DNA of 64,000 nt from Rhynchonema sp. JSB1_4 (Eukaryota > Nematoda > Chromadorea > Monhysterida > Xyalidae), in NCBI GenBank assembly GCA_030248065.1, contig JASAMV010003725.1:1-64000 (forward strand), in the 5' to 3' direction. Position numbers and translations under genes: made by a program. A model generated the notes under the pieces. It was not told the origin of the DNA and ran no database searches. It worked only from the letters and a program-made list of their open reading frames with translations. Shown here piece after piece: positions 1-64,000 of the stretch. Within the stretch, counting starts at the first letter, position 1. The number at the start of each line of letters is the position of its first letter.

Positions 1-387
1 AATTTTGATCAAATACGCACCCTGACGCACTTTTAGCCAAGAACATCCATCCAATCGATTCGACGCCGCAAACTCATAGTTCGGGATCCCACTGCAATTT
101 TCCGAAAACGTGTTTAAAAACCCGCGACACCGTCATATTTATCACAGACCCCGTTTCCGACTGCATGCCGACACGCCGTCACATGACACCCCTACTGACG
201 CGACTAAGCACTTCGGGTGTAATGTTTTCTTACAATCGGTCAGTGTTCCTGCCACAATGGGCAGTGTGCGCAGTAGAACCACCACAGTCACAGTCCTGTC
301 AGCAGCGCCAAAAAAACCGAAAGGTTCAATCGAGAAGCACGCCCCAACCGGACGCGGCAGAAACCGTAGAGACAGGGGTCTACACCT

Positions 388-720
388 GGGTTTTTTTTCA
401 AAATTCACTAAGTGCAACTTAGGTGCAACCCCCCAAATTTTGGGTGCAAGCTGGACAAAATAGGTGCAACCCCTATTTTGGACAAAAAAAACGCCGATTT
501 TACGCTTTTTTTGCCAGGTTGTGTCTTCAATGCTATTTGCGTGCTTTTAAAAGTTCAATAAAGTTGTAACGCAATGAATGCGTTTTCCTTTACCAAAGCA
601 AACTTTTAAGGGAAAGTTCAACATTTTGTAGCACATTTTGTACTAGTTTCATTATTGAGACTGTATGTAAAGAAGCCCGCACACCGTAGATCAATGAAGC
701 ACGTCGACCGCTGATGTTGA
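388..720 (+). repeat. Dispersed repeat family A, copy 1
   Basis: This is one of four copies of a roughly 330-400-bp interspersed repeat. It begins TTTTTCAAAATTCAC, has several GGTGCAAC motifs, and continues through GTTCAATAAAGTTGTAACGC to a CATTATTGAGA segment. Other copies are at 6406-6815 and 32675-33065 (plus) and 31811-32230 (inverted). Copies differ by scattered substitutions, so they are not recent. No coding capacity is evident. Confidence 0.8.
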
Positions 721-1042
721 TGCAGAATAGAGTCTACTGGACAAATTGAATACACACTCGGCGTCCCCATTGAGTTCAAGCACGCGTCCACCATTGTCCA
801 AATTGTCATCGGCGAGTGGTAGAGGATGTTGTTCGGATTACCCTTTGAACATAGTGACGGGTCGTCGGAGTCGAACCAATCAACCAGTGAAACGCTGTGA
901 AATCATGTTAGGGTTTTTAGGGGGGTTTTGCACCGAGCTAAAAAAATCAGAAAATGAAATGGAACCGCATCGCCTCACCAGAACACACCTCCCTGTATAA
1001 CTAACCGTTCGAATCGACATTTCCGCAGTTCAGTGAACCAAC

Positions 1043-4000
1043 GCCGAACTTCGTCCTTCACGTCGCTAAGCCCCAGTCTGCACTTGTTGATGGCCAGAAT
1101 CTCCGTGTGCAGCTGCAACACAATACATTGGGCTCACAGCACCCGAACGCAAACACTGAGCCACGCATCACAAACTACCAACAAAATCCGACGAATCGGT
1201 AGCCAACAACCGACCTCCTTATTGATCGCAGTCGCCTGTGCAACCAAATCAGATCGAAGTGCGTTAACAACGATGTCCACCACCGGGTCTTCGACCACTG
1301 CCCCTTCAACGGGTGCACGACACGTCGACTCGCAATCGGTTGCTGAAATAAACGTTAGACACATCCAACCCGAATACATCCAACATATCCACCCAACGCA
1401 ATCATCCGACCGCCGAAAACGCGACCAGGTCCACACGAGTAATCCCGTCCGCCCCCGCCGCGCCCACTGGACCTAAATCACCCCCCTTCGAAAACCACTC
1501 CAGCCCCAATCCACGGAGACTACAGCCGCTTCACATCTATGACGAACCGACGTCCACACTTTGCATATACTGTCATAAATCACGACCGCCCGGAGGGACA
1601 CATTCCGTCCGACACGTTCATTCCGCACTCGCGGAAGCGCCCTTCACCGCGCCGTGCAGATTCGAAGCATTCCACCCCTTTGTTGAGTTTCACTGACTAG
1701 AAACGAAGCGAAACGCGCCCGTATGCAACTACCAACCCCGTGAAAATGATGTCATCCCAGGACACCAGCGGCTCACGTGAATCAGCTTAGGGTCCAATGT
1801 CTCCACCGCACCAACCGTCTGATTCCACCAAGTCCTCACGGTGGATCGGCAACAAATTCGGTGCCTCAGCGCAGTCATCGTCGTCGTCGCTCTCGCCCAT
1901 CGAATGTGACTCCGCATGCAGGGTCGGTGGCGCATCCAATTCGGAGGCATGCGCGTCACCGCGCGATGCTAGCTCATGGTCATCGAATTTGGCGCCGTGT
2001 AAGGGATCGTCCACCGTCAGGACCACCTGTGTGGCATCATCCAATGCCGCCTGGCCAGCCGCGTTGTCCCCTGTGTCGCCATGAAGTAAATTGGACCACG
2101 TGGCATGGAACGCCGGAGCACTCAACACCGCCCCAACCAACACACTCGGCCGCTTTCACGGCGTAGTGCCCACACAGTGGTATCTAGCCACTACGACAAA
2201 GCTTCCGCAGTTAACGGAGGGTCAAACGAATGACCCCGTCAGTATTCCAGTTTATCGACCCGAATCCAGCACAGCGATGCATGCAATGTTTGATTTTGAA
2301 GCAATGTTTAAATTCAATGTTTGACGGCTGTGCTTAAGCACAGCAATGTTCGACTGTTTTTCAAAAGACTCTTTTTGCATATCTGTCACATGTGTCAAAT
2401 GGCTCGAACGTGCCAAACATAAACATGTCAAACATCAAAGTTCTCTTCAAAAAATTACAAATCAAATCTGACAAACGTCGAATTTCTCGAATCAAACATC
2501 AAACATTCCAAATCAAAAAATGAAATATTGCAAATCAAAAAATCAAATGTTGCAAATGAAACATCACATCTATCAAATCAAGAATCAAATCAGTCAAATG
2601 AAATATCAAACCAGTCTTCATGTACGGTATGCACATATCAACCCAAACTGTGCCAATTGATGGTGTTATTTCCAACCATCACATTTTCGTACAGACACAC
2701 TTGGTCTCAAAGCGGAGGTGCTAAACAGCTGAGCTGCTCTAGAGCAATGCTCCTGATAGACAGAGGGCATGTGTTCCAACCCGTTTTAAAAGACACACAC
2801 GCCTGCAACATCAGCGAGGTATGTGTACGTATCTAACGCGTTGTGCGAACACTCTGTATGACACATCAGCACGCAACGACAGACATAGATAGATGGAAAA
2901 CTGGCTCATGTTACACGTAATCGTATAAAAACTTACGAAAGAAAATCAGTTCCTGACTTCAACGTACGTTGCCAGTATCACTGCCAGCCCACTCAATGCC
3001 AAGCCCATCTCGAACCCAATAAGAACCCCGTCTCAAGTCTGTGCCGAAGCTCACTGCCGCAAAGTTGATAGCACGCATGTTCCCATTGTCTGGTCTACCT
3101 TTCCCGAAAAACGCCAACAAACAAACACCACGAAACAATCTGTGTATACGCATTGTAACACGTGTGAACATCACACCATATGTCCGGAAGAACACAGCTC
3201 CTCTACCTGTCAGGAGCATTGCTCCGCACCAGCCGAGCTCTTCAGTGCCCGGCCTTCCACCTTCAGCGCGTGCGCATAAACCTCTCATATTTCAAAATAA
3301 CAACATCAACCAGCAAAGTCTGCTTTGATGAGTGCATATTTGAAGAGTAATTTCCTGCTTCATTTGATAGATTCGATGTCTGATTCTATTTTGTGATTTC
3401 CAACATTTGACATTTGATTTGCAATATTTGAAGTTTGATTTGCAATGTCCAATCTTCATTTTGACAAGTCTGATGTTTGACTCAGTTGATTTTTTTAACG
3501 CTTCAAGACAAGTTTGACAGATCATGTATGCACTGGCCGATAGACCTCACATACCGTCTATGTTCGACAACACACCGTCAGTGTCATGTGCAGATGACGA
3601 ATCGCCCACGCCCCACGGCTGCCCGTAGACACGGTTCAATTCGTCCAACGCCGCGTCATTATGAAAACTGTCGTCATCGGACTCCTAAACACGCACCACC
3701 ACTTCCGAACAACCGTCGGTTGAAAGGAACAAAGCCTCGTAAATGTTTGGTCGAAATTCACAGTCGACGTCACTGATACAGGCAATCAAACATAACAATA
3801 TGGAAAACCGTTCAATCAACCACGTAACCACTCCCTGCTCTCAAAGCAAACAATGTTGTGAACCTCCCAACTGTCGCCCGAAGTCTCGTCGCCAGATTCG
3901 TGTGCCGCAACCAAAGCACTACCGCCAATCGAGAGCACGGCCGCAGCAGTTTCATCCTGCAACCCATCTGTGGATGACATTGTGCCTGAAACAAATTCAC

Positions 4001-5228
4001 ATAAGCGTCGATGGGAACGACTCTTCAACACGTAAGGTATGCACCGTTGTGCACGGTCTCCTCGCACCCAACCTGACAATGCCCAATACGACGCACTCAC
4101 CTAGACACGGATACTTTTATTCCAATGCATTTAGCAGCAACGAAGGCACAAAAAAAAGGCAAAGTGCATCATCGGGCGCGGCCGTAAAGCCAGAAAATGA
4201 CACCTGAAGAACCCGGACACATTTCCACGACTCTTGGTACATTAACCGCGCATGGTCTGAAACGTGCCCAGCCTGGTGCTGTTCCCCCCATGGTTCAGGC
4301 AACGATCACTACGTCAGAGCCCAATGCTCCTGCAGGCTATACCATCCCAGTGCTCTAATCACCCGTAGCTGTATCCGAGACCCGCACTCACTATCAGAAA
4401 TTACACGTTGTCCGTACCCGTTCAGCACCATGCCCAATTAACCGAAGTTTACCGAATTTCAAAGCGATTTGTCCGGGTTCCCGAGGTATGAAATTTAGCA
4501 CCCAAAAATTTTGTGGTAGTCCACGCGAATGCGAGTTATGGATCACAAATTTTCCACCCTACCAACTGTTGGGTAAGTCGCCCTCCACTAGATTCCGATA
4601 CCGCACTCATCACAGCATGAAGCCCAGCACGTTCCCTGGCTTTCAGTTCCACGTAAACACCAAGAAACGTCACCAGCTCTCATTCCTCAAACATTGGCAA
4701 AAGATGCAGCCGCCCCCCCCCCTAATGAAATGCAATGATGGTCGCAGACACCGGGCAGCCCGCGTATTGTGGCACAAATATTCCGCATATGACACGCGGA
4801 CCCGGGAATTAAGCTATATACAAATCTTGTTAGCGAAACCGTTCCATAACCCCGAACGAAACCTGATCCGCAACCCGCACCCACGTGCACCGTGAAACCG
4901 GGCTAAATTTAAAAAAAGAAAAGGATCAAAAAATCACACACGCGGGCATGAATGTGAATGTGTGTGTGAATGAAAAAAATCAAAGCATAAAAAAGCACAC
5001 ACGTATGTATCAGACGGTATCGGAAAAAAAAGGAAAACCAAAGAGAAAGACCAGACGCTAACAAAAAAAAACACAACCGCAAGAGCAATCGCTACCGAAA
5101 GTAAACAATGAAACCAAAGTTCACCCACCGTCGAGAAGCAACACAAAATCGCATAACAGTAAACACGGGTCAGATCCGTGGAAAGGTGCCACCCAATCTC
5201 CAGGGAGCTGAACACTTGTGCGTGACAT
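1043..5228 (-). CDS. Unidentified acidic protein, 3' end unresolved
   Basis: I do not recognise this gene. Six exons chain in phase on the minus strand: 5228-5129 (starts at ATG, residues MSRTSVQLPGDW), 3985-3864, 3684-3576, 2070-1816, 1342-1215 and 1112-1043, giving 261 codons so far. Each has AG before it and GT after it (GTGGGT, GTTCAC, GTGTGT, GTTGGT, GTCGGT, GTTGGT). The middle of the protein is very acidic (for example ESDDDSF and GESDDDDDC). The end is a likely helix with SDLVAQATAINKE and HTEILAINKC, possibly a coiled coil. No signal peptide or known domain is visible. The last exon should lie left of 1043, where open frames near 690-900 run into a dispersed repeat; I could not settle it. 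The start codon lies only about 240 bases past the helicase stop on the same strand, so the two may be co-transcribed. Confidence 0.5.
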
Positions 5229-5466
5229 GAGTTGTCTCCCACGGCTTCGAAATGCGAAAATAACCCAACCGGCAGGGCGATAGTCAAAATAAGTTATTAG
5301 TATGATAAGAAACAAGCGCAGAAATTCAAGCAATGAAAAAAAAGCCCGCTAGAAAACAGTGCTGTCCACCGTACAGTATCAGGAACCAATCCGCAGCCAC
5401 CGATTTACATGTATCCGACTGTGCATAAACGAACAAAAAAAATTAAAAAAAGCAGTTTCGGGTACG

Positions 5467-8400
5467 TCACGCCTCGTCGCAACCGTCATCGGTGCCACCG
5501 TGATGCCGATTGAAAGCACGAAGATCAGCTATCGCCGTGTGTGCGTCGGACACGCGCGTCAATCGTCCCTCTATCCATCGCGGCAGGGACACCGCGCCGT
5601 CACCACCGTCACACTCGGCGACCCGATGATCGAGTATTATCGTCGCACCTGAAATCACGACATGTAATTCCGCGCCACGGACATAAAACGCCCCCCACAG
5701 CGTGACCCCATCCAACGCACACCGCCATAGCACAGCTTACACCTCCGTCACCGACCGTTGACGCAACGGTGTGACAAAATGCACATGTCGCCGTAGCAAC
5801 CCCGGCACCCGTCGCCTACCGACACATCAATGCTTCCCCAACTGCCAGGAGCACCTGTGGGTAAAACCTTTCGCTTTCACAGTAAGAAATGCGCGTATTC
5901 CGCGGCGCTGATCTAGTCTGACAAGGACCACGACACACACGCGCACCAGCCAAGACTTCACAAAAAATAGTTCCGCCCACGATGACCATTCGCACCGGTC
6001 CACCACGTAACCGGCTTTCACCAATCTTGATTTGAAAACAATGACCAACGGTTTCCAACGGTGACATGACTCCCGTTTGCCCCAAGTTGCAACGTTCCCC
6101 CCATACAAAAAAATGTGACTGAACCCACACCAACCCCAATCAGAGCTGCTCCGAACAGTACGCCCGATTGTCTGTGCAAGTCGAGCGAGCCTAAATGAAA
6201 AGACACACATCATTTGCCGAGCAGGTCGCCGCACCTTCCATGTGACAACTCGCGCCCACCCCTTGAAGCCCGATCCACGCACAGTGGACACTGTCGTCTA
6301 CCCGTGCTCTCTCATGTAACCATCACAGCAGCACGTGCCGACCAGCCACCCCACACTGAGTTGATCGGCTCACAAACAGTGCGAGAGCCCACGTATCCTG
6401 CACCCAGGGTTTTTTTCAAAATTCACAAGGTGCAACTTAGGCGCAACCCCCCAATTTTTACGTGCAAGCTGGCCAAAGTAGGTGCAACCCCCATTTTGGG
6501 CAAAAAAACGCCAATTTCAGGCTTTTTTTTGCCAGGTTCTGTGTTCAATGCTATTTGCGTCCTTCTAGAAGTTCAATACAGTTGTAACGCAATGACTGCC
6601 GTTTCCTTTAGCAGAAGCGAACTCCTCAGGGAAAGTTCAACACTTTGTGCACATTTCGTACCAGTTTCATTATTGACAACCGATTGAGAAGAAAACGAAA
6701 CAGTGAAATTTTCATGCCACCATATCCACATTTGAGGGGTCACGTACGAATCAATTACTTTCGCTGTTCATTTACTGTGTGTGTATCTAATACTGTTGTC
6801 ATGTTCTGCTGTAGTTCTAGTCAGTGCAGTTCCTGGAGGGAGGGGGTTCCTGCCTAAGCTACACTCACCGTGGCGACCAAGGTACACCAGTAGACTAACC
6901 CCCCGCACCAAGTACACTAGCCGCCCCAATTTTTGCCTAAAATAGGCATTTTCAGCCCAAGATGGGCATTTTAGGCCTAAATTCGGTAATTTTCAGGTCA
7001 ATGTTGTCAAAAGTCGCCAAAATACTCTTTTTATGGAGAATTTTTTCCAAAAAAGGGCAAAAATAAGTCAAATTTTTGTACCTCAAAGAAGGACTTTTTC
7101 ACGAATTTTGATCTCCCCTCCACCGCCGCGACCAAGGTACACCAGTAGACTAACCCCCCGCACCAAGTACACTAGCCGCCGCAATTTTTTGCCTAAAATA
7201 GGCATTTTCAGCCCAAGATGGGCATTTTAGGCCTAAAATGGGTAACTTTCAGGTCAATGTTGTCAAAAGTCGCCAAAATACTCCTTTTATGGAGAATTTT
7301 TTCCAAAAAAGAGCAAAAATAAGTCAAATTTTAATTTTTTACCTCAAAGAAGGACTTTTTCCTGAATTTTGGTCTTCCCCCCTCCTACCCCACAACCAGC
7401 TAGACTAACCGCCACACCGACAAAGCGCGTAGCTTCATTAACCGCCTCGCCAGACCAGGACCTACACTGATCCAAGTACACCATGCATTTGTTTTGAATC
7501 TTATCACCGGCACACCAGGTACCATCTGTGTACGAAATCAATCAGTCAGACCAACATTTTTGTCGATCTCGACCAAAGGCTTCGATGGAATTTACTGGAA
7601 CGAATGAAAAGCCGCGCAGCGCATTTTTTTTTGTTTCTAAGCTTTCCAACCTTAAAAGATGCTGTGTAGATCCTAAATTAACCAAATAAGGGCCCAAAAT
7701 TTTAGATGCATGCTTCCACCTAACCCTGAATTTTTGCGGTTCCCGAATTTTTAGGTGCAATTCTGATTTTTTTACGTGCAAATTGCACCTAAAAAGTGTC
7801 TAAAAAAACTGTGACTGCACCCCAACCAACCCTTCACCGTAATACCACTGGTTGCCATCAGGTGGCACGTACGTGTCTCCCCGCTCAGCCGCCTCGCGAT
7901 GCACCCTCCACATGTACATCTTCTTGTTGATGCACTGCAATCACAATAAAAAATTAACCACCCAACGCGGGATCCAGCACGTACAGATCCAGACAAAACG
8001 GTACCACACTCGGTACATTGGCATGCACTCGTGACACTGGGCATCAACCAGCCAACTGCCCGGCAATTAAATTGCACCCGTATTTTTAAGCGGTAACCAA
8101 AAAAAATGAACGCATCAACAAAAAAAACATGTAACCAGTGAGTGAAAAACCCGCCCCCCCCCCCCGCAAAACAAGCGACTCACATCTAGCAAACATGATT
8201 CAACTCCATTCAGCAGGCTACGTCTGCCAAGTATCCGACAACCACAACATGAGATCAATAAACAATAAAAAAAATCGGTTGTGAGCCGCGTCTCACCAAC
8301 CCAGTGTGATGCCAGATGGTGATTTGGCGTACCAACCGTGATGGACGTTCTGCAGCAGTGACTTGGCGTGTTGAGCCCCTCAGCGAAGCGACCTGGAAAA

Positions 8401-11400
8401 AGATCCCTGCGATCATGTGGTGACCCAACACAAATGAATAGCTCGGTTACGAACAACGGATCGTTCCCCCAAGACTGACCAGCGCTTAGTCTACTTTTTG
8501 ACCAGTTGTATACCCAGAGCCACTAAGACTGACACAAAAAAATCGAAGCGCCGCCCCCAAGCGTATCGCACCACAGAACCCGTCGCAACACTCCAACATT
8601 ATGTGATATTTAGAAAACGCGTTCCGCTGAAATTTTCCCATGAACTACCCATGCAAAACAAACCGCCGGTTTCATTCACACCGCCATCGCACCCACGACA
8701 ACCAATTAACGCCCCCCCCCCGGATCACCGAATTGACCAACCGCGCATGTAACAGAACATCACAGCAGTCTGGCGCTGCCTGAGCACACACTCAAATTGA
8801 TCCAACAGTTGTGTGGTTGACAGCCGGGCATCATCGCAAACGATACCCTGCAAATATCGATCGACTGCCGCAGTACCAACATAAATGAATGTAATTTTAA
8901 ATTAAAGCCAAGACGTTTATAAAACATCTGTGATGAAACGGCACGCTAAAAAACATGCGAAACGAATCGCCACTCTAGTGTAATCGTGCGATGCCAAACT
9001 CAAATTTCTTTCCCATCTCAACGATTCGCATTCAGACAAACAATTCATCCTCAAAAAAAGTTTTCCCGGCCGTCAGTGCTTTGGGCCAAACCGAATGAAA
9101 TCTCTATAGGCATTTTCTCCAGCCGTACGCTAACTGCGAACAATCAACTGAAGCGACACTAACGACTTTTGGCGCCATGTCGTGCAATAACCTAGTGTCC
9201 TGCCAGAATTTATAGGTGACTTTCATCTGCTCAACGGTAGAGAAAAACACGAAAACTCCGCCTCGCACAGCGTCGATCAAAGCCGGGATTGTCTTGGCCA
9301 GATCCTCCTGCATCGCCAATTGCTTTATGTTGCGTGCGTTCACTGTAAATCGTAAAAGCTCCACATAGCACCGTCTCTGGTACCCACCCAAAGAATCCTT
9401 ATCATCAGAATAAAAAAAGCGATTCCCGCAATCCATCCCGGGCCCAAACTCACGTCGTAATTCTTTCCCCGTCACGCCGCGCGCGACCGCCCGCATCATC
9501 ATCCTGTCCGGTGAAATGACATGTTCGTCAATCGACATGTACGACAGTTGGTCTGCATCCAGTCGCAAGCTGAAGCGCAACGCATCCTCATCATCAAGCG
9601 TCGCCGAGGTAAGCACGACGAAATTTGCCAGTTCGAACGAGTCATGGAATGCCTGCACGTGCTCGCATATTAGACACAGCCATCACTGACAAGCACAACA
9701 AAGCTTTCCGTAACCGCACAATGAACGCCTCACACCCGGAGCACAAAACGATGACCATGATGAACCGCATTTAACAAGCGCCGACATTAAAGCGTGTCGG
9801 TCATATATATGCGACCGAAACCGACCTCAATGGGACCGCGCACCTTAAGACGGCTTGGCTTAAAACATCCACGGCCAAGCAAGTTTTTGCCCATATCACC
9901 TCACTCTCTGACCCAGGACGGCGTAACGGTAAAAAAATGTTGACCCCACCCCAGCACCTCGCAACTAAAATATCTATATGTCCGACATATGCTCAATGAG
10001 CTCTTTGGTCAAAAAAATTTCTCATTAACCCCTTAACACCAGTTTAGAACCACATTCACTTCTTTGGCACTACCACACCTCGCGATATGCTACCAAAAAT
10101 CAAACGAACTTTCAAAAAAAATTTTCCTTGGATTTTTTGGGCCACATAAAGAGCACACAGAGTTTTTATCGAAAGTACGCAAAAAGGCCCGTATGTCACG
10201 CTATTCAAGCGATCAATCACCAATCTTCCACCACCAATATGCTTCGATAAAAGCCCATTCACTCTTGGTGAGCGTTGCTGTTAAAATGAGAACACATGGC
10301 ATACAAACCCACCCCGAGTCCCCAGATAAAGCCAGAAAAGGTCACCCTCACCACACTTCAACGAGTTTTTTTCGAAACTTATCAGTGCTGGAATATTCCT
10401 CATTGATAGCTTGAATAGCATAATATACGGGCTTTTTTTGCCTGTGTTATATAAAAACTCCGTCTGCTCTGCACGTGACCCAAAAATACAAAGGGATTTT
10501 TTCTTCGAAAATTCATATGGTTTTAGTAAAACAGCCCGACCTGTTCTGGTGCCAAAAAAAACGCGACTCTACTTCTAAATAAGTGCCGAGGCGTTTAATA
10601 TAAAATTTGTGACCCAACCGCACACTCAGAACATGCCTAACTGATCCATATTTTAATTCCAAGGTGCTTAGGCACGGTTAAAATTTTTTACCTTCCCGCC
10701 CTCCTGGCTGAGACGCAAAGCCGATATTGCCAAAATTTTTTTTCGCCGTGAGTGTTTCGGACCAAGCCCATTCACAGTGAAAGTCCCGTTGAGATTGGTC
10801 TCGATCGCATATATATGGCGGAGACCCTGTAACGTCTGCACACTCTACGCCACAGCAACCTTTCGATCGAACTGTTCTTCAATAACGACCCGTGGACACC
10901 CAACCCATGTCACGCACCGAACCGAATATCGAAAGTTCTTCCAGATAAGGAACGGAGGTCCGCCCACTCTATTCGAGATCAGTTCGTGCACGAACACCAA
11001 AGCCACCATAAAACTCGTACGTGTGCCCACCGCCACACAATGACCCAACAACCAATGGAAGTGGAACACCAACCACATGCGGACTGGTGCAATCGAGGTA
11101 CATGGATACGATTCGTGGAGCCCGTTGATTCGGAACCGCCAATCCAGCGTCGATTGAATCCATCACCTTATTTTCCTCGACGAACGTAACCCTGAAGTAT
11201 GAAATCCCCTCTTACCAAGGAAATGATCACACCGCCGCCCCGCCTGAAAAGGTGAGCCGCAACACGCACCACTCAGTCGCTAACACCATCTCCACATACG
11301 ACAAAGTGTGAACAAAAAAAAAAACAGCGACACACCGTCCCACCCGCCCCGAATGCTGCACACCCGGTTACGACCAAGCCGCCCAGCGTACTCCAATCTG

Positions 11401-14400
11401 AGCCGACACGCAACACCAAGCACCCATACAATAATGAGTCAGTCATGTCCAGCCCGCTCCTAATCCGTTCCGCCCCCCTCCCGCACACCCGCACACCCAA
11501 TCAAAAACATGAGCTCTGCAACACAGACGTACGTTCCACCTGAGCTCCTCAGACACTGCGTGTAAGACCGAAACAAAGAAGCGCGACGGTACGTTACAAC
11601 CCTCTCATTGTTACAAAACAACCAACCGAAACGCATCCGGTTCCCGCGCCATTCGGTCGGCTACGTCCACGAACTGCCTGAACCACTCGAGCGCTTTCGT
11701 CAGATGCGCCGGGTGCGACTCATCAATTGTTCGTGCAGCGTCGACGCTCGCCCCACCCGATTGTAGGCGCTCCTTCAAGCGCGCGTGTGCCTGATACGCC
11801 GTCAGCCCGATACCAGTCCGCTTGTGATCATCAAGTGTCGTCATCGCCTCCTACCAATTTAAAAGACCGTAAACCGCCTCATGCGAACCTCCCTCTCACT
11901 GGAACCGAAATCGTTCTCAGGCAGCCCGGTCGAACGCATCCACACCGCCGCAGGTGTGTGCGTGCGTGTGCCGTGTCTCTGTGTCGATGTGTCTGACTGT
12001 GACCCGCACGGCAACCGCAACGCAACGCACCTAACCCCAAACAGAAAACCCGTTTCAACCAACCTGCAGCTGCGACAACCGCGTGACTTCAAACGGTGCC
12101 GCCGGATACGGTGACCCACGCGCACGACATTGCTGCAGAAACAGCTCGCCACTCAAATACAACTCATAGTTTTTTGATGGATCACGTGCAACACGTTGTG
12201 GCGTTGACCTGAGTTGCGCATCAACACCACCGTGCGTCGCCGTGCCGCTGATCTACAACAGTGTGTCCGTAAGCCACCCGGGCATCAGCCACGTATGTCG
12301 TTTCAGACACGTGCACCGTGTACAGAGCCAACGATGTAAGTGAAAACGAACCTCACTGAGTGGATGCTTGTACACGATTTCCTCCATCCACGGCACGAAG
12401 AATGCGAAAATCTGAATGATCGTCTGAAGTGCACCAGAATAACTTGAAATGTGGGCCTTGCTGTCGTCCGTTAGATTGAAATCCGTCCGACACAACGTCT
12501 GACCCGCCCAGCGCACTGAAACATATTAGCCACCAATCAACACCCGCCATCGCAACACGGGTGAAGCAGTAAAACCGAACCGACCGTAGTGCTTCAGTGC
12601 CTCAATGTGTTCAACAATTTTCGTGTTTGTGATCTCAACGTTCTTGACTGTGTACTGCGGCGTCAGATGATTGTGCGCCTGCAGTTGACCAATGTCATGT
12701 CCCCAAATAAGCATGGTCTACCCAACACATATGCACCCCACCGGCAACGGCTGCCGCCCAGACTAACACTCACTGGCCCATCCGGCACTGATGCAACAGA
12801 CCGCCTCCAGCGAAACAGAGTAGAACGCAACCACCAACCGGTCGCGCCGTCGGGCACGTAACACCAATCTGACCACAAACGAAACAATATGCGACAAACA
12901 CCACGCTCGATCCAACCCGGCACAGTTCACAGCTAGCCGGAAACAGGTCATGGACAACAATACCCAGCCACCCCCCTTCACTTGTACAAGCTCACCTCGT
13001 CGATCACGACATTACACCCGTCCAGTCGGAGACCGGCCTGTTTTTGCGCCAGCCGATCTGAAACGAACTTCCGCTGTGCACACCCGAATGAAATACATGA
13101 GGGACACACACGAAAAAATGTACAAAAAATCTCAGATCGGATGACAAAGACACCCACACCAACTTTGCAAGTTCTGATAGACCGTCAGAACGTTGGACAC
13201 CTTGTTGTCAACCAGGCGTCGGTTCAAATAGTACGGACAAAATCGCTGCTTTTCCGGTAGTGCTTTCGCGATGGCAACCATTTCCGACAGAAGGTAACCC
13301 GATATGTACTCCTCCTCCCCAAGAAGTCGTTCCAGTTGTTTCCGAACATCAACCTCGGGGCCCCAGTCACGCTTAGTGTTATCGAAATACGCGCAACCTG
13401 TCTGTAACATTCAGCAATTAGATGTGCAATATGTCCAACAGCGCATCCTCCGCCGCCAGCCCACCCCACACCAAAAAAAGATTCTTCAAAGCACGTCGCC
13501 GCGCATTGCCGATAAAGTGTATCCGGGCTACTACCGCTCGTGTGCATCTAACTTCATTCCAACTGTGACCGTTGCCGAAGCCACCCCTTGACGATGCTCC
13601 CCCAGCATAAACTCACGAACACCCACCGACCTAACCCCGCTATCAAACAACAGCAGGCAACAGTGTCCCTTCACGCTTGGCCCGCCGTCTCGAATGGGAC
13701 AAAATTCAAGCCCAGTAACGATAACAGACCCCCCTCAAGCACCCGGACTTTCATAGCCACCTACCCGTAACAAAACTGAACGCGTAAACCCTATAAAAAA
13801 TTCGTTTAGCTGACCGAGAGCTGTAACATGACAACCCGCACGCACCACCGAACCGGCGTACCGCCCCTGGCACATAAAACACAACAAAGCTGTATCACTC
13901 AACTTCCGATCACCGTTCGGCAGCTCAGTTATGTTCTGTCGCAGCATCGCACACCCATCGTGTAGACTTGCACCCCGATTGTCTGGATTGATGCACAGCC
14001 GCTCACGACCACCGAGAACAACAAATCTGAAGAGAAGCCAAACACCAATGATACACCCTAAACATTTCACATCGGGGACCTGAACACACGACTCGCTTCA
14101 CAAACGCACAAACTAACCGCTGACGTCCGTACGCACTGCGGCGAAGTTCATCAACGACGTTGTTCACTTGTGCGTGTGTTTGAGACGCGAATATGTTTTT
14201 GTTCACCTCAACCGATAGACCCTGTGCCTGCCGCGAGCGCGCCGCGTTTTGCACTAAACAATCGCACACTTCAATTGACACGACAGTAGAACGGTATTAA
14301 ATCCCACCCACTCCCGCTCACCTCCACCCAACGCCTCGATGAACACTTTTGTTTTGCCGGACCCCGTCGGCGCCCGCAGTCCGTAGACTTTCAGCCCCTG

Positions 14401-14740
14401 TCGCGGACCGACAGCAGCGCGACAAATCTGTAAAATCCACCAGACAATCACGGCTCTACTGTTCAACACTCAACCATGATATCGTTTCGCGTTTGTGCCG
14501 CACTTTCATGGAAACGCCCCAACACACTGCAGACCCGCCCGCAAACCAACATCGTTCAAAGCATCGAGCTGGTGAGGATATAACGGCCCCTTCGTCGTGT
14601 TGGTGTGTATCACCGCGCCCGCAACTCCAATACGCTTTACTTTGTCAGGCGAAATCCGCGCACGCCATGGCCGTTCACGCAACTCCGGCACGTTGTCCAC
14701 GGCAATTTGCAGACCTGTGCGGAAACGCAACGCGGTCAAA
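5467..14740 (-). CDS. DDX11: DDX11/CHL1-like Fe-S DNA helicase (Rad3/XPD family)
   Basis: Likely a nuclear superfamily 2 helicase with 5'-3' unwinding activity, acting in sister-chromatid cohesion and replication (family knowledge). Exons on the minus strand, all in phase: about 14740-14551, 14397-14322, 14268-14118, 14026-13854, 13397-13164, 13057-12996, 12678-12585, 12515-12352, 12252-12064, 11850-11627, 11191-11074, 9652-9164, 8847-8742, 8392-8301, 7934-7831, 6190-6135 and 5648-5467 (stop). Exons 2-17 total 838 codons including the stop. Motif I is APTGSGKT; motif Ia is IFASQTHAQ. The four Fe-S cysteines are in LCINP, DGCAM, GCAYF and FCPYY. Motif II DEAHN is split across the 12996/12678 splice; motif III is LTSATL; motif V is GRFAEGLN; motif VI is AQTIGRTVR. 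The tail (LPRWIEGRL) and the VYQNL segment after the Fe-S region favour DDX11 over RTEL1 or FANCJ. The first exon and start codon are not resolved. Confidence 0.75.
6406..6815 (+). repeat. Dispersed repeat family A, copy 2
   Basis: The same repeat as at 388-720, but longer. It runs on through GGTCACGTACGAATCAATTAC to a GTTCTAGT sequence. Just there an hAT-like MITE end (CAGTGCAGTTCCTGG) begins, which suggests that the MITE inserted into this repeat. Confidence 0.8.
6822..7400 (+). mobile_element. hAT-like MITE with CTAGCCGCC motif, partly duplicated
   Basis: The left end reads CAGTGCAGTTCCTGG, like the other hAT-type MITEs in this window. Two roughly 250-bp internal copies (about 6890-7130 and 7130-7380) each hold AAGTACACTAGCCGCC, then GCCTAAAATAGGCATTTTC and a CAAAAGTCGCC segment ending in TTTTGGTCTTCCCCC or similar. 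The element's right end is unclear. Related interior sequence occurs at 33066-33210, 36500-36700 and, inverted, 31560-31720. Confidence 0.6.
9653..11073 (-). other. Long helicase intron without other genes
   Basis: This 1.4-kb stretch separates two phase-0 splice junctions of the helicase gene: PHV at its left-hand exon end joins AFHDSFELAN in the next exon. Open frames inside it are short and show no family resemblance. Nothing else is supported here. Confidence 0.55.
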
Positions 14741-15059
14741 AACAATGTCTCCAAGAAACTGCCACCCATTCGCTGCGCGCAACCAGGCCATGTACAAATC
14801 AGCGCTCCCCAACCAGCACCATGACAACCTCCAATCGCGAACGCCACTGTCCCAAACACCACCCTTCCGCTTCTTTGTTTCAAACAAACGTTTTTTTGTC
14901 AGATAAAAAAATGGAAGAACATAAGGTTGAAGACCGTCGATCAGGCACCAAAAAGTACGGTTCACCCAATTCTTTTAGCCCTCTTGTCCCGGTCAAATGA
15001 CACGCACGGGCGATTTCTATTCTCCCCAAAATAGCAAACTGATTGGTCTGGAATGGGAT

Positions 15060-15250
15060 TAGAGACATCTCGCGTGTCAACTGCCGGGTGTCGGGTCTCC
15101 GGTGCCAAAAAAAGAGTAGCTTCCGCATGCCGCGTACGGCCAGGTAAAACAGTCACGTGTCAAAACATCAGTTTTGCCGAGAAAAGAAATTTTGAGAGAA
15201 AATTTTCTTCGAGCGAAACATTTTGGAAGACGCAGAACGTGTCATTTTGC
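15060..15250 (+). repeat. Dispersed repeat, inverted copy of 40865-41045
   Basis: The segment reads GGGTGTCGGGTC, then CAAAACATCAGTTTTGC, then a GAGAGAAAATTTTCTTCG stretch. The same order occurs in reverse complement near 40865-41045. It is an interspersed repeat with no visible coding capacity. Confidence 0.65.
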
Positions 15251-15639
15251 TGTTTATTTCGTATGAAAATGCTCAAATTCGGTCACTTGATCCAAAAAAG
15301 TGCACTAATACTGCGAAGGAGCACAGACCTGTCTCGTTTTGGTCCAAAAAGAGCCGTCGCATATCGACCATTTCTAACCTTCGAATCCACCACCGTCCAA
15401 CAAATCCACAGCACTCGGCGCGGTCGTAACCGTGGTCATGGTGGAACCCGCTTTCGTCCCCAAGCCGGACTCGTTATTGCCTGATACACGAAGCACAAAC
15501 CTTTAAGAAGTACATAGCACCCTCGATCAATGCAATCACGCACGCAGCCGGCCCCAATGATATACCCCCTAAAACACACTCTACCTAACAGCCCGTTATA
15601 CCCTGAACCACACAGGGTCAACGCTAGGCTCTCTGTCAT

Positions 15640-18600
15640 GAACGCATCCACGCCAGTGTTTTGCACCTAACCATTCCAACGTGGCGAATTTGAATAAGCA
15701 CGCTCTCGGCGGGATATACATGGCACGCACACTTTAACCAGTTACAACCCTCTCGTCCCGACACAAACCGCCAACGGTAGTCCGATTTCGTCCCGTCCGC
15801 ACGCGATTGTTCTGACGAGAGATGGCCTCCGTTCGCATCCGTGGAATCTTTGCGTTGCGTGCCGGTGCACAGTCTGAAGAAATCAGTAAACTTATACAAG
15901 CAATACGATGGTTACGACCAGATCCACGCCACCGCCGATCTTGCACTCGGTCGCACTCATCGAAACCCACAGTCGACTGATTAACCACAAGCAGCCCTTA
16001 CCGTACATATTCAAAACAGCAGACCAAACCCACACGTTTCCAACCCTACGCATGACCGACAGTCCCGGTGAGACACACACCAAAGTGTGATGCATGAGCC
16101 ACCCTCCCCAAAAAAACCACAACGCCGAACGGCTGGGTCCATTGTCTCTTCCCATCGTCACAGGCCAAGAAAAAAACGCCCACCTTATGTCTCAGACCCC
16201 AATGAACCGGGCCCACGATAACCTTCGATGTCAATACTGCCGCACGCGCCCGCCCCCACACACGCGTTCGCCCTGCCCCGTTTATCTCCGGCGCTGAACC
16301 CGCAACCATCACCGCTTGACATCGCGTTCGAAAATATGGTACCTGTGAACACTCCTGCCTTAGCTGGACTTCGCCACCATCGTGGCCCATGAGGCACAAC
16401 CCGATGCAACCGACCAATACATGTGCGCAACCTGCACACAAGCCGTCACCGAAACAGCCAACAGTACCGATAGTAAAGAACAAGAAAGATCGCCGTATTT
16501 CATCACCCAATTTAAACAGTCCGCACCGCACTGCCGAACCGTCCGTTAATAGGCCTCGTGCATACCGCCGGACGATGAGTCACCCAGCCGCAGCCCCCAT
16601 GGGCACGGAAACCCCATCTAGGCGTACCACCGAACAACGGCCAGACTCACCGACGTCCAGCGCATGACATTGAAAACCAAAACAGTAATGAAATCAAAAT
16701 AGTTCACAATGAAAACTAAAACACCAATGAAATCAAAATAATTCAGAAGCAAACAACAAAGAAAATGGACACAAGTGCGCAATCCTGTACTGTGAAAGAC
16801 CACGAACTCTACACACCGTCCACTCCTCTGACAGACAACAAAACAAAGATGACCAAAAAAACGAGACAGACAACGATCAAAACTGACGTAAATCAGAGCA
16901 GGGACAGTGACAGGTCACAGTTATTTTCGAAAAAAAAACGGAACATCCAACTCCTTCACCACTTTAAAAGATCTCCAACATGTATGCTCGACCAAAACGA
17001 ATTTGAATCAAACTTGGCACGGTCACCGGGTTTGCTGCAAAGTACACACGGCCATGGAATTTTCTCCCATATCAGCTCCATGCCTCAGATCGAACCCTGA
17101 AACGGAAAAAAAATTTCACCCCACCAAACCACCATCCAAACAAAGTACCCACATGCTTCACATCTACCCAATGTGGCGATTGATCACAAGTCTCTCGCAA
17201 ACCCGTTGACTCCAATCTAAGATTACATTCATCCTTTTGCCACCGGCACACCGCATCCTAAGTTGCATAATGTTTCGTCAAAACAAATCTCCATCGCGAA
17301 CGGCACTTATTGGCCCAACACTCACTGCACCAGAACTGACCTGTGTTTTTTTCCTGAACCCAGGGCCCCAATCGCACCCCGCACCAACGTGGCGTTCGAG
17401 CATAAAATCCTTGCCGTGAAGCACAAAAAAATTGACAAAGTGGCTAGCGATCACTGAACGTCGAAATCAGGATTCATTTGATAAAACCCCTATACGGCCA
17501 CTGCCCGACCAACCTAATGAAGCGTGCAAAATAAAAAAAGCATGCACATTAACGTACATAATCACATACTACCCTCGTACCACAACGTCCTGTCACAATG
17601 TTATCCGACGTCTCCGGTGCCCCGTCGTCCCCCAGATACGTTGTAACTGCAACGGGAACTGTGCCCAGCATCAATCAAACCACCGCCCACATCCTGTGAA
17701 ATGTATGCCCCAACCAACGTCATCAAGTCCCAACTGACACTCGGCCGTATCGTCACATGACAGGTAAGGGGCGTACTCACCATTTGCGCGCCGACCGTTG
17801 TCTGCAAGTCGACCCGATATTAACACGACGTTCACATGTTTTCTGGTGCAACAACCAAAAAGAGACCACCAACGGTGCATGTAATGATAGACACAAGTGC
17901 GCATGTACAGGCAGCGATTCGGCCCATTCAATGGAGCGTCGCAACCCAAACCGATAACAGCCAACCCAACGTCCCCGATGGAGGATTCGACAGCGGACTG
18001 TGATTCGCTCTGTAATATTTCCCATCATCGAAACACATGAATCGACATTTGATCCGCACGCACGCCACCCACACTAACTGTTCAAAAGTCGGGCAATGGC
18101 AAATATGCGACCCGGAACATATTTGAATATAAAATCTATAGCAACGCACACGAATCTGATCAACCTCTGCAGCTCACTTCCGCCCGAAAAAAACGCCCCC
18201 ACCCCCAAATTCAAACGCCATCGGTGACACCCCCAACCATATGCGCGTCCCGCCGACAGCATAAATACGCACCGACAATGAGAGCGTCATACAACCGACG
18301 CCACCGCCATGCTGTCCGGTCACCGCCCCATTTTGATGCACGTAATAAACGCATGGCGCCTTGCTGCCACGAACCAGAAGCGGTGACGTATCAGCCGATG
18401 TTTCGACCACCTGTGAACAATGTCAAGCCAGCCTCATACGCAAAACCCGTTCTCCAGTAAACAAAGGTTGAAGGGGCCCCGCCACATATACTGTAAGTAG
18501 TATAGGGCGGGGACCTGTCCCGCAAGGCAGGATCGAAGTCCAGTGTGGTACAAGGCAGGATTGGACTATAGTGGGATGTTTAAGCGTAAGCCTAAGCCTG

Positions 18601-21600
18601 GGCGCGGACCTGTATCGCAAATCCTTCCAGAACATTCTAGGGGTTATGTTTAGGCGTTGGGAATTTCCTCGCTGGTTGATGTTTCAATGGTTACGGTAAA
18701 TACGTATAGTGCTCCGATAACCTATTGTGATGTTTAAACGTAAGCCTCGAACTTGAAACCCTGATTTTCTCTGTTCATGCGTCATTTTTTTTGTGCGTTA
18801 CATTTTATGCGTCGATTATTCTGCGTGGTTTTCTAACACAGAAAGCCCCAACCTCTTGTCCGTCAACCCTGAAAATTTCAACCCAATAGGACCAAGCAGC
18901 TCTGAGTGCGAGAGTGAAATTTTTCGTGAGTCGTGCCCATGTGTATAAGCATAGACGCTCAGACGGCAGGCTGGGTGATGTTTTACCGGAACTATATACA
19001 GGATTGCATGAACGTGTTCATACGCAGTGCTGGCAGGAAACTCGATGTTCCACCGGCACTACAGAGTGTGGTGGGGTGTCTCTCAACACTCAGCCGCATT
19101 TTCTGTGGGGTTACCGTATCACACTGCCCCATCAACAACTGGTTCCAACCGATATTTTTGGATTACCTCCTATGCCTGGAGCTATGAAGCAGTAGGCCTA
19201 GTCATGCCGGCGTGAAACATCAACAAAAGTTTCGTATTCTCTAACGTTAGATTTTTCGATGTTTCGTCAGATCGGAAACACCTGATGTTTCACCGATACT
19301 ACGTATAGAATTGGTGGTTTTTCCCCACCTGTACAAGGTAAAGAGTTACCTATTGGAGGCCATCAACCGGACTCCCTATTTTTGGACCGCCGAACAAATA
19401 AGCTGTGTGTGGTCAGCCACCGAGTTTGTTTGTGACGTGGTGGCTCTCACATCCCACTTATTGCACTTTTGAGTCACGGGGGGTGGAGTCCTCTTTTTTC
19501 AGGCCTAGGTTTGTTTCAGGTTCAGCATCGGTGGCACACATTCCGAAACAGTATAAATAGGAGCGCTTTTCTTCACTTCGTCATTCTTGCAAAATTGCAA
19601 CCTAGTGAACTTTCAAAAATGGAACCAATTATTGAGTTTGGACCTGAGAAAGAACAACGCGTCCGTCGTTTCAACGCAACCGCCCGGGCTTTCACCGTGA
19701 CATTCCGTCATTTGGGTGCTGTGCCTGATGTTCACCAATTCGCCGTCTCGGCCATCAGTAAAACCCTTGATCACGCCTATCGTGACGCCCAGCCTGGTGA
19801 TCTTGTCGGCCTTCAGGTTTCCCATCCCGCCCTGGATCGTCCAATTCTTATCCCGTTTCGTCCAAGAAGCCAACTCCAAGCAGAAGTCATAATTCGCTTC
19901 ATTGAAAGCGCCGTCCAGAGCAACATCAACTTCACGCTGGACGACCGAATGGTTTGGACGGTCAACATTATCCATTCACCAAAAGGCAGTGGACGGAAGA
20001 AACCAATTCCAAGAGGCAACCTCAAAGCCTGGCTGAATTCAAAACGCGGTCATGGAGGAGCTCTCATCACCATAACCAATAGTGACAATCTATGCCTTGC
20101 ACGGTCCCTAGTCACAGCAAAATGTCGCATCCACAAAACAGAAGACCCGCAGCTCTATAGAAGTGTCATCATGGGAGACACCAACAGGCGCACCAAGCAA
20201 AAAAAGCTGGCACTAGAGCTCATGGAACAAGCAGGCCTGAAGGATCATCGCGGCCCCTGTAGTATTCCGGAGTTGAAACTTCTCCACTCAGCTCTTGGAG
20301 CATACCGCATCCGCGTGATTTCCAGTGAGCACATGCTCTCCATCATCTATGAAGAAGGAACCGGCCCGGACATCAATCTTCTCTTGGACAAAGGACACTT
20401 TGAGCCCATCACCTCCCTCCCCTCGTTCTTTGACAACAATTACTTCTGCTACAAGTGCAACAAAGCATACAAGCAAAAGCGGACGCACATCAACTGCGGG
20501 CAACGGTGCACCAAATGTTTCAGCCAGCCACCCTGCGTTCCTGACAAGGAAATCTATTGCAATAACTGCAACCGTCGCTTCGTGAGCAACATCTGTTACG
20601 AAAACCATCTTCTGGAGAAAAGCACCAACATCCCTGGCAGCAACAAGCGCAAAATGTCCTCCACTTGTCAACAGGTGTGGCACTGCAAAGAGTGCTCTCA
20701 GGATGTACATGAGCGTCGTGGCGCTCATCACTGTGGAAAAGTCAAATGTCGGTTCTGCAAACAACACGTGGACTCCACATCTCATCAGTGCTACCTTCAA
20801 CCGCTCAACAACAACACCAAAAAAGCATCCTGTTTCATCTTCTATGATCTGGAAACCATGCAGGACAAGCTGGTGGGCCACACAGGCAATGGTCCCATCT
20901 TTCTACATGAAGTGAATTGCATCTGTGCTGAGAAAGTCTGTGACGTCTGCTATGAATCGGAAAAACCCTGTGGAAATTGTGAGACTAGGGATCATCTCTT
21001 CAAAGGAACAGACGCGGTGGAACAGTTCTGCAACTGGGTGCTCTCCCCCGCCAACAAAGGAGCCATCGTCATCGCCCACAACTCAAAGGGCTTTGATGGG
21101 CAGTTTGTCCTCAAATATCTACACCAACAAGCCATTCAACCCCAAGTCATCCCCAAAGGCCTGGAGCTCTTCAAAATCCACGTTCCATCAACAGGCACAA
21201 CATTCTTGGACAGCCTCAATTTCCTCCCTCTTCCCCTCTCTGCTCTGCCCAAAGCCAAGGGTATACCTGGCTCAAAGGGTACGTTCCCTCATCTGTTCAA
21301 CAAGATGGCCAACTGGGACTACAGCGGGCCTCTGCCTGATCTGAAATACTACGGCCCTGAACAACTCAAGGAGAACGCACGTGAACAGCTGATCCAATGG
21401 CATAAAGAAGAAAGCGCCAAAGGCAAGATCTGGAATTTTCAAGAAGAATTGGTCGGCTACTGCAGGACAGACGTGAGAATTCTGAGGCAAGCGTGCATGA
21501 AATTCCGCGCCTTGATGATGTCTCAACACAACCTGGACCCCTTCACCTCGGCAACTACTATCGCCAGCACCTGCATGGCAGTATTCAAGAAGAACTTCCT

Positions 21601-24600
21601 ACGTCCCAACACCATTGCAGTGATGCCGCATGGAGGGTACAGAGTCAAGGACAGACATTCGGCCATAGCAATCAAGTGGATCAAATGGCTGTCACATTCT
21701 CAAAATCTTCAAATTCAACACGCCATCAATGGAGGAGAAGTTCGGGTCGGCAACTACAAAGTGGACGGCCAGCTTCGCTCAGACCCCAGCCAGGTCTTTG
21801 AGTTCAATGGATGCGCCTATCATGGTTGTTCAGACTGTTTCCCAGATCCTCACACACGCCTGCAAACAGGAGAGAAAGCAGGAGATGCGCTAAAAGCCAC
21901 AGAAGACCGGACTGCAGCATTGGAGGCCCAAGGATACACCGTTACCACAATGTGGGAATGCATGTTCCGTGAGGAATGTAAGCAGGATCCGGAACTATCA
22001 GCGTTCATCAAAGCCGTCAAAGTGCAAGATCCAATGGACCCAAGGGAAGCATTCTTTGGAGGAAGAACCAATTGTCGTTGGATGCACTGGAAGGCCGCAC
22101 CTGAAGAATCCATCCACTACATTGATATCTGTTCCCTTTATCCTTATATTTGTAAATATGGCCGCTTCCCCACCGGACATCCAACGGTTGTGACGGAAAA
22201 CTTCGCTGACATCACCACACGCCCCTATAACGGCCTGATAAAGTGTCTGGTTCTACCTCCTCAAAATCTACTTCATCCTGTTCTGCCCGTGCGTCAGGAC
22301 GGAAAGCTACTGTTTCACCTGTGCGGCTCCTGTGCTGCCGCCCATAACAATGGAGACTGTCCCCATGAACCTGAGGAGAGGGAATTCTGGGGTGCTTGGC
22401 CTACCTGTGAGCTCTATGCTGCTATGGATCGTGGATACGTCGTCAAGGAAATTGCAGAAGTATATCATTATGATCAATGGGAGCAGCATGATCCAACAAC
22501 AGGCACCGGCGGGCTGTTCACTGATTACATCAACTTCTTCCTCAAGATCAAGCAGGAAGCCTCAGGATGGCCCAGCTGGGTGAAGACAGAAGAAGACCAA
22601 GACTCGTACATCAAGCAGTATCAAGAGAAGGAGGGAATTCTACTGGAGAAGAGCAAGGTGGAACGCAATGAAGGACTCAGGATGCTTGCCAAGCTTTGTC
22701 TCAACAGTTTTTGGGGCAAGTTTGGACAGCGGTCAGATCAAACCAAGATGGAGTATGTGAAAGATCCGCAGCGGTTCCTCAAACTGGCCTATGATGACAC
22801 ACTCCAGGTGCAAGGGTTCACCATCGTCAATGACGGCATGCTCATGGTCACCTACCGGGCGTTGGAAGCATTCGTGGAAGAATTGGAGAATTCAAACACC
22901 ACCATCGCTGCCTGGGTAACGGCTCAGGCGCGACTCAAGCTCTATACGTACCTGGAACAGCTTGGTGATCGCGCGCTCTACTTTGACACTGACTCCGTCG
23001 TGTACGTCTCAAGGCCAGGAGACGTGTACCAGCCACCAATTGGAGACTACCTGGGCATGATGACGGATGAACTGGACGGCCACACCATCAAGGAGTTTGT
23101 GACGGCCGGACCAAAGGCATACGCGTACCAGACGGATGACGGAAAGACCAAGATCAAGATCCGGGGACAGACTTTGAATCATTCAGCAAGTGAACAGTTG
23201 AACTTCATCACGTTGAAGGACACGGTTTTGAAATATCTGGAATGTGGTGATTGTGGTGATATTAATGTTGTTGCTCCTAAAATTGTGCGTGAATCTGATC
23301 GTAGCATTGTGACTAAGACGCAGTCCAAGAAGTTCTCTGTTGTTTATGACAAAGCTCGCGTGTTACCTACTGGTCAATGTGTTCCTTTTGGTTACAAATG
23401 TTGATTAGTGTGTCAATGAATCATGCAGCATCTGCCTTTGCACATGGTGCGTGGCTCATTATGTTTATTCTGTGTCAGAGACATGCTGCATCTGCGTAGG
23501 CACATGGGGCGTGGCTCAGAATGTTTATTTTTGTGCTGTGTTATACTCATTTGGTTGTGTTAGTGTTTGGTTCAATAAAAAATGTCGTTCAGAATTGGTT
23601 TAATTGTTTATTATGTAGCTCACACAAAAGAACAAAGAAGTGAAATCCGTGTTTTTTGCCACAACTCCGAGTCACTCAGAATCGACTCACAACAACTCAG
23701 AGTCGACTCACAACAACTCAGAGTCGACTCACAACCACTCAGAGTCATACCTCAAAACACCGAAACAAAGTTGCATGTTAAAGAATAAGGTTATCATACT
23801 AATTCTGTGTTTTCTGACCCAACTCCGAGTCATTCAGAGTCGACTCACAAGAACTTAGAGTCGACTCACAACAACTCAGAGTCGACTCACAAGAACTCAG
23901 AGTCGACTCACAACAACTCAGAGTCGACTCCCAACAACTCAGAGTCGACTCACAACAACTCAGAGTCATACCTCAAAACACCGAAATTTACTTCACATGT
24001 CAAATATTAAGGTTATCATACTAATTCCGTGTTTTCTGACCCAACTCCGAGTCACTCAGAGTCGACTCACAACAACTCAGAGTCGACTCCCAACAACTCA
24101 GAGTCGACTCTCAACAACTCAGAGTCGACTCACAACAACTCAGAGTCGACTCCCAACAACTCAGAGTCGACTCACAACAACTCAGGGTCGACTCCCAACC
24201 ACTCAGAGTCATACCTCAAAACACCGAAACAAAGTTACATGTCAAATATTAAGGTTTTCATACTAATTCCGTGTTTTCTGACCCAACTCCGAGTCACTCA
24301 GAGTCGACTCACAACAACTCAGAGTCGACTCCCAACAACTCAGAGTCGACTCTCAACAACTCAGAGTCGACTCACAACAACTCAGAGTCGACTCCCAACA
24401 ACTCAGAGTCGACTCACAACAACTCAGAGTCGACTCACAACCACTCAGAGTCGTACCTCAAAACACCGAAATTTACTTCACATGTCAAATATTAAGGTTT
24501 TCATACTAATTCCGTGTTTTCTGACCCAACTCCGAGTCACTCACAGTCGACTCACAACAACTCAGAGTCGACTCCCAACAACTCAGAGTCGACTCACAAC

Positions 24601-27600
24601 AACTCAGAGTCATACCTCAAAACACCGAATCTAAAACTAAGTAATCACAACCAACATATCACTCTTCTTCTTTTTCATCCTCAATTGCATTTTCAATCAG
24701 ATCCATATTTTCTTTCAACAGTTTGCGGATGGCAAATCTGTGATCATGCCAAGCCGTGTCCGTCGCCTCATCTTCCGAGAACCCTTCTTCTTGATACTTT
24801 TCATCCATACGATTGATACGCTCATACAGCTCTGCAAACTCAATTCCTCTCACGAACCGAAAGTGACGTTCCACAGCTTCTTGTAACTGGTGTACAAACA
24901 CACCGAGAAGTGGTTCAGAGAGAAAATCTTCAGGACTTTCCACTTTTTCAAAGTTAATGTCCTCCAAAGCCTCTTGAATGGCTTCCCTCCAATATTCTTC
25001 AGAACTGTCTTCCTCCGACTGATCCATTTGCTCTTCCTCTGTAGTCTCACTACGGGTGTCGGACGCCGTGTCCGACTCGTCAATGTCGGATTGTTCCGAG
25101 CTGACGACTGAATCCTTTTCAGAGTCCATCTGGTGCGTTCTTTGATGACGACGAAGGTTCCAAGGACGAGTAAAACTCAAGTTGCACTCAGGACACAAAT
25201 AAGCCATAGTGATGAAATGCCTAAAACGTTACTCCTTATATACTATCTGAAACATCGGCCAGCCATGAAATTCCCACCACCTACACATCACCCCTAGAAT
25301 GTTCTGGAAGCATTTGCGGGACAGATCATCACCCAGGCTTAGGCTTACGCTTAAACATCCCACTATAGTCCAATCCTGCCTTGTACCACACTGGACTCCG
25401 ATCCTGCCTTGCGGGACAGGTCCCCGCCCTATACTACTACTGTATATGCCTCCGAAACCAATCTCAACGCGACTGCACACCGTAAGCCGGCTCAGTAATC
25501 ACTCACACCCAAGAAAATTGTCCCCGTGTCCGCACTTTCTCGAAAATTTATGTGGCTTTGGAAAAACAGCACGAGCTGTGCTAGTTCCCAAAAAAACGCG
25601 AACCGGCCCCGGGGCCGGGGCCGCCCCGTCAGGGGAGGATTTCCACCCAACCCCCCCCCCCAGAACATACCAAACATATCGATATTTTATTTTCAAGGTG
25701 CTGCGGCAGGGCCACACCACCAATCATCTGTGAAACCCCTCGACCAACCTACCGTCGAACCACCAGCCCCCGTGATCGTTGACGCCGATCGACACACATG
25801 TTCACACGCAACCGTGACATCACCATCATCGACCGTGCCGCCGTCATATGACCAACAGGAGCCCATACTGACCAGCAGCGGAAAATGCGTACGCCTGTCG
25901 CTCGCAATGTTCCGGCCAACGCGCTGCAGGACAGGCTGTCTAGACCCTGCCCCGCCTAACGCACGCTCACCGAGACGGGTGGGTAGAGCGCCTTCACCCA
26001 CCACCCCTATAGAACAGTTCCCCCCCCCGGCTGGTACACCAGGTTCTCATGTTTTCGCCAAAAAAAAAACGCATTTGAATCGACTCCCCCCCAAATTCGC
26101 ACAGAACCGCCTCCTGCGCCCCGTATGAGCACAGAAGAATACATTTTCATCAAAACTGTGCACATGAAAACTACCCAACCCGCCCCCCCCGTCGTCCCAC
26201 CGGTGCCCCCCCCCAGGTTGCTCGCGAGGCCATCCCCTCCCGACCTGCTTCGATACACACTCCTAAATACCGAAAACGCATCCAAATACGCAACAACACA
26301 GCGTCGAAGATAGGGGCTCTGAATCGGCCAAGCTGTGGCTCCAAAGAGCCACCACGGTGACGTGCTGCTTGGTTACAGCACAGCCAAAAATACACGCGCC
26401 CCTATGGTTAAGCATAGGAGAATTTTATTTGAGCCACACTGTGAAATATAGTTGGCTCACTAATTTCGACCAGCGTAAAAGTTGTTCATTAGCTGTAGGG
26501 GACAAACTGTTACGCCCGTCGAAATTACTAGGTCAAGTTTTTAAAAAAGTGCGACACAAATAAAAATCTCACGTGTATTAAATTTGGGGGTTCCCTAAAT
26601 TTGTACCTCTTTACAAACACCCGCTTGGCCGTTTCACATCCCTCAATTCCGACGCTGTGAAAAAAAGCCCCAGAATACACCCATCGCCATTGATGGAGTC
26701 GGCCGTAAACCGCAAGCACGGGGCAACATAAGATCATACCCCTCGTGTAGGACAAGTTCTCAAGATTTTTATCCAGAAAACAACATCTACCACCACTAAC
26801 GCACACAATGACCCGCGTCAATCGAGAAAATAACAAACTAATCAGTTAAATAGAACCCCCCCCACCCCACCATGGCCAGATACGTGTCCAGTGTCCCTCG
26901 TAGTGCGTCGCGACTCGGCTGACAAAAAAAAATATCGAGGCGTCCCGTGCAGAATCTTAGGTGCCCCAAAGAAACCCACACAATGGCCCACACCAGACAC
27001 CCACCTGTCAAAACAGCAGTAGCACCACGCGGAAAATTTTCACCGGGAAATTTTTCTGATAACCCAATCTTTCACAAGACGTCGAACGACAGATTTTTCA
27101 TCGCCAGTTCACATCGAAAAAATTCCGCGCGGTCGTCACAGACGAAAAGTTGGACCCATAATGCAAATGACCAAAAAGGTTGACTGCCTCTCATTCAAAA
27201 TCAGGCATCCGCTGTCAGTTTCTTTCGAACATCGTACACCACCTGTCGGCCGTTGGTCTGATTCGTTGCGCGTCACCCAATTGTTCACCCCGTCGGTGCG
27301 TGGACGGATCCAATGAGCCTGTAAGCACTGACAATCAAATGATCCCACCATCGCGACGCATAAAGGTGGCCACCCTACTGTCACGGCATATTCGTGTGAC
27401 ACCTAGATCCACAATTCGGGCCCGAAAAAAAACTTTTTTTTCCGGACAAAAACACAAAAAAACCGGTTTTCCGACGCCCGCAAAAAAAAATACGTTTTTG
27501 TCATTTCGGAATTTTTTCCAAGTCACAACCCTTGGAAAAGACCGGTTCTCCTCCAAAAAGTTTCTCGACACGTGTTCCAGGGTTGCAACACAATGTTCTC

Positions 27601-30600
27601 AAACCAATGAAAACCACTACCCAACAGTTCAAAATGAGCACTTTCCAACCTTCAAATGCATTTTCACTCTGTTTCAGGCCGTTTCCCGACAAAATTTTCT
27701 CCAAAATGGCCATTTTTAGACCGCGGCTATCGTTCAGTACTTTAAAAAAATGGGGAACCCCAAAAAAATGTTCGAAAAAATTTTTTTTTCGGAGAAACAG
27801 CTTTTTTACAAAAACATTTTTTTCTGAAAAATACACAAGTATACCTTGATCAATCGACCAAAAAAGAACTCCAGCATACGAACCCACCCACGTCGCCAAC
27901 CCGTCTGTTAATCGCTCATGTCGAAATCAACAGTAGAACACGATACAAACGACTGAACCGTGTCATGCAAGCCCAACCGACCATTAGAACGGGCACTACC
28001 TCGCAAACCCACCATTCACTGATATCCCTGCCATAGCACCCGGACACACTCACTGAGCAGCGATCGGCGCCGCATACGCCACAGACCAGCGTCCAGTAGC
28101 CCGCCAGCTCGGCGTTCCTACAAAGTGTACCATCCGCTCTTAGGGTCATATTTTCCAAACGGTGTAAAGGCCGGTTGACTGTAAAGGTCGGTCGAAAGCT
28201 CGGTCGACGACTGAGTGTGATAGACCTCGGTGTAAACGTGAAACGTTCCTCCTTAAGAACGGGCAATGTTTCACGTTTACACCCAGCCACGCCGACCGAG
28301 CTTTCGACCGAACTTTACACCGACCTTTACGCCCAACTGACCTTTACACCGTTTCGAAAATTCCACCCTTAGACGGCCGGGTTGGGCCGACCCAGGCAGC
28401 CCGGCCCGAATCCGCTGACCTAACCGATTATATTGAACTGCCAGACATTTTTTTAAATAAAAAGAAATACCAAAGTTTCTCACGCATTCTGCCACTAACT
28501 GACACAGATTGGCTACTAAATTTTCTGAACAGGTGCTAAATTTTCAAATTCAGTACCGTAAAGCCACTAAATTTTTATATTTGGACCAAAGAAAGCTAGT
28601 ACATTGACATTTCGGCTGAAAAGTAGCTACCAGACTTTTCACCATCCTAACTTTATCCCAGTGGCCCTTTTTTGAAAAAAAATAAACCATTGACATTTCA
28701 GCTCAAAACAAGCTCCCAGAGTTTTTACTACCCTAAGTTTATCCCACCGGTGCATTTTTTTTTAAAAATAAACCCGAGGAGTGACCAGTGTTGTGTATCC
28801 CACAACCCTTTCACACAAACCAATCTGTTTTCAACCAATGGTGCTTTTTACTACCCTAAGTTTATCCCACCGGTGCATTTTTTTTTAAAAATAAACCCGA
28901 GGAGTGACCAGTGTTGTGTATCCCACAACCCTTTCACACAAACCAATCTGTTTTCAACCAATGGTGCACCTACCCACGCACGGCCGGAACCCACTCCAAC
29001 AAGCGCCACAGACACGCACGCGAGGCCCCAACCCAATGTATCGCCAAAAAATCTGCGAAATCACCCAACCCACCCCACCTTCCACGCCCGAGGGGGACGG
29101 AAATGATTTTTTTTCGGTCTAAATGTTGACGAAATGTACCATAAAACACTAATGTCCCCCGCACCGCACGATTTATCGCCTGTTTCCACCGGAAACCACT
29201 GATTTTATGTATCAGTCTGAGCCAAGAAACGCACCATATCTTACAAGCCGAGATCGGCGACGCGCCCAACGAAGCCAATCCAAGATGTTTAATTTTTGGA
29301 GCCAAACCCCCCACCCCCCCCCCCCCCGGTCTGCGAAATTTTTTCTTTTTTTTTCGTACCCAACGTCCGAAAAAATCTCCCTTTTGAGTAACCGTTATCC
29401 GGACTGTTTGATTTCCTCCAACCACACTGCCGGCCACACACCCGTGATCAATTCTCCATACCATACGAACCTGCTGTAGATACACGAAACGTTGCTGAGT
29501 GACACCACTGAACCGCATGCCACACCGCCACGTCGTAGATCCAGTACCAGCTGCCGACCGCATATAGAAATCTCGTACGCCCGTGATCGAACAACCTCCC
29601 AGTGACGCGTGATGAACGTTTTGAAGTCCGCCGATCCGGGCCTACTCGTGAACCACTCCACGGTGCGACATTCGATGCACGCCGGCAGGCCACTGAAACA
29701 CCCAACACCAACCCAGACCTCCCGATAATCCGCAACACCTCTTCCTTAAAACCACTCGTTCAGCCAGCAGTACCGTGATACCCAGTTTACGAAATGAAAC
29801 CCACGTGAAACTAGGACGGCACACGCTGTGTCCAAACAGTCATCTGTCCCTCGCCCGTAATCATACCACACCTCCACAAACCTCGGTCGTTCTGCGCCGT
29901 CAATAACCTGCAGCACCAGCTTGTTCGCGCCGCACGGTACGGCACACAGCACCTGTGTGATATTTAAAGACTGTCAGCCACATATACGTGACCAAAAGTA
30001 ATCATACTCCAATCTGACGCGCTAACCCGACACATGCTTTATAAACGCCACATCGTGATGAACGCGAATTTTAGCCGCTTTATACTACAGCCCCATGTGC
30101 CCTCTGTATGGGCGAAAAATACGCCGTGAAAACTTGCGCTGAACTCCGGACAGATTGTCGCCCTGCCAGAACACTCAATACGGTCCTAAATTTCACGCCA
30201 AACGTGACAGCCAGCATGTGAACGTCTTGATAACCGTTCCAATGGAAAACCAAACACAGAACTGCTAACCACCGCATCAAGTCGCCCATACCCGATCACG
30301 GAAGTCAATGCCAATCGCAACGCTGTCCAATCCGTGTACCTGGTAACCGAATATAACTGCTCCAACGCAGCGATCTTCGCACATCCTTCGACCACCTGTG
30401 TGACACGAGACCTTTGGTACAATGCAGCCAAGACACACAACCGAAACACCAGGAATTTGCTTTGTCAAAAAGTACTAAAACGCCTCCACACATTTTATAC
30501 CCATCTGACTCAAAAGAACGGCAAACCACTGTACCAGCCGCTACGCCACCAAAAAACCCTGAGCCAAATTGGCTCGAACCCCAGATGAAAAAAAATCCCA

Positions 30601-33600
30601 TCTAACGGGGCCCAGCACACCGTCCCACAGCTCGGGCACCACCGGAACCGGGCCGGAGATTTGAGCCCCCCAAGCGCCTCCAACCCTCCTAACCCAGCTC
30701 GATTACGACCACTGACGCTAACCGCACCCAGACGGTTGACAAACCGGTGGCAGTCCCTGCTCGCAGAAGTACTTCACAGTCTCCCCTTTGCGGCCACCGT
30801 CACAGAATCGCACGCCATCTGCATCCAGAGCCACCGTGGATCCGTAACCCTTCTTCCGTAGGTAGACGAAAACGGCAACACTCTTTATTGACCCACTGTG
30901 GTGGACGCGCACGACAACCTGTGAGCCATGCGCAACAATCCGGAAACTGTCGCTAAAGAAGACACACTCGTTCAAATGCAAACACAGGCTCACACACATC
31001 AACAAGCACCTAACTACTGACCGAACCGACCGCACGCAACTCACACAACAAAAAAACCAACCGTGTACCGCATAATGATCAGAACCCCATCCGCCCAATC
31101 GACCTCGTGTAGTGGCATGGTCCCTCTGTCCCGATTAAAACACCGCATGTGGAGATCAATCGGGAAAACCAGCGGACTGGTCGTGGTGTGGCAGACACGC
31201 AGCGTGATCGTTAAACCGAGTGGATCTGCAGATTCTGACGTGTACCCACCCACACACCTGCGATCCCCAACTTGCTTTACACACCTCCCGCCGAGTTACC
31301 TCTCGATATTGACCGTATCCCGCGTGACACCACCACCAACGTGTTGTCGACGCAACCGTTACCGCTTACGACGTCCCCCAGAGTTGTCCATCGCAGATGC
31401 GACACCTGAATAGTAGGACCCCATCAGGTGGAAATTATGGCGCCAGTTCTCTCATTCTCACCTAGAAACAAAACAAACACGTGCTGTACTGGGAGCAGCG
31501 TAGTTCCTGGTCCGGAGAGGCGGTTAGTGAATGTACCCACTTTGTCGGGGCGGCGGTTAGTCTGCCTCCCCCAGGAGGGGGGAAGATCAAAATTCGGCAA
31601 AAGCACCTTTGAGCTGAAAAATTTCACCTGTTTTTTTGCAAAATTACCCATTTTAGGCCTAGAATGGCAACCTTGGGCTAAAACTGCCCATTTTAGGCAA
31701 AAATTACGCGGTCAGCGTACCTGGCGCGGCGGTTAGTGTACTAGTGTACCTTACACGCGGCGGCTAGTGTACCTTCGGACGGAACCCGCCCCCCCCCAGG
31801 AAGTACACTGACTAGAACTGGAGCAGAGCATGTCAACACTATTAGTTACCCACACACTAAATGAACACTAAAGTAATTGATTCGTATGTGACCCCCGAAT
31901 GTGGATATGGTCACATCAAAATTTTACTGTTTCGTTCTCTTCCTAATCGGTTCTCAATAATGAAAATAGTACAGAATGTGCCACAAAATGTCGAACCTTC
32001 CTCAAAACTTCGCTTTTGCTAAACGAAAAGGCATTCATTCCGTTACAACTTTACTGAACTTATAAAAGCACGCAACTAGCATTGAACACACAACCTGGCA
32101 AAAAAAGCCTAAAATTGGCTTTGTTTGTCCAAAATAGCCGTTGCACCTACTGTGCCCAGCTTGCACCCAAAAAAATCAGGGGGTCCAGCTAAGTTGTACC
32201 CAGTGAATTTTGAAAAAAACCCAGCACTCCACCCTGTATCTCGTTCAAATTACACGGAATCATTCCAGACCCCCACACCAGTGTTGGAGGCGGGGGCGTT
32301 TGGGCGGGTGGGTACCCCCCAATACAGTAGGTATCCCCCCTCGCCGGGTGAAATAGGCATCCCCCCATGTTTAGCGCGGTACAGTAGGTTCCCCTTCCCC
32401 CCATTTTCACCCCCGGTACAGAAGCTCCCCCCCCCCGCGTGCGCCTCAAAATTGTCAAACCAAAAATGCCCGAAATTAGTGTAAAATCTGTGGTTTTTGC
32501 CTCAAATCACCCAAAATTCGCGCGCTAAGCCCGCATATACTACGTTTTCAGACGATTCCATACATAACTTTCACCCATGCCATCGCCTCGGGCACAGTAG
32601 GTTCTCTCCCACCCCACCCGGGCGCCCTACGGTAGCTATCACCCCTCCAGAGTACCTCCAACACTGCTTCACACCCAGGCTTTTTTTTTCAAAATTCACC
32701 AGGTGCAACTTAGGTGCAACCCCCCAATTTTTTAGGTGCAAGCTGGACAAAGTAGGTGCAACCCCTATTTTGGACAAAAAAACGCCAATTTTAGGCCTTT
32801 TTTGCCAGGTTGTGTGTTCAATGCTATTTGCGCGCTTTCAGAAGTTCAATAAAGTTGTAACGCAATGAATGCCTTTTCCTTTAGCAAAAGCAAACTTTTC
32901 AGGGGAAGTTCAACATTTTGTAGCACATTTTCTACCAGTTTCATTATTGAGAACCGATTGAGAACAAAACGAAACAGTGAAATTTTGGGGCATGTCACCA
33001 TATCCACATTTGCCGGTCACATACGAATCAATTACTTCCGCTGCTCATTTACTGTGTGGGTATCTAGGCCTAAAGTGGGTAATTTTCAGCTCAATGTTCT
33101 CAAAAGTCGCCAATATACTCTACTTATGGAGAATTTTTTCCAAAAAGGGCAAAAAATAGGTCAAATTTTTTACCCCAAAGAAGCACTTTTTCTCGAATTT
33201 TGGTCTTCCCCCCCACAGGGAGGTGCACTAAGCGCCGCACCGACAGCCAAAATTCTAGGTGCAACCTTGCACCTAACCCTGAATTTTTAGGTGCAATTCT
33301 GATTTTTCAGGTGCAAATTCCACCTAAAAAGTGTCTAAAAACACTATGCTCACACCCATATAAATCAGTGGCAGCAACGTCTGGATGCACTTCCGAAACA
33401 AAGTCTGCGCTCTAAACTGAAAAACCACTCCGCCCATGACCGTGAAAATGCACAGATCCATCGCCCCATCACACCGGCGCAGTGACGTCGGATCACCAAC
33501 GACCCCCAAAAAGCCAAAACAACCCATCCCTGAACCGCACCTTCCCAGCCCGACTTTGTCGCAATACCCAGTCACCCGGTACACGATGTAGCACGTTCCA

Positions 33601-33915
33601 CCGCACGGCCGCCGCGTCCAGACGTTTACCATCCGATACACCCCCGGCCCCCACGCAGCGCCGCTTCTCGCGCAGCCCCGTTCCGGCTGCCCCCGTATGC
33701 GCGCGCCGCTTCCGCCTCCTAAATGCGTATGACACAACTTCATCACATGTCTCCCGTGCACCCACAGCAAGGAATGGTTAACCTACCGCGTGCGCGCACG
33801 CCCTTTAGATTCACCGGCCGCAGCAATCGATGGTGTGAACTCATAGGTACCGCCAATGTCGCCGAATTCCCGGATATCCCGCGACGTGCGTACCTCGCGG
33901 TCGAACAGTATGTCC
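15640..33915 (-). CDS. Unidentified basic/Cys-rich protein ('gene B')
   Basis: I do not recognise this gene. In-phase exons on the minus strand are 33915-33787, 33718-33576, 31225-31069, 30952-30745, 29952-29801, 29692-29471, 28138-28054, 27318-27172, 25923-25753, 18410-18296 and 18009-17966, with a probable exon ending near 17710. Less certain exons lie near 17070-17010, 16361-16200 and 15880-15750. The early part holds a run of basic residues (RTRRRKRRAH) that looks like a furin-type cleavage site. Later exons are beta-rich and rich in cysteine (GLPACIECRTVEWF, YWTLVCGVCGADRC, VACEHVCRS), which suggests a secreted or extracellular protein. The true start lies right of 33915 and the end is unresolved. 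The intron from 25752 to 18411 contains the whole Maverick-like element, and the reading phase is kept across it. Confidence 0.5.
18490..18495. repeat. Target-site duplication ACTGTA, left
   Basis: ACTGTA sits directly outside the left terminal repeat and is repeated exactly outside the right one at 25439-25444. Six base pairs is the duplication length typical of Maverick/Polinton insertion. Confidence 0.9.
18496..18686 (+). repeat. Left terminal inverted repeat
   Basis: This 191-bp segment is matched in reverse complement by 25248-25438 with a few mismatches. Shared blocks include TATAGGGCGGGGACCTGTCC, GGATTGGACTATAGTGGGAT, AAGCGTAAGCCTAAGCC and CCAGAACATTCTAGGGGT. The inner edge is at GATGTTTCA. 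In protein-primed systems such ends serve as replication origins (family knowledge). Confidence 0.92.
18687..19550 (+). other. Leader region before the polymerase gene
   Basis: About 860 bases lie between the left terminal repeat and the polymerase TATA box. Two overlapping small open frames (18914-19195 and 18933-19187, 93 and 84 codons) show no recognisable domain and neither has clear promoter support, so I do not call a gene. Short motifs GATGTTTCA and TACGTATAG recur near the inner end of the terminal repeat and near 19285-19310. Confidence 0.5.
19552..19559 (+). promoter_or_regulatory. TATA box of the element polymerase gene
   Basis: TATAAATA lies about 60 bases before ATG 19619. An initiation site some 25-30 bases downstream would leave a short leader. 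It would also exclude the upstream in-frame ATG at 19469, which lies before this box. Confidence 0.6.
19619..23404 (+). CDS. Protein-primed-type family B DNA polymerase
   Basis: A 1,261-aa replicative polymerase of the Maverick/Polinton pPolB kind. The start at 19619 is chosen because the TATA box at 19552 lies after the earlier in-frame ATG at 19469; the context AAAATGG is also good. A cysteine/histidine-rich zinc-binding region spans about residues 277-391. Exonuclease motifs follow: Exo I YDLETM (D410, E412), Exo II NSKGFD (N488, D493) and Exo III YCRTD (Y614, D618). Polymerase motif A is DICSLYP (D836), motif B KLCLNSFWGKFG (K1025) and motif C FDTDS (D1123, D1125), followed by KAYAY. Every catalytic residue I can check is present and the frame is unbroken. 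It is the only enzyme visible in its element and is convergent with the zinc-finger gene. A polyadenylation signal follows at 23574. Confidence 0.95.
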   Translation: MEPIIEFGPEKEQRVRRFNATARAFTVTFRHLGAVPDVHQFAVSAISKTLDHAYRDAQPGDLVGLQVSHPALDRPILIPFRPRSQLQAEVIIRFIESAVQSNINFTLDDRMVWTVNIIHSPKGSGRKKPIPRGNLKAWLNSKRGHGGALITITNSDNLCLARSLVTAKCRIHKTEDPQLYRSVIMGDTNRRTKQKKLALELMEQAGLKDHRGPCSIPELKLLHSALGAYRIRVISSEHMLSIIYEEGTGPDINLLLDKGHFEPITSLPSFFDNNYFCYKCNKAYKQKRTHINCGQRCTKCFSQPPCVPDKEIYCNNCNRRFVSNICYENHLLEKSTNIPGSNKRKMSSTCQQVWHCKECSQDVHERRGAHHCGKVKCRFCKQHVDSTSHQCYLQPLNNNTKKASCFIFYDLETMQDKLVGHTGNGPIFLHEVNCICAEKVCDVCYESEKPCGNCETRDHLFKGTDAVEQFCNWVLSPANKGAIVIAHNSKGFDGQFVLKYLHQQAIQPQVIPKGLELFKIHVPSTGTTFLDSLNFLPLPLSALPKAKGIPGSKGTFPHLFNKMANWDYSGPLPDLKYYGPEQLKENAREQLIQWHKEESAKGKIWNFQEELVGYCRTDVRILRQACMKFRALMMSQHNLDPFTSATTIASTCMAVFKKNFLRPNTIAVMPHGGYRVKDRHSAIAIKWIKWLSHSQNLQIQHAINGGEVRVGNYKVDGQLRSDPSQVFEFNGCAYHGCSDCFPDPHTRLQTGEKAGDALKATEDRTAALEAQGYTVTTMWECMFREECKQDPELSAFIKAVKVQDPMDPREAFFGGRTNCRWMHWKAAPEESIHYIDICSLYPYICKYGRFPTGHPTVVTENFADITTRPYNGLIKCLVLPPQNLLHPVLPVRQDGKLLFHLCGSCAAAHNNGDCPHEPEEREFWGAWPTCELYAAMDRGYVVKEIAEVYHYDQWEQHDPTTGTGGLFTDYINFFLKIKQEASGWPSWVKTEEDQDSYIKQYQEKEGILLEKSKVERNEGLRMLAKLCLNSFWGKFGQRSDQTKMEYVKDPQRFLKLAYDDTLQVQGFTIVNDGMLMVTYRALEAFVEELENSNTTIAAWVTAQARLKLYTYLEQLGDRALYFDTDSVVYVSRPGDVYQPPIGDYLGMMTDELDGHTIKEFVTAGPKAYAYQTDDGKTKIKIRGQTLNHSASEQLNFITLKDTVLKYLECGDCGDINVVAPKIVRESDRSIVTKTQSKKFSVVYDKARVLPTGQCVPFGYKC
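23425..23535 (+). repeat. Direct repeat after the polymerase stop
   Basis: Two roughly 55-bp units follow one another, both containing GCATCTGC, GCACATGG, GCGTGGCTCA and ATGTTTATT. They lie in the presumed 3' untranslated region of the polymerase gene. Confidence 0.75.
23574..23579 (+). terminator. Polyadenylation signal AATAAA
   Basis: AATAAA occurs 170 bases after the polymerase stop codon and before the palindrome array, a plausible 3' end for the polymerase transcript. Confidence 0.6.
23656..24630. repeat. GAGTCGACTC palindrome array
   Basis: Twenty-three perfect and three near-perfect copies of the 10-bp palindrome GAGTCGACTC recur about every 21 bases. They are grouped in five blocks of 3, 6, 7, 7 and 3. 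Blocks are separated by a conserved spacer with ATACCTCAAAACACCGAA and TCTGACCCAACTCCGAGTCA. Because the period is a multiple of three, frames stay open and give false peptide repeats. The array lies between the 3' ends of the two convergent element genes. It could be a protein-binding site cluster, a replication or recombination element, or a transcription barrier. Confidence 0.93.
24659..25207 (-). CDS. C2H2 zinc-finger protein with acidic tail
   Basis: This 182-aa protein starts at 25207 and ends at 24659. One N-terminal finger has C5, C8, H21 and H25 with spacing C-x2-C-x12-H-x3-H. It is followed by a serine/glutamate-rich stretch (about residues 28-70) and a helical acidic region rich in E, D and aromatic residues up to the end (DEKEEE). 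A single finger alone usually binds DNA weakly, so dimerisation or a partner is likely if it binds DNA. It is convergent with the polymerase and is separated from it by the palindrome array, which makes it a candidate binder. Its function is inferred, and I know no named family for it. Confidence 0.8.
   Translation of the reverse strand: MAYLCPECNLSFTRPWNLRRHQRTHQMDSEKDSVVSSEQSDIDESDTASDTRSETTEEEQMDQSEEDSSEEYWREAIQEALEDINFEKVESPEDFLSEPLLGVFVHQLQEAVERHFRFVRGIEFAELYERINRMDEKYQEEGFSEDEATDTAWHDHRFAIRKLLKENMDLIENAIEDEKEEE
25234..25242 (-). promoter_or_regulatory. TATA box of the zinc-finger gene
   Basis: On the minus strand TATATAAGG lies about 27 bases before the ATG at 25207, so the untranslated leader would be very short. 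It borders the inner edge of the right terminal repeat, so the promoter and repeat are almost contiguous. Confidence 0.55.
25248..25438 (-). repeat. Right terminal inverted repeat
   Basis: The inverted partner of 18496-18686, 191 bp, ending CCGCCCTATACTACT. The two copies differ at a small number of positions, mostly in the inner third. Confidence 0.92.
25439..25444. repeat. Target-site duplication ACTGTA, right
   Basis: An exact repeat of 18490-18495 immediately outside the right terminal repeat. Confidence 0.9.
27417..27850 (+). mobile_element. TATACTTGCG-type MITE, diverged copy
   Basis: This is a third, older copy of the elements at 41562 and 42541. Shared blocks are CAAAATGAGCACTTTCCAA, CTGTTTCAGGCC, AAAATTTTCTCCAAAATGG and the end ACACAAGTATACCTTG. 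The left end is degenerate. It lies in an intron of gene B. Confidence 0.7.
28159..28352. mobile_element. Foldback MITE with ACGGTGTAAAGG ends
   Basis: A roughly 194-bp imperfect palindrome. The left arm begins ACGGTGTAAAGG and contains GGTCGAAAGCTCGGTCG; the right arm is its reverse complement with a small insertion. The centre is GTGTAAACGTGAAAC facing GTTTCACGTTTACACC. It lies in a gene B intron, just upstream of the exon at 28138-28054. Confidence 0.8.
28722..28968 (+). repeat. Tandem duplication, 123-bp period
   Basis: Two almost identical units contain CCCTAAGTTTATCCCACCGG, GTGACCAGTGTTGTGTATCC and CAACCAATGGTGC. The near identity indicates a recent duplication. The unit has no apparent function. 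Confidence 0.85.
31496..31810. mobile_element. hAT-like MITE with CGGTTAGTGTACC motif
   Basis: Ends read CAGCGTAGTTCCTGG and CCAGGAAGTACACTG, so they are inverted. Inside are repeated GGCGGTTAGT and GGCGGCTAGTGTACC motifs near both ends. Flanking octamers (ACTGGGAG and ACTAGAAC) match at only about 5 of 8 positions, so the target duplication is uncertain. It borders an inverted copy of repeat family A. Confidence 0.65.
31811..32230 (-). repeat. Dispersed repeat family A, inverted copy
   Basis: The reverse complement of the repeat at 6406-6815. Shared features are GATTCGTATGTGACC, CGTTACAACTTTACTGAAC and a final CCAGTGAATTTTGAAAAAAA segment. It ends beside a C-rich stretch. Confidence 0.8.
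32675..33065 (+). repeat. Dispersed repeat family A, copy 4
   Basis: Matches 388-720 and 6406-6815 through the CAGGTTGTGTGTTCAATGC and GAACCGATTGAGAACAAAAC segments. It then joins family B sequence (GGCCTAAAGTGGGTAATTTT) at about 33066. Confidence 0.8.
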
Positions 33916-34044
33916 CTGTGTTGACACGCAGCGTTATAAACCGATGGAACGCACACGAATTCTTGAAGCCTATTTCTCTAACATTTTTTAAGATCCTGGC
34001 ACACCGAAAAAAAAATACAACCCCCCCGCACTAAAAAAACAGGG

Positions 34045-35062
34045 GGTCCCCCCCTCAAACAACCCCCCTTGAAAAGCGGCAGAAAAAAATACAGCCCGTG
34101 TGGGCCGGGTCGGAACGGATTTGGCCAGAGAAAAAAATACGCCCACTCCCCCCCCCAATAGGCCCCCCGAGGGTGAGCGAAAAAAATACCGCCTCGCCGG
34201 GCCGGGCCGGAGATTTCCAGCTCGACCCGCGCCGGACCGGACATTTGGGGGCTTGTGCCAGGCCGGCCAAGCCAGGCCCGTTTCCGGCCCGGCCGCCCGA
34301 ACCGGGCCCGTTTGCAACCCTTGCTCTGAATCAATAAAAATTCCCCCCCCTTTCACACTCCCAAATCACCCCCTCCCAACGCATAAAAACCCTAGCAACC
34401 AGCTAAACCAGCCCGCTGCGTAGATCGGGAAAAACCGTAACAGCCCGCTAAACCAACCCGCTGCGTAGATCGGGAAATTTGATGCCAGACGTCATCATTC
34501 AAGAACGTCCCAATCAATGTGGAATAGATAACTGTCGCCTCGTTACAATAACAACCCGCCAACCCCCCCCCAAACAACCCCCCTTGAAAAGCGGCAGAAA
34601 AAAATACAGCCCCTGTGGGCCGGGTCGGAACGGATTTGGCCAGAGAAAAAATACGCCCCCCCCCCCCCAAGAGGCCCCCTCGAGGGTGAGCGAAAAAAAT
34701 ACCGCCTCGCCGGGCCGGGCCGGAGATTTCCAGCTCGACCCGGGCCGGACCGGACATTTGGGGGCTTGTGCCAGGCCGGCCAAGCCAGGCCCGTTTCCGG
34801 CCCGGCCGCCCGAACCGGGCCCGTTTGCAACCCTTGCTCTGAATCAATAAAACCCCCCCCCCTTTTCCCACTCCCAAATTACCCCCCCCCCAACGCATAA
34901 AAACCCTAGCAACCAGCTAAACCAGCCCGCTGCGTAGATCGGGAAAAACCGTAACAGCCCGCTAAACCAACCCGCTGCGTAGATCGGGAAATTTGATGCC
35001 AGACGTCATCATTCAAGAACGTCCCAATCAATGTGGAATAGATAACTGTCGCTTCGTTACAA
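34045..35062 (+). repeat. Tandem duplication of a roughly 512-bp unit
   Basis: Two nearly identical copies (about 34045-34552 and 34560-35062) contain CCTTGAAAAGCGGCAG, GGGCCGGGTCGGAACGG, CTCTGAATCAATAAAA, GCGTAGATCGGGAAA and GTCCCAATCAATGTGG. Open frames inside are artefacts of GC-rich repeats. A CGCTGCGTAGATCGGGAAA motif also occurs twice within each unit. Confidence 0.85.
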
Positions 35063-35549
35063 TATTAAGTCGTCGTGGGCCTAAATGCAAGAGAAAATTC
35101 TGTTACATCCACGCCGCACCCCCAACTACCGTTTCCATCCACCGTACCGTGTCACCCACCGTAATCTGAGAAACAATATTTCTCTAAAAATTCCGAACAA
35201 TACGGTACGCGACCGCTATTTGCGATGCCAATCCACTCCTCCGCCCACTCGCAAACACCCGAAAAGAAATCGCAAACACCAAACCGCTCAACCAATCAGC
35301 GCGCCTATTTGAATAGTTTATCACGGTGGATCTACCGTAGCTAAATGTACCGGTCAGCGGTCGGCCGGTCCAGGTATTACGGCCCCATTTTTTGGTTCAA
35401 AATCACTGTTTTTTGGTTTAGAAAAATACCTGATAATCATGGAAGTCGGTACTAATTTGCGGAATCGCGAGAAATTTTGGCAAATTTAGCCTAAAAAATC
35501 ACGATTTTTATTGAAATTCGATGATGTCGGGGCGTCGGGCCTTTGACAT

Positions 35550-36235
35550 TAAAGACAAAAAAGACATTAAAGGGGGCCTTTCGCATTTCAAACCCCCTTC
35601 AAACCTCGCATGTATTTAGACAGTGGTCAAGGCGTCATAAAAGTCAAACACACCGGAGCTCTAACGTTCAGCATGCGTCCAGGAGATGCGCTTCAAGAGG
35701 AACATCCGGGAACAAAATCAAATGTGGACCAGCCCAATTTCTACCTGCGCTTTCAGGCAACTCGCCTGATGACAAGGGTGGTCAAGGCGCAGAATGTTTC
35801 GCACGATATTTCCCCTGCCTCACTATAGAATTTCGCTTTTCTTTTTATTTCGAATTGCAACGAATTGTTAGTGCGTGGCTGCTAACTGTTTCAAGGTCTA
35901 CTTGTCACGCTGGAACAATTCGTTGAAATTCGAAATAAAAAGAAAAGCGAAATTCCATAGTAGCGGTGCTGCAAGTTTCTTGCGAAACATTCATTCGCCT
36001 TGACACCTTTTTGATCAAGCAGTTTGCCTGAATGCGCAGGTATAAATTGGGCTGGTCCGCGGCATACTTTGTTCCCGGATGTTCCTCTTGATGTGCATCT
36101 CCTGGTCGCATGCTGCAGATTGGGTTCTTGGTGCGTGAGAGTTTAATAACGCCCTGAACAATATTCAAGCGCGTGCAAAGTCTGAAGGGGGTTTGAAATG
36201 CGAAAGGCCCCCTTTAAAGACAAAAAAGACATTTA
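35550..36235. mobile_element. Long foldback element with coding-like arms
   Basis: Two roughly 320-bp arms face each other around a short centre near 35890. Outer ends both contain GACAAAAAAGACATT and AAAGGGGGCC or its complement; inner ends contain CGCTTTTCTTTTTATTTCGAA. Each arm, read outward to inward, has a frame with SMRPGDA, QEEHPGTK and DQPN in the same order. This suggests duplicated inverted fragments of an unknown coding sequence. The arms differ by roughly a fifth of positions. Confidence 0.75.
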
Positions 36236-36239
36236 TTAT

Positions 36240-36851
36240 TTTTGTCTTTGTCAACAAGTGTCCGTAGTAAAGAGAATGTTTCAGACCTGCGACAACGTGG
36301 TTGATTTGCTGGATTATTTTCTGGTGAAAATGTTTTGTGAGAATCACAAATAGCACAGTGGTTAAGAGTGCCAGTGTAGTTCCTGGGGGGGGGGGAGGGG
36401 GGGCGGGGGGCTCCCCCCCCCTCGGGTACGCTATCTCCCCCTCGGGTGGTACACTATCCCCCTATCTCCCCCTCCGGGTACACTATCTCCCCCAATTTTT
36501 GCCTAAAATGGCCATTTTTAGGCCTAAAATGGGCATTTTTAGGCCTAAAATGTGTGATTTTCAGGTCAATGTTCTCAAAAGTCGCCAAAATACCCTTTTT
36601 ATGAAGAATTTTTTCCAAAAAGGGGCAAAAATAGGTCAAATTTTCTACCTCAAAAAGTGACTTTTTCCCGACTTTGGGTCTTCACCCCCCCCCGTTCCCC
36701 CCCCCCTCGGGGGTACACTATCTCCCCCCTCCGAAAAAAACGGAGGGTCCGCTATCTCCCCCTCCGGACCAGGAACTACACTGAGAGTGACTGAACGTGA
36801 AAATAAGGATTAATTTGATGAATTCTTATATGGTCATTGTGCGACCAATAC
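36240..36851 (+). mobile_element. GTCGCACAATGAC-type MITE, 5'-truncated, interrupted
   Basis: Contains AGAGAATGTTTCAGACCTGC, AATCACAAATAGCACAGTGG and the end GGTCATTGTGCGACCAATAC. It matches the complete copy at 36948-37230 but is split by a hAT-like MITE at 36372-36783. Its left part is replaced by the foldback element. Confidence 0.75.
36372..36783. mobile_element. hAT-like MITE with CTATCTCCCCCTC motif
   Basis: Ends CAGTGTAGTTCCTGG and CCAGGAACTACACTG are perfect inverted repeats. The 8-bp target is AGAGTGAC on the right; the left copy has lost one base (AGAGTGC). The empty site is seen in the related MITE at about 37164 (TTAAGAGTGACTGAAC). The interior has GGGTACACTATCTCCCCC motifs near both ends around an A/T-rich core. 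Confidence 0.85.
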
Positions 36852-36947
36852 TAGCACGACCCGACAAGCATTTGTGCAATCATTTGAGCGACGAAGTGCA
36901 TTAGGCCAAGGATAGAGTGGACCTAACCGACGGCTGTCGTCGGCAGG

Positions 36948-37230
36948 TATTGTTTGCACAATGACTTTATAAGAATTGGTCAAATTTTTTTCCTGAATCG
37001 TAAAGAGGGAAAGTGACGGGGCAATGACGTTGCGTTGCATGATCGCACACAAAGCATGTACATAGTAAAGAGAATGTTTCAGATCTGCGGCAACGTGGTT
37101 GATCTGCTGGATTATTTTCTGGTGAAAATGTTTTGTGAGAATCACAAATAGCACAGTGGTTAAGAGTGACTGAACTTGAAAATCAGGATTGATTTGATGA
37201 ATTCTTATGTGGTCATTGTGCGACCAATAC
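36948..37230 (+). mobile_element. GTCGCACAATGAC-type MITE, complete
   Basis: A 283-bp element with ends GTATTGTTTGCACAATGAC and GTCATTGTGCGACCAATAC. Relatives are at 36240-36851, 57285-57882 and, as a foldback, 56568-56842, with a degraded one near 17455-17515. It holds the uninterrupted version of the site that hAT-like MITEs hit in two other copies. Confidence 0.85.
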
Positions 37231-38128
37231 TCAAACGGCGCGAACTATTTCACGGCCATGAGGTACAACCGGACCGATGCTGTTTGTTACCTGCTACAGT
37301 CGACGAGCTGTGGCTGAAGTGTGATCCGCCAGGCACTGACTACTTGAAGGCGATGTTAAGTTGGGTGGAGATTGTCAGTCATTAATAGCATTAATCAAAT
37401 TATTCAGCAAGTCGTCGTTGAGACCAAGACCGGTTGAACTTGTACTGTTCAACAATCTAATGCAGAAGACCAATATAACACTTTCAACAACCATATTCAG
37501 AGCGCTAACCGTTAATTGATACCGTAACCATCTGGCTTCGAGCGCTGGAAGCAGAAATTCATGACAATCTTGAAACACCGCGTTGATGCCATAATGAATG
37601 ATGGAGTTGGTGCCCGTCAGGGGGTGCGTTGCATGTCATGTCATCTTTACAACTTTCTTCACTCATGCATACACACTAGCAGTTACAAACTGCATGATGT
37701 GCGTTCACGTTATATTCCTAAGCGACTGTAGCGACTGTCTGTTCACACGATTACAGGATGCTGATGAGTTCCTCGTGTACACGATGGATCGGTTACGCGA
37801 TGAGAAAATGGTGCGCTTCGCAGATCTGTTCGAGCAGAAACTGCGTTCGTACCTGGTGTGCCGGGCTTTGTAATATATGGTTGTTGTCGCATGTTGTTAC
37901 ATGGTTGTCGCAGCGTTGTAATACATGGTTGTTGATAACGCGCGTAATTCTTGTCTTAAGCTGTGAACAAGTATGCATTTTAACGCTGATTTTATCATAC
38001 TTGTTGACTGGATCAACAAGTGTCTACCCACCACCCGGACCGAAGTTCGTAAAATTCCTTCCTCCCCTCAGTAATAAAAGAGACCAAATGATGTTTGACC
38101 ACATGGAGCACGCGAAGTGTGTGGTTGT

Positions 38129-38556
38129 CATAGTAGTGGCTGGGGGGGGGGGGGGGGGGGGGTTGGGGGGGGTTACCCCCCCTCTCAGTACTTACCTACC
38201 ACAAAACCCGAGGGGGGGGGTTGGGGGGGGGGGTTGAGTACTTACCTCTCACAACTCCAAATCATACCTCTCACAAGCAATTTTATACCTTTTTAAGGCA
38301 AAAATCGGTGTTTTTCGACCTTATTTTCCCAAAAATCGCGCGCTCCGCGCGCAAACCCACCCATAATACCTATTTTTAGGCGATTTTCGGCGAAAATTTT
38401 GAAAAAGTACTATTTTTACCTCAATTTTTGGCCAAAATTGTATCACAAAAACGGTGTTTTTTCGCCTTTTTGAGTGACCAAAATCATACCTCTCACGCTT
38501 CCGGTCCCAACCCCGCATCATACTTACCTCCCACACATGGGCCTGCCACTACACTG
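38129..38556. mobile_element. hAT-like MITE with CTTACCTCTCAC motif
   Basis: Ends are CATAGTAGTGGCTGG and CCTGCCACTACACTG. An exact 8-bp target duplication GTGGTTGT lies at 38121-38128 and 38557-38564. TACCTCTCAC motifs stand near both ends around a core with AAAAATCGCGCGCTCCGCGC. A long G tract follows the left end. Confidence 0.9.
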
Positions 38557-38689
38557 GTGGTTGTGGTGGTTGTTTTGAAATTGGCAGCAGAGCAGGCGTG
38601 GCCCAGAGCAGAGAGAGATCAGGATTAGGCATGGGGGCAATACCCAATACCAAATACCCAACACCGCCCAATACCCAATACCTGGTATT

Positions 38690-38822
38690 GGGTACCCAAT
38701 ACCCAGGTACCGTATTGTCGGAAATAGAACCCCCCATTAATTGACCCCCCTAAATGGCTCGAAATCAAAAATAGAACCCCCCCATTAATTGACCCCCCCA
38801 TTAATAGAACCCCACCCCCAAC
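38690..38822 (-). repeat. Short dispersed repeat, inverted copy of 40752-40858
   Basis: Contains CCGTATTGTCGGAAATAGAA, CCCCCATTAATTGACCCCCC and GGCTCGAAATCAAAAATAG. The reverse complement is found at 40752-40858. A microsatellite of CAATACC units precedes it (38638-38706). Confidence 0.75.
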
Positions 38823-38829
38823 CTTCAAC

Positions 38830-39595
38830 CTTCCTCAGAAAACTACTTGGCCTACGTTCGTCCATTACTGGAATTTTCCATGTCCATTTGGTCCCCTCAA
38901 AATGTCACCTTGGCCAAAAACGTTGAAAAAATTCAACGTCGGTTCACTTATTATTTGCCAGGCATGCAGACACTGTCTTACCAACAGCGTCTGCATGCCC
39001 TAAATTTGGACCCCCTAATTTATCGCCGGACCGTGAACGATCTTGTGCTTGTGTACAAGGTCGTTCATGGTCTCATGCCTGGGGTAACCAAGGAATCATT
39101 CTTTCCATCAAGTGACACCGGCCGCCCAACCCGAGGGCACTCCCACAGGTTGTGTCGGGCTCATGGGGCGGGTCCGGACTTGTCCGGGTATTGGGCATAT
39201 CGCGTCGTGGACCTCTGGAACGGGCTCCCAGAGAGTGTGGTCTCTGCTGCCTCAACTGCGGCCTTCAAAACTAAACTAAACTCACGTGGTCGAGACCTAG
39301 TTTCTCGCCACATTTCTTCAAAATTTTCAGCCGTCGTTGACTGATCCCCTCAGTCACTGGGTTGTTGCTTTTCAGATAATCATCAATATTCCGTCATCCG
39401 TTGCCGACTTTACGTTTGTTCTCTTCATTAGTTTGGTTGGTTGAATCTCGCCGGTATGTTTTCTTTGTCGTTTGTTCGTTCTTGTTCACATTTTTGTTTA
39501 TTGATACTCATGTTCATTTTTTTTAGGGTTTCTCCGGATCTTGTGTAAAGGTCTTTGCGAAAGCGTGCAGATAAAATTTGAATTTGAATTTGAAC
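38830..39595 (+). mobile_element. 5'-truncated non-LTR retrotransposon (LINE) 3' end
   Basis: A frame at 38847-39344 encodes a typical C-terminal segment of a LINE reverse transcriptase. Motifs are IQRRFTYYLPG, YQQRLHALNLDPL, VNDLVLVYKVVHGL and WNGLPESVV. No reverse transcriptase catalytic motif remains. The 3' end is a short (TTGAAT)n-like tail near 39575-39595. It is most like CR1/Jockey-type elements, though the clade is uncertain. It is a dead-on-arrival copy. Confidence 0.85.
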
Positions 39596-39731
39596 GTACC
39601 ACAGATTAGTGGTATGGTAGGGCTGTGTTGCTGTGTTGTTGTTGTGTTGAAAATAACGTCGAAAAACACCGATTTTTGCCTTAAAAAGGTATAAAATTGC
39701 TTGTGAGAGGTATGATTTGGAGTTGTGAGAG

Positions 39732-40170
39732 CAGTGTAGTGGCTGGGGGGGGGATGGGGGGGATTCCCCCCCCTAAGGAGTAGGTACCTTGCAACCACCC
39801 CTTGGGGGGGGATGGGGGGGGGGAAGGGTAGGTACCTTGCAACCACCCCGGAGGGTACCTTGCAACCATCAATTTATGGTTTTTATAGGCAAAAATGGAT
39901 GTTTTTCGACCTCAAAACCCCAAAATTCGCACGCTCCGCGCGCAAACCTCCATATAATAGGTGTTTTAGGCAAATTTTCGGCCAAAATGCAAAAAAGTAC
40001 CTATTTTTCGGCCAAATTTGCAGTATAATGCATGTAAAAAAACACCCTTTTTTCGGACCTCAGGGGTACCTTGCAACCTTCCGGAGGCTGGGTAGGGGGG
40101 TACCTTGCAACCATCTGGATCCATCCCCCCCCCAAGGGTACCTTGCAACCATTTGCCTGCCACTACACTG
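39732..40170. mobile_element. hAT-like MITE with GGTACCTTGCAACC motif
   Basis: Ends CAGTGTAGTGGCTGG and CCTGCCACTACACTG. Exact 8-bp target duplication TGTGAGAG at 39724-39731 and 40171-40178. Six copies of GGTACCTTGCAACC, three on each side, flank a core with TTCGCACGCTCCGCGCGCAA. It is inserted in the older inverted element. Confidence 0.92.
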
Positions 40171-40239
40171 TGTGAGAGGTAAGTACTCAACCCCCCCCCC
40201 AACCCCCCTCGGGTTTTGTGGTAGGTAAAGTACTGAGAG

Positions 40240-40708
40240 CAGGGTAGCACTTGGGGGGGGGGGTGGGGGGGTCCCCCAAATTCATCTATTTATCGCCAAC
40301 ACTTTTTGATTTCATCTATCTATCGTCAACACTTATGGGCAAATCTATCTATCGTCAACAAATTCTGGGAACAATCTATCTATCGTCAACACATTTCGAC
40401 CCCAAAATGGGTATTTTTGCCTCAAAATGGCTCAAAATCGGTATTTTTTGTCCCAAATAGGCAAAAAATCGCGCGCTACGCGCGGATTTAGTACATCTAA
40501 GTACATTTTCATTAATATTTACACATTATTACCTACTTAGTGCACCATACTATACCTTGATTTTTGGCGCCCCCCCCCTACCATCTATCTATCGTCAACA
40601 AGTTTGGGTCGACCCCCCCTGATTTCGGACTTGGGTCATCTATCTATCGTCAACACATTTCGGGTCCCAATCTATCTATCGTCAACACCCTGACCAAGTA
40701 CTACACTG
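40240..40708. mobile_element. hAT-like MITE with CTATCTATCGTCAACA motif
   Basis: Ends CAGGGTAGCACTTGG and CCAAGTACTACACTG. Exact 8-bp target duplication ACTGAGAG at 40232-40239 and 40709-40716. CTATCTATCGTCAACA recurs seven times or so on both sides of a core with AATCGCGCGCTACGCGCGG. Confidence 0.92.
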
Positions 40709-40751
40709 ACTGAGAGGGGGGTAACCCCCCAACCCCCCCCCCCAGCCACGA

Positions 40752-40858
40752 CTATGGTTCTAATAATGGGGGGTTCAATTAATGGGGTTCTATTTTTGAT
40801 TTCGAGCCATTTGGGTGGGGTTCAATTAATGGGGGGTTCTATTTCCGACAATACGGTA
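40752..40858 (+). repeat. Short dispersed repeat, partner of 38690-38822
   Basis: Contains GGGGGGTTCAATTAATGGGG, TTTCGAGCCATTTGGG and TTCCGACAATACGG. It forms an inverted pair with 38690-38822, about 2 kb away. Confidence 0.75.
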
Positions 40859-41055
40859 AACACCAAAATGCCACATTCTGCGTCTTCGGAAATATTTGGT
40901 TCGAAGAAAATTTTCTCTCAAAATTCTTCTCTCAGCAAAACTGATGTTTTGAACCGTAAGTGTGGGGTGTCGGGTCCCAAAAAACCCGACACCCGACATC
41001 TGGAGGCACCCGACACCTGACACCCGGCACCCGACACCCGACATCTCTCTAACTC

Positions 41056-41475
41056 TACTGGGGGGAGGGGGTCCCCCCAATGGTATCCTACCCGCCCCGC
41101 CCTGATACACTACCCCCTACCCGCCCCGCTCTGATACCCTACCCTCAACCCGCCCCGCTCTGGCACCCTACCCGCCCCGATTTTTGCCCTCAAAATGCCC
41201 ATTGTTCAGTCAAAAATAGCCAAATTTCGACCGAAAACCTTTGAAAAGTGCAAAAAATCGCGCGCTACGCGCTATATATGCACTTTATACCACATAAAAA
41301 TTGGCAACCAAAAAAACTTGTATTGTACCCTACCCGCCCCGAAAAATCTTAACCCCCCAAACCGGGTTCCCCCAAGATTCCAGGTACACTACCCCCCTAC
41401 CCGCCCCGGATTTTTTCACCTATATACCCTGCCCGCCCCGCAAAAGTAGCCACAGCACTGGCTGGGGGGAGTGGG
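41056..41475. mobile_element. Probable hAT-like MITE with CTACCCGCCCCG motif
   Basis: CTACCCGCCCCG or close variants recur about ten times, on both sides of a core with AAATCGCGCGCTACGCGC. The layout matches the hAT-like MITEs, but clean ends and a target duplication are not seen. Confidence 0.6.
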
Positions 41476-41561
41476 GAGAACCCCCCCCCCAAGGTACAGT
41501 AGGTGGTAGGTTGACGCTCCATGCTGGTACAGTAGTAGCATTGATCTTTGGTGCCCATGCT

Positions 41562-41987
41562 TATACTTGCGTATTTTTCCGCAAAATATATTTTTGGAAA
41601 AAAAACCGTTTTTTTTTCGGAAAAAAAACCGTTTTTTTTTCAAATATTTTTCCAGTACTTAAGGATGCCCATGGTCCAAAAACGTCTATTTTGGAGAAAA
41701 TTTGTCGGGAAATGGCCTGAAACAGGCTAAAAATGCACTTGGAGATTAAAAAGTGCTCATTTTGAACTGTTTAGCACCGATTTACATTGGTTTTGACAAC
41801 ATTCTTTCGCAACCTTTGAAAATATTTCGGAAATTTTTGGAAAAAAAACCGTTTTTTTTCCAAAAGTTGCCACTTGGAAAAATTTCCGGAAAAAATAAAA
41901 ACGTATTTTTCCGGGCCTCGGAAAAAAACGGTTTTTTTCGGTTTTTTTTCGGAAAAAAAACGGTTTTTTTTCCGGCCCGCAAGTATA
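41562..41987. mobile_element. TATACTTGCG MITE upstream of the IRS start
   Basis: Ends TATACTTGCG and CGCAAGTATA. Exact 8-bp target duplication CCCATGCT at 41554-41561 and 41988-41995. The interior has runs of GGAAAAAAAACCG and its complement plus a unique centre (CATTTTGAACTGTTTAGCAC). A copy in the opposite orientation is at 42541-42956. Confidence 0.92.
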
Positions 41988-42303
41988 CCCATGCTCACTA
42001 CAAACTGTTTTTTTCAGATCCGTTGGTCGCCCACTCGACTTTTCCGTCATTCGTGGTGACCAATTTAGCATTGTCACTCTGGATCATGTCGTTCGACGTT
42101 GAAATTATGTGATCGATTTCGATCGCGTTGTTGTTTGTTGCTTGCTGACGGTCTTACTAGCCGCAGCAGTCGCTACCCATCAGGTCGTTGGTCGATTGGA
42201 TTGTATTACTGAACTCTTTCAAACAAACATCCGTCAAAAACGTCCACCAGATTACTAATTTTACTACTGACGATTACTAAAAAACTGAAATATCCCGAAA
42301 AAA

Positions 42304-45300
42304 ATGGCAGCCAGCGGTGGCGCTCCCCCGCCTCCAGGCAATCCAGCCGTGGCTGCTTTGTTGCCGAATCCCGGAGATCGAATCATTCACAATGGACCAG
42401 TGACGTTCATTCAAAAACAGGTGGGCCACATAAGTATGGAATCGTATATTTCAGGAAAATATTTTCGATTTTCGTGTTGCAGATTGATAATGTGCTTGTG
42501 TCCGGTTCGTAAATGAGTGAATCTTCTCAATTCCTTGGCCTATACTTGCGGGCCGGAATAAAACCGTTTTTTTTTCGGAAAAAAACAAAAAAAACCGTTT
42601 TTTTTCCGAGGCCCGGAAAAATACGTTTTTATTTTTCCGGAAACTTTTCCAAGTGGCAACTTTTGGAAAAAAACGGTTTTTTATAAAATTTCCGAAATAT
42701 TTTCAAAGGTTGCGAAAGGATGTTGTCAAAACCAATGTAAATCGGTGCTAAACAATTCAAAATGAGCACTTTTTAATCTCCAAGTGCATTTGTAGCCTGT
42801 TTCAGGCCATTTCCCCACAAAATTTTCTCCAAAATGGGCGTTTTTGGACCATGGGTATCCTTAAGTACTGGAAAAATATTTGGAAAAAAACGGTTTTTTC
42901 CGGAAAAAAAACGGTTTTTTCCAAAAATATATTTTACGGAAAAATACGCAAGTATACCTTGGCCAAAAATGTTTCAGAACTTCTGTTGGTGAATCAGTGT
43001 TATTTTGGAGGAACAGTCGGTTTCCGTTTCAGAAAAGCAAGAAATCCTTTGTCGTTCTCACCAACAATCAACTGGCCGTGTTTGAGTCGGAGAAAAAGTA
43101 CAGCAAGGGAGAGAAACATCGACTTTCGATCATGCTGAGCGATTTGTTCAATGTGAATGCGAGGGTGAGTGATTCAATCTATTTCTGGGTGGGGTCGAAA
43201 ACCCCGAAAAAAACCCGAAAAAACGCCGGAAAAAAACCGAAAAATAAGAACCCCGAAAATAAAACCCCGAAAACGAAAAACCCCGAAAAAAACCCGAAAA
43301 CTAAAAACCCCGAAAAATATAAAATGTGTGGAAAACAATTCTTTTTGTTAGAGAAGGGTATTTATGTCGTTCGTGCACCAAAAAATGGGCGCTGGTACAG
43401 TTCGGGCACAAGTTAGGTAATTCTTTGCTCATGTCTTCCTGGCTGGCAGCCTAAGCCTAACCAAGGCCTATTCCGTGAAACTTTTGTGGGTGTTGCCTTC
43501 ATGTGGCCAGGTCTTCCAGGCTGGCAGCCTAAGCCTTAGGGCGAACTTAGGTTAAATTCGGAAACCGGAAATAATTTGCATGCAAAAAATACAAAACATT
43601 TCCAGACTACGCAAAAACTGACATTCAAAAATAATGCGTTTTCCGGAAATAATTCCGGTTTCCGGATTTAACCTAAGGCCGCCTTAAGCCTAACCCTGAA
43701 GGAAAGCCTGAGCAGTTAGGTTTTTGTGGAAGTTTTCTTCAAATGGACAGGTCTTACTGGCTGGCAGCCTAAGCCCAAGACTAATCCTCAAGGAAAGCCT
43801 GTGCAGCTGTACATTTGAGGATGTTTCTTTCATATGGACATGTCTTCCTGGCTGGCAGCCTACACCTAGGCCTATGAACAACCCTAAACCCAAGTCTAGG
43901 TTCAAGTCTGATCCGAAGCCAATTTATCAAGTGTAGGGGTAATGTTTCACTCGTGGGTCACGAGCGACATGAATACCCACTTCTAACAAGATTTTATTTT
44001 CATCCCTGACATTTTTTATTTTTCGGGCTTTTTTCGGGGTTTTTCATTTCCGGGTTTTTTTCGGGGTTTCCGTTTCGGGGTTTTTTTTCGGGGTTTTCGA
44101 CGGCCGTTTCATATTATGTTTGGCAATTTCTGTCGACTATCGATTCCATATTTTGTTATCGTTGTTTGATTTTTTTGTAATGTGCATAATGCCGGTATTG
44201 ATCTGGTGTGCGTGTAACTACGATGCGACTTTTTGTAAACATGTTTTCGGTGTCGTTGGATATGACGAAACGTCAGCGAGAAGAAATTGTCAGAAATCAA
44301 TCAAGCCTAAGCAGCTTATCGTACGTATCATGTAGTAATTTGTACCATGTCGATGTCCTGTTAGCTAAATTGGTAAAGCAAAGCTGACGATGTCGTAATT
44401 GCGATTAAGCTAGTTGTTGTTGTTTGTTGCGCATAAATGAGTCAACAAGCGAAGCCGTGACGTGAGCAGAAAGGCCTCATCCATCACGAATATTGGTTGA
44501 AAAACAAGTCATAATCGCTTGATGCCTCTGATGATGCCTTGTTCTGGTTATTATTGCTCTATGGGAGGAACCTGGCCTTGGTCGCACGTTGATTAACATG
44601 TCGGTCGGTATTGCACAAATAGCTTGTGTCGGGGTGGCTGGGCATATGATTATGAAGTTTCTTCCACTTTTTACGCGCCAGATACATGCTTGAGTTGTGA
44701 GGTTACCTGCCTCTCAAGTCTCCGCTCCGAGATCAGGCACGGCCTGTTTGTGTAATTAATAGTAGAGTGGTCTAAGTGTGTATGAGTGTGGTTCAGGTGA
44801 GATTATGCGTCATCGGTCAGGTTTCTGACTTGCGTCCTTGCGCTAATGGAGGGGACTAATGAGCCGGCTTTGGACTAATATAGTCTGAAACCAGTTACGC
44901 ACGACAAGAGAAGCTACATCTCACCATTTTTCTGACGCGGAAGTGATTCCAAAGAGAGCCCGATTGCTTACCAGCTTCAAGCGTTCTTTGTTCAGTTTTG
45001 CGTGGCACATAATCATTGGATGCTAACGTAGTATGTGAGCGGGGTTTGCTCTTGATCTTGATCTGATGTCGTATTCTGCGTTTGTTTTGTCAAACATGGC
45101 AAAACAAAACAACTGGGTAGGTTAACAGCAGATAAGCCAAGTCGATCTAACGCCGTTTTTCGACACAGTATTTTCATTGATGACTACTGCACACAACGGC
45201 AATGAATGGTGCTTTTTGGCTGAAACTGTTGTGTGAAGTCAGAGGAAGTCGTGTGAAAAACAAATGTCGTTGTTGTATTGTGTTGACCCATGGTTTTTCA

Positions 45301-48300
45301 ACAACAATCGCATTGCAGTATGTCCATGCAGAGGCCTCAGCCACGTATGTGGTGGTCGGTCTAAATGTGCTTGTTTACGTCTGGGCTTTGCTGTTTTTCT
45401 GTTGACGTTGTTTTAGTACTTGTTGGGCCCTGTTTGTGTATTTCGACCTACATAGATGCGCGTGCTCAATGCTCATTGCTTCTCTGGAAATATGTGATTT
45501 TTTGCGCCCAATAAACACTGCCGCACGCGAACTTTGTTTTCGAAAGGCACGCACACACGCTGGCTGCTGGCTGGCTGTATTTTTCATTATGCACAAAAAC
45601 ACTCGTTTCATGTCGTGCTGGTGGCCGTGCAGTGCCAATTTTATGTTTATCGGGACGTGGAAAATAAAAAATGTGCTGCGCGTGTTTTTTTCGCGTGTGA
45701 TTCGCTTTTTGTCGTCAACAAAGTATCAATACTGGTGGTGATTAGTTGTGTCTGAGATCACAGGATGAGTGGTGTGTGTGTGTATGTGTGTTTGAGAACA
45801 AACTGCCTTGCATTCTTCTTGGTCTGGTCGGGTGAATGATTAGTGATGATAAAATAATGGCCGCCCTTGTATCAGGGTATGAGTGGTGGTAAGGGCAGGC
45901 GGGAGGGTCCATGCATAATTTTATTCATCAGGGTGTGGGCACTGACGCATGCAGATGCAAACTCATGAGGCAGACTCGTGCATGGGGGTCTACGTGGGCA
46001 ACAGACAAATGCGTTTTCAGCATGGCTCTTCTTGACTTAACTTGAGTTGTTTTGTTAGTGGACGGACAGACACACATGCGCTTTGGACCGGGGACCAACG
46101 AAAAAGTCACGTGTTGACAATCAAAACAGCCATGCATAATATCTACCGACATCGCTTCACTCAAACTCAATTGAACTCAACTTTTTCTCTTTCCGATTTC
46201 AGTCCAAGGACCACAAATTCAAGAATGTCGTGTGCTTGTTCACCACCGATGAAACGTACATGCTCAAGGGAGAGAACGATAGTCAAACGGAGGTTAGCAC
46301 GGTGAAACATTCAGCTGAAAAATAAAATCTGAGCCAATGCCTTCGTATAAATATCACTTCATCAGCCATGTTTTATTTCTAAATTTTGCCAATGTGAAGT
46401 TCCAAGTTCATAATTCATTGGTCACTTCCCACCAGATGTGGTGCGATCAACTGACGCGTACGGTCTACGACTATCGCGTGCACGCATCGCACGGCAGGCA
46501 GGCACCCAGTCAGCCATCCACCGTCGTCGCGCCAAATACGTTGTTTGGTTGGTTTCGTGGTCTTTCGTTGTTGTTTCTGTTGTGTGTTTTTAGGTTCTCT
46601 GCATTTTATGACCTGATGTTAGAGGATTGTTGACCGTGAAAAGTCACAACACAGTCCACCCAGCCTGGCCAGCCTCCCTATAGTGACGCGATTAGGATAC
46701 ACCATGTCAGTGTCACTATGAACGATATTCACTACATAGAGATGGTAGGAAACATCTGAGATTGATGGGCCAAATGCCAGTCGAAAAAAATCGCTGTGTA
46801 GAGCGTTGCTAAGTCACTGCATAAAATGGTCACTACAGAGAGGGCCAGTTAATAGACATTGTACATCGTGAAGCTGCGATTTCAGTTCACGTCGGTCAGA
46901 TTGCCATGTTATTTTCGACTGGATTTGCCACATTTCTTTCGGGTGTTTCCATTTGCCTGGCACTGGAGGTGCAATAATTCAAATAATTACATGTATAAAC
47001 AAATAAAAAAACGCTAGACCGCACTCGCATAATCGACTTTGCTCGATTGATTGCAACACCTAGGCGTAGACAGGACGCCAAATTAATTTTTTCAACAATT
47101 TGCCAAAAAAACAACAGTTACACAATGCCCTTGCATCCCTTGCATTGCAGTGCACTGCTGGGACGTGACGGTGGTAAAGGCGCCGCGCAGTGAGGATCGC
47201 GCCAACGACATTCTCGCCAAACACCCTGATCTGGCAGGGCCACGTCGGCTCTGTTTCTGTCATACGGCTGTGGTGCTGCAGAAAAAGAGGGCGCAATGGC
47301 GTCCGCCCGTCAATCAGTGGGATGTGGTCGAGTTTCCGGTCGGTTTTTGTGTCATCACGTAAAATAAACAACAAATTTGATCGAAATCTGCTGTTTATTT
47401 AGCTTTTTTTAGAAACGTTTTTTTAATCCCTTTTAATCCTTTTCTTAGAAACATTTTTTAATCGTTTTCTGGTCTTTCATATGAAGAGAACGAATTTGAG
47501 CTAAATCCACTGTTTATTTAGTTTTTTTAATTCTTGGATTGTTTTATGATCTTCCACGTGAAGCAAACGATTTTGATCGAAATCTGCTGTTTATTTAGCT
47601 TTTCGTAGAAACATTTTTTAATCCTTGGATCGTTTTCTGGTCTGATGTGAAATGAACGAATTTGAGCGAAATCCACTGTTTATTTAGCTTTTCCTAGAAA
47701 CATTTTTAATCCTTGGATCGTTTTATTCTCTTTCACGAAAAGTGAACGAGTTTGATCGAAATCTGCTTTTGGTAGGAACATTTTTTAATTCTTGGATCGT
47801 TTTTTAAGTTTGCCCAAATGGACAACGTTTTTGATTGAAATCCGCTTTTCTGTTGCGCCTTCTATTTGTTAATATTTGTTACTCTAGTATTAACATCGAA
47901 AGCGTCAGAAAGTTTTTGGCCGAAATTCGTTTTTATTTTGGCTTTCGTTGGAAACGTGAACCAATCGCTTTCGTGTTTCGGATTTGAGATTTTAATTTCA
48001 TCATGGCAGTTGGCAGATAGCACATGGCACCACTCAAAAGACATGCCCCTTCTAAGACTTCACCGTGTGGAGGTTCACTAAGTAAAGGCAAACTACACCA
48101 ACGCGAGCCCGATTTCGAAGGTGGTGTGTATTCAAAACGAAGAGAAAGAGAAAATCGTCGTGCTCCACTTTGTATTCCTCAACGCGTAACATTTCCCAAA
48201 TCAGCAGCCATGTCAGAATGTTTCACTATTCTGCCAGCTGCGAAATCGAGCTCGTGGTGGCGTAGTTTGCCTTTATGGGTTCGACTGTCTGCACGTTTAT

Positions 48301-51300
48301 ACTTTGCTCACCGACGTTGCAGCTGTTCCACGTGGCGCAGTACGGTGTTCGCGAGAAAATGTTTTCCATTCAAGTGGGCAAGTGTTCGATAACGGGATCG
48401 GGCGATATTTGGATTCAGCCAGAGGCACTGGAAGTGCTCACACAGATATTCAACGCGTTGAGAACGTTAGTGTTGCGTTTCTTTCGTCGTAGCAGGTATT
48501 CTTGTTTGTTGATTTTTGTTGGAAGTTTTTAATCTTCAGGTGTCAATGCCGTTATGTTTCGCGTAATGAATGTGCAAAGTATTTTAAGAAAAAGAATTGA
48601 ACTTTTTCCCTTGATCACGAACGTGGTAGCCCGCGTTGTCGTGAGTAAATGCTACCACTGAGCACCGTGTCAATTTTGATTTTGAACGCACGCTAGTTAA
48701 AGACAAGCTTTTGTGGACCGTGCTGGTTATGGGAAAGTTGCAGTTGAAGCACAAATTTCAAGCAGCGTAAGAAACTGTTCATTACGTGTCGGTTGGGGAA
48801 CAGTTTTTACGCTGGCTGGATGGAACTGGCAGTTCAGTTACACGCAAATTACAAATTTTGCCTCAAGATACGGTCCAAAAATTGCCTTTACCGTAGTCGT
48901 TCGTTGAGCTTGAGATCTAACTTTGTGCTGCTCTCTCTCTGTCCAAAGTTCACAAAAAAAATTATGTCAGAATTGCGGAGCAGAACGCAGCGCAACGCGA
49001 AGGCACCGGTTCGGGCACGGCACAACGGAAGGTCTCCAACTGGCAACCGTCGCAACGCGAGCGACTGTTTTCGCAGCACAGAGATCGGACGCAGTCTTGT
49101 TTGGAACAGGAGAATTTGAGCAAGTTCGTCTTTCGGATAAATTTTTCTTTTTGCATGTTGTTTTCAGCCGACTCCGTCTGGCAGCCAGATGACCGCGTGG
49201 ACGTGGATGGTAGAGCCACTGCCTGGCGAAGACATTATACTTTGAAACAGTAGGTCTTGACTGGTGATGGTGAAATTGTTCTATCTAACTACAGTATGCC
49301 CTATATATGGTGAATTTCTCTCCATGGTGGGTGAACGACAGTTTGGTCTTCGAACAGCCGTTAACTTCCAAATTACAACTTCGGTATGTCCAGTGAGTGA
49401 ATATTCTGTCTGGTGAGCCAATGTGAATTTCGGGTCCTGGTCGGATTTACTTCCTGTAGGATGGAATGTACCTGTTGCGTTCGTGAACCAGATTGATAGT
49501 AAGACGCAACGGTCCGTAAATCGGGCGCTGCCCCGTAGTTGCGACAATCAAGGTCAATTTGGTACGTTTTGTGTCCGTTTGTTGGTGTGTTGGTCACAAA
49601 TGTGCCGGCAATGCCAAAAATTACCACGAAAACGTTGCTGCAAAAGACAACATCATCTATTCACACTTCTGATTCACCAATGTTTCATTTCACCAATGTA
49701 CTTTTGTGTCACCAACATTAATGTTTCTTCAATCGCACATTATTGCAGAGCGCGTGATAAACTATTGCACAATCGTCCGCACGGCCCAACATCGCTGACC
49801 AACACACCCATCGGACTGCTGCAGGCAAACAGTCTGGCGTCAGGCAGTATATCGGGCTCCACAGGGGGTCTCAGCACCGGCGGTACCCTGGTTGGGGAGT
49901 CGACGGGCGGCTTGGGTGACGCGGTACCCGATAAACCACTGCACGCACCGCTCGGATGGACGCCGGCTGCGCAGAGCTCGACTGCTGCGGGGTGAGCCCT
50001 TGCTTCGTGACATGGCTTATTGTAATGTAGGTGATGCGTGTGTTGTCCAGCACTTATCCTGCGACCATCTTTGGAGCTGATTTCCAAAATAATACTTGAG
50101 CATCGGCCTGTGTGCAGGACACCTCTCAACTACACTACGATTATCCCATTTTGTTGCTTCATTCTGTAATTTGGCAGGTGGCACTCTGAACATGAAATGT
50201 TTCATCGTTATAATATTCATGCTGCTCTGAGCTGTGGTTTCTAATAAGATAGAAACTACCCAACACGACCCATTTGGGAAACTAAAACACAAAAAAAAAA
50301 AAAAACAATCTCCCCCCCTATTCCACCCCAATATCTCCCCACCCCAGCCACCACCCAATTATCACCCTCCTCCCTCCCCCACCCCCGCTACTCGCTTACT
50401 GAAACGTGCATGAAAGAAACTGGAATGTTCTCTATAGTCACGTCAGTTACTAACTTTTTGCCAAATTTACCTTTTTTCGATCATTTCAGTACATCGCACG
50501 TATCGGACAACAACACCAACCCGCAAACACTCCCGCCACCCGCCACGCCAGGCACAATACCGGAGGAAGACTACACACAAATGCAGTCTGATGGTATGCG
50601 GCAGTTCGCTATTGTTTGATCTTCTGTGTTGTTTTGTTTGCAAGAAGAAATTTGTTGGTTCGCCAAAACCATCAAGCCGTGAGAAAAATATAAGAAAATT
50701 AATAACAGGGCTTCGCTCAGCTTCATATTTCCCATCCAGGTTCCCAGCAAGGCGGCAGCGGTGACACGGTAGTCCGAGTAACGTCAGGGAACGAAGATGA
50801 ATACACTCTGAATGAACCCGTGTCGTGCTATGTGGCGTTGGACAATCGCCCGGTAGCCGCCGCGCCCTCACCGGCCCAGGTATGTGTGCCTGTTTGTTGG
50901 TTTTATAGCTTTATTGTCTTCATAAATTCACTTTAATTGTGTAATTTCAATTTTTCCCCATTTTCAGTCGTCAACGAAAAGCCAGGAACAGCTGGAGCAT
51001 TCGATGGACGATTATCTGACGATGTCCGCACCGCATCATCCCCCGGCCGGCGGTGAGTCGATCTGATGTTCATTTTTGTGTTAATTTGGCAAATCGGGGT
51101 ATTTGTACGACGCAAAAATACGAAAAACTTGTATGCGGTCAATCAACTTTATCTTGATATGATGGTTATGGCTGCACTTTCAGTCGCTACAATGAAGGGG
51201 AGGTTACCGGCACACTGGAAAACAAGATATCGTTCTGAAAGTTTCGTTGTCAAGAAAGTCACCGTAAAATAGGGTGTACTCCATTTTGAATTTGTGATTC

Positions 51301-54300
51301 TGTGCAACTGTGTTCGGAGCTTCAAAATTCGTAGTTTTGTGCTTGTTGTTGACAAAATAATGTAACAGCAGTGTGTTTTGCCCGTTTCGGCCTGTTTTCA
51401 CAGACGGACGAGGTGCCAGGCGAACACCTCTGGCCCATTGACCTCCAAAAAGGACCTGAAAAAACCTGTAAAACTGGAGTTGTACTTGTCCATTTTTGGC
51501 TTGTAGACAATGAGGACAAATTTTTGTTTGAATAACATTTTGTGATAGAGCTGAGACACTAATTTCGATCAGCGTAAAAGTTGTTCCCCTGCACCAAATG
51601 AACAAATTTTACGCTGGTCGAAATTTGTGCTCCAACTCTATCACAAAATATAATTATAGCAAAAATTTGTTCTCATTGTCTACAAGCCCAAAATGGACAA
51701 GTATAACTCCACCTCAACGCACACACATAATACAATATAATACACTGCTCTCGAACACAAAACATCGCGCCAATATTTGCAGCGAGCAGTGACCTTGGTG
51801 ATCTCGACTATATGACGATGGATCCAAGTGGTGCTGCGTCAGTGACAACCACCAGTGACGGATCGAGCGATCATTTGGTCGTCCCGGTGCATGGTGAGTG
51901 ATTTGGGGGGAGTGATTTGGAAAGTTGTTTGCGCACTGAATTGAACTGGACCATTGTGCGGAATAATCTGTATTTGTTTTGGTTCTGCTGTGCGTATGGT
52001 TCGTGATTTTCTTTCTGCTTGTTCAGTGAGCTGATTTGTCATCTAAACTGCGTGTGAAAATGTTTTGCTTCAACTTGATCAGTTGGATGGAACCACCGCA
52101 CATAACAGTTTTGAAGTCCTGCGCATCAAGAAACGAACATCAAACGTCAAATTATAAATAACATGACCAGAAGGCCGGCCACTCACCAGCACCGCCTTGA
52201 AAACCCCATACGCCACGCCACCCAACTGGTGTACACAAATGGCCACATAAACATCACCTTCAGCCAGCCCCAATCACGCAGGTGCATCGAGCCACCCGAC
52301 CACGGACGACATGCGATCCATAGTGTCGGACAGCAGCGGCTACACGTCGTCCAGTCAGCGGGCGTATTCGTTTGGCAGCAACACCACGTCGTTCCGGACC
52401 AGAACTGGCACACAGTCGTCGGTTAGATCAAACGTTGAACGTTTCTGGATTTGTGTTTGGTTGGAAAGTGTATCGGTTATTTTGTCAAAAAAATAAGTAC
52501 GTATGCACAGTTTGCACTTTTTGTATCGACTTGGTTGGGACCAGGCATTTTCGGCAAAGAGTATTCGTATTGGAAGAAGAGTTAGGAAGTTGGACTGGCT
52601 GCCATGGTATCGGAAAGAAATCGTCGATCGACACGTATAAAGTTTCACTATAATGAGGGTCACCAGACAAAGTGGGCACGCACTGGTGGCTGTTCTGCAC
52701 AGCACGTTATTTACTAGCAATTTCGACCTGCCTGTTCTCTCAACCTTGCATTGCACCACCAAGTCGTCATTCGTGCGAATAATGCACCAACACAAACGTC
52801 TAGGTGCCGATGGGCGCGAGTGCGCACCATCAAGGTGGCGTGGGCCAGAGCCCTAAATCGACCACACTGAGTGGCGCGGGTGGCGTGCACGGGTATGGAC
52901 GACCGAGTGGCGGTTGGTGTGCATCTGCGTTTTAATTTCCGTCGTTATTTTGGACAGTTGCTGTCAGCCCTGAAAATTATTTAGCCTGGAAATGTTTTGT
53001 ACCGGCTATAGTTTTTGTCAGCGCTTCAATGACGGCAATGTCGCATTGCGCATTTTTCTCTGAACGTATCATTGATCGACGGCTGATAAATCACAAATAA
53101 TGTAACAGCAGTGAGTTTTGCCCGTTTCGGCCTATTTTCACAGGCGGGCGAGGTGCCAGGCCTCGTCGGTGCGAACACCTCTTGCCAATTGACCTCCGAA
53201 AAGGACCTCGAGCAGATCTTATTGCTCGATTAAAACATCACTGCTGCGCACAAACACAAACAAAAAACAATCTAGATAATAATATTTTCGCAGGTTACCT
53301 GACTTCGCAATCGCACCGACGCAGTGGCGGGCACATGACAACCACCGGCGGTGACCTATCAGCCAGGGCGCACGCGGGTCCGGGCCTGATATCCAGCGAC
53401 GATATGCGCTCACGTGCGCACACATTGGGCAGCATAGCATTGTGAGTGCGGGCTGTTGTTGGCGGCGTTTAATGATTGATGGGCTTGATGTTGTTGCATG
53501 CAACGCAGGTGGCAACCGGCTTGGTTTATCCCAGCCTGATAAAGTTGGGCTTGGCGGCATTTAGTGACCATCAGATGCTATTTATTGCTGGTTCACATCA
53601 AACTTGGTGATATGATGGTCCGTACGGTTGTGCCGTCGATCACGTGACCTTTTTTAATGAAGGATGTTTGGAGATTTAGTGATGTCACTGATTTCGACAA
53701 ACATAAAATTTGTTCCCAAACACTAAAATGAAGAACTTTCACGCCGGTCGACAGCTGCACCAGTGAATTGCTAAATGTCTTTAATTCAAAAATGTTTCGT
53801 GATGGCCAAGGCAAAGGTCTGATCCGGTCATCAAGTTTGATACAAATCAGAGTGCAGCGAAACATCAGCGTGATTAAAGACCTGTTAGTCTTCATGAAAT
53901 GAAGCATTTGTGTGACTGCAATTCATCAATTGAGCTGATGTTTATTCTAAGGTCGCGAGCCCAAACGTTCTCCCTGGGATCTATGGCGATGTGAGTTTGT
54001 ATGGGCTGCACAATGATTGTAATATTACCACACTCACTTATTGTTTGGCCTTTCCTGCTGTCGTTTTAGATGCTGGTTGGGATTTGGGTGTATTTGGATC
54101 TTAATTATTGTTATTATTGGGCTTTGAATTTTCTGGCAGCAAGCCTGGGATAGCAAGTATTTGCGACCGCCCTGACGTGCCACTGTAACTCTTTCCTATG
54201 CTGTGCGCGTGTGTGATATCAATCGATGGGTATCCCAGAGTGACACAACATACTTACTAATCAAACTTTAATAATAATAATGCCCTGCACCACATCAACG

Positions 54301-57300
54301 CGTATGCGCTGCACACACGATAACCAAACACACAAAAGAAACGGTTCGTACCGATTGATGTGACACGCTGATTTTCTCTTCGATTCGATTTCAGCAGCGG
54401 CTTTCGCAAGCTGTCGTCTGGCCGATCGCATCCGCCGAATTCGTCCGGCGGTGTCGTCAACATGCACATGAGCGATGGAGGCGATACGCGCTCGCGCTCG
54501 GATAGCTTTAGCTCCGGTCGGTGTTTTGTCGTTTTTTTTATTGGCTAATTGAGCGAAAAATCATAGATGAACATGGTATGACATAAAGCGTGACTTAACG
54601 ATCTGAGTTGAATGATTGTTTGGTGCACGAACTAGATTTTTTACTCGGAGAAAATGCCCCCACATTTCCGTGCGTTGTTATATCGATATTTCATTTTGTG
54701 GCCCACAGACTGAGAATCAACTCAATCCAATGCAATAGCAGCTGTATCCGCTGAGCTTTACCAGGCCAAAAAAAGATCTTAGAAACTTATCTCACTCCGA
54801 TTGCACCCCATCTGCAGGTCGGAGCACCCCATTCGGTCTCACCAAACATCGTCTACACGACATCGGTCGTGGCGGCAGTATGCGCTCGGGTGGCTCGCAC
54901 TCGATCGCCAGTGCCGGACATGATAATGAGGATTTTGTCGACTTTGAATTCTGCAGGTGCAATTCTGTAATTTTAGGTGCAAATCACACCTGAAAAGTGC
55001 CTAAAAATCTATTGGTCTCTAATTTTCTTGCAGTCCTTCGCCCGGTGTTGTCCGTTCTCCGTCTGGCTCAGTTGCGAGCAACGACCATTCCCCGGCTCGA
55101 TCCCGCACCGGCAGCTTCAATGCGCAGCGATATGCCATGGCTCGGGGACATTTGGTTAGTGTCATTGCACTTTTGATCACAAACTTGACGTGATTTGACC
55201 CATTAAACTGAAATTTATAAATTAATGAGGAAATGTCATATGTGTATTCGGTGTGCATCTTTGTGACAGCTACACGGTGTTGTTCTGGCGAGGACCCAGT
55301 TTGGCAACAAAAATGGGTTGTTTCGGTGTTTCTGTGGTTTCGACCGTTGTGAAAGTTGTTCACCGTTTTTTACGCTGGCCAAAATCACAGAAACAACAAA
55401 TTCCCTGGATATGACGGAAACTATTCATTTTGCTGCCAAATGCCGACCGATGTGATTTCGCGAATGGTGTAATGCTGGAATTTTTTAAAGAGCACCGGCC
55501 AGTAACCGCGTGGCCTGTTTCACGTTCAGCACGTCGGTTTCGACTCGTTCATTTAATTTAGTTATTGTAATTTTCGTTTTTTCTAATTTTAGGACGCAGA
55601 TGGCGATCGACCTAGCGAAAAGCTTATCCATCAATTATTGCAGGAGCACAAACAACAACAGCATCGGCCCAGTCGACACAGGTAGTGTGTACAGCGGACA
55701 ATTAAATTGTCATGTTCTGTCATTTTATGTTGCAGCTTTTCTTGGCTTGCAGTGTTCCGGACAAACATGATCAAAGGCACAATAATGTTTTTTGTGAAAC
55801 ATCACCCAATGCACTGAGGTTCTCAGCGATTCTAAAATGCTGTGGTTTCTATGCTTGAATGTTAAATCACTAACAAACTACGTATATGAGCGTCAACTAT
55901 GTGTGTGTCGTCCGAAACATTTTCAAAAAGTCTTGCAGAAATGCTGCATAATGTGTTTCTTGTGCCCAATAACAACACAGTCTGACAACCCAGTCACACA
56001 CACGCACACACACCAACCCAACGCACTGGAAGCAATAATAGTTCAACCAAATTAAGGCAAAAACTGACAACAGTTGTTGGTTCACAGCACAAACATCATC
56101 GCCGACACCGACGAGCCACCCCAATCGCCGAGTCACACCGACGATGCCAGTGCACCGCGTGATGAGTATGTGACCATGATGGCTGGTGTGTTGGCGGCTG
56201 GTGTTGCGACAACGGCATCTCAACCGGTTGGGTTGGAGTGAAGATTAATTTTTTTGTGTTTTTTGCAAAAGTTTGTCGTACTGGCCATAAGGAACCAGTC
56301 AGCGTTTCGGGTTCGATAACTGGCCTTTTGAACACTGCTCGCCGACATATTTAGCAAATGCACATGCACGTTTTTTGGTGAAAAAATAACTTAAGGAAAT
56401 TTCAAAAAAAACCCAAGTCCACCTGAAGTGAACGAGACCTGTTTCACATTTCAGCCGCCAGTCACGCCCAGTCTTGCTGCACAAACATCATCGCTGGCAA
56501 CTGTCAAGGAACATCAGCACAGTCAGAGGGCTACGACAATATTACCTGCAAAGGCGAGTCGTGTTGGGTATTGGTCGCACAATGACTATATCAGAATCCA
56601 TCCAAAAATTTTCCTGAATGGTAACGCACGTCTCGCTGCAGATCACAAGCGGTTTATTTATATTTTTTCCAAAACATTTCTGCTGTTATCACGCCCACTG
56701 TGTTCAAGCAGCTTCACTGTAATATCGCAAGAAATGTTTTGGAAAAAATATAAATATAACGCTTGTGATCTGCATCGAGACGTGCCTTACCATTCAGGAA
56801 AATTTTTGGATGGATTCTTACATAGTCATTGTGCGACCAATATCTGGGAAGTATCATGCGGTTACTTTGGGTGCGTCGCGCTCATGTACTGATAGTGAAT
56901 GCATCAGATCGGCTGTTTTTTTCTCCTATATTCTGTCCTTTTTTAGTGACATGATTATTGCGGGCGTTTTTTCGGTCATCCTGATTATCCGAACCAAACG
57001 CTACTGAGAGTGAGCGAGAGTGCCAATTTAGGGGGCGGAGGGCCGATTGGGCGGACCGAAATGATTTTGAAAATCTATTCGCTGTAGAGCTTGGCTATTG
57101 GCTGGACTGTGTATGCTTATTTTCTCTTTTCAGCGTTCGCCACTGGCCGGTCCTCCGCCGAATGTACACCGCCAGTTCAGTCACGGTCGTACGCAAGCCA
57201 ACGAATTGATACTGGAAGATGAGAACGGACAGTACACGCCTGTTATGTGTTTGGTGGCTGGTTGGTTGGGGGTGTCGTTCGTTGGTATTGGTCGCACGAT

Positions 57301-60172
57301 GACTTTATAAGAATTGGTCAATTTTTCAGACCTGCAGCAACGTGGAGCTCTGTGCTAGATTATTTTCAGCTGAAAATGTTTTGCGAGAGTCACAAATAGC
57401 ACAGTGGTTAAGGGCAGTGGTGTAGCTACCCAGGCGGGGCGGCAACCTTCTGTACCACCCAAAATGCGGGGCGGCAACCTACGTACTGTACCAGCCGAGC
57501 TAGGGGGGGTCGTACCACTTGGGGGGTCATCTGGAAACCGAAATTTTTTATGCCTACATACTGAAGAAAATGTGGCCTAAAACACTAATTTCGCGCGCAG
57601 CGCGCGATTTTTCGCCTATTTGCAGACAAATATGCTAATTTTATGCAATTTTAAGCCAAAAATGAATGTTTTGGGTGAAAAGTTAGGTGGGGCGGCAACC
57701 TACCTACTGTACCAGGGGAGGGGCGGCAACCTACCTACTGTACCAGGCGAGGGGCGGCAACCTACCTACTGTACCTAGGGGGGACCCCCCACCCCCCAGC
57801 TACACCATTGGTTAAGGATGACTGAACGTGAAAATCCGGATTGATTTGATGAGTTCTTATATGGTCATTGTGCGACCAACACATGTATGTAGTCCATACA
57901 TCTCATCATGGCACTGCACAATGTTGTGTGCAAGCGTGATACTGTAGGCATCAGGTTGAACTGGAGTGCCATGACGCCGTAGATGGTGCGTACAGTCTGC
58001 CTTCTTTATTGTGACATGATCAGGGTAGGTTATGTAGTTGATCAGGGTCAGGTGGCTCGAGCCAGCTGCCTTTTAAAGAATATTCTTAAAGTAGTGAGCA
58101 AAGGAATTGGCATCTAAAATATCGTTCCAAAGTTGATAGCTATGTATATCAGAATGTGGATGGTTGCACACCACGGAACGTCGCTACAACAAAGCCAGAC
58201 TGTATGTGGCAATCTTGACTACGCCTAACACTGCAGGCCCACCTTCACGATTTTGAAATTTATAACCAGATAAATCAATAACCAATCATGTGCAAATGTT
58301 TTCTCTACGAACATCAGGTATCGAGCCAGAGACACCGGTCACCAGCCTGGCTCCATTGACCATACATGGTGCAAACAGTGCACCCATGTTGGATGTGCAG
58401 GTGGGTGGGTGTTGTTGTATTCCGCGACTTTTCACTCTCGACCTTTTCAGGCCCAGTTTTTTCAGCCCCGGCCGAGTCAGGCCCAGCATATTTGACCCAT
58501 TTATAGGCTTAGGCTCCAGTCGGGCCTGAATCGGCCGGGCCTGAACCGTCGCACAATAGTGTTGTTGTGGTTGGGGTTGCTCGTTGCGCGACCACTATTT
58601 TCGACCAACGAATTTTTTAGAGTTTTTTCCACACCACGAATTTTTCGTTGGTCAAAAATTGGTGGCAGCTGTAAATGTGTTGATAAATAGACGTGACACT
58701 GACTGGTGACCGTACAAATTGGTGATTTGCAATTGAATGTCACAAAACATTATCTTTCAGCCTGTCAATATTATTCAACATTCACATTCCCTCCAGGTTT
58801 CCCCTCTATCGCGCGGGCAGGCCGTACAATTCTCGAGCGCCTCGGCATCCCCCGCCCAACACCTTCCCCACACTCCGGCCAGCACGCCCCAGCCAACGGG
58901 GGAAGACGCACAATGTTCGCCGCTGTCAAGGGTGCTCGGCCCGTTCAAACAAGTACAGTTTTGGGAAATGATTCGAAGCTATTCGTATTAGGAAGTCGAG
59001 TCGTATCCGTTTGACATCGAAACTGGTTGAGGCTTTCTGTTCTTTCGTGTCCTGCTTGAAACATTTTCTCCTTCGCACGTGGCGCACTTGTGGTATTATA
59101 GACCTTATCAGCGCGAAACGAACAGCTGGTGGGACATCAGAACCAAACCGTTAGGGAGCTTCCGGACAATCAAATGCTATCCAAAAAAAGTCCAGATCTC
59201 GTTCACGTATCCCAGCTACCATGTCCCCCACCTCCTTCAGGTGCTGGGCGCAAGTGCAAGTGGTTGTTCGCCGGATCCGACGGCCTCGGGTTCGGGCGGG
59301 TCCGCTTCGGGCGGGTCGGGTGCGTCGCGCAAGAGCAGCGGCAACGGCGCTACTGCCATCCCACCACCACCCCATTCACCGACCAGCAGTGCACACTCGT
59401 CCATCAATGCCGGTGGTGATAGTAGCAGTGGAGGTAAGGGAATGCCCGGGCGATTTTTTGATGTTTTTGTTCTCACAATGCACATCGACTACCAGTGGTG
59501 TTTATGAAGTGGTTTTATGGTGTGTTTTGGAACATTTTGCTGCCGATATAATTATGTCCATTGGTTTGTTTTGATGACTTTGTTGATGCGAATGGATGTT
59601 TGTTTCGACCAATTTTACTTTTCTGGCCAGGTTTTACAACAGGTGCCAGTAAATTGAACCAAGTCTGGCGCGTTGGAAAAACTTCGTCACATTTGCTGTC
59701 ATGCATATGTGCGATAGAAGTGGCTTAAAAGTCGTTGCGCTACACAAAACGAACAGCTTCCACGCTGGTCAAGCGCTCTAGCTCCGTTGTGAAATGTGGT
59801 TCACACACTATTCGCAAACTGCTTGCGCTTAATCAAAGTTGATCAGGCTCAAAAACTTGAACATCATTTATTTTTCATCATCATTATGTTACATATACAG
59901 GCGGTATCACGCGTTCGCGCCACGCCAGCACGAACACAGCTGCAACGGCGGCGGCGGCATCAGTCCAATTGGACTACGCCCAGTTGACACTGCCGGCAAC
60001 GTCCGGCAACAACAATGGCGGCGCACCAGTGCTTTTGCACGCGAGCGGCAGTGCCACGCAGCTGGATGGTATGAAGGGCACGATGCCCGCTAATGTTTCA
60101 ACGTCTAGACTGTCGTCCGGCGAGGCGACCGTGTATGCGGCCATTGATCCCAGCAAGAGTAAACGAAACTGA
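42304..60172 (+). CDS. IRS: Insulin receptor substrate (IRS) homologue
   Basis: A cytoplasmic adaptor linking insulin/IGF receptors to PI3-kinase (family knowledge). Twenty-seven exons, all in phase, give 1,197 aa: 42304-42420, 43033-43164, 46203-46292, 46436-46547, 47151-47338, 48323-48465, 48971-49123, 49749-49991, 50490-50593, 50740-50879, 50968-51052, 51783-51893, 52282-52421, 52804-52912, 53294-53441, 53952-53990, 54395-54516, 54818-54956, 55034-55154, 55593-55681, 56088-56226, 56455-56553, 57134-57260, 58318-58400, 58797-58952, 59241-59433, 59901-60172. A PH domain covers exons 2-4 (KKSFVVL, GEKHRLSIMLSD). A PTB domain covers exons 5-6 (FHVAQYGV, QVGKCSITGSGDIWIQ). Candidate p85-binding YxxM sites are DYTQM, DYLTM, DYMTM and EYVTM. 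The C-terminal VYAAID resembles the SHP2-type site of IRS proteins. Length and order match the family. Confidence 0.9.
42541..42956. mobile_element. TATACTTGCG MITE in IRS intron 1, inverted
   Basis: Ends TATACTTGCG and CGCAAGTATA. Exact 8-bp target duplication CCTTGGCC at 42533-42540 and 42957-42964. The sequence is the reverse complement of 41562-41987 with modest divergence. It lies in IRS intron 1, 120 bases past the first exon. Confidence 0.92.
43197..44103. repeat. Element bounded by CCCCGAAAAA-rich inverted ends
   Basis: TCGAAAACCCCGAAAAAAAC near 43197 faces its complement near 44103, and both ends are tracts of CCCCGAAAA-like units. Between them, degenerate roughly 110-bp units repeat CTGGCTGGCAGCCTAAGCC (43435-43870). 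A small MITE-like palindrome sits at 43548-43676 (TTAGGTTAAAT and ATTTAACCTAA ends, GGAAACCGGAA inside). All of it is within IRS intron 2. Confidence 0.65.
47372..47850 (+). repeat. Degenerate tandem repeat, about 85-120 bp units
   Basis: Five or six units share GATCGAAATCTGCTGTTTAT, TAGAAACATTTTTTAATCC and GGATCGTTTT. Spacing varies, so it is an old satellite-like array. It lies in IRS intron 5. Confidence 0.8.
51362..51465 (+). repeat. Dispersed repeat shared by two IRS introns
   Basis: TGTAACAGCAGTGTGTTTTG, GCCCGTTTCGGCCTGTTTTC, GACGAGGTGCCAGG and GACCTCCAAAAAGGACCT also appear in the same order at 53100-53210 in another IRS intron. Confidence 0.75.
51465..51715. mobile_element. Foldback element in IRS intron 11
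   Basis: The arms pair almost throughout: GGAGTTGTACTTGTCCATTT faces its complement near 51710, TTGTAGACAATGAGGACAAA faces its complement near 51670, and TGTGATAGAG faces CTCTATCACA. The central part (TTTCGATCAGCGTAAAA facing TTTTACGCTGGTCGAAA) recurs, degraded, near 26455, 53690, 58590 and 59750. Confidence 0.8.
53100..53210 (+). repeat. Second copy of the 51362-51465 repeat
   Basis: Carries TGTAACAGCAGTGAGTTTTG and GACCTCCGAAAAGGACCTCG, with a small extra segment (CTCGTCGGTG) relative to the other copy. Confidence 0.75.
56568..56842. mobile_element. Foldback MITE in IRS intron 22
   Basis: The ends GTATTGGTCGCACAATGACT and its complement are those of the MITE family at 36948. Here both arms continue inward as a near-perfect palindrome (CCAAAAATTTTCCTGAATGG, GATCACAAGCG, TTCCAAAACATTTCT). 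Its left end is 14 bases past the 5' splice site of intron 22. Confidence 0.82.
57285..57882 (+). mobile_element. GTCGCACGATGAC-type MITE, interrupted
   Basis: Begins GTATTGGTCGCACGATGAC and ends GTCATTGTGCGACCAACAC. It is collinear with 36948-37230 except for the hAT-like insertion at 57415-57810. Located in IRS intron 23. Confidence 0.85.
57415..57810. mobile_element. hAT-like MITE with GGGGCGGCAACCTAC motif
   Basis: Ends CAGTGGTGTAGCTACCC and GGGGGGTAGCTACACCA-like inverted sequence. The target duplication GTTAAGGG/GTTAAGGA matches at 7 of 8 positions. GGGGCGGCAACCTAC occurs on both sides of a core with TTTCGCGCGCAGCGCGCGAT. Confidence 0.85.
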
Positions 60173-61662
60173 ACCTGTATCATGTTGTTGTTGTTTTTGA
60201 TGTTTCGACCCTGATTTTGTTAACGCTACTGATTGCCGCATGTGCGTGCAGTTAGCCCTGACCTACCAGTGGTACTTTATGGCCTAACTATATTTCGTTC
60301 TCTCACGCAACACGAAACAAATTCTCGCGCGCTGATTGGCTGGCGCGCGCCTGAGCGCCAATCAACGTGGGAAAATTTGTTTCGTGTTGCGTGAGACAAC
60401 GAAGTATAGTTGGGCCCTTACGTTCAGTAATTACATGCGATTTGCATGTACACGAATGCAGAGGGATACGCATGTGGCTCTCACTTGCAATCAGTACTGT
60501 AGTGACATCACATCACCGTCTTTTTCTCGTCACTATATGTGCAATTTTGTAATTTTCTGTGAAGTTGTTCATTTCGTTGCTGTTTTTTTTTAAATTTCTG
60601 TCAAACAAAGTTGTGAACAAACTGAATGCATTTCCCATCGAGTTACTGTTCAGCAGGATTTCCTTAACCATGTTGTAAAAAGTGGACCTTTTTGAATTTG
60701 AAGAAGTGTATGTCTTAACATGCTTTGCCACCGAACATGTTTATGATAATCTAATTCTGCTACACGTCACCCTCGATGCGACAACAGTATATATGGGTAT
60801 ACGTGTTTATCGATTGGTGTTATTATTTAGAAATGGAAATTCGGACCCAACAATCTTTGTTTTGTTTCTCTTGGGTTACATCGGGCGATTAGTGAGTTTC
60901 GCTCAAGGGTTACTCTAACCTGATAAGGGTGTTTACGTGCTAACGCTGTAGTATACCTATCAATAAGTGAGTCTGGTTTGTCTGGAAAAAACTATTTTTG
61001 CTGCAGTACATTTATACTCGACAACACCAATTCATGGTGTTTTTACTTCATTTGTTGTTAATTTTTCGTGTTGTTTTCTGAGTCATGACTATATGTAGCT
61101 GTCTTGCTCGACAATGTATATTCCTTTTCTATTTTTATTTGAAAATAATTAGGTATATGTATGATGTGTGTGCTGGGTTCAGAGACGGTTTACACGTTTG
61201 TAGCTGTGATAGTTCGTTTTTCTTCCTATCGTCAACATCTTGCGCGTTTCAGTGCTTTTCGTGCAAATTTATTGTTGTGTTTGTCTTGTACATAATGGTA
61301 ATCAATTCGTCCCTTCATTCACGTTTGTTCTATTTTCCAAGTTTTTGTTCATTTTCTGGCGAGAACACTATTTGTTTTAATGATGTTAAAAGTTGTACAT
61401 ATTTCTGTTTGTAGTCGGAAAGTTTTATCTCATACTGAATCAATATGGTAACGTACCACAGATCAGTTTTTGTTGTGCTGCTATTACGGTATGCTTGGCG
61501 TGTCGGTTGATGTTTCAGATAAATTATAAAACGTTCTGCCGTTCGTCTCTTTTTGTTCAACACAAGATAACTCTAATCGAAACAGAACATGTAGCAAATT
61601 TTTTTCTACAGAAAACGCCAAAATCGTACCAAGTATACTTTTAGAAATCAAGAAATCCAAAA
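60173..61662. other. Intergenic region between IRS and UGT genes
   Basis: No exon is supported here. It holds the foldback MITE at 60280-60418, then A/T-rich sequence with only short frames. The UGT promoter presumably lies near its right end, but I see no convincing TATA box. Confidence 0.6.
60280..60418. mobile_element. Foldback MITE with GGCCTAACTATA ends
   Basis: About 139 bp. GGCCTAACTATA, CTCACGCAACACGAAACAAA and GCTGATTGGC on the left face their complements on the right (GCCAATCA, TTTGTTTCGTGTTGCGTGAG, TATAGTTGGGCCC). It lies about 110 bases past the IRS stop codon, probably in the 3' UTR. Confidence 0.82.
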
Positions 61663-62334
61663 ATGAAGCTGTTTCTCTTCACTCTTCTGTTGGCGCTGTT
61701 TTCCGCGGTGGAATGCTACAAAATAATGATTTGTGTTCCGGCGATGAGCCGAAGCAACCTGAAATTGTACTCTCGTGTGGGCGAATTGCTGATGAAGGCC
61801 GGTCACGATGTGACACTTTACGCACCCGCTTACAATGCGGATGTGGACCCAAAGATGGAGGTAAGTTTTCTACACACGCGAGTGTTGGAGTTGTGAAGTA
61901 TGTTAATATTATCAGACACGGTAGTATTGTGGGGACAGGCAGGCCAGTGCTTTATGGGCTTGCGCAATCAGGGTCACCCTGACATAAAATATGCAGTATG
62001 TTTTTGGGTACCACATGGTCAAATTCATGTTGTCCTGCAAAATACTCACACAGCAGCCCCAAATGAACGCAAGGTACATGGAACAATTACCATCAATGTG
62101 TGCAGGACAACATGCATAAACTACATTACAACAAGCCAAATTACATACCTACCTATGTATTTCCCCAGAAAGTCACCGCTCGTGTGGTTCGACCACCAAC
62201 CGGTCAAGAGGAGGTGGTTCGCAAACTGATGGACAATCAGGCCAAAATGATATTCAGCCCGTTGAAGCTGTACGAAGGACGAATCAGGAAACAATTCACT
62301 GCCATGGGACAAGCGATGTTGGACGCATGTGAAA
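61663..62334 (+). CDS. UDP-glycosyltransferase N-terminal exons 1-2
   Basis: Exons 61663-61860 and 62169-62334 (121 aa, ending in phase 1 before GTAAGT). A signal peptide (LFLFTLLLALFSAVEC) is followed by the UGT start KIMICVPAMSRSN and KAGHDVTLYAP. Exon 2 continues the acceptor-binding half (KLMDNQAKMIF). UGTs sit in the ER membrane with the catalytic part in the lumen and glycosylate lipophilic compounds (family knowledge). No donor-binding half or signature motif follows before the next UGT start at 63100. So this is either a partial gene or an al­ternative first unit spliced to shared exons farther right. Confidence 0.75.
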
Positions 62335-63099
62335 GTAAGTGAGCCAAGTGTGTTTGTTCTGGCTGCTTTCATTTTGGATTGGCCTTCTTTTTTTTTTGAA
62401 ACAGCACGATTTGTTCACGAGAGGCGTGAACATGTTAATTAGGCAACGTGACCGCGTTACACGAATTTCGTTTGTCATGCGTGGCTTGGAGGCCCTGCGC
62501 TGAGCAGTAAGCTGTCGCATGAGCTCGTTTGGGTCTCTTGCAGGCATACCGCATTTGCTGTTGTTTCCTAATTTTTAGCATGTACCTTTCAATATCATGT
62601 CAGTTGCATTTATAACGCGACGGAGGGAGGCCACTGCATCTAAAAAAGCTGCATACACATCAAGGCACATGCAAACCTTTGATTTCGTTCGTTTCATTTC
62701 GTTTTACTTTTCGGTCGTAACCACAAGGCATATGCGCAACATCAATACAATCATTGATAAAATTGATCGCATAACATTTCACTGACAATAAAGTTTTTGT
62801 GATTACTGCAGTTCATTGTCATAATGCAGTACCAGCGGCAAGGCAACCTCTGAGCCTCCGATGTTTCATGTGTGTTATAACAAGGCTCAGGCGCATGCAT
62901 GCTATTGAAAAAAACGTTTGGCACGACCCCAACAACGACCTGCAACGTTGTTTCTCTTATCTCTCTTTTCAATTGTCTCTGTCGGGGAAACAGAGTGCAC
63001 TTTTGCTTCTGGGTGGCACTGATAACCGTAAATACACGTTACTGTAATGCTTTTAACTGTGTCTGTGCAAGAAAAACAATTGAAACTTTTTGTCGAAAA

Positions 63100-63475
63100 A
63101 TGTATCCGAAAGTTCTCCTATTGTGTGTTAGTCTCAGTGTTTGTGGTGGCAGTGACGCCAAAAAGATTCTGATCATTGTGCCGACACTGAGTAGCAGCAA
63201 CATCATGTTCAACGGTCGAGTAGCCAGTCTGCTATCCGATCATGGACACGAAGTGACCTTCTACGCGCCTCACACCAATCCGGACGTGAAAATGCCCACG
63301 TTTGAGCACCCGAACCTGACCAGAACTGTCCAAGTTCCCGCTGTTAAGCCAGAAATTATGCGCGCTCTTTTGGACACCCAGTACGAATTGATGTACAAAG
63401 AAACGTCGATGTTGGAGGCCGAGTCCCGACAGGCGTTCAAGGATCTCGGTGATTTGTTCCACACGGGTTGCGAAG
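63100..63475 (+). CDS. UDP-glycosyltransferase N-terminal exon, second copy
   Basis: The ATG at 63100 opens MYPKVLLLCVSLSVCGG, a likely signal peptide, then KKILIIVPTLSSSN and DHGHEVTFYAPHTNPDV. The exon covers the same part of the protein as both exons of the copy at 61663 but has no intron. It ends in phase 1 at GTCGGT after HTGCEG. The two are tandem paralogues with modest similarity. The remaining exons must lie beyond 63475, perhaps outside the window; the last 500 bases show none. Confidence 0.75.
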
Positions 63476-64000
63476 GTCGGTGCATGCTTATGTGGATTCT
63501 AAGCACGAGGATTTAATGCAAAGCTGAACGGGGGACCTTAGCTTTACCCGAAGTGAACAAAACGCTTATAGTTTTCTCAAATCGTCTGAAAACATGTCCA
63601 TAGTAGTAGTAGTAGCACTTTATTTCGTTTCAGACACGAAAAGGGTAAGCATCAACAACCGCTCGAGGCGTGACAGTAACGATGAATACCTAGGGTTTTA
63701 CAATTTAGCCGGCACCAATTAAATAAAGAGTTGGAGTACATTTGCATGAATATAATAATTCAATTATATAATAATGACAACGTTACGCAACTGACACACA
63801 CAATAATGTTTACGCGCCACACCACAACACGATCTGAACATTATGCAATTTCGACTTTTCTTTCACATACAGTACACCTTCATCGCTGGACACCCATTTA
63901 CAAAATTTTGAAAATTTGGACACAATAATATCAGCAGGCAAACAGTTGTACACATTGGACATCAATACAAGAGGTGAAGAGGACAAGACTGAATATTTGC
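63476..64000. other. Presumed UGT intron, nothing else seen
   Basis: A/T-rich sequence with a short (TAG)n run near 63603-63614. Only short open frames and no family match. Confidence 0.5.

Follow-up and report, generated by a model that had tools for sequence, protein, structure and literature searches.

A multi-copy Maverick family in a nematode genome that keeps a polymerase and a zinc-finger gene and may take integration from full Mavericks

The usual picture of a Maverick is a self-contained transposon or virus that copies itself. An element in a 64-kb window of Rhynchonema sp. JSB1_4 (the whole stretch of DNA that was analysed) raises the question of how a Maverick that carries its replication enzyme could spread with no integrase of its own. 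The original prediction for this locus described an element reduced to a polymerase and a zinc-finger protein, belonging to a distinct minimal lineage that borrows integration or integrates in another way.

The limits of the element could be read directly. As predicted, a perfect 6-bp duplication flanks it (ACTGTA; 18490-18495 and 25439-25444), and therefore the element proper extends over 18496-25438 (6,943 bp). The predicted 191-bp inverted ends with AGTAGT tips were also recovered, with 175/191 positions identical in an ungapped count (92%); 1,000 shuffles of the arms averaged 50 matches and never exceeded 72. The features of the element, in window coordinates, are:

18490..18495, no strand: left target-site duplication ACTGTA, by direct reading
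18496..18686, plus strand: left terminal inverted repeat, 191 nt, beginning AGTAGTATAGGGCGGGGACC, from the arm comparison
19552..19557, plus strand: TATAAA box beginning 67 nt upstream of the polymerase ATG, putative promoter-side signal
19619..23404, plus strand: family B polymerase, intact in a single frame
23574..23579, plus strand: AATAAA downstream of the polymerase stop, putative signal
23661..24611, no strand: array of 21-bp units in which the palindrome GAGTCGACTC occurs 23 times
24659..25207, minus strand: C2H2 protein, 182 aa, from its ORF and Pfam
25235..25242, minus strand: TATATAAG box upstream of the zinc-finger ATG, putative signal
25248..25438, minus strand: right terminal inverted repeat, 191 nt, from the arm comparison
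25439..25444, no strand: right target-site duplication ACTGTA, a perfect match to the left one

The polymerase is intact, as had been claimed. Its 1,261-aa ORF has no stops, matches the protein-primed type PF03175 at 6.9e-54 (Pfam) and contains DLE, NSKGFD, YCRTD, DICSLYP, KLCLNSFWG, DTDS and KIRG, which we take to be the exonuclease and polymerase motifs. The best fold match was the phi29 polymerase (TMt 0.70-0.73 in ranks 1-3). The protein is laid out as a predicted terminal-protein part, an OTU-like protease part retaining C159 and H260, an exonuclease, a Vsr-like nuclease part and a palm; the putative terminal-protein and OTU-like parts are assigned by analogy, as far as the available text of PMC11071308 extends. 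The polymerase profile matched Vsr endonuclease structures at 5e-4 (profile positions 719-783), and D716 and H735 in this part are invariant in 28/28 aligned sequences. Several of the top polymerase homologues lie on contigs of about 4.5-7.5 kb. A scan of viral contigs gave no match with the polymerase protein alone and two loci at 26-30% with the polymerase alignment, and PADLOC returned no match to the polymerase.

The predicted C2H2 gene was likewise found, encoding a protein with a single finger (zf-C2H2, 2e-7), an acidic stretch and a C-terminal half that is conserved across copies. None of 43 candidate homologues in the protein collection reached E 1e-3, and the protein was present on 0/17 contigs bearing the Maverick integrase type described below. 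Its dN/dS was noisy, at 0.14-0.82 in pairs with dS under 0.2, excluding pairs with dS <=0.03 or not computable. The neighbouring palindrome has zero copies in the rest of the 64-kb window. The zinc-finger protein probably binds or regulates the ends of the element or of a helper, a role at which we are guessing.

These are the only two conserved ORFs in the element. An 82-aa ORF at 18939 was rejected as a gene because stops or frame breaks interrupt it in several copies. A tblastn search with six ORFs of a full Maverick from this genome gave no match inside the element, upholding the predicted reduction to a polymerase and a zinc finger, and the integrase, P-loop and capsid-like ORFs of the full Maverick on contig C3287 had no match there; on contig C2272, no rve match was found among the 150/231 candidates scored. 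No allelic empty site was found for this insertion, and related copies of the host repeat at the insertion point were compared instead: the element was absent from 7/7, with a gap of 4-8 nt beside the insertion point in 5/7 and unrelated sequence on the repeat's left side.

The search for further copies, proposed as a check on the prediction, revealed a family of many copies instead of a single internally deleted Maverick, which had been named as the refuting case. With 37/442 candidates of the 204-Mb genome scored, polymerase matches at 81-99% identity were found on at least 14 contigs, and four copies (C2272, C5492, C310 and C145, the window's copy included) have complete stop-free polymerase frames. 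The terminal tip, allowing up to 2 mismatches, had 53 matches genome-wide compared to 3 for a reversed control pattern. Pairing by eye gave 13 inward tip pairs of 380-6,943 bp, the window's element being the longest. Nine of these have perfect 6-bp duplications, corresponding to 8 sites since C4824 and C5473 have one insertion site in common; two have duplications with one mismatch and two have none. The pair on C349 sits inside a repeated array, and its pairing may be wrong. The order of the polymerase and zinc-finger genes is conserved in C5492, C310, C145, C4484 and C1254. The window's element is one copy of a multi-copy two-gene family with independent insertions.

The two-gene layout thus stood as a family, though it is not the smallest layout in the genome. 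Two copies, C4106 and C2873, have internal deletions, and in a sister family (C1989) the tip is identical and the zinc-finger gene matches at 59%. Still smaller elements lack the polymerase and retain a relative of the zinc-finger gene, forming a class with only this gene flanked by 1.8-kb repeats, and 380-bp elements are reduced to their ends.

The prediction had argued from intact frames that the element was no product of random decay. That the polymerase is under selection was borne out, with dN/dS providing a stronger test than frame integrity: values were 0.076-0.126 in 15/15 pairs among six copies (dS 0.057-0.262), a sample of close copies with long open frames that omits decayed ones and is biased toward low values. 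The polymerase is under strong purifying selection and therefore remained in use while the family spread.

Candidate helpers are present in the same genome, in which full Mavericks carry integrase and capsid-like genes and complete integrase copies number 16, at 70-100%. C3287 contains polymerase blocks, an rve integrase, an ORF that we read as P-loop, and capsid-like ORFs of 275 and 446 aa. Nine gaps that can be read as GT-AG introns interrupt its polymerase, which includes a stretch resembling the Vsr-like part of the window's polymerase. Direct comparison identified no inverted ends in C3287, and three of its ORFs had no match in PHROGs. A second contig, C2812, carries the 275-aa ORF (72%), the 446-aa ORF (73%) and, truncated at the end of the contig, the integrase (70%). 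The prediction had proposed a search for full-length relatives with the same terminal repeats; what was found is a near-identical tip, matching the window's at 20/22 bases in C2812, along with short inner matches, but the whole repeat is not common to the two. This tip lies 645 bp from an ORF common to C976 and C3287, and the other end of C2812 is beyond the contig. Tip similarity was 17/20 in C976, 15/20 in C209 and less in C3287. A 109-aa ORF of C2812, first read as a protease, was dropped for want of a Pfam match. On C4662 a tip stands beside an integrase whose HHCC-type region is, in our reading, like that of a gypsy retroelement, and it was therefore set aside as not a Maverick helper.

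The polymerase tree qualifies the proposal of a distinct lineage. The minimal family is real but does not stand apart, its polymerase forming one clade with that of C3287 (98/95) in a tree of residues 595-732 only (138 residues). The tree included 116 of 120 listed homologues (208 found), each with >100 aligned residues, and 15 sequences of this genome; viral-contig row L039, which had no match, and, on purpose, one fragment row were left out. The two polymerases are 66% identical over one exon, an old split, and therefore a helper need not belong to the C3287 clade.

We favour the reading, at a probability of about 0.7, that the family is a Maverick satellite, with its entire replication module encoded by one gene and with integration taken from full Mavericks. 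The family's own polymerase is predicted to copy the linear element by protein-primed synthesis. By comparison with relatives, its N-terminal part would act as the protein primer, the OTU-like part would release that primer, and the AGTAGT ends would permit a slide-back start. The copied DNA would then be joined to new sites by the integrase of full Mavericks. Borrowed integration, as originally suggested, is the best-supported route, resting on full Mavericks with an integrase and on the C2812 tip, and from the sequences we infer that the integrase is shared. The polymerase may have been retained because it acts best on its DNA of origin, whereas an integrase can be shared. Several observations count against the satellite reading. 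The small family and the full Mavericks have only the tip in common, with short inner matches in C2812; two of the 13 pairs lack a duplication; and C3616 carries decayed pieces of both enzymes, where two integrase fragments (62%, interrupted by stops) lie in mirror order at 3.5-6.2 kb from a fragment of this family's polymerase (residues 1-333, 86%).

Three other explanations were weighed. An ordinary deletion derivative, its polymerase kept by chance in young copies, would fit the internally deleted copies C4106 and C2873 and, as far as the available text of PMC8504770 describes them, the fragmented, inactive polymerase-only or integrase-only Maverick remnants of the Hessian fly. We consider it improbable given the low dN/dS in every pair at dS up to 0.26, the joint presence of both genes in copies at different sites, and the sister family with its identical tip and diverged zinc-finger gene. 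Integration by the element's own proteins, in which the Vsr-like nuclease part would cut ends or target, perhaps together with the zinc-finger protein, draws on the Vsr structure match and the invariant D716 and H735. The similar stretch in C3287, which carries an integrase, is therefore no marker of integrase-free elements, and 6-bp duplications with (AGT)2 ends typify integrase-bearing vertebrate Mavericks in the available text of PMC8097293; we give this route little credence.

It is just as unlikely that the element is an endogenous segment of a bidnavirus-like segmented virus whose other segments would carry the capsid and remaining genes. Bidnaviruses also combine a Polinton-type polymerase with inverted repeats (PMC4061559, available text), and the 4.5-7.5 kb homologue contigs would suit such a segment, but neither of the two conserved ORFs comes from a parvovirus family, the 6-bp duplications indicate integrase-type insertion, and C159 and H260 are retained where bidnavirid OTU parts have replaced active-site residues, according to the available part of PMC11071308.

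Under the satellite reading, a family that keeps replication without integration or capsids is a natural separation of two functions, and it makes cis-acting and shareable Maverick proteins distinguishable by test. If true, it would extend the satellite-and-helper logic of virophages to Mavericks within one host genome. More tentatively, and with somewhat less than even odds in our view, the parasites may be layered: full Mavericks would supply integrase and perhaps capsids to polymerase and zinc-finger satellites, to the zinc-finger-only class and to the ends-only 380-bp elements, with the zinc-finger protein as the satellites' tool for using the helper. We found no description of a polymerase-keeping Maverick satellite in the titles and opening abstracts of open-licence literature, though one may be published.

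Casposons and pipolins, too, are mobile elements centred on a family B polymerase, with their own Cas1 or tyrosine recombinase; they bring an integration enzyme, and none was found in this element. Closest in kind are Polintons/Mavericks (polintoviruses), which have a protein-primed-type polymerase, (AGT)2 ends, inverted repeats and 6-bp duplications, and with whose full member in this genome the polymerase clades. In vertebrate Mavericks the (AGT)2 ends, flanked by 6-bp duplications, are ascribed a jumping-back function (PMC8097293, available text). The element differs in its size of 6.9 kb, compared to 15-20 kb for Mavericks in the accessible part of PMC4028283, in the absence of detected integrase, P-loop and capsid-like genes, and in a polymerase in one frame where that of C3287 has nine intron-like gaps. 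Bidnaviridae, represented by Bombyx mori bidensovirus, have a similar polymerase and inverted repeats (PMC4061559, available text), whereas the element keeps the OTU-type Cys/His, integrates with 6-bp duplications and has no parvovirus-type helicase or capsid family in the three ORFs run against Pfam, the third of which is not conserved. The nearest precedent in the literature found, judged from the available text of PMC8504770, is the set of fragmented Hessian fly Maverick consensuses of 600-4,500 bp with only a polymerase or only an integrase domain. Like non-autonomous DNA transposons and MITEs, of which the 380-bp members are reminiscent, the family shares its ends, at the level of the C2812 and C976 tips and not of the whole repeat, with larger integrase-bearing relatives whose enzymes it would use; unlike them, it retains a replication enzyme that is complete and evolves under purifying selection.

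The element proper could be delimited in the window as follows.

18496-25438: element proper, 6,943 bp, with ACTGTA on either flank

Its inverted arms of 191 nt match at 175 positions, compared with at most 72 for shuffled arms. Two ORFs are kept among copies: a 1,261-aa polymerase on the plus strand and, adjoining the right end, a 182-aa C2H2 zinc-finger protein on the minus strand. Arms, flanking ACTGTA and conserved ORFs thus confirmed the element as first observed. The left part also has an 82-aa ORF, rejected for want of conservation among copies. An array of 21-bp units separates the two genes, with GAGTCGACTC present 23 times; ten other close copies (partial loci) contain 2–13, and it is absent from the loci of contigs C1989, C5716, C1269, C3885, C3287 and C2812 of the same assembly. 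Elsewhere in the window, the strands of positions 1-36000 are consistently biased: GC skew is about −0.2, and AT skew lies mostly between +0.05 and +0.27. The bias is weaker within the inserted element and ends near 36 kb. An ORF at 62881-63516 appears, in our own reading of its sequence, to resemble a UDP-glucuronosyltransferase.

The element belongs to a multi-copy family rather than being a lone relic. From 37 scored out of 442 candidates, polymerase copies of 81–99% identity were found on at least 14 contigs of the 204-Mb genome. The frame is complete and free of stops in four; others are affected by stops, deletions or contig ends. The 20-base tip of the inverted repeat had 53 genome matches at ≤2 mismatches, versus 3 for its reversed control. 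Matching tips by eye gave 13 paired elements including that of the window, spanning 380–6,943 bp, most with 6-bp target-site duplications (TSDs): perfect in nine pairs, representing eight sites (C4824 and C5473 share one), one base off in two, and lacking in the C145 and C349 pairs. The C349 pair may be mispaired. On C145, two tips 81 bp apart (153704 and 153785) lie at one end of the 6.9-kb copy, which has no matching duplication; the insertion may be nested or shifted. The window copy's target is a dispersed host repeat that runs through the junction without the element in 7/7 aligned copies, with a 4–8 nt gap beside the junction in five. Neutral survival would lead to dN/dS near 1; for the polymerase, dN/dS was 0.076–0.126 at dS 0.057–0.262 (six copies, 15 pairs).

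No integrase turned up within the element itself. A satellite mechanism, with integrase presumably supplied in trans, is the best-supported reading, at a probability of roughly 70%. Use of the integrase of full Mavericks, the larger elements of this genome, is plausible because the genome holds 16 complete C3287-type integrases (70–100% identity) and the C2812 tip, 645 bp past a conserved ORF, nearly matches that of the window (20/22 bases). C2812 also carries a C3287-type integrase, cut at the contig end, and both capsid-like ORFs. Tip likeness is 17/20 in C976, 15/20 in C209 and lower in C3287. Against integrase sharing counts C3616, where a minimal-family polymerase fragment (residues 1-333) lies 3.5–6.2 kb from two decayed integrase fragments that may have belonged to the same element. 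Inverted duplications occur on several Maverick-related contigs (C976, C3538, C462, C3616, C2608, C3084); they may reflect replication, or else artefacts of amplification or assembly.

Relatives of the zinc-finger gene (about 45–58%) also occur on contigs without polymerase matches in the copy search (37/442 candidates scored). C5716 (L087) and C1269 (L089) bear 4.26-kb elements in which this gene is flanked by long inverted repeats (1,800 bp, 99% alike, in C5716); neither the polymerase nor any of six Maverick ORFs finds a match in them. The C1269 TSD, CAACTG, is perfect and that of C5716 has one mismatch; by eye, C2812 is identical to C5716 over the latter's first 33 bases. C3885 (L088) likewise has a zinc-finger gene between inverted repeats (up to 1.8 kb, 99% alike, across the three) and no polymerase. 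Among the matches listed, none of the 17 contigs with C3287-type integrase (16 complete plus C2812) had the zinc-finger gene; on C5480, fragments resembling the zinc-finger gene accompany more distant integrases (39%, 32%). In deep pairs, where dS is saturated, zinc-finger dN/dS was 0.09–0.21.

The full Maverick on C3287 contains polymerase blocks and an rve integrase (7e-14) and, in our own reading, a putative P-loop ORF and 275-aa and 446-aa ORFs taken as minor and major capsid. The 446-aa ORF has 637 homologues with uninformative names; two of these, picked as a check, fall just under the 27-bit cut-off for the Pfam double jelly roll-like domain (25.5 and 24.7 bits); its C2812 version matches that domain weakly (0.067). 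Over residues 595-732, the minimal-family polymerase shares 66% identity with C3287; identity is 30–38% with nine further Maverick-type polymerases from this genome and does not exceed 53% for homologues from outside. A tree from these few columns unites the minimal family with C3287 (support 98/95). The original prediction was mostly right, but its distinct minimal lineage is corrected to a satellite family that does not stand apart and belongs within the Maverick radiation. The minimal family's polymerase gene is a single frame; that of C3287 (L052 1-3980) has nine gaps that by eye can be taken for small GT-AG introns. Edges of blocks near residues 332, 595, 733 and 815 reappear in other copies. 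Intron gain in the C3287 line is simpler than loss in the minimal family, since eleven other Maverick-type polymerases (29–34%) each give one unbroken match, 7/11 without stops.

The window polymerase matches Pfam DNA_pol_B_2 (6.9e-54), and its profile, built with 27 homologues, hit both phi29 polymerase (1.4e-5) and structures of Vsr endonuclease (5e-4). The Vsr-like part lies between the exonuclease and palm parts (window 21737-21967, residues about 707-783), with D716 and H735 invariant in 28/28 aligned sequences; for Polinton polymerases, passages of one source mention homing endonuclease insertions, not Vsr (PMC11071308). Structure prediction for residues 101-1261 (mean pLDDT 86, pTM 0.76) gave a fold best matched by phi29 polymerase, whose complex with terminal protein came at rank 4. 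C159 and H260, invariant in 28/28 sequences, lie where an OTU-type Cys and His would be expected, and we infer that they are these OTU residues. In Polinton polymerases, according to the same source, a terminal protein and an OTU-like protease share a single chain with the exonuclease and the palm (PMC11071308). A complete replication module is thus probably encoded by this single gene.
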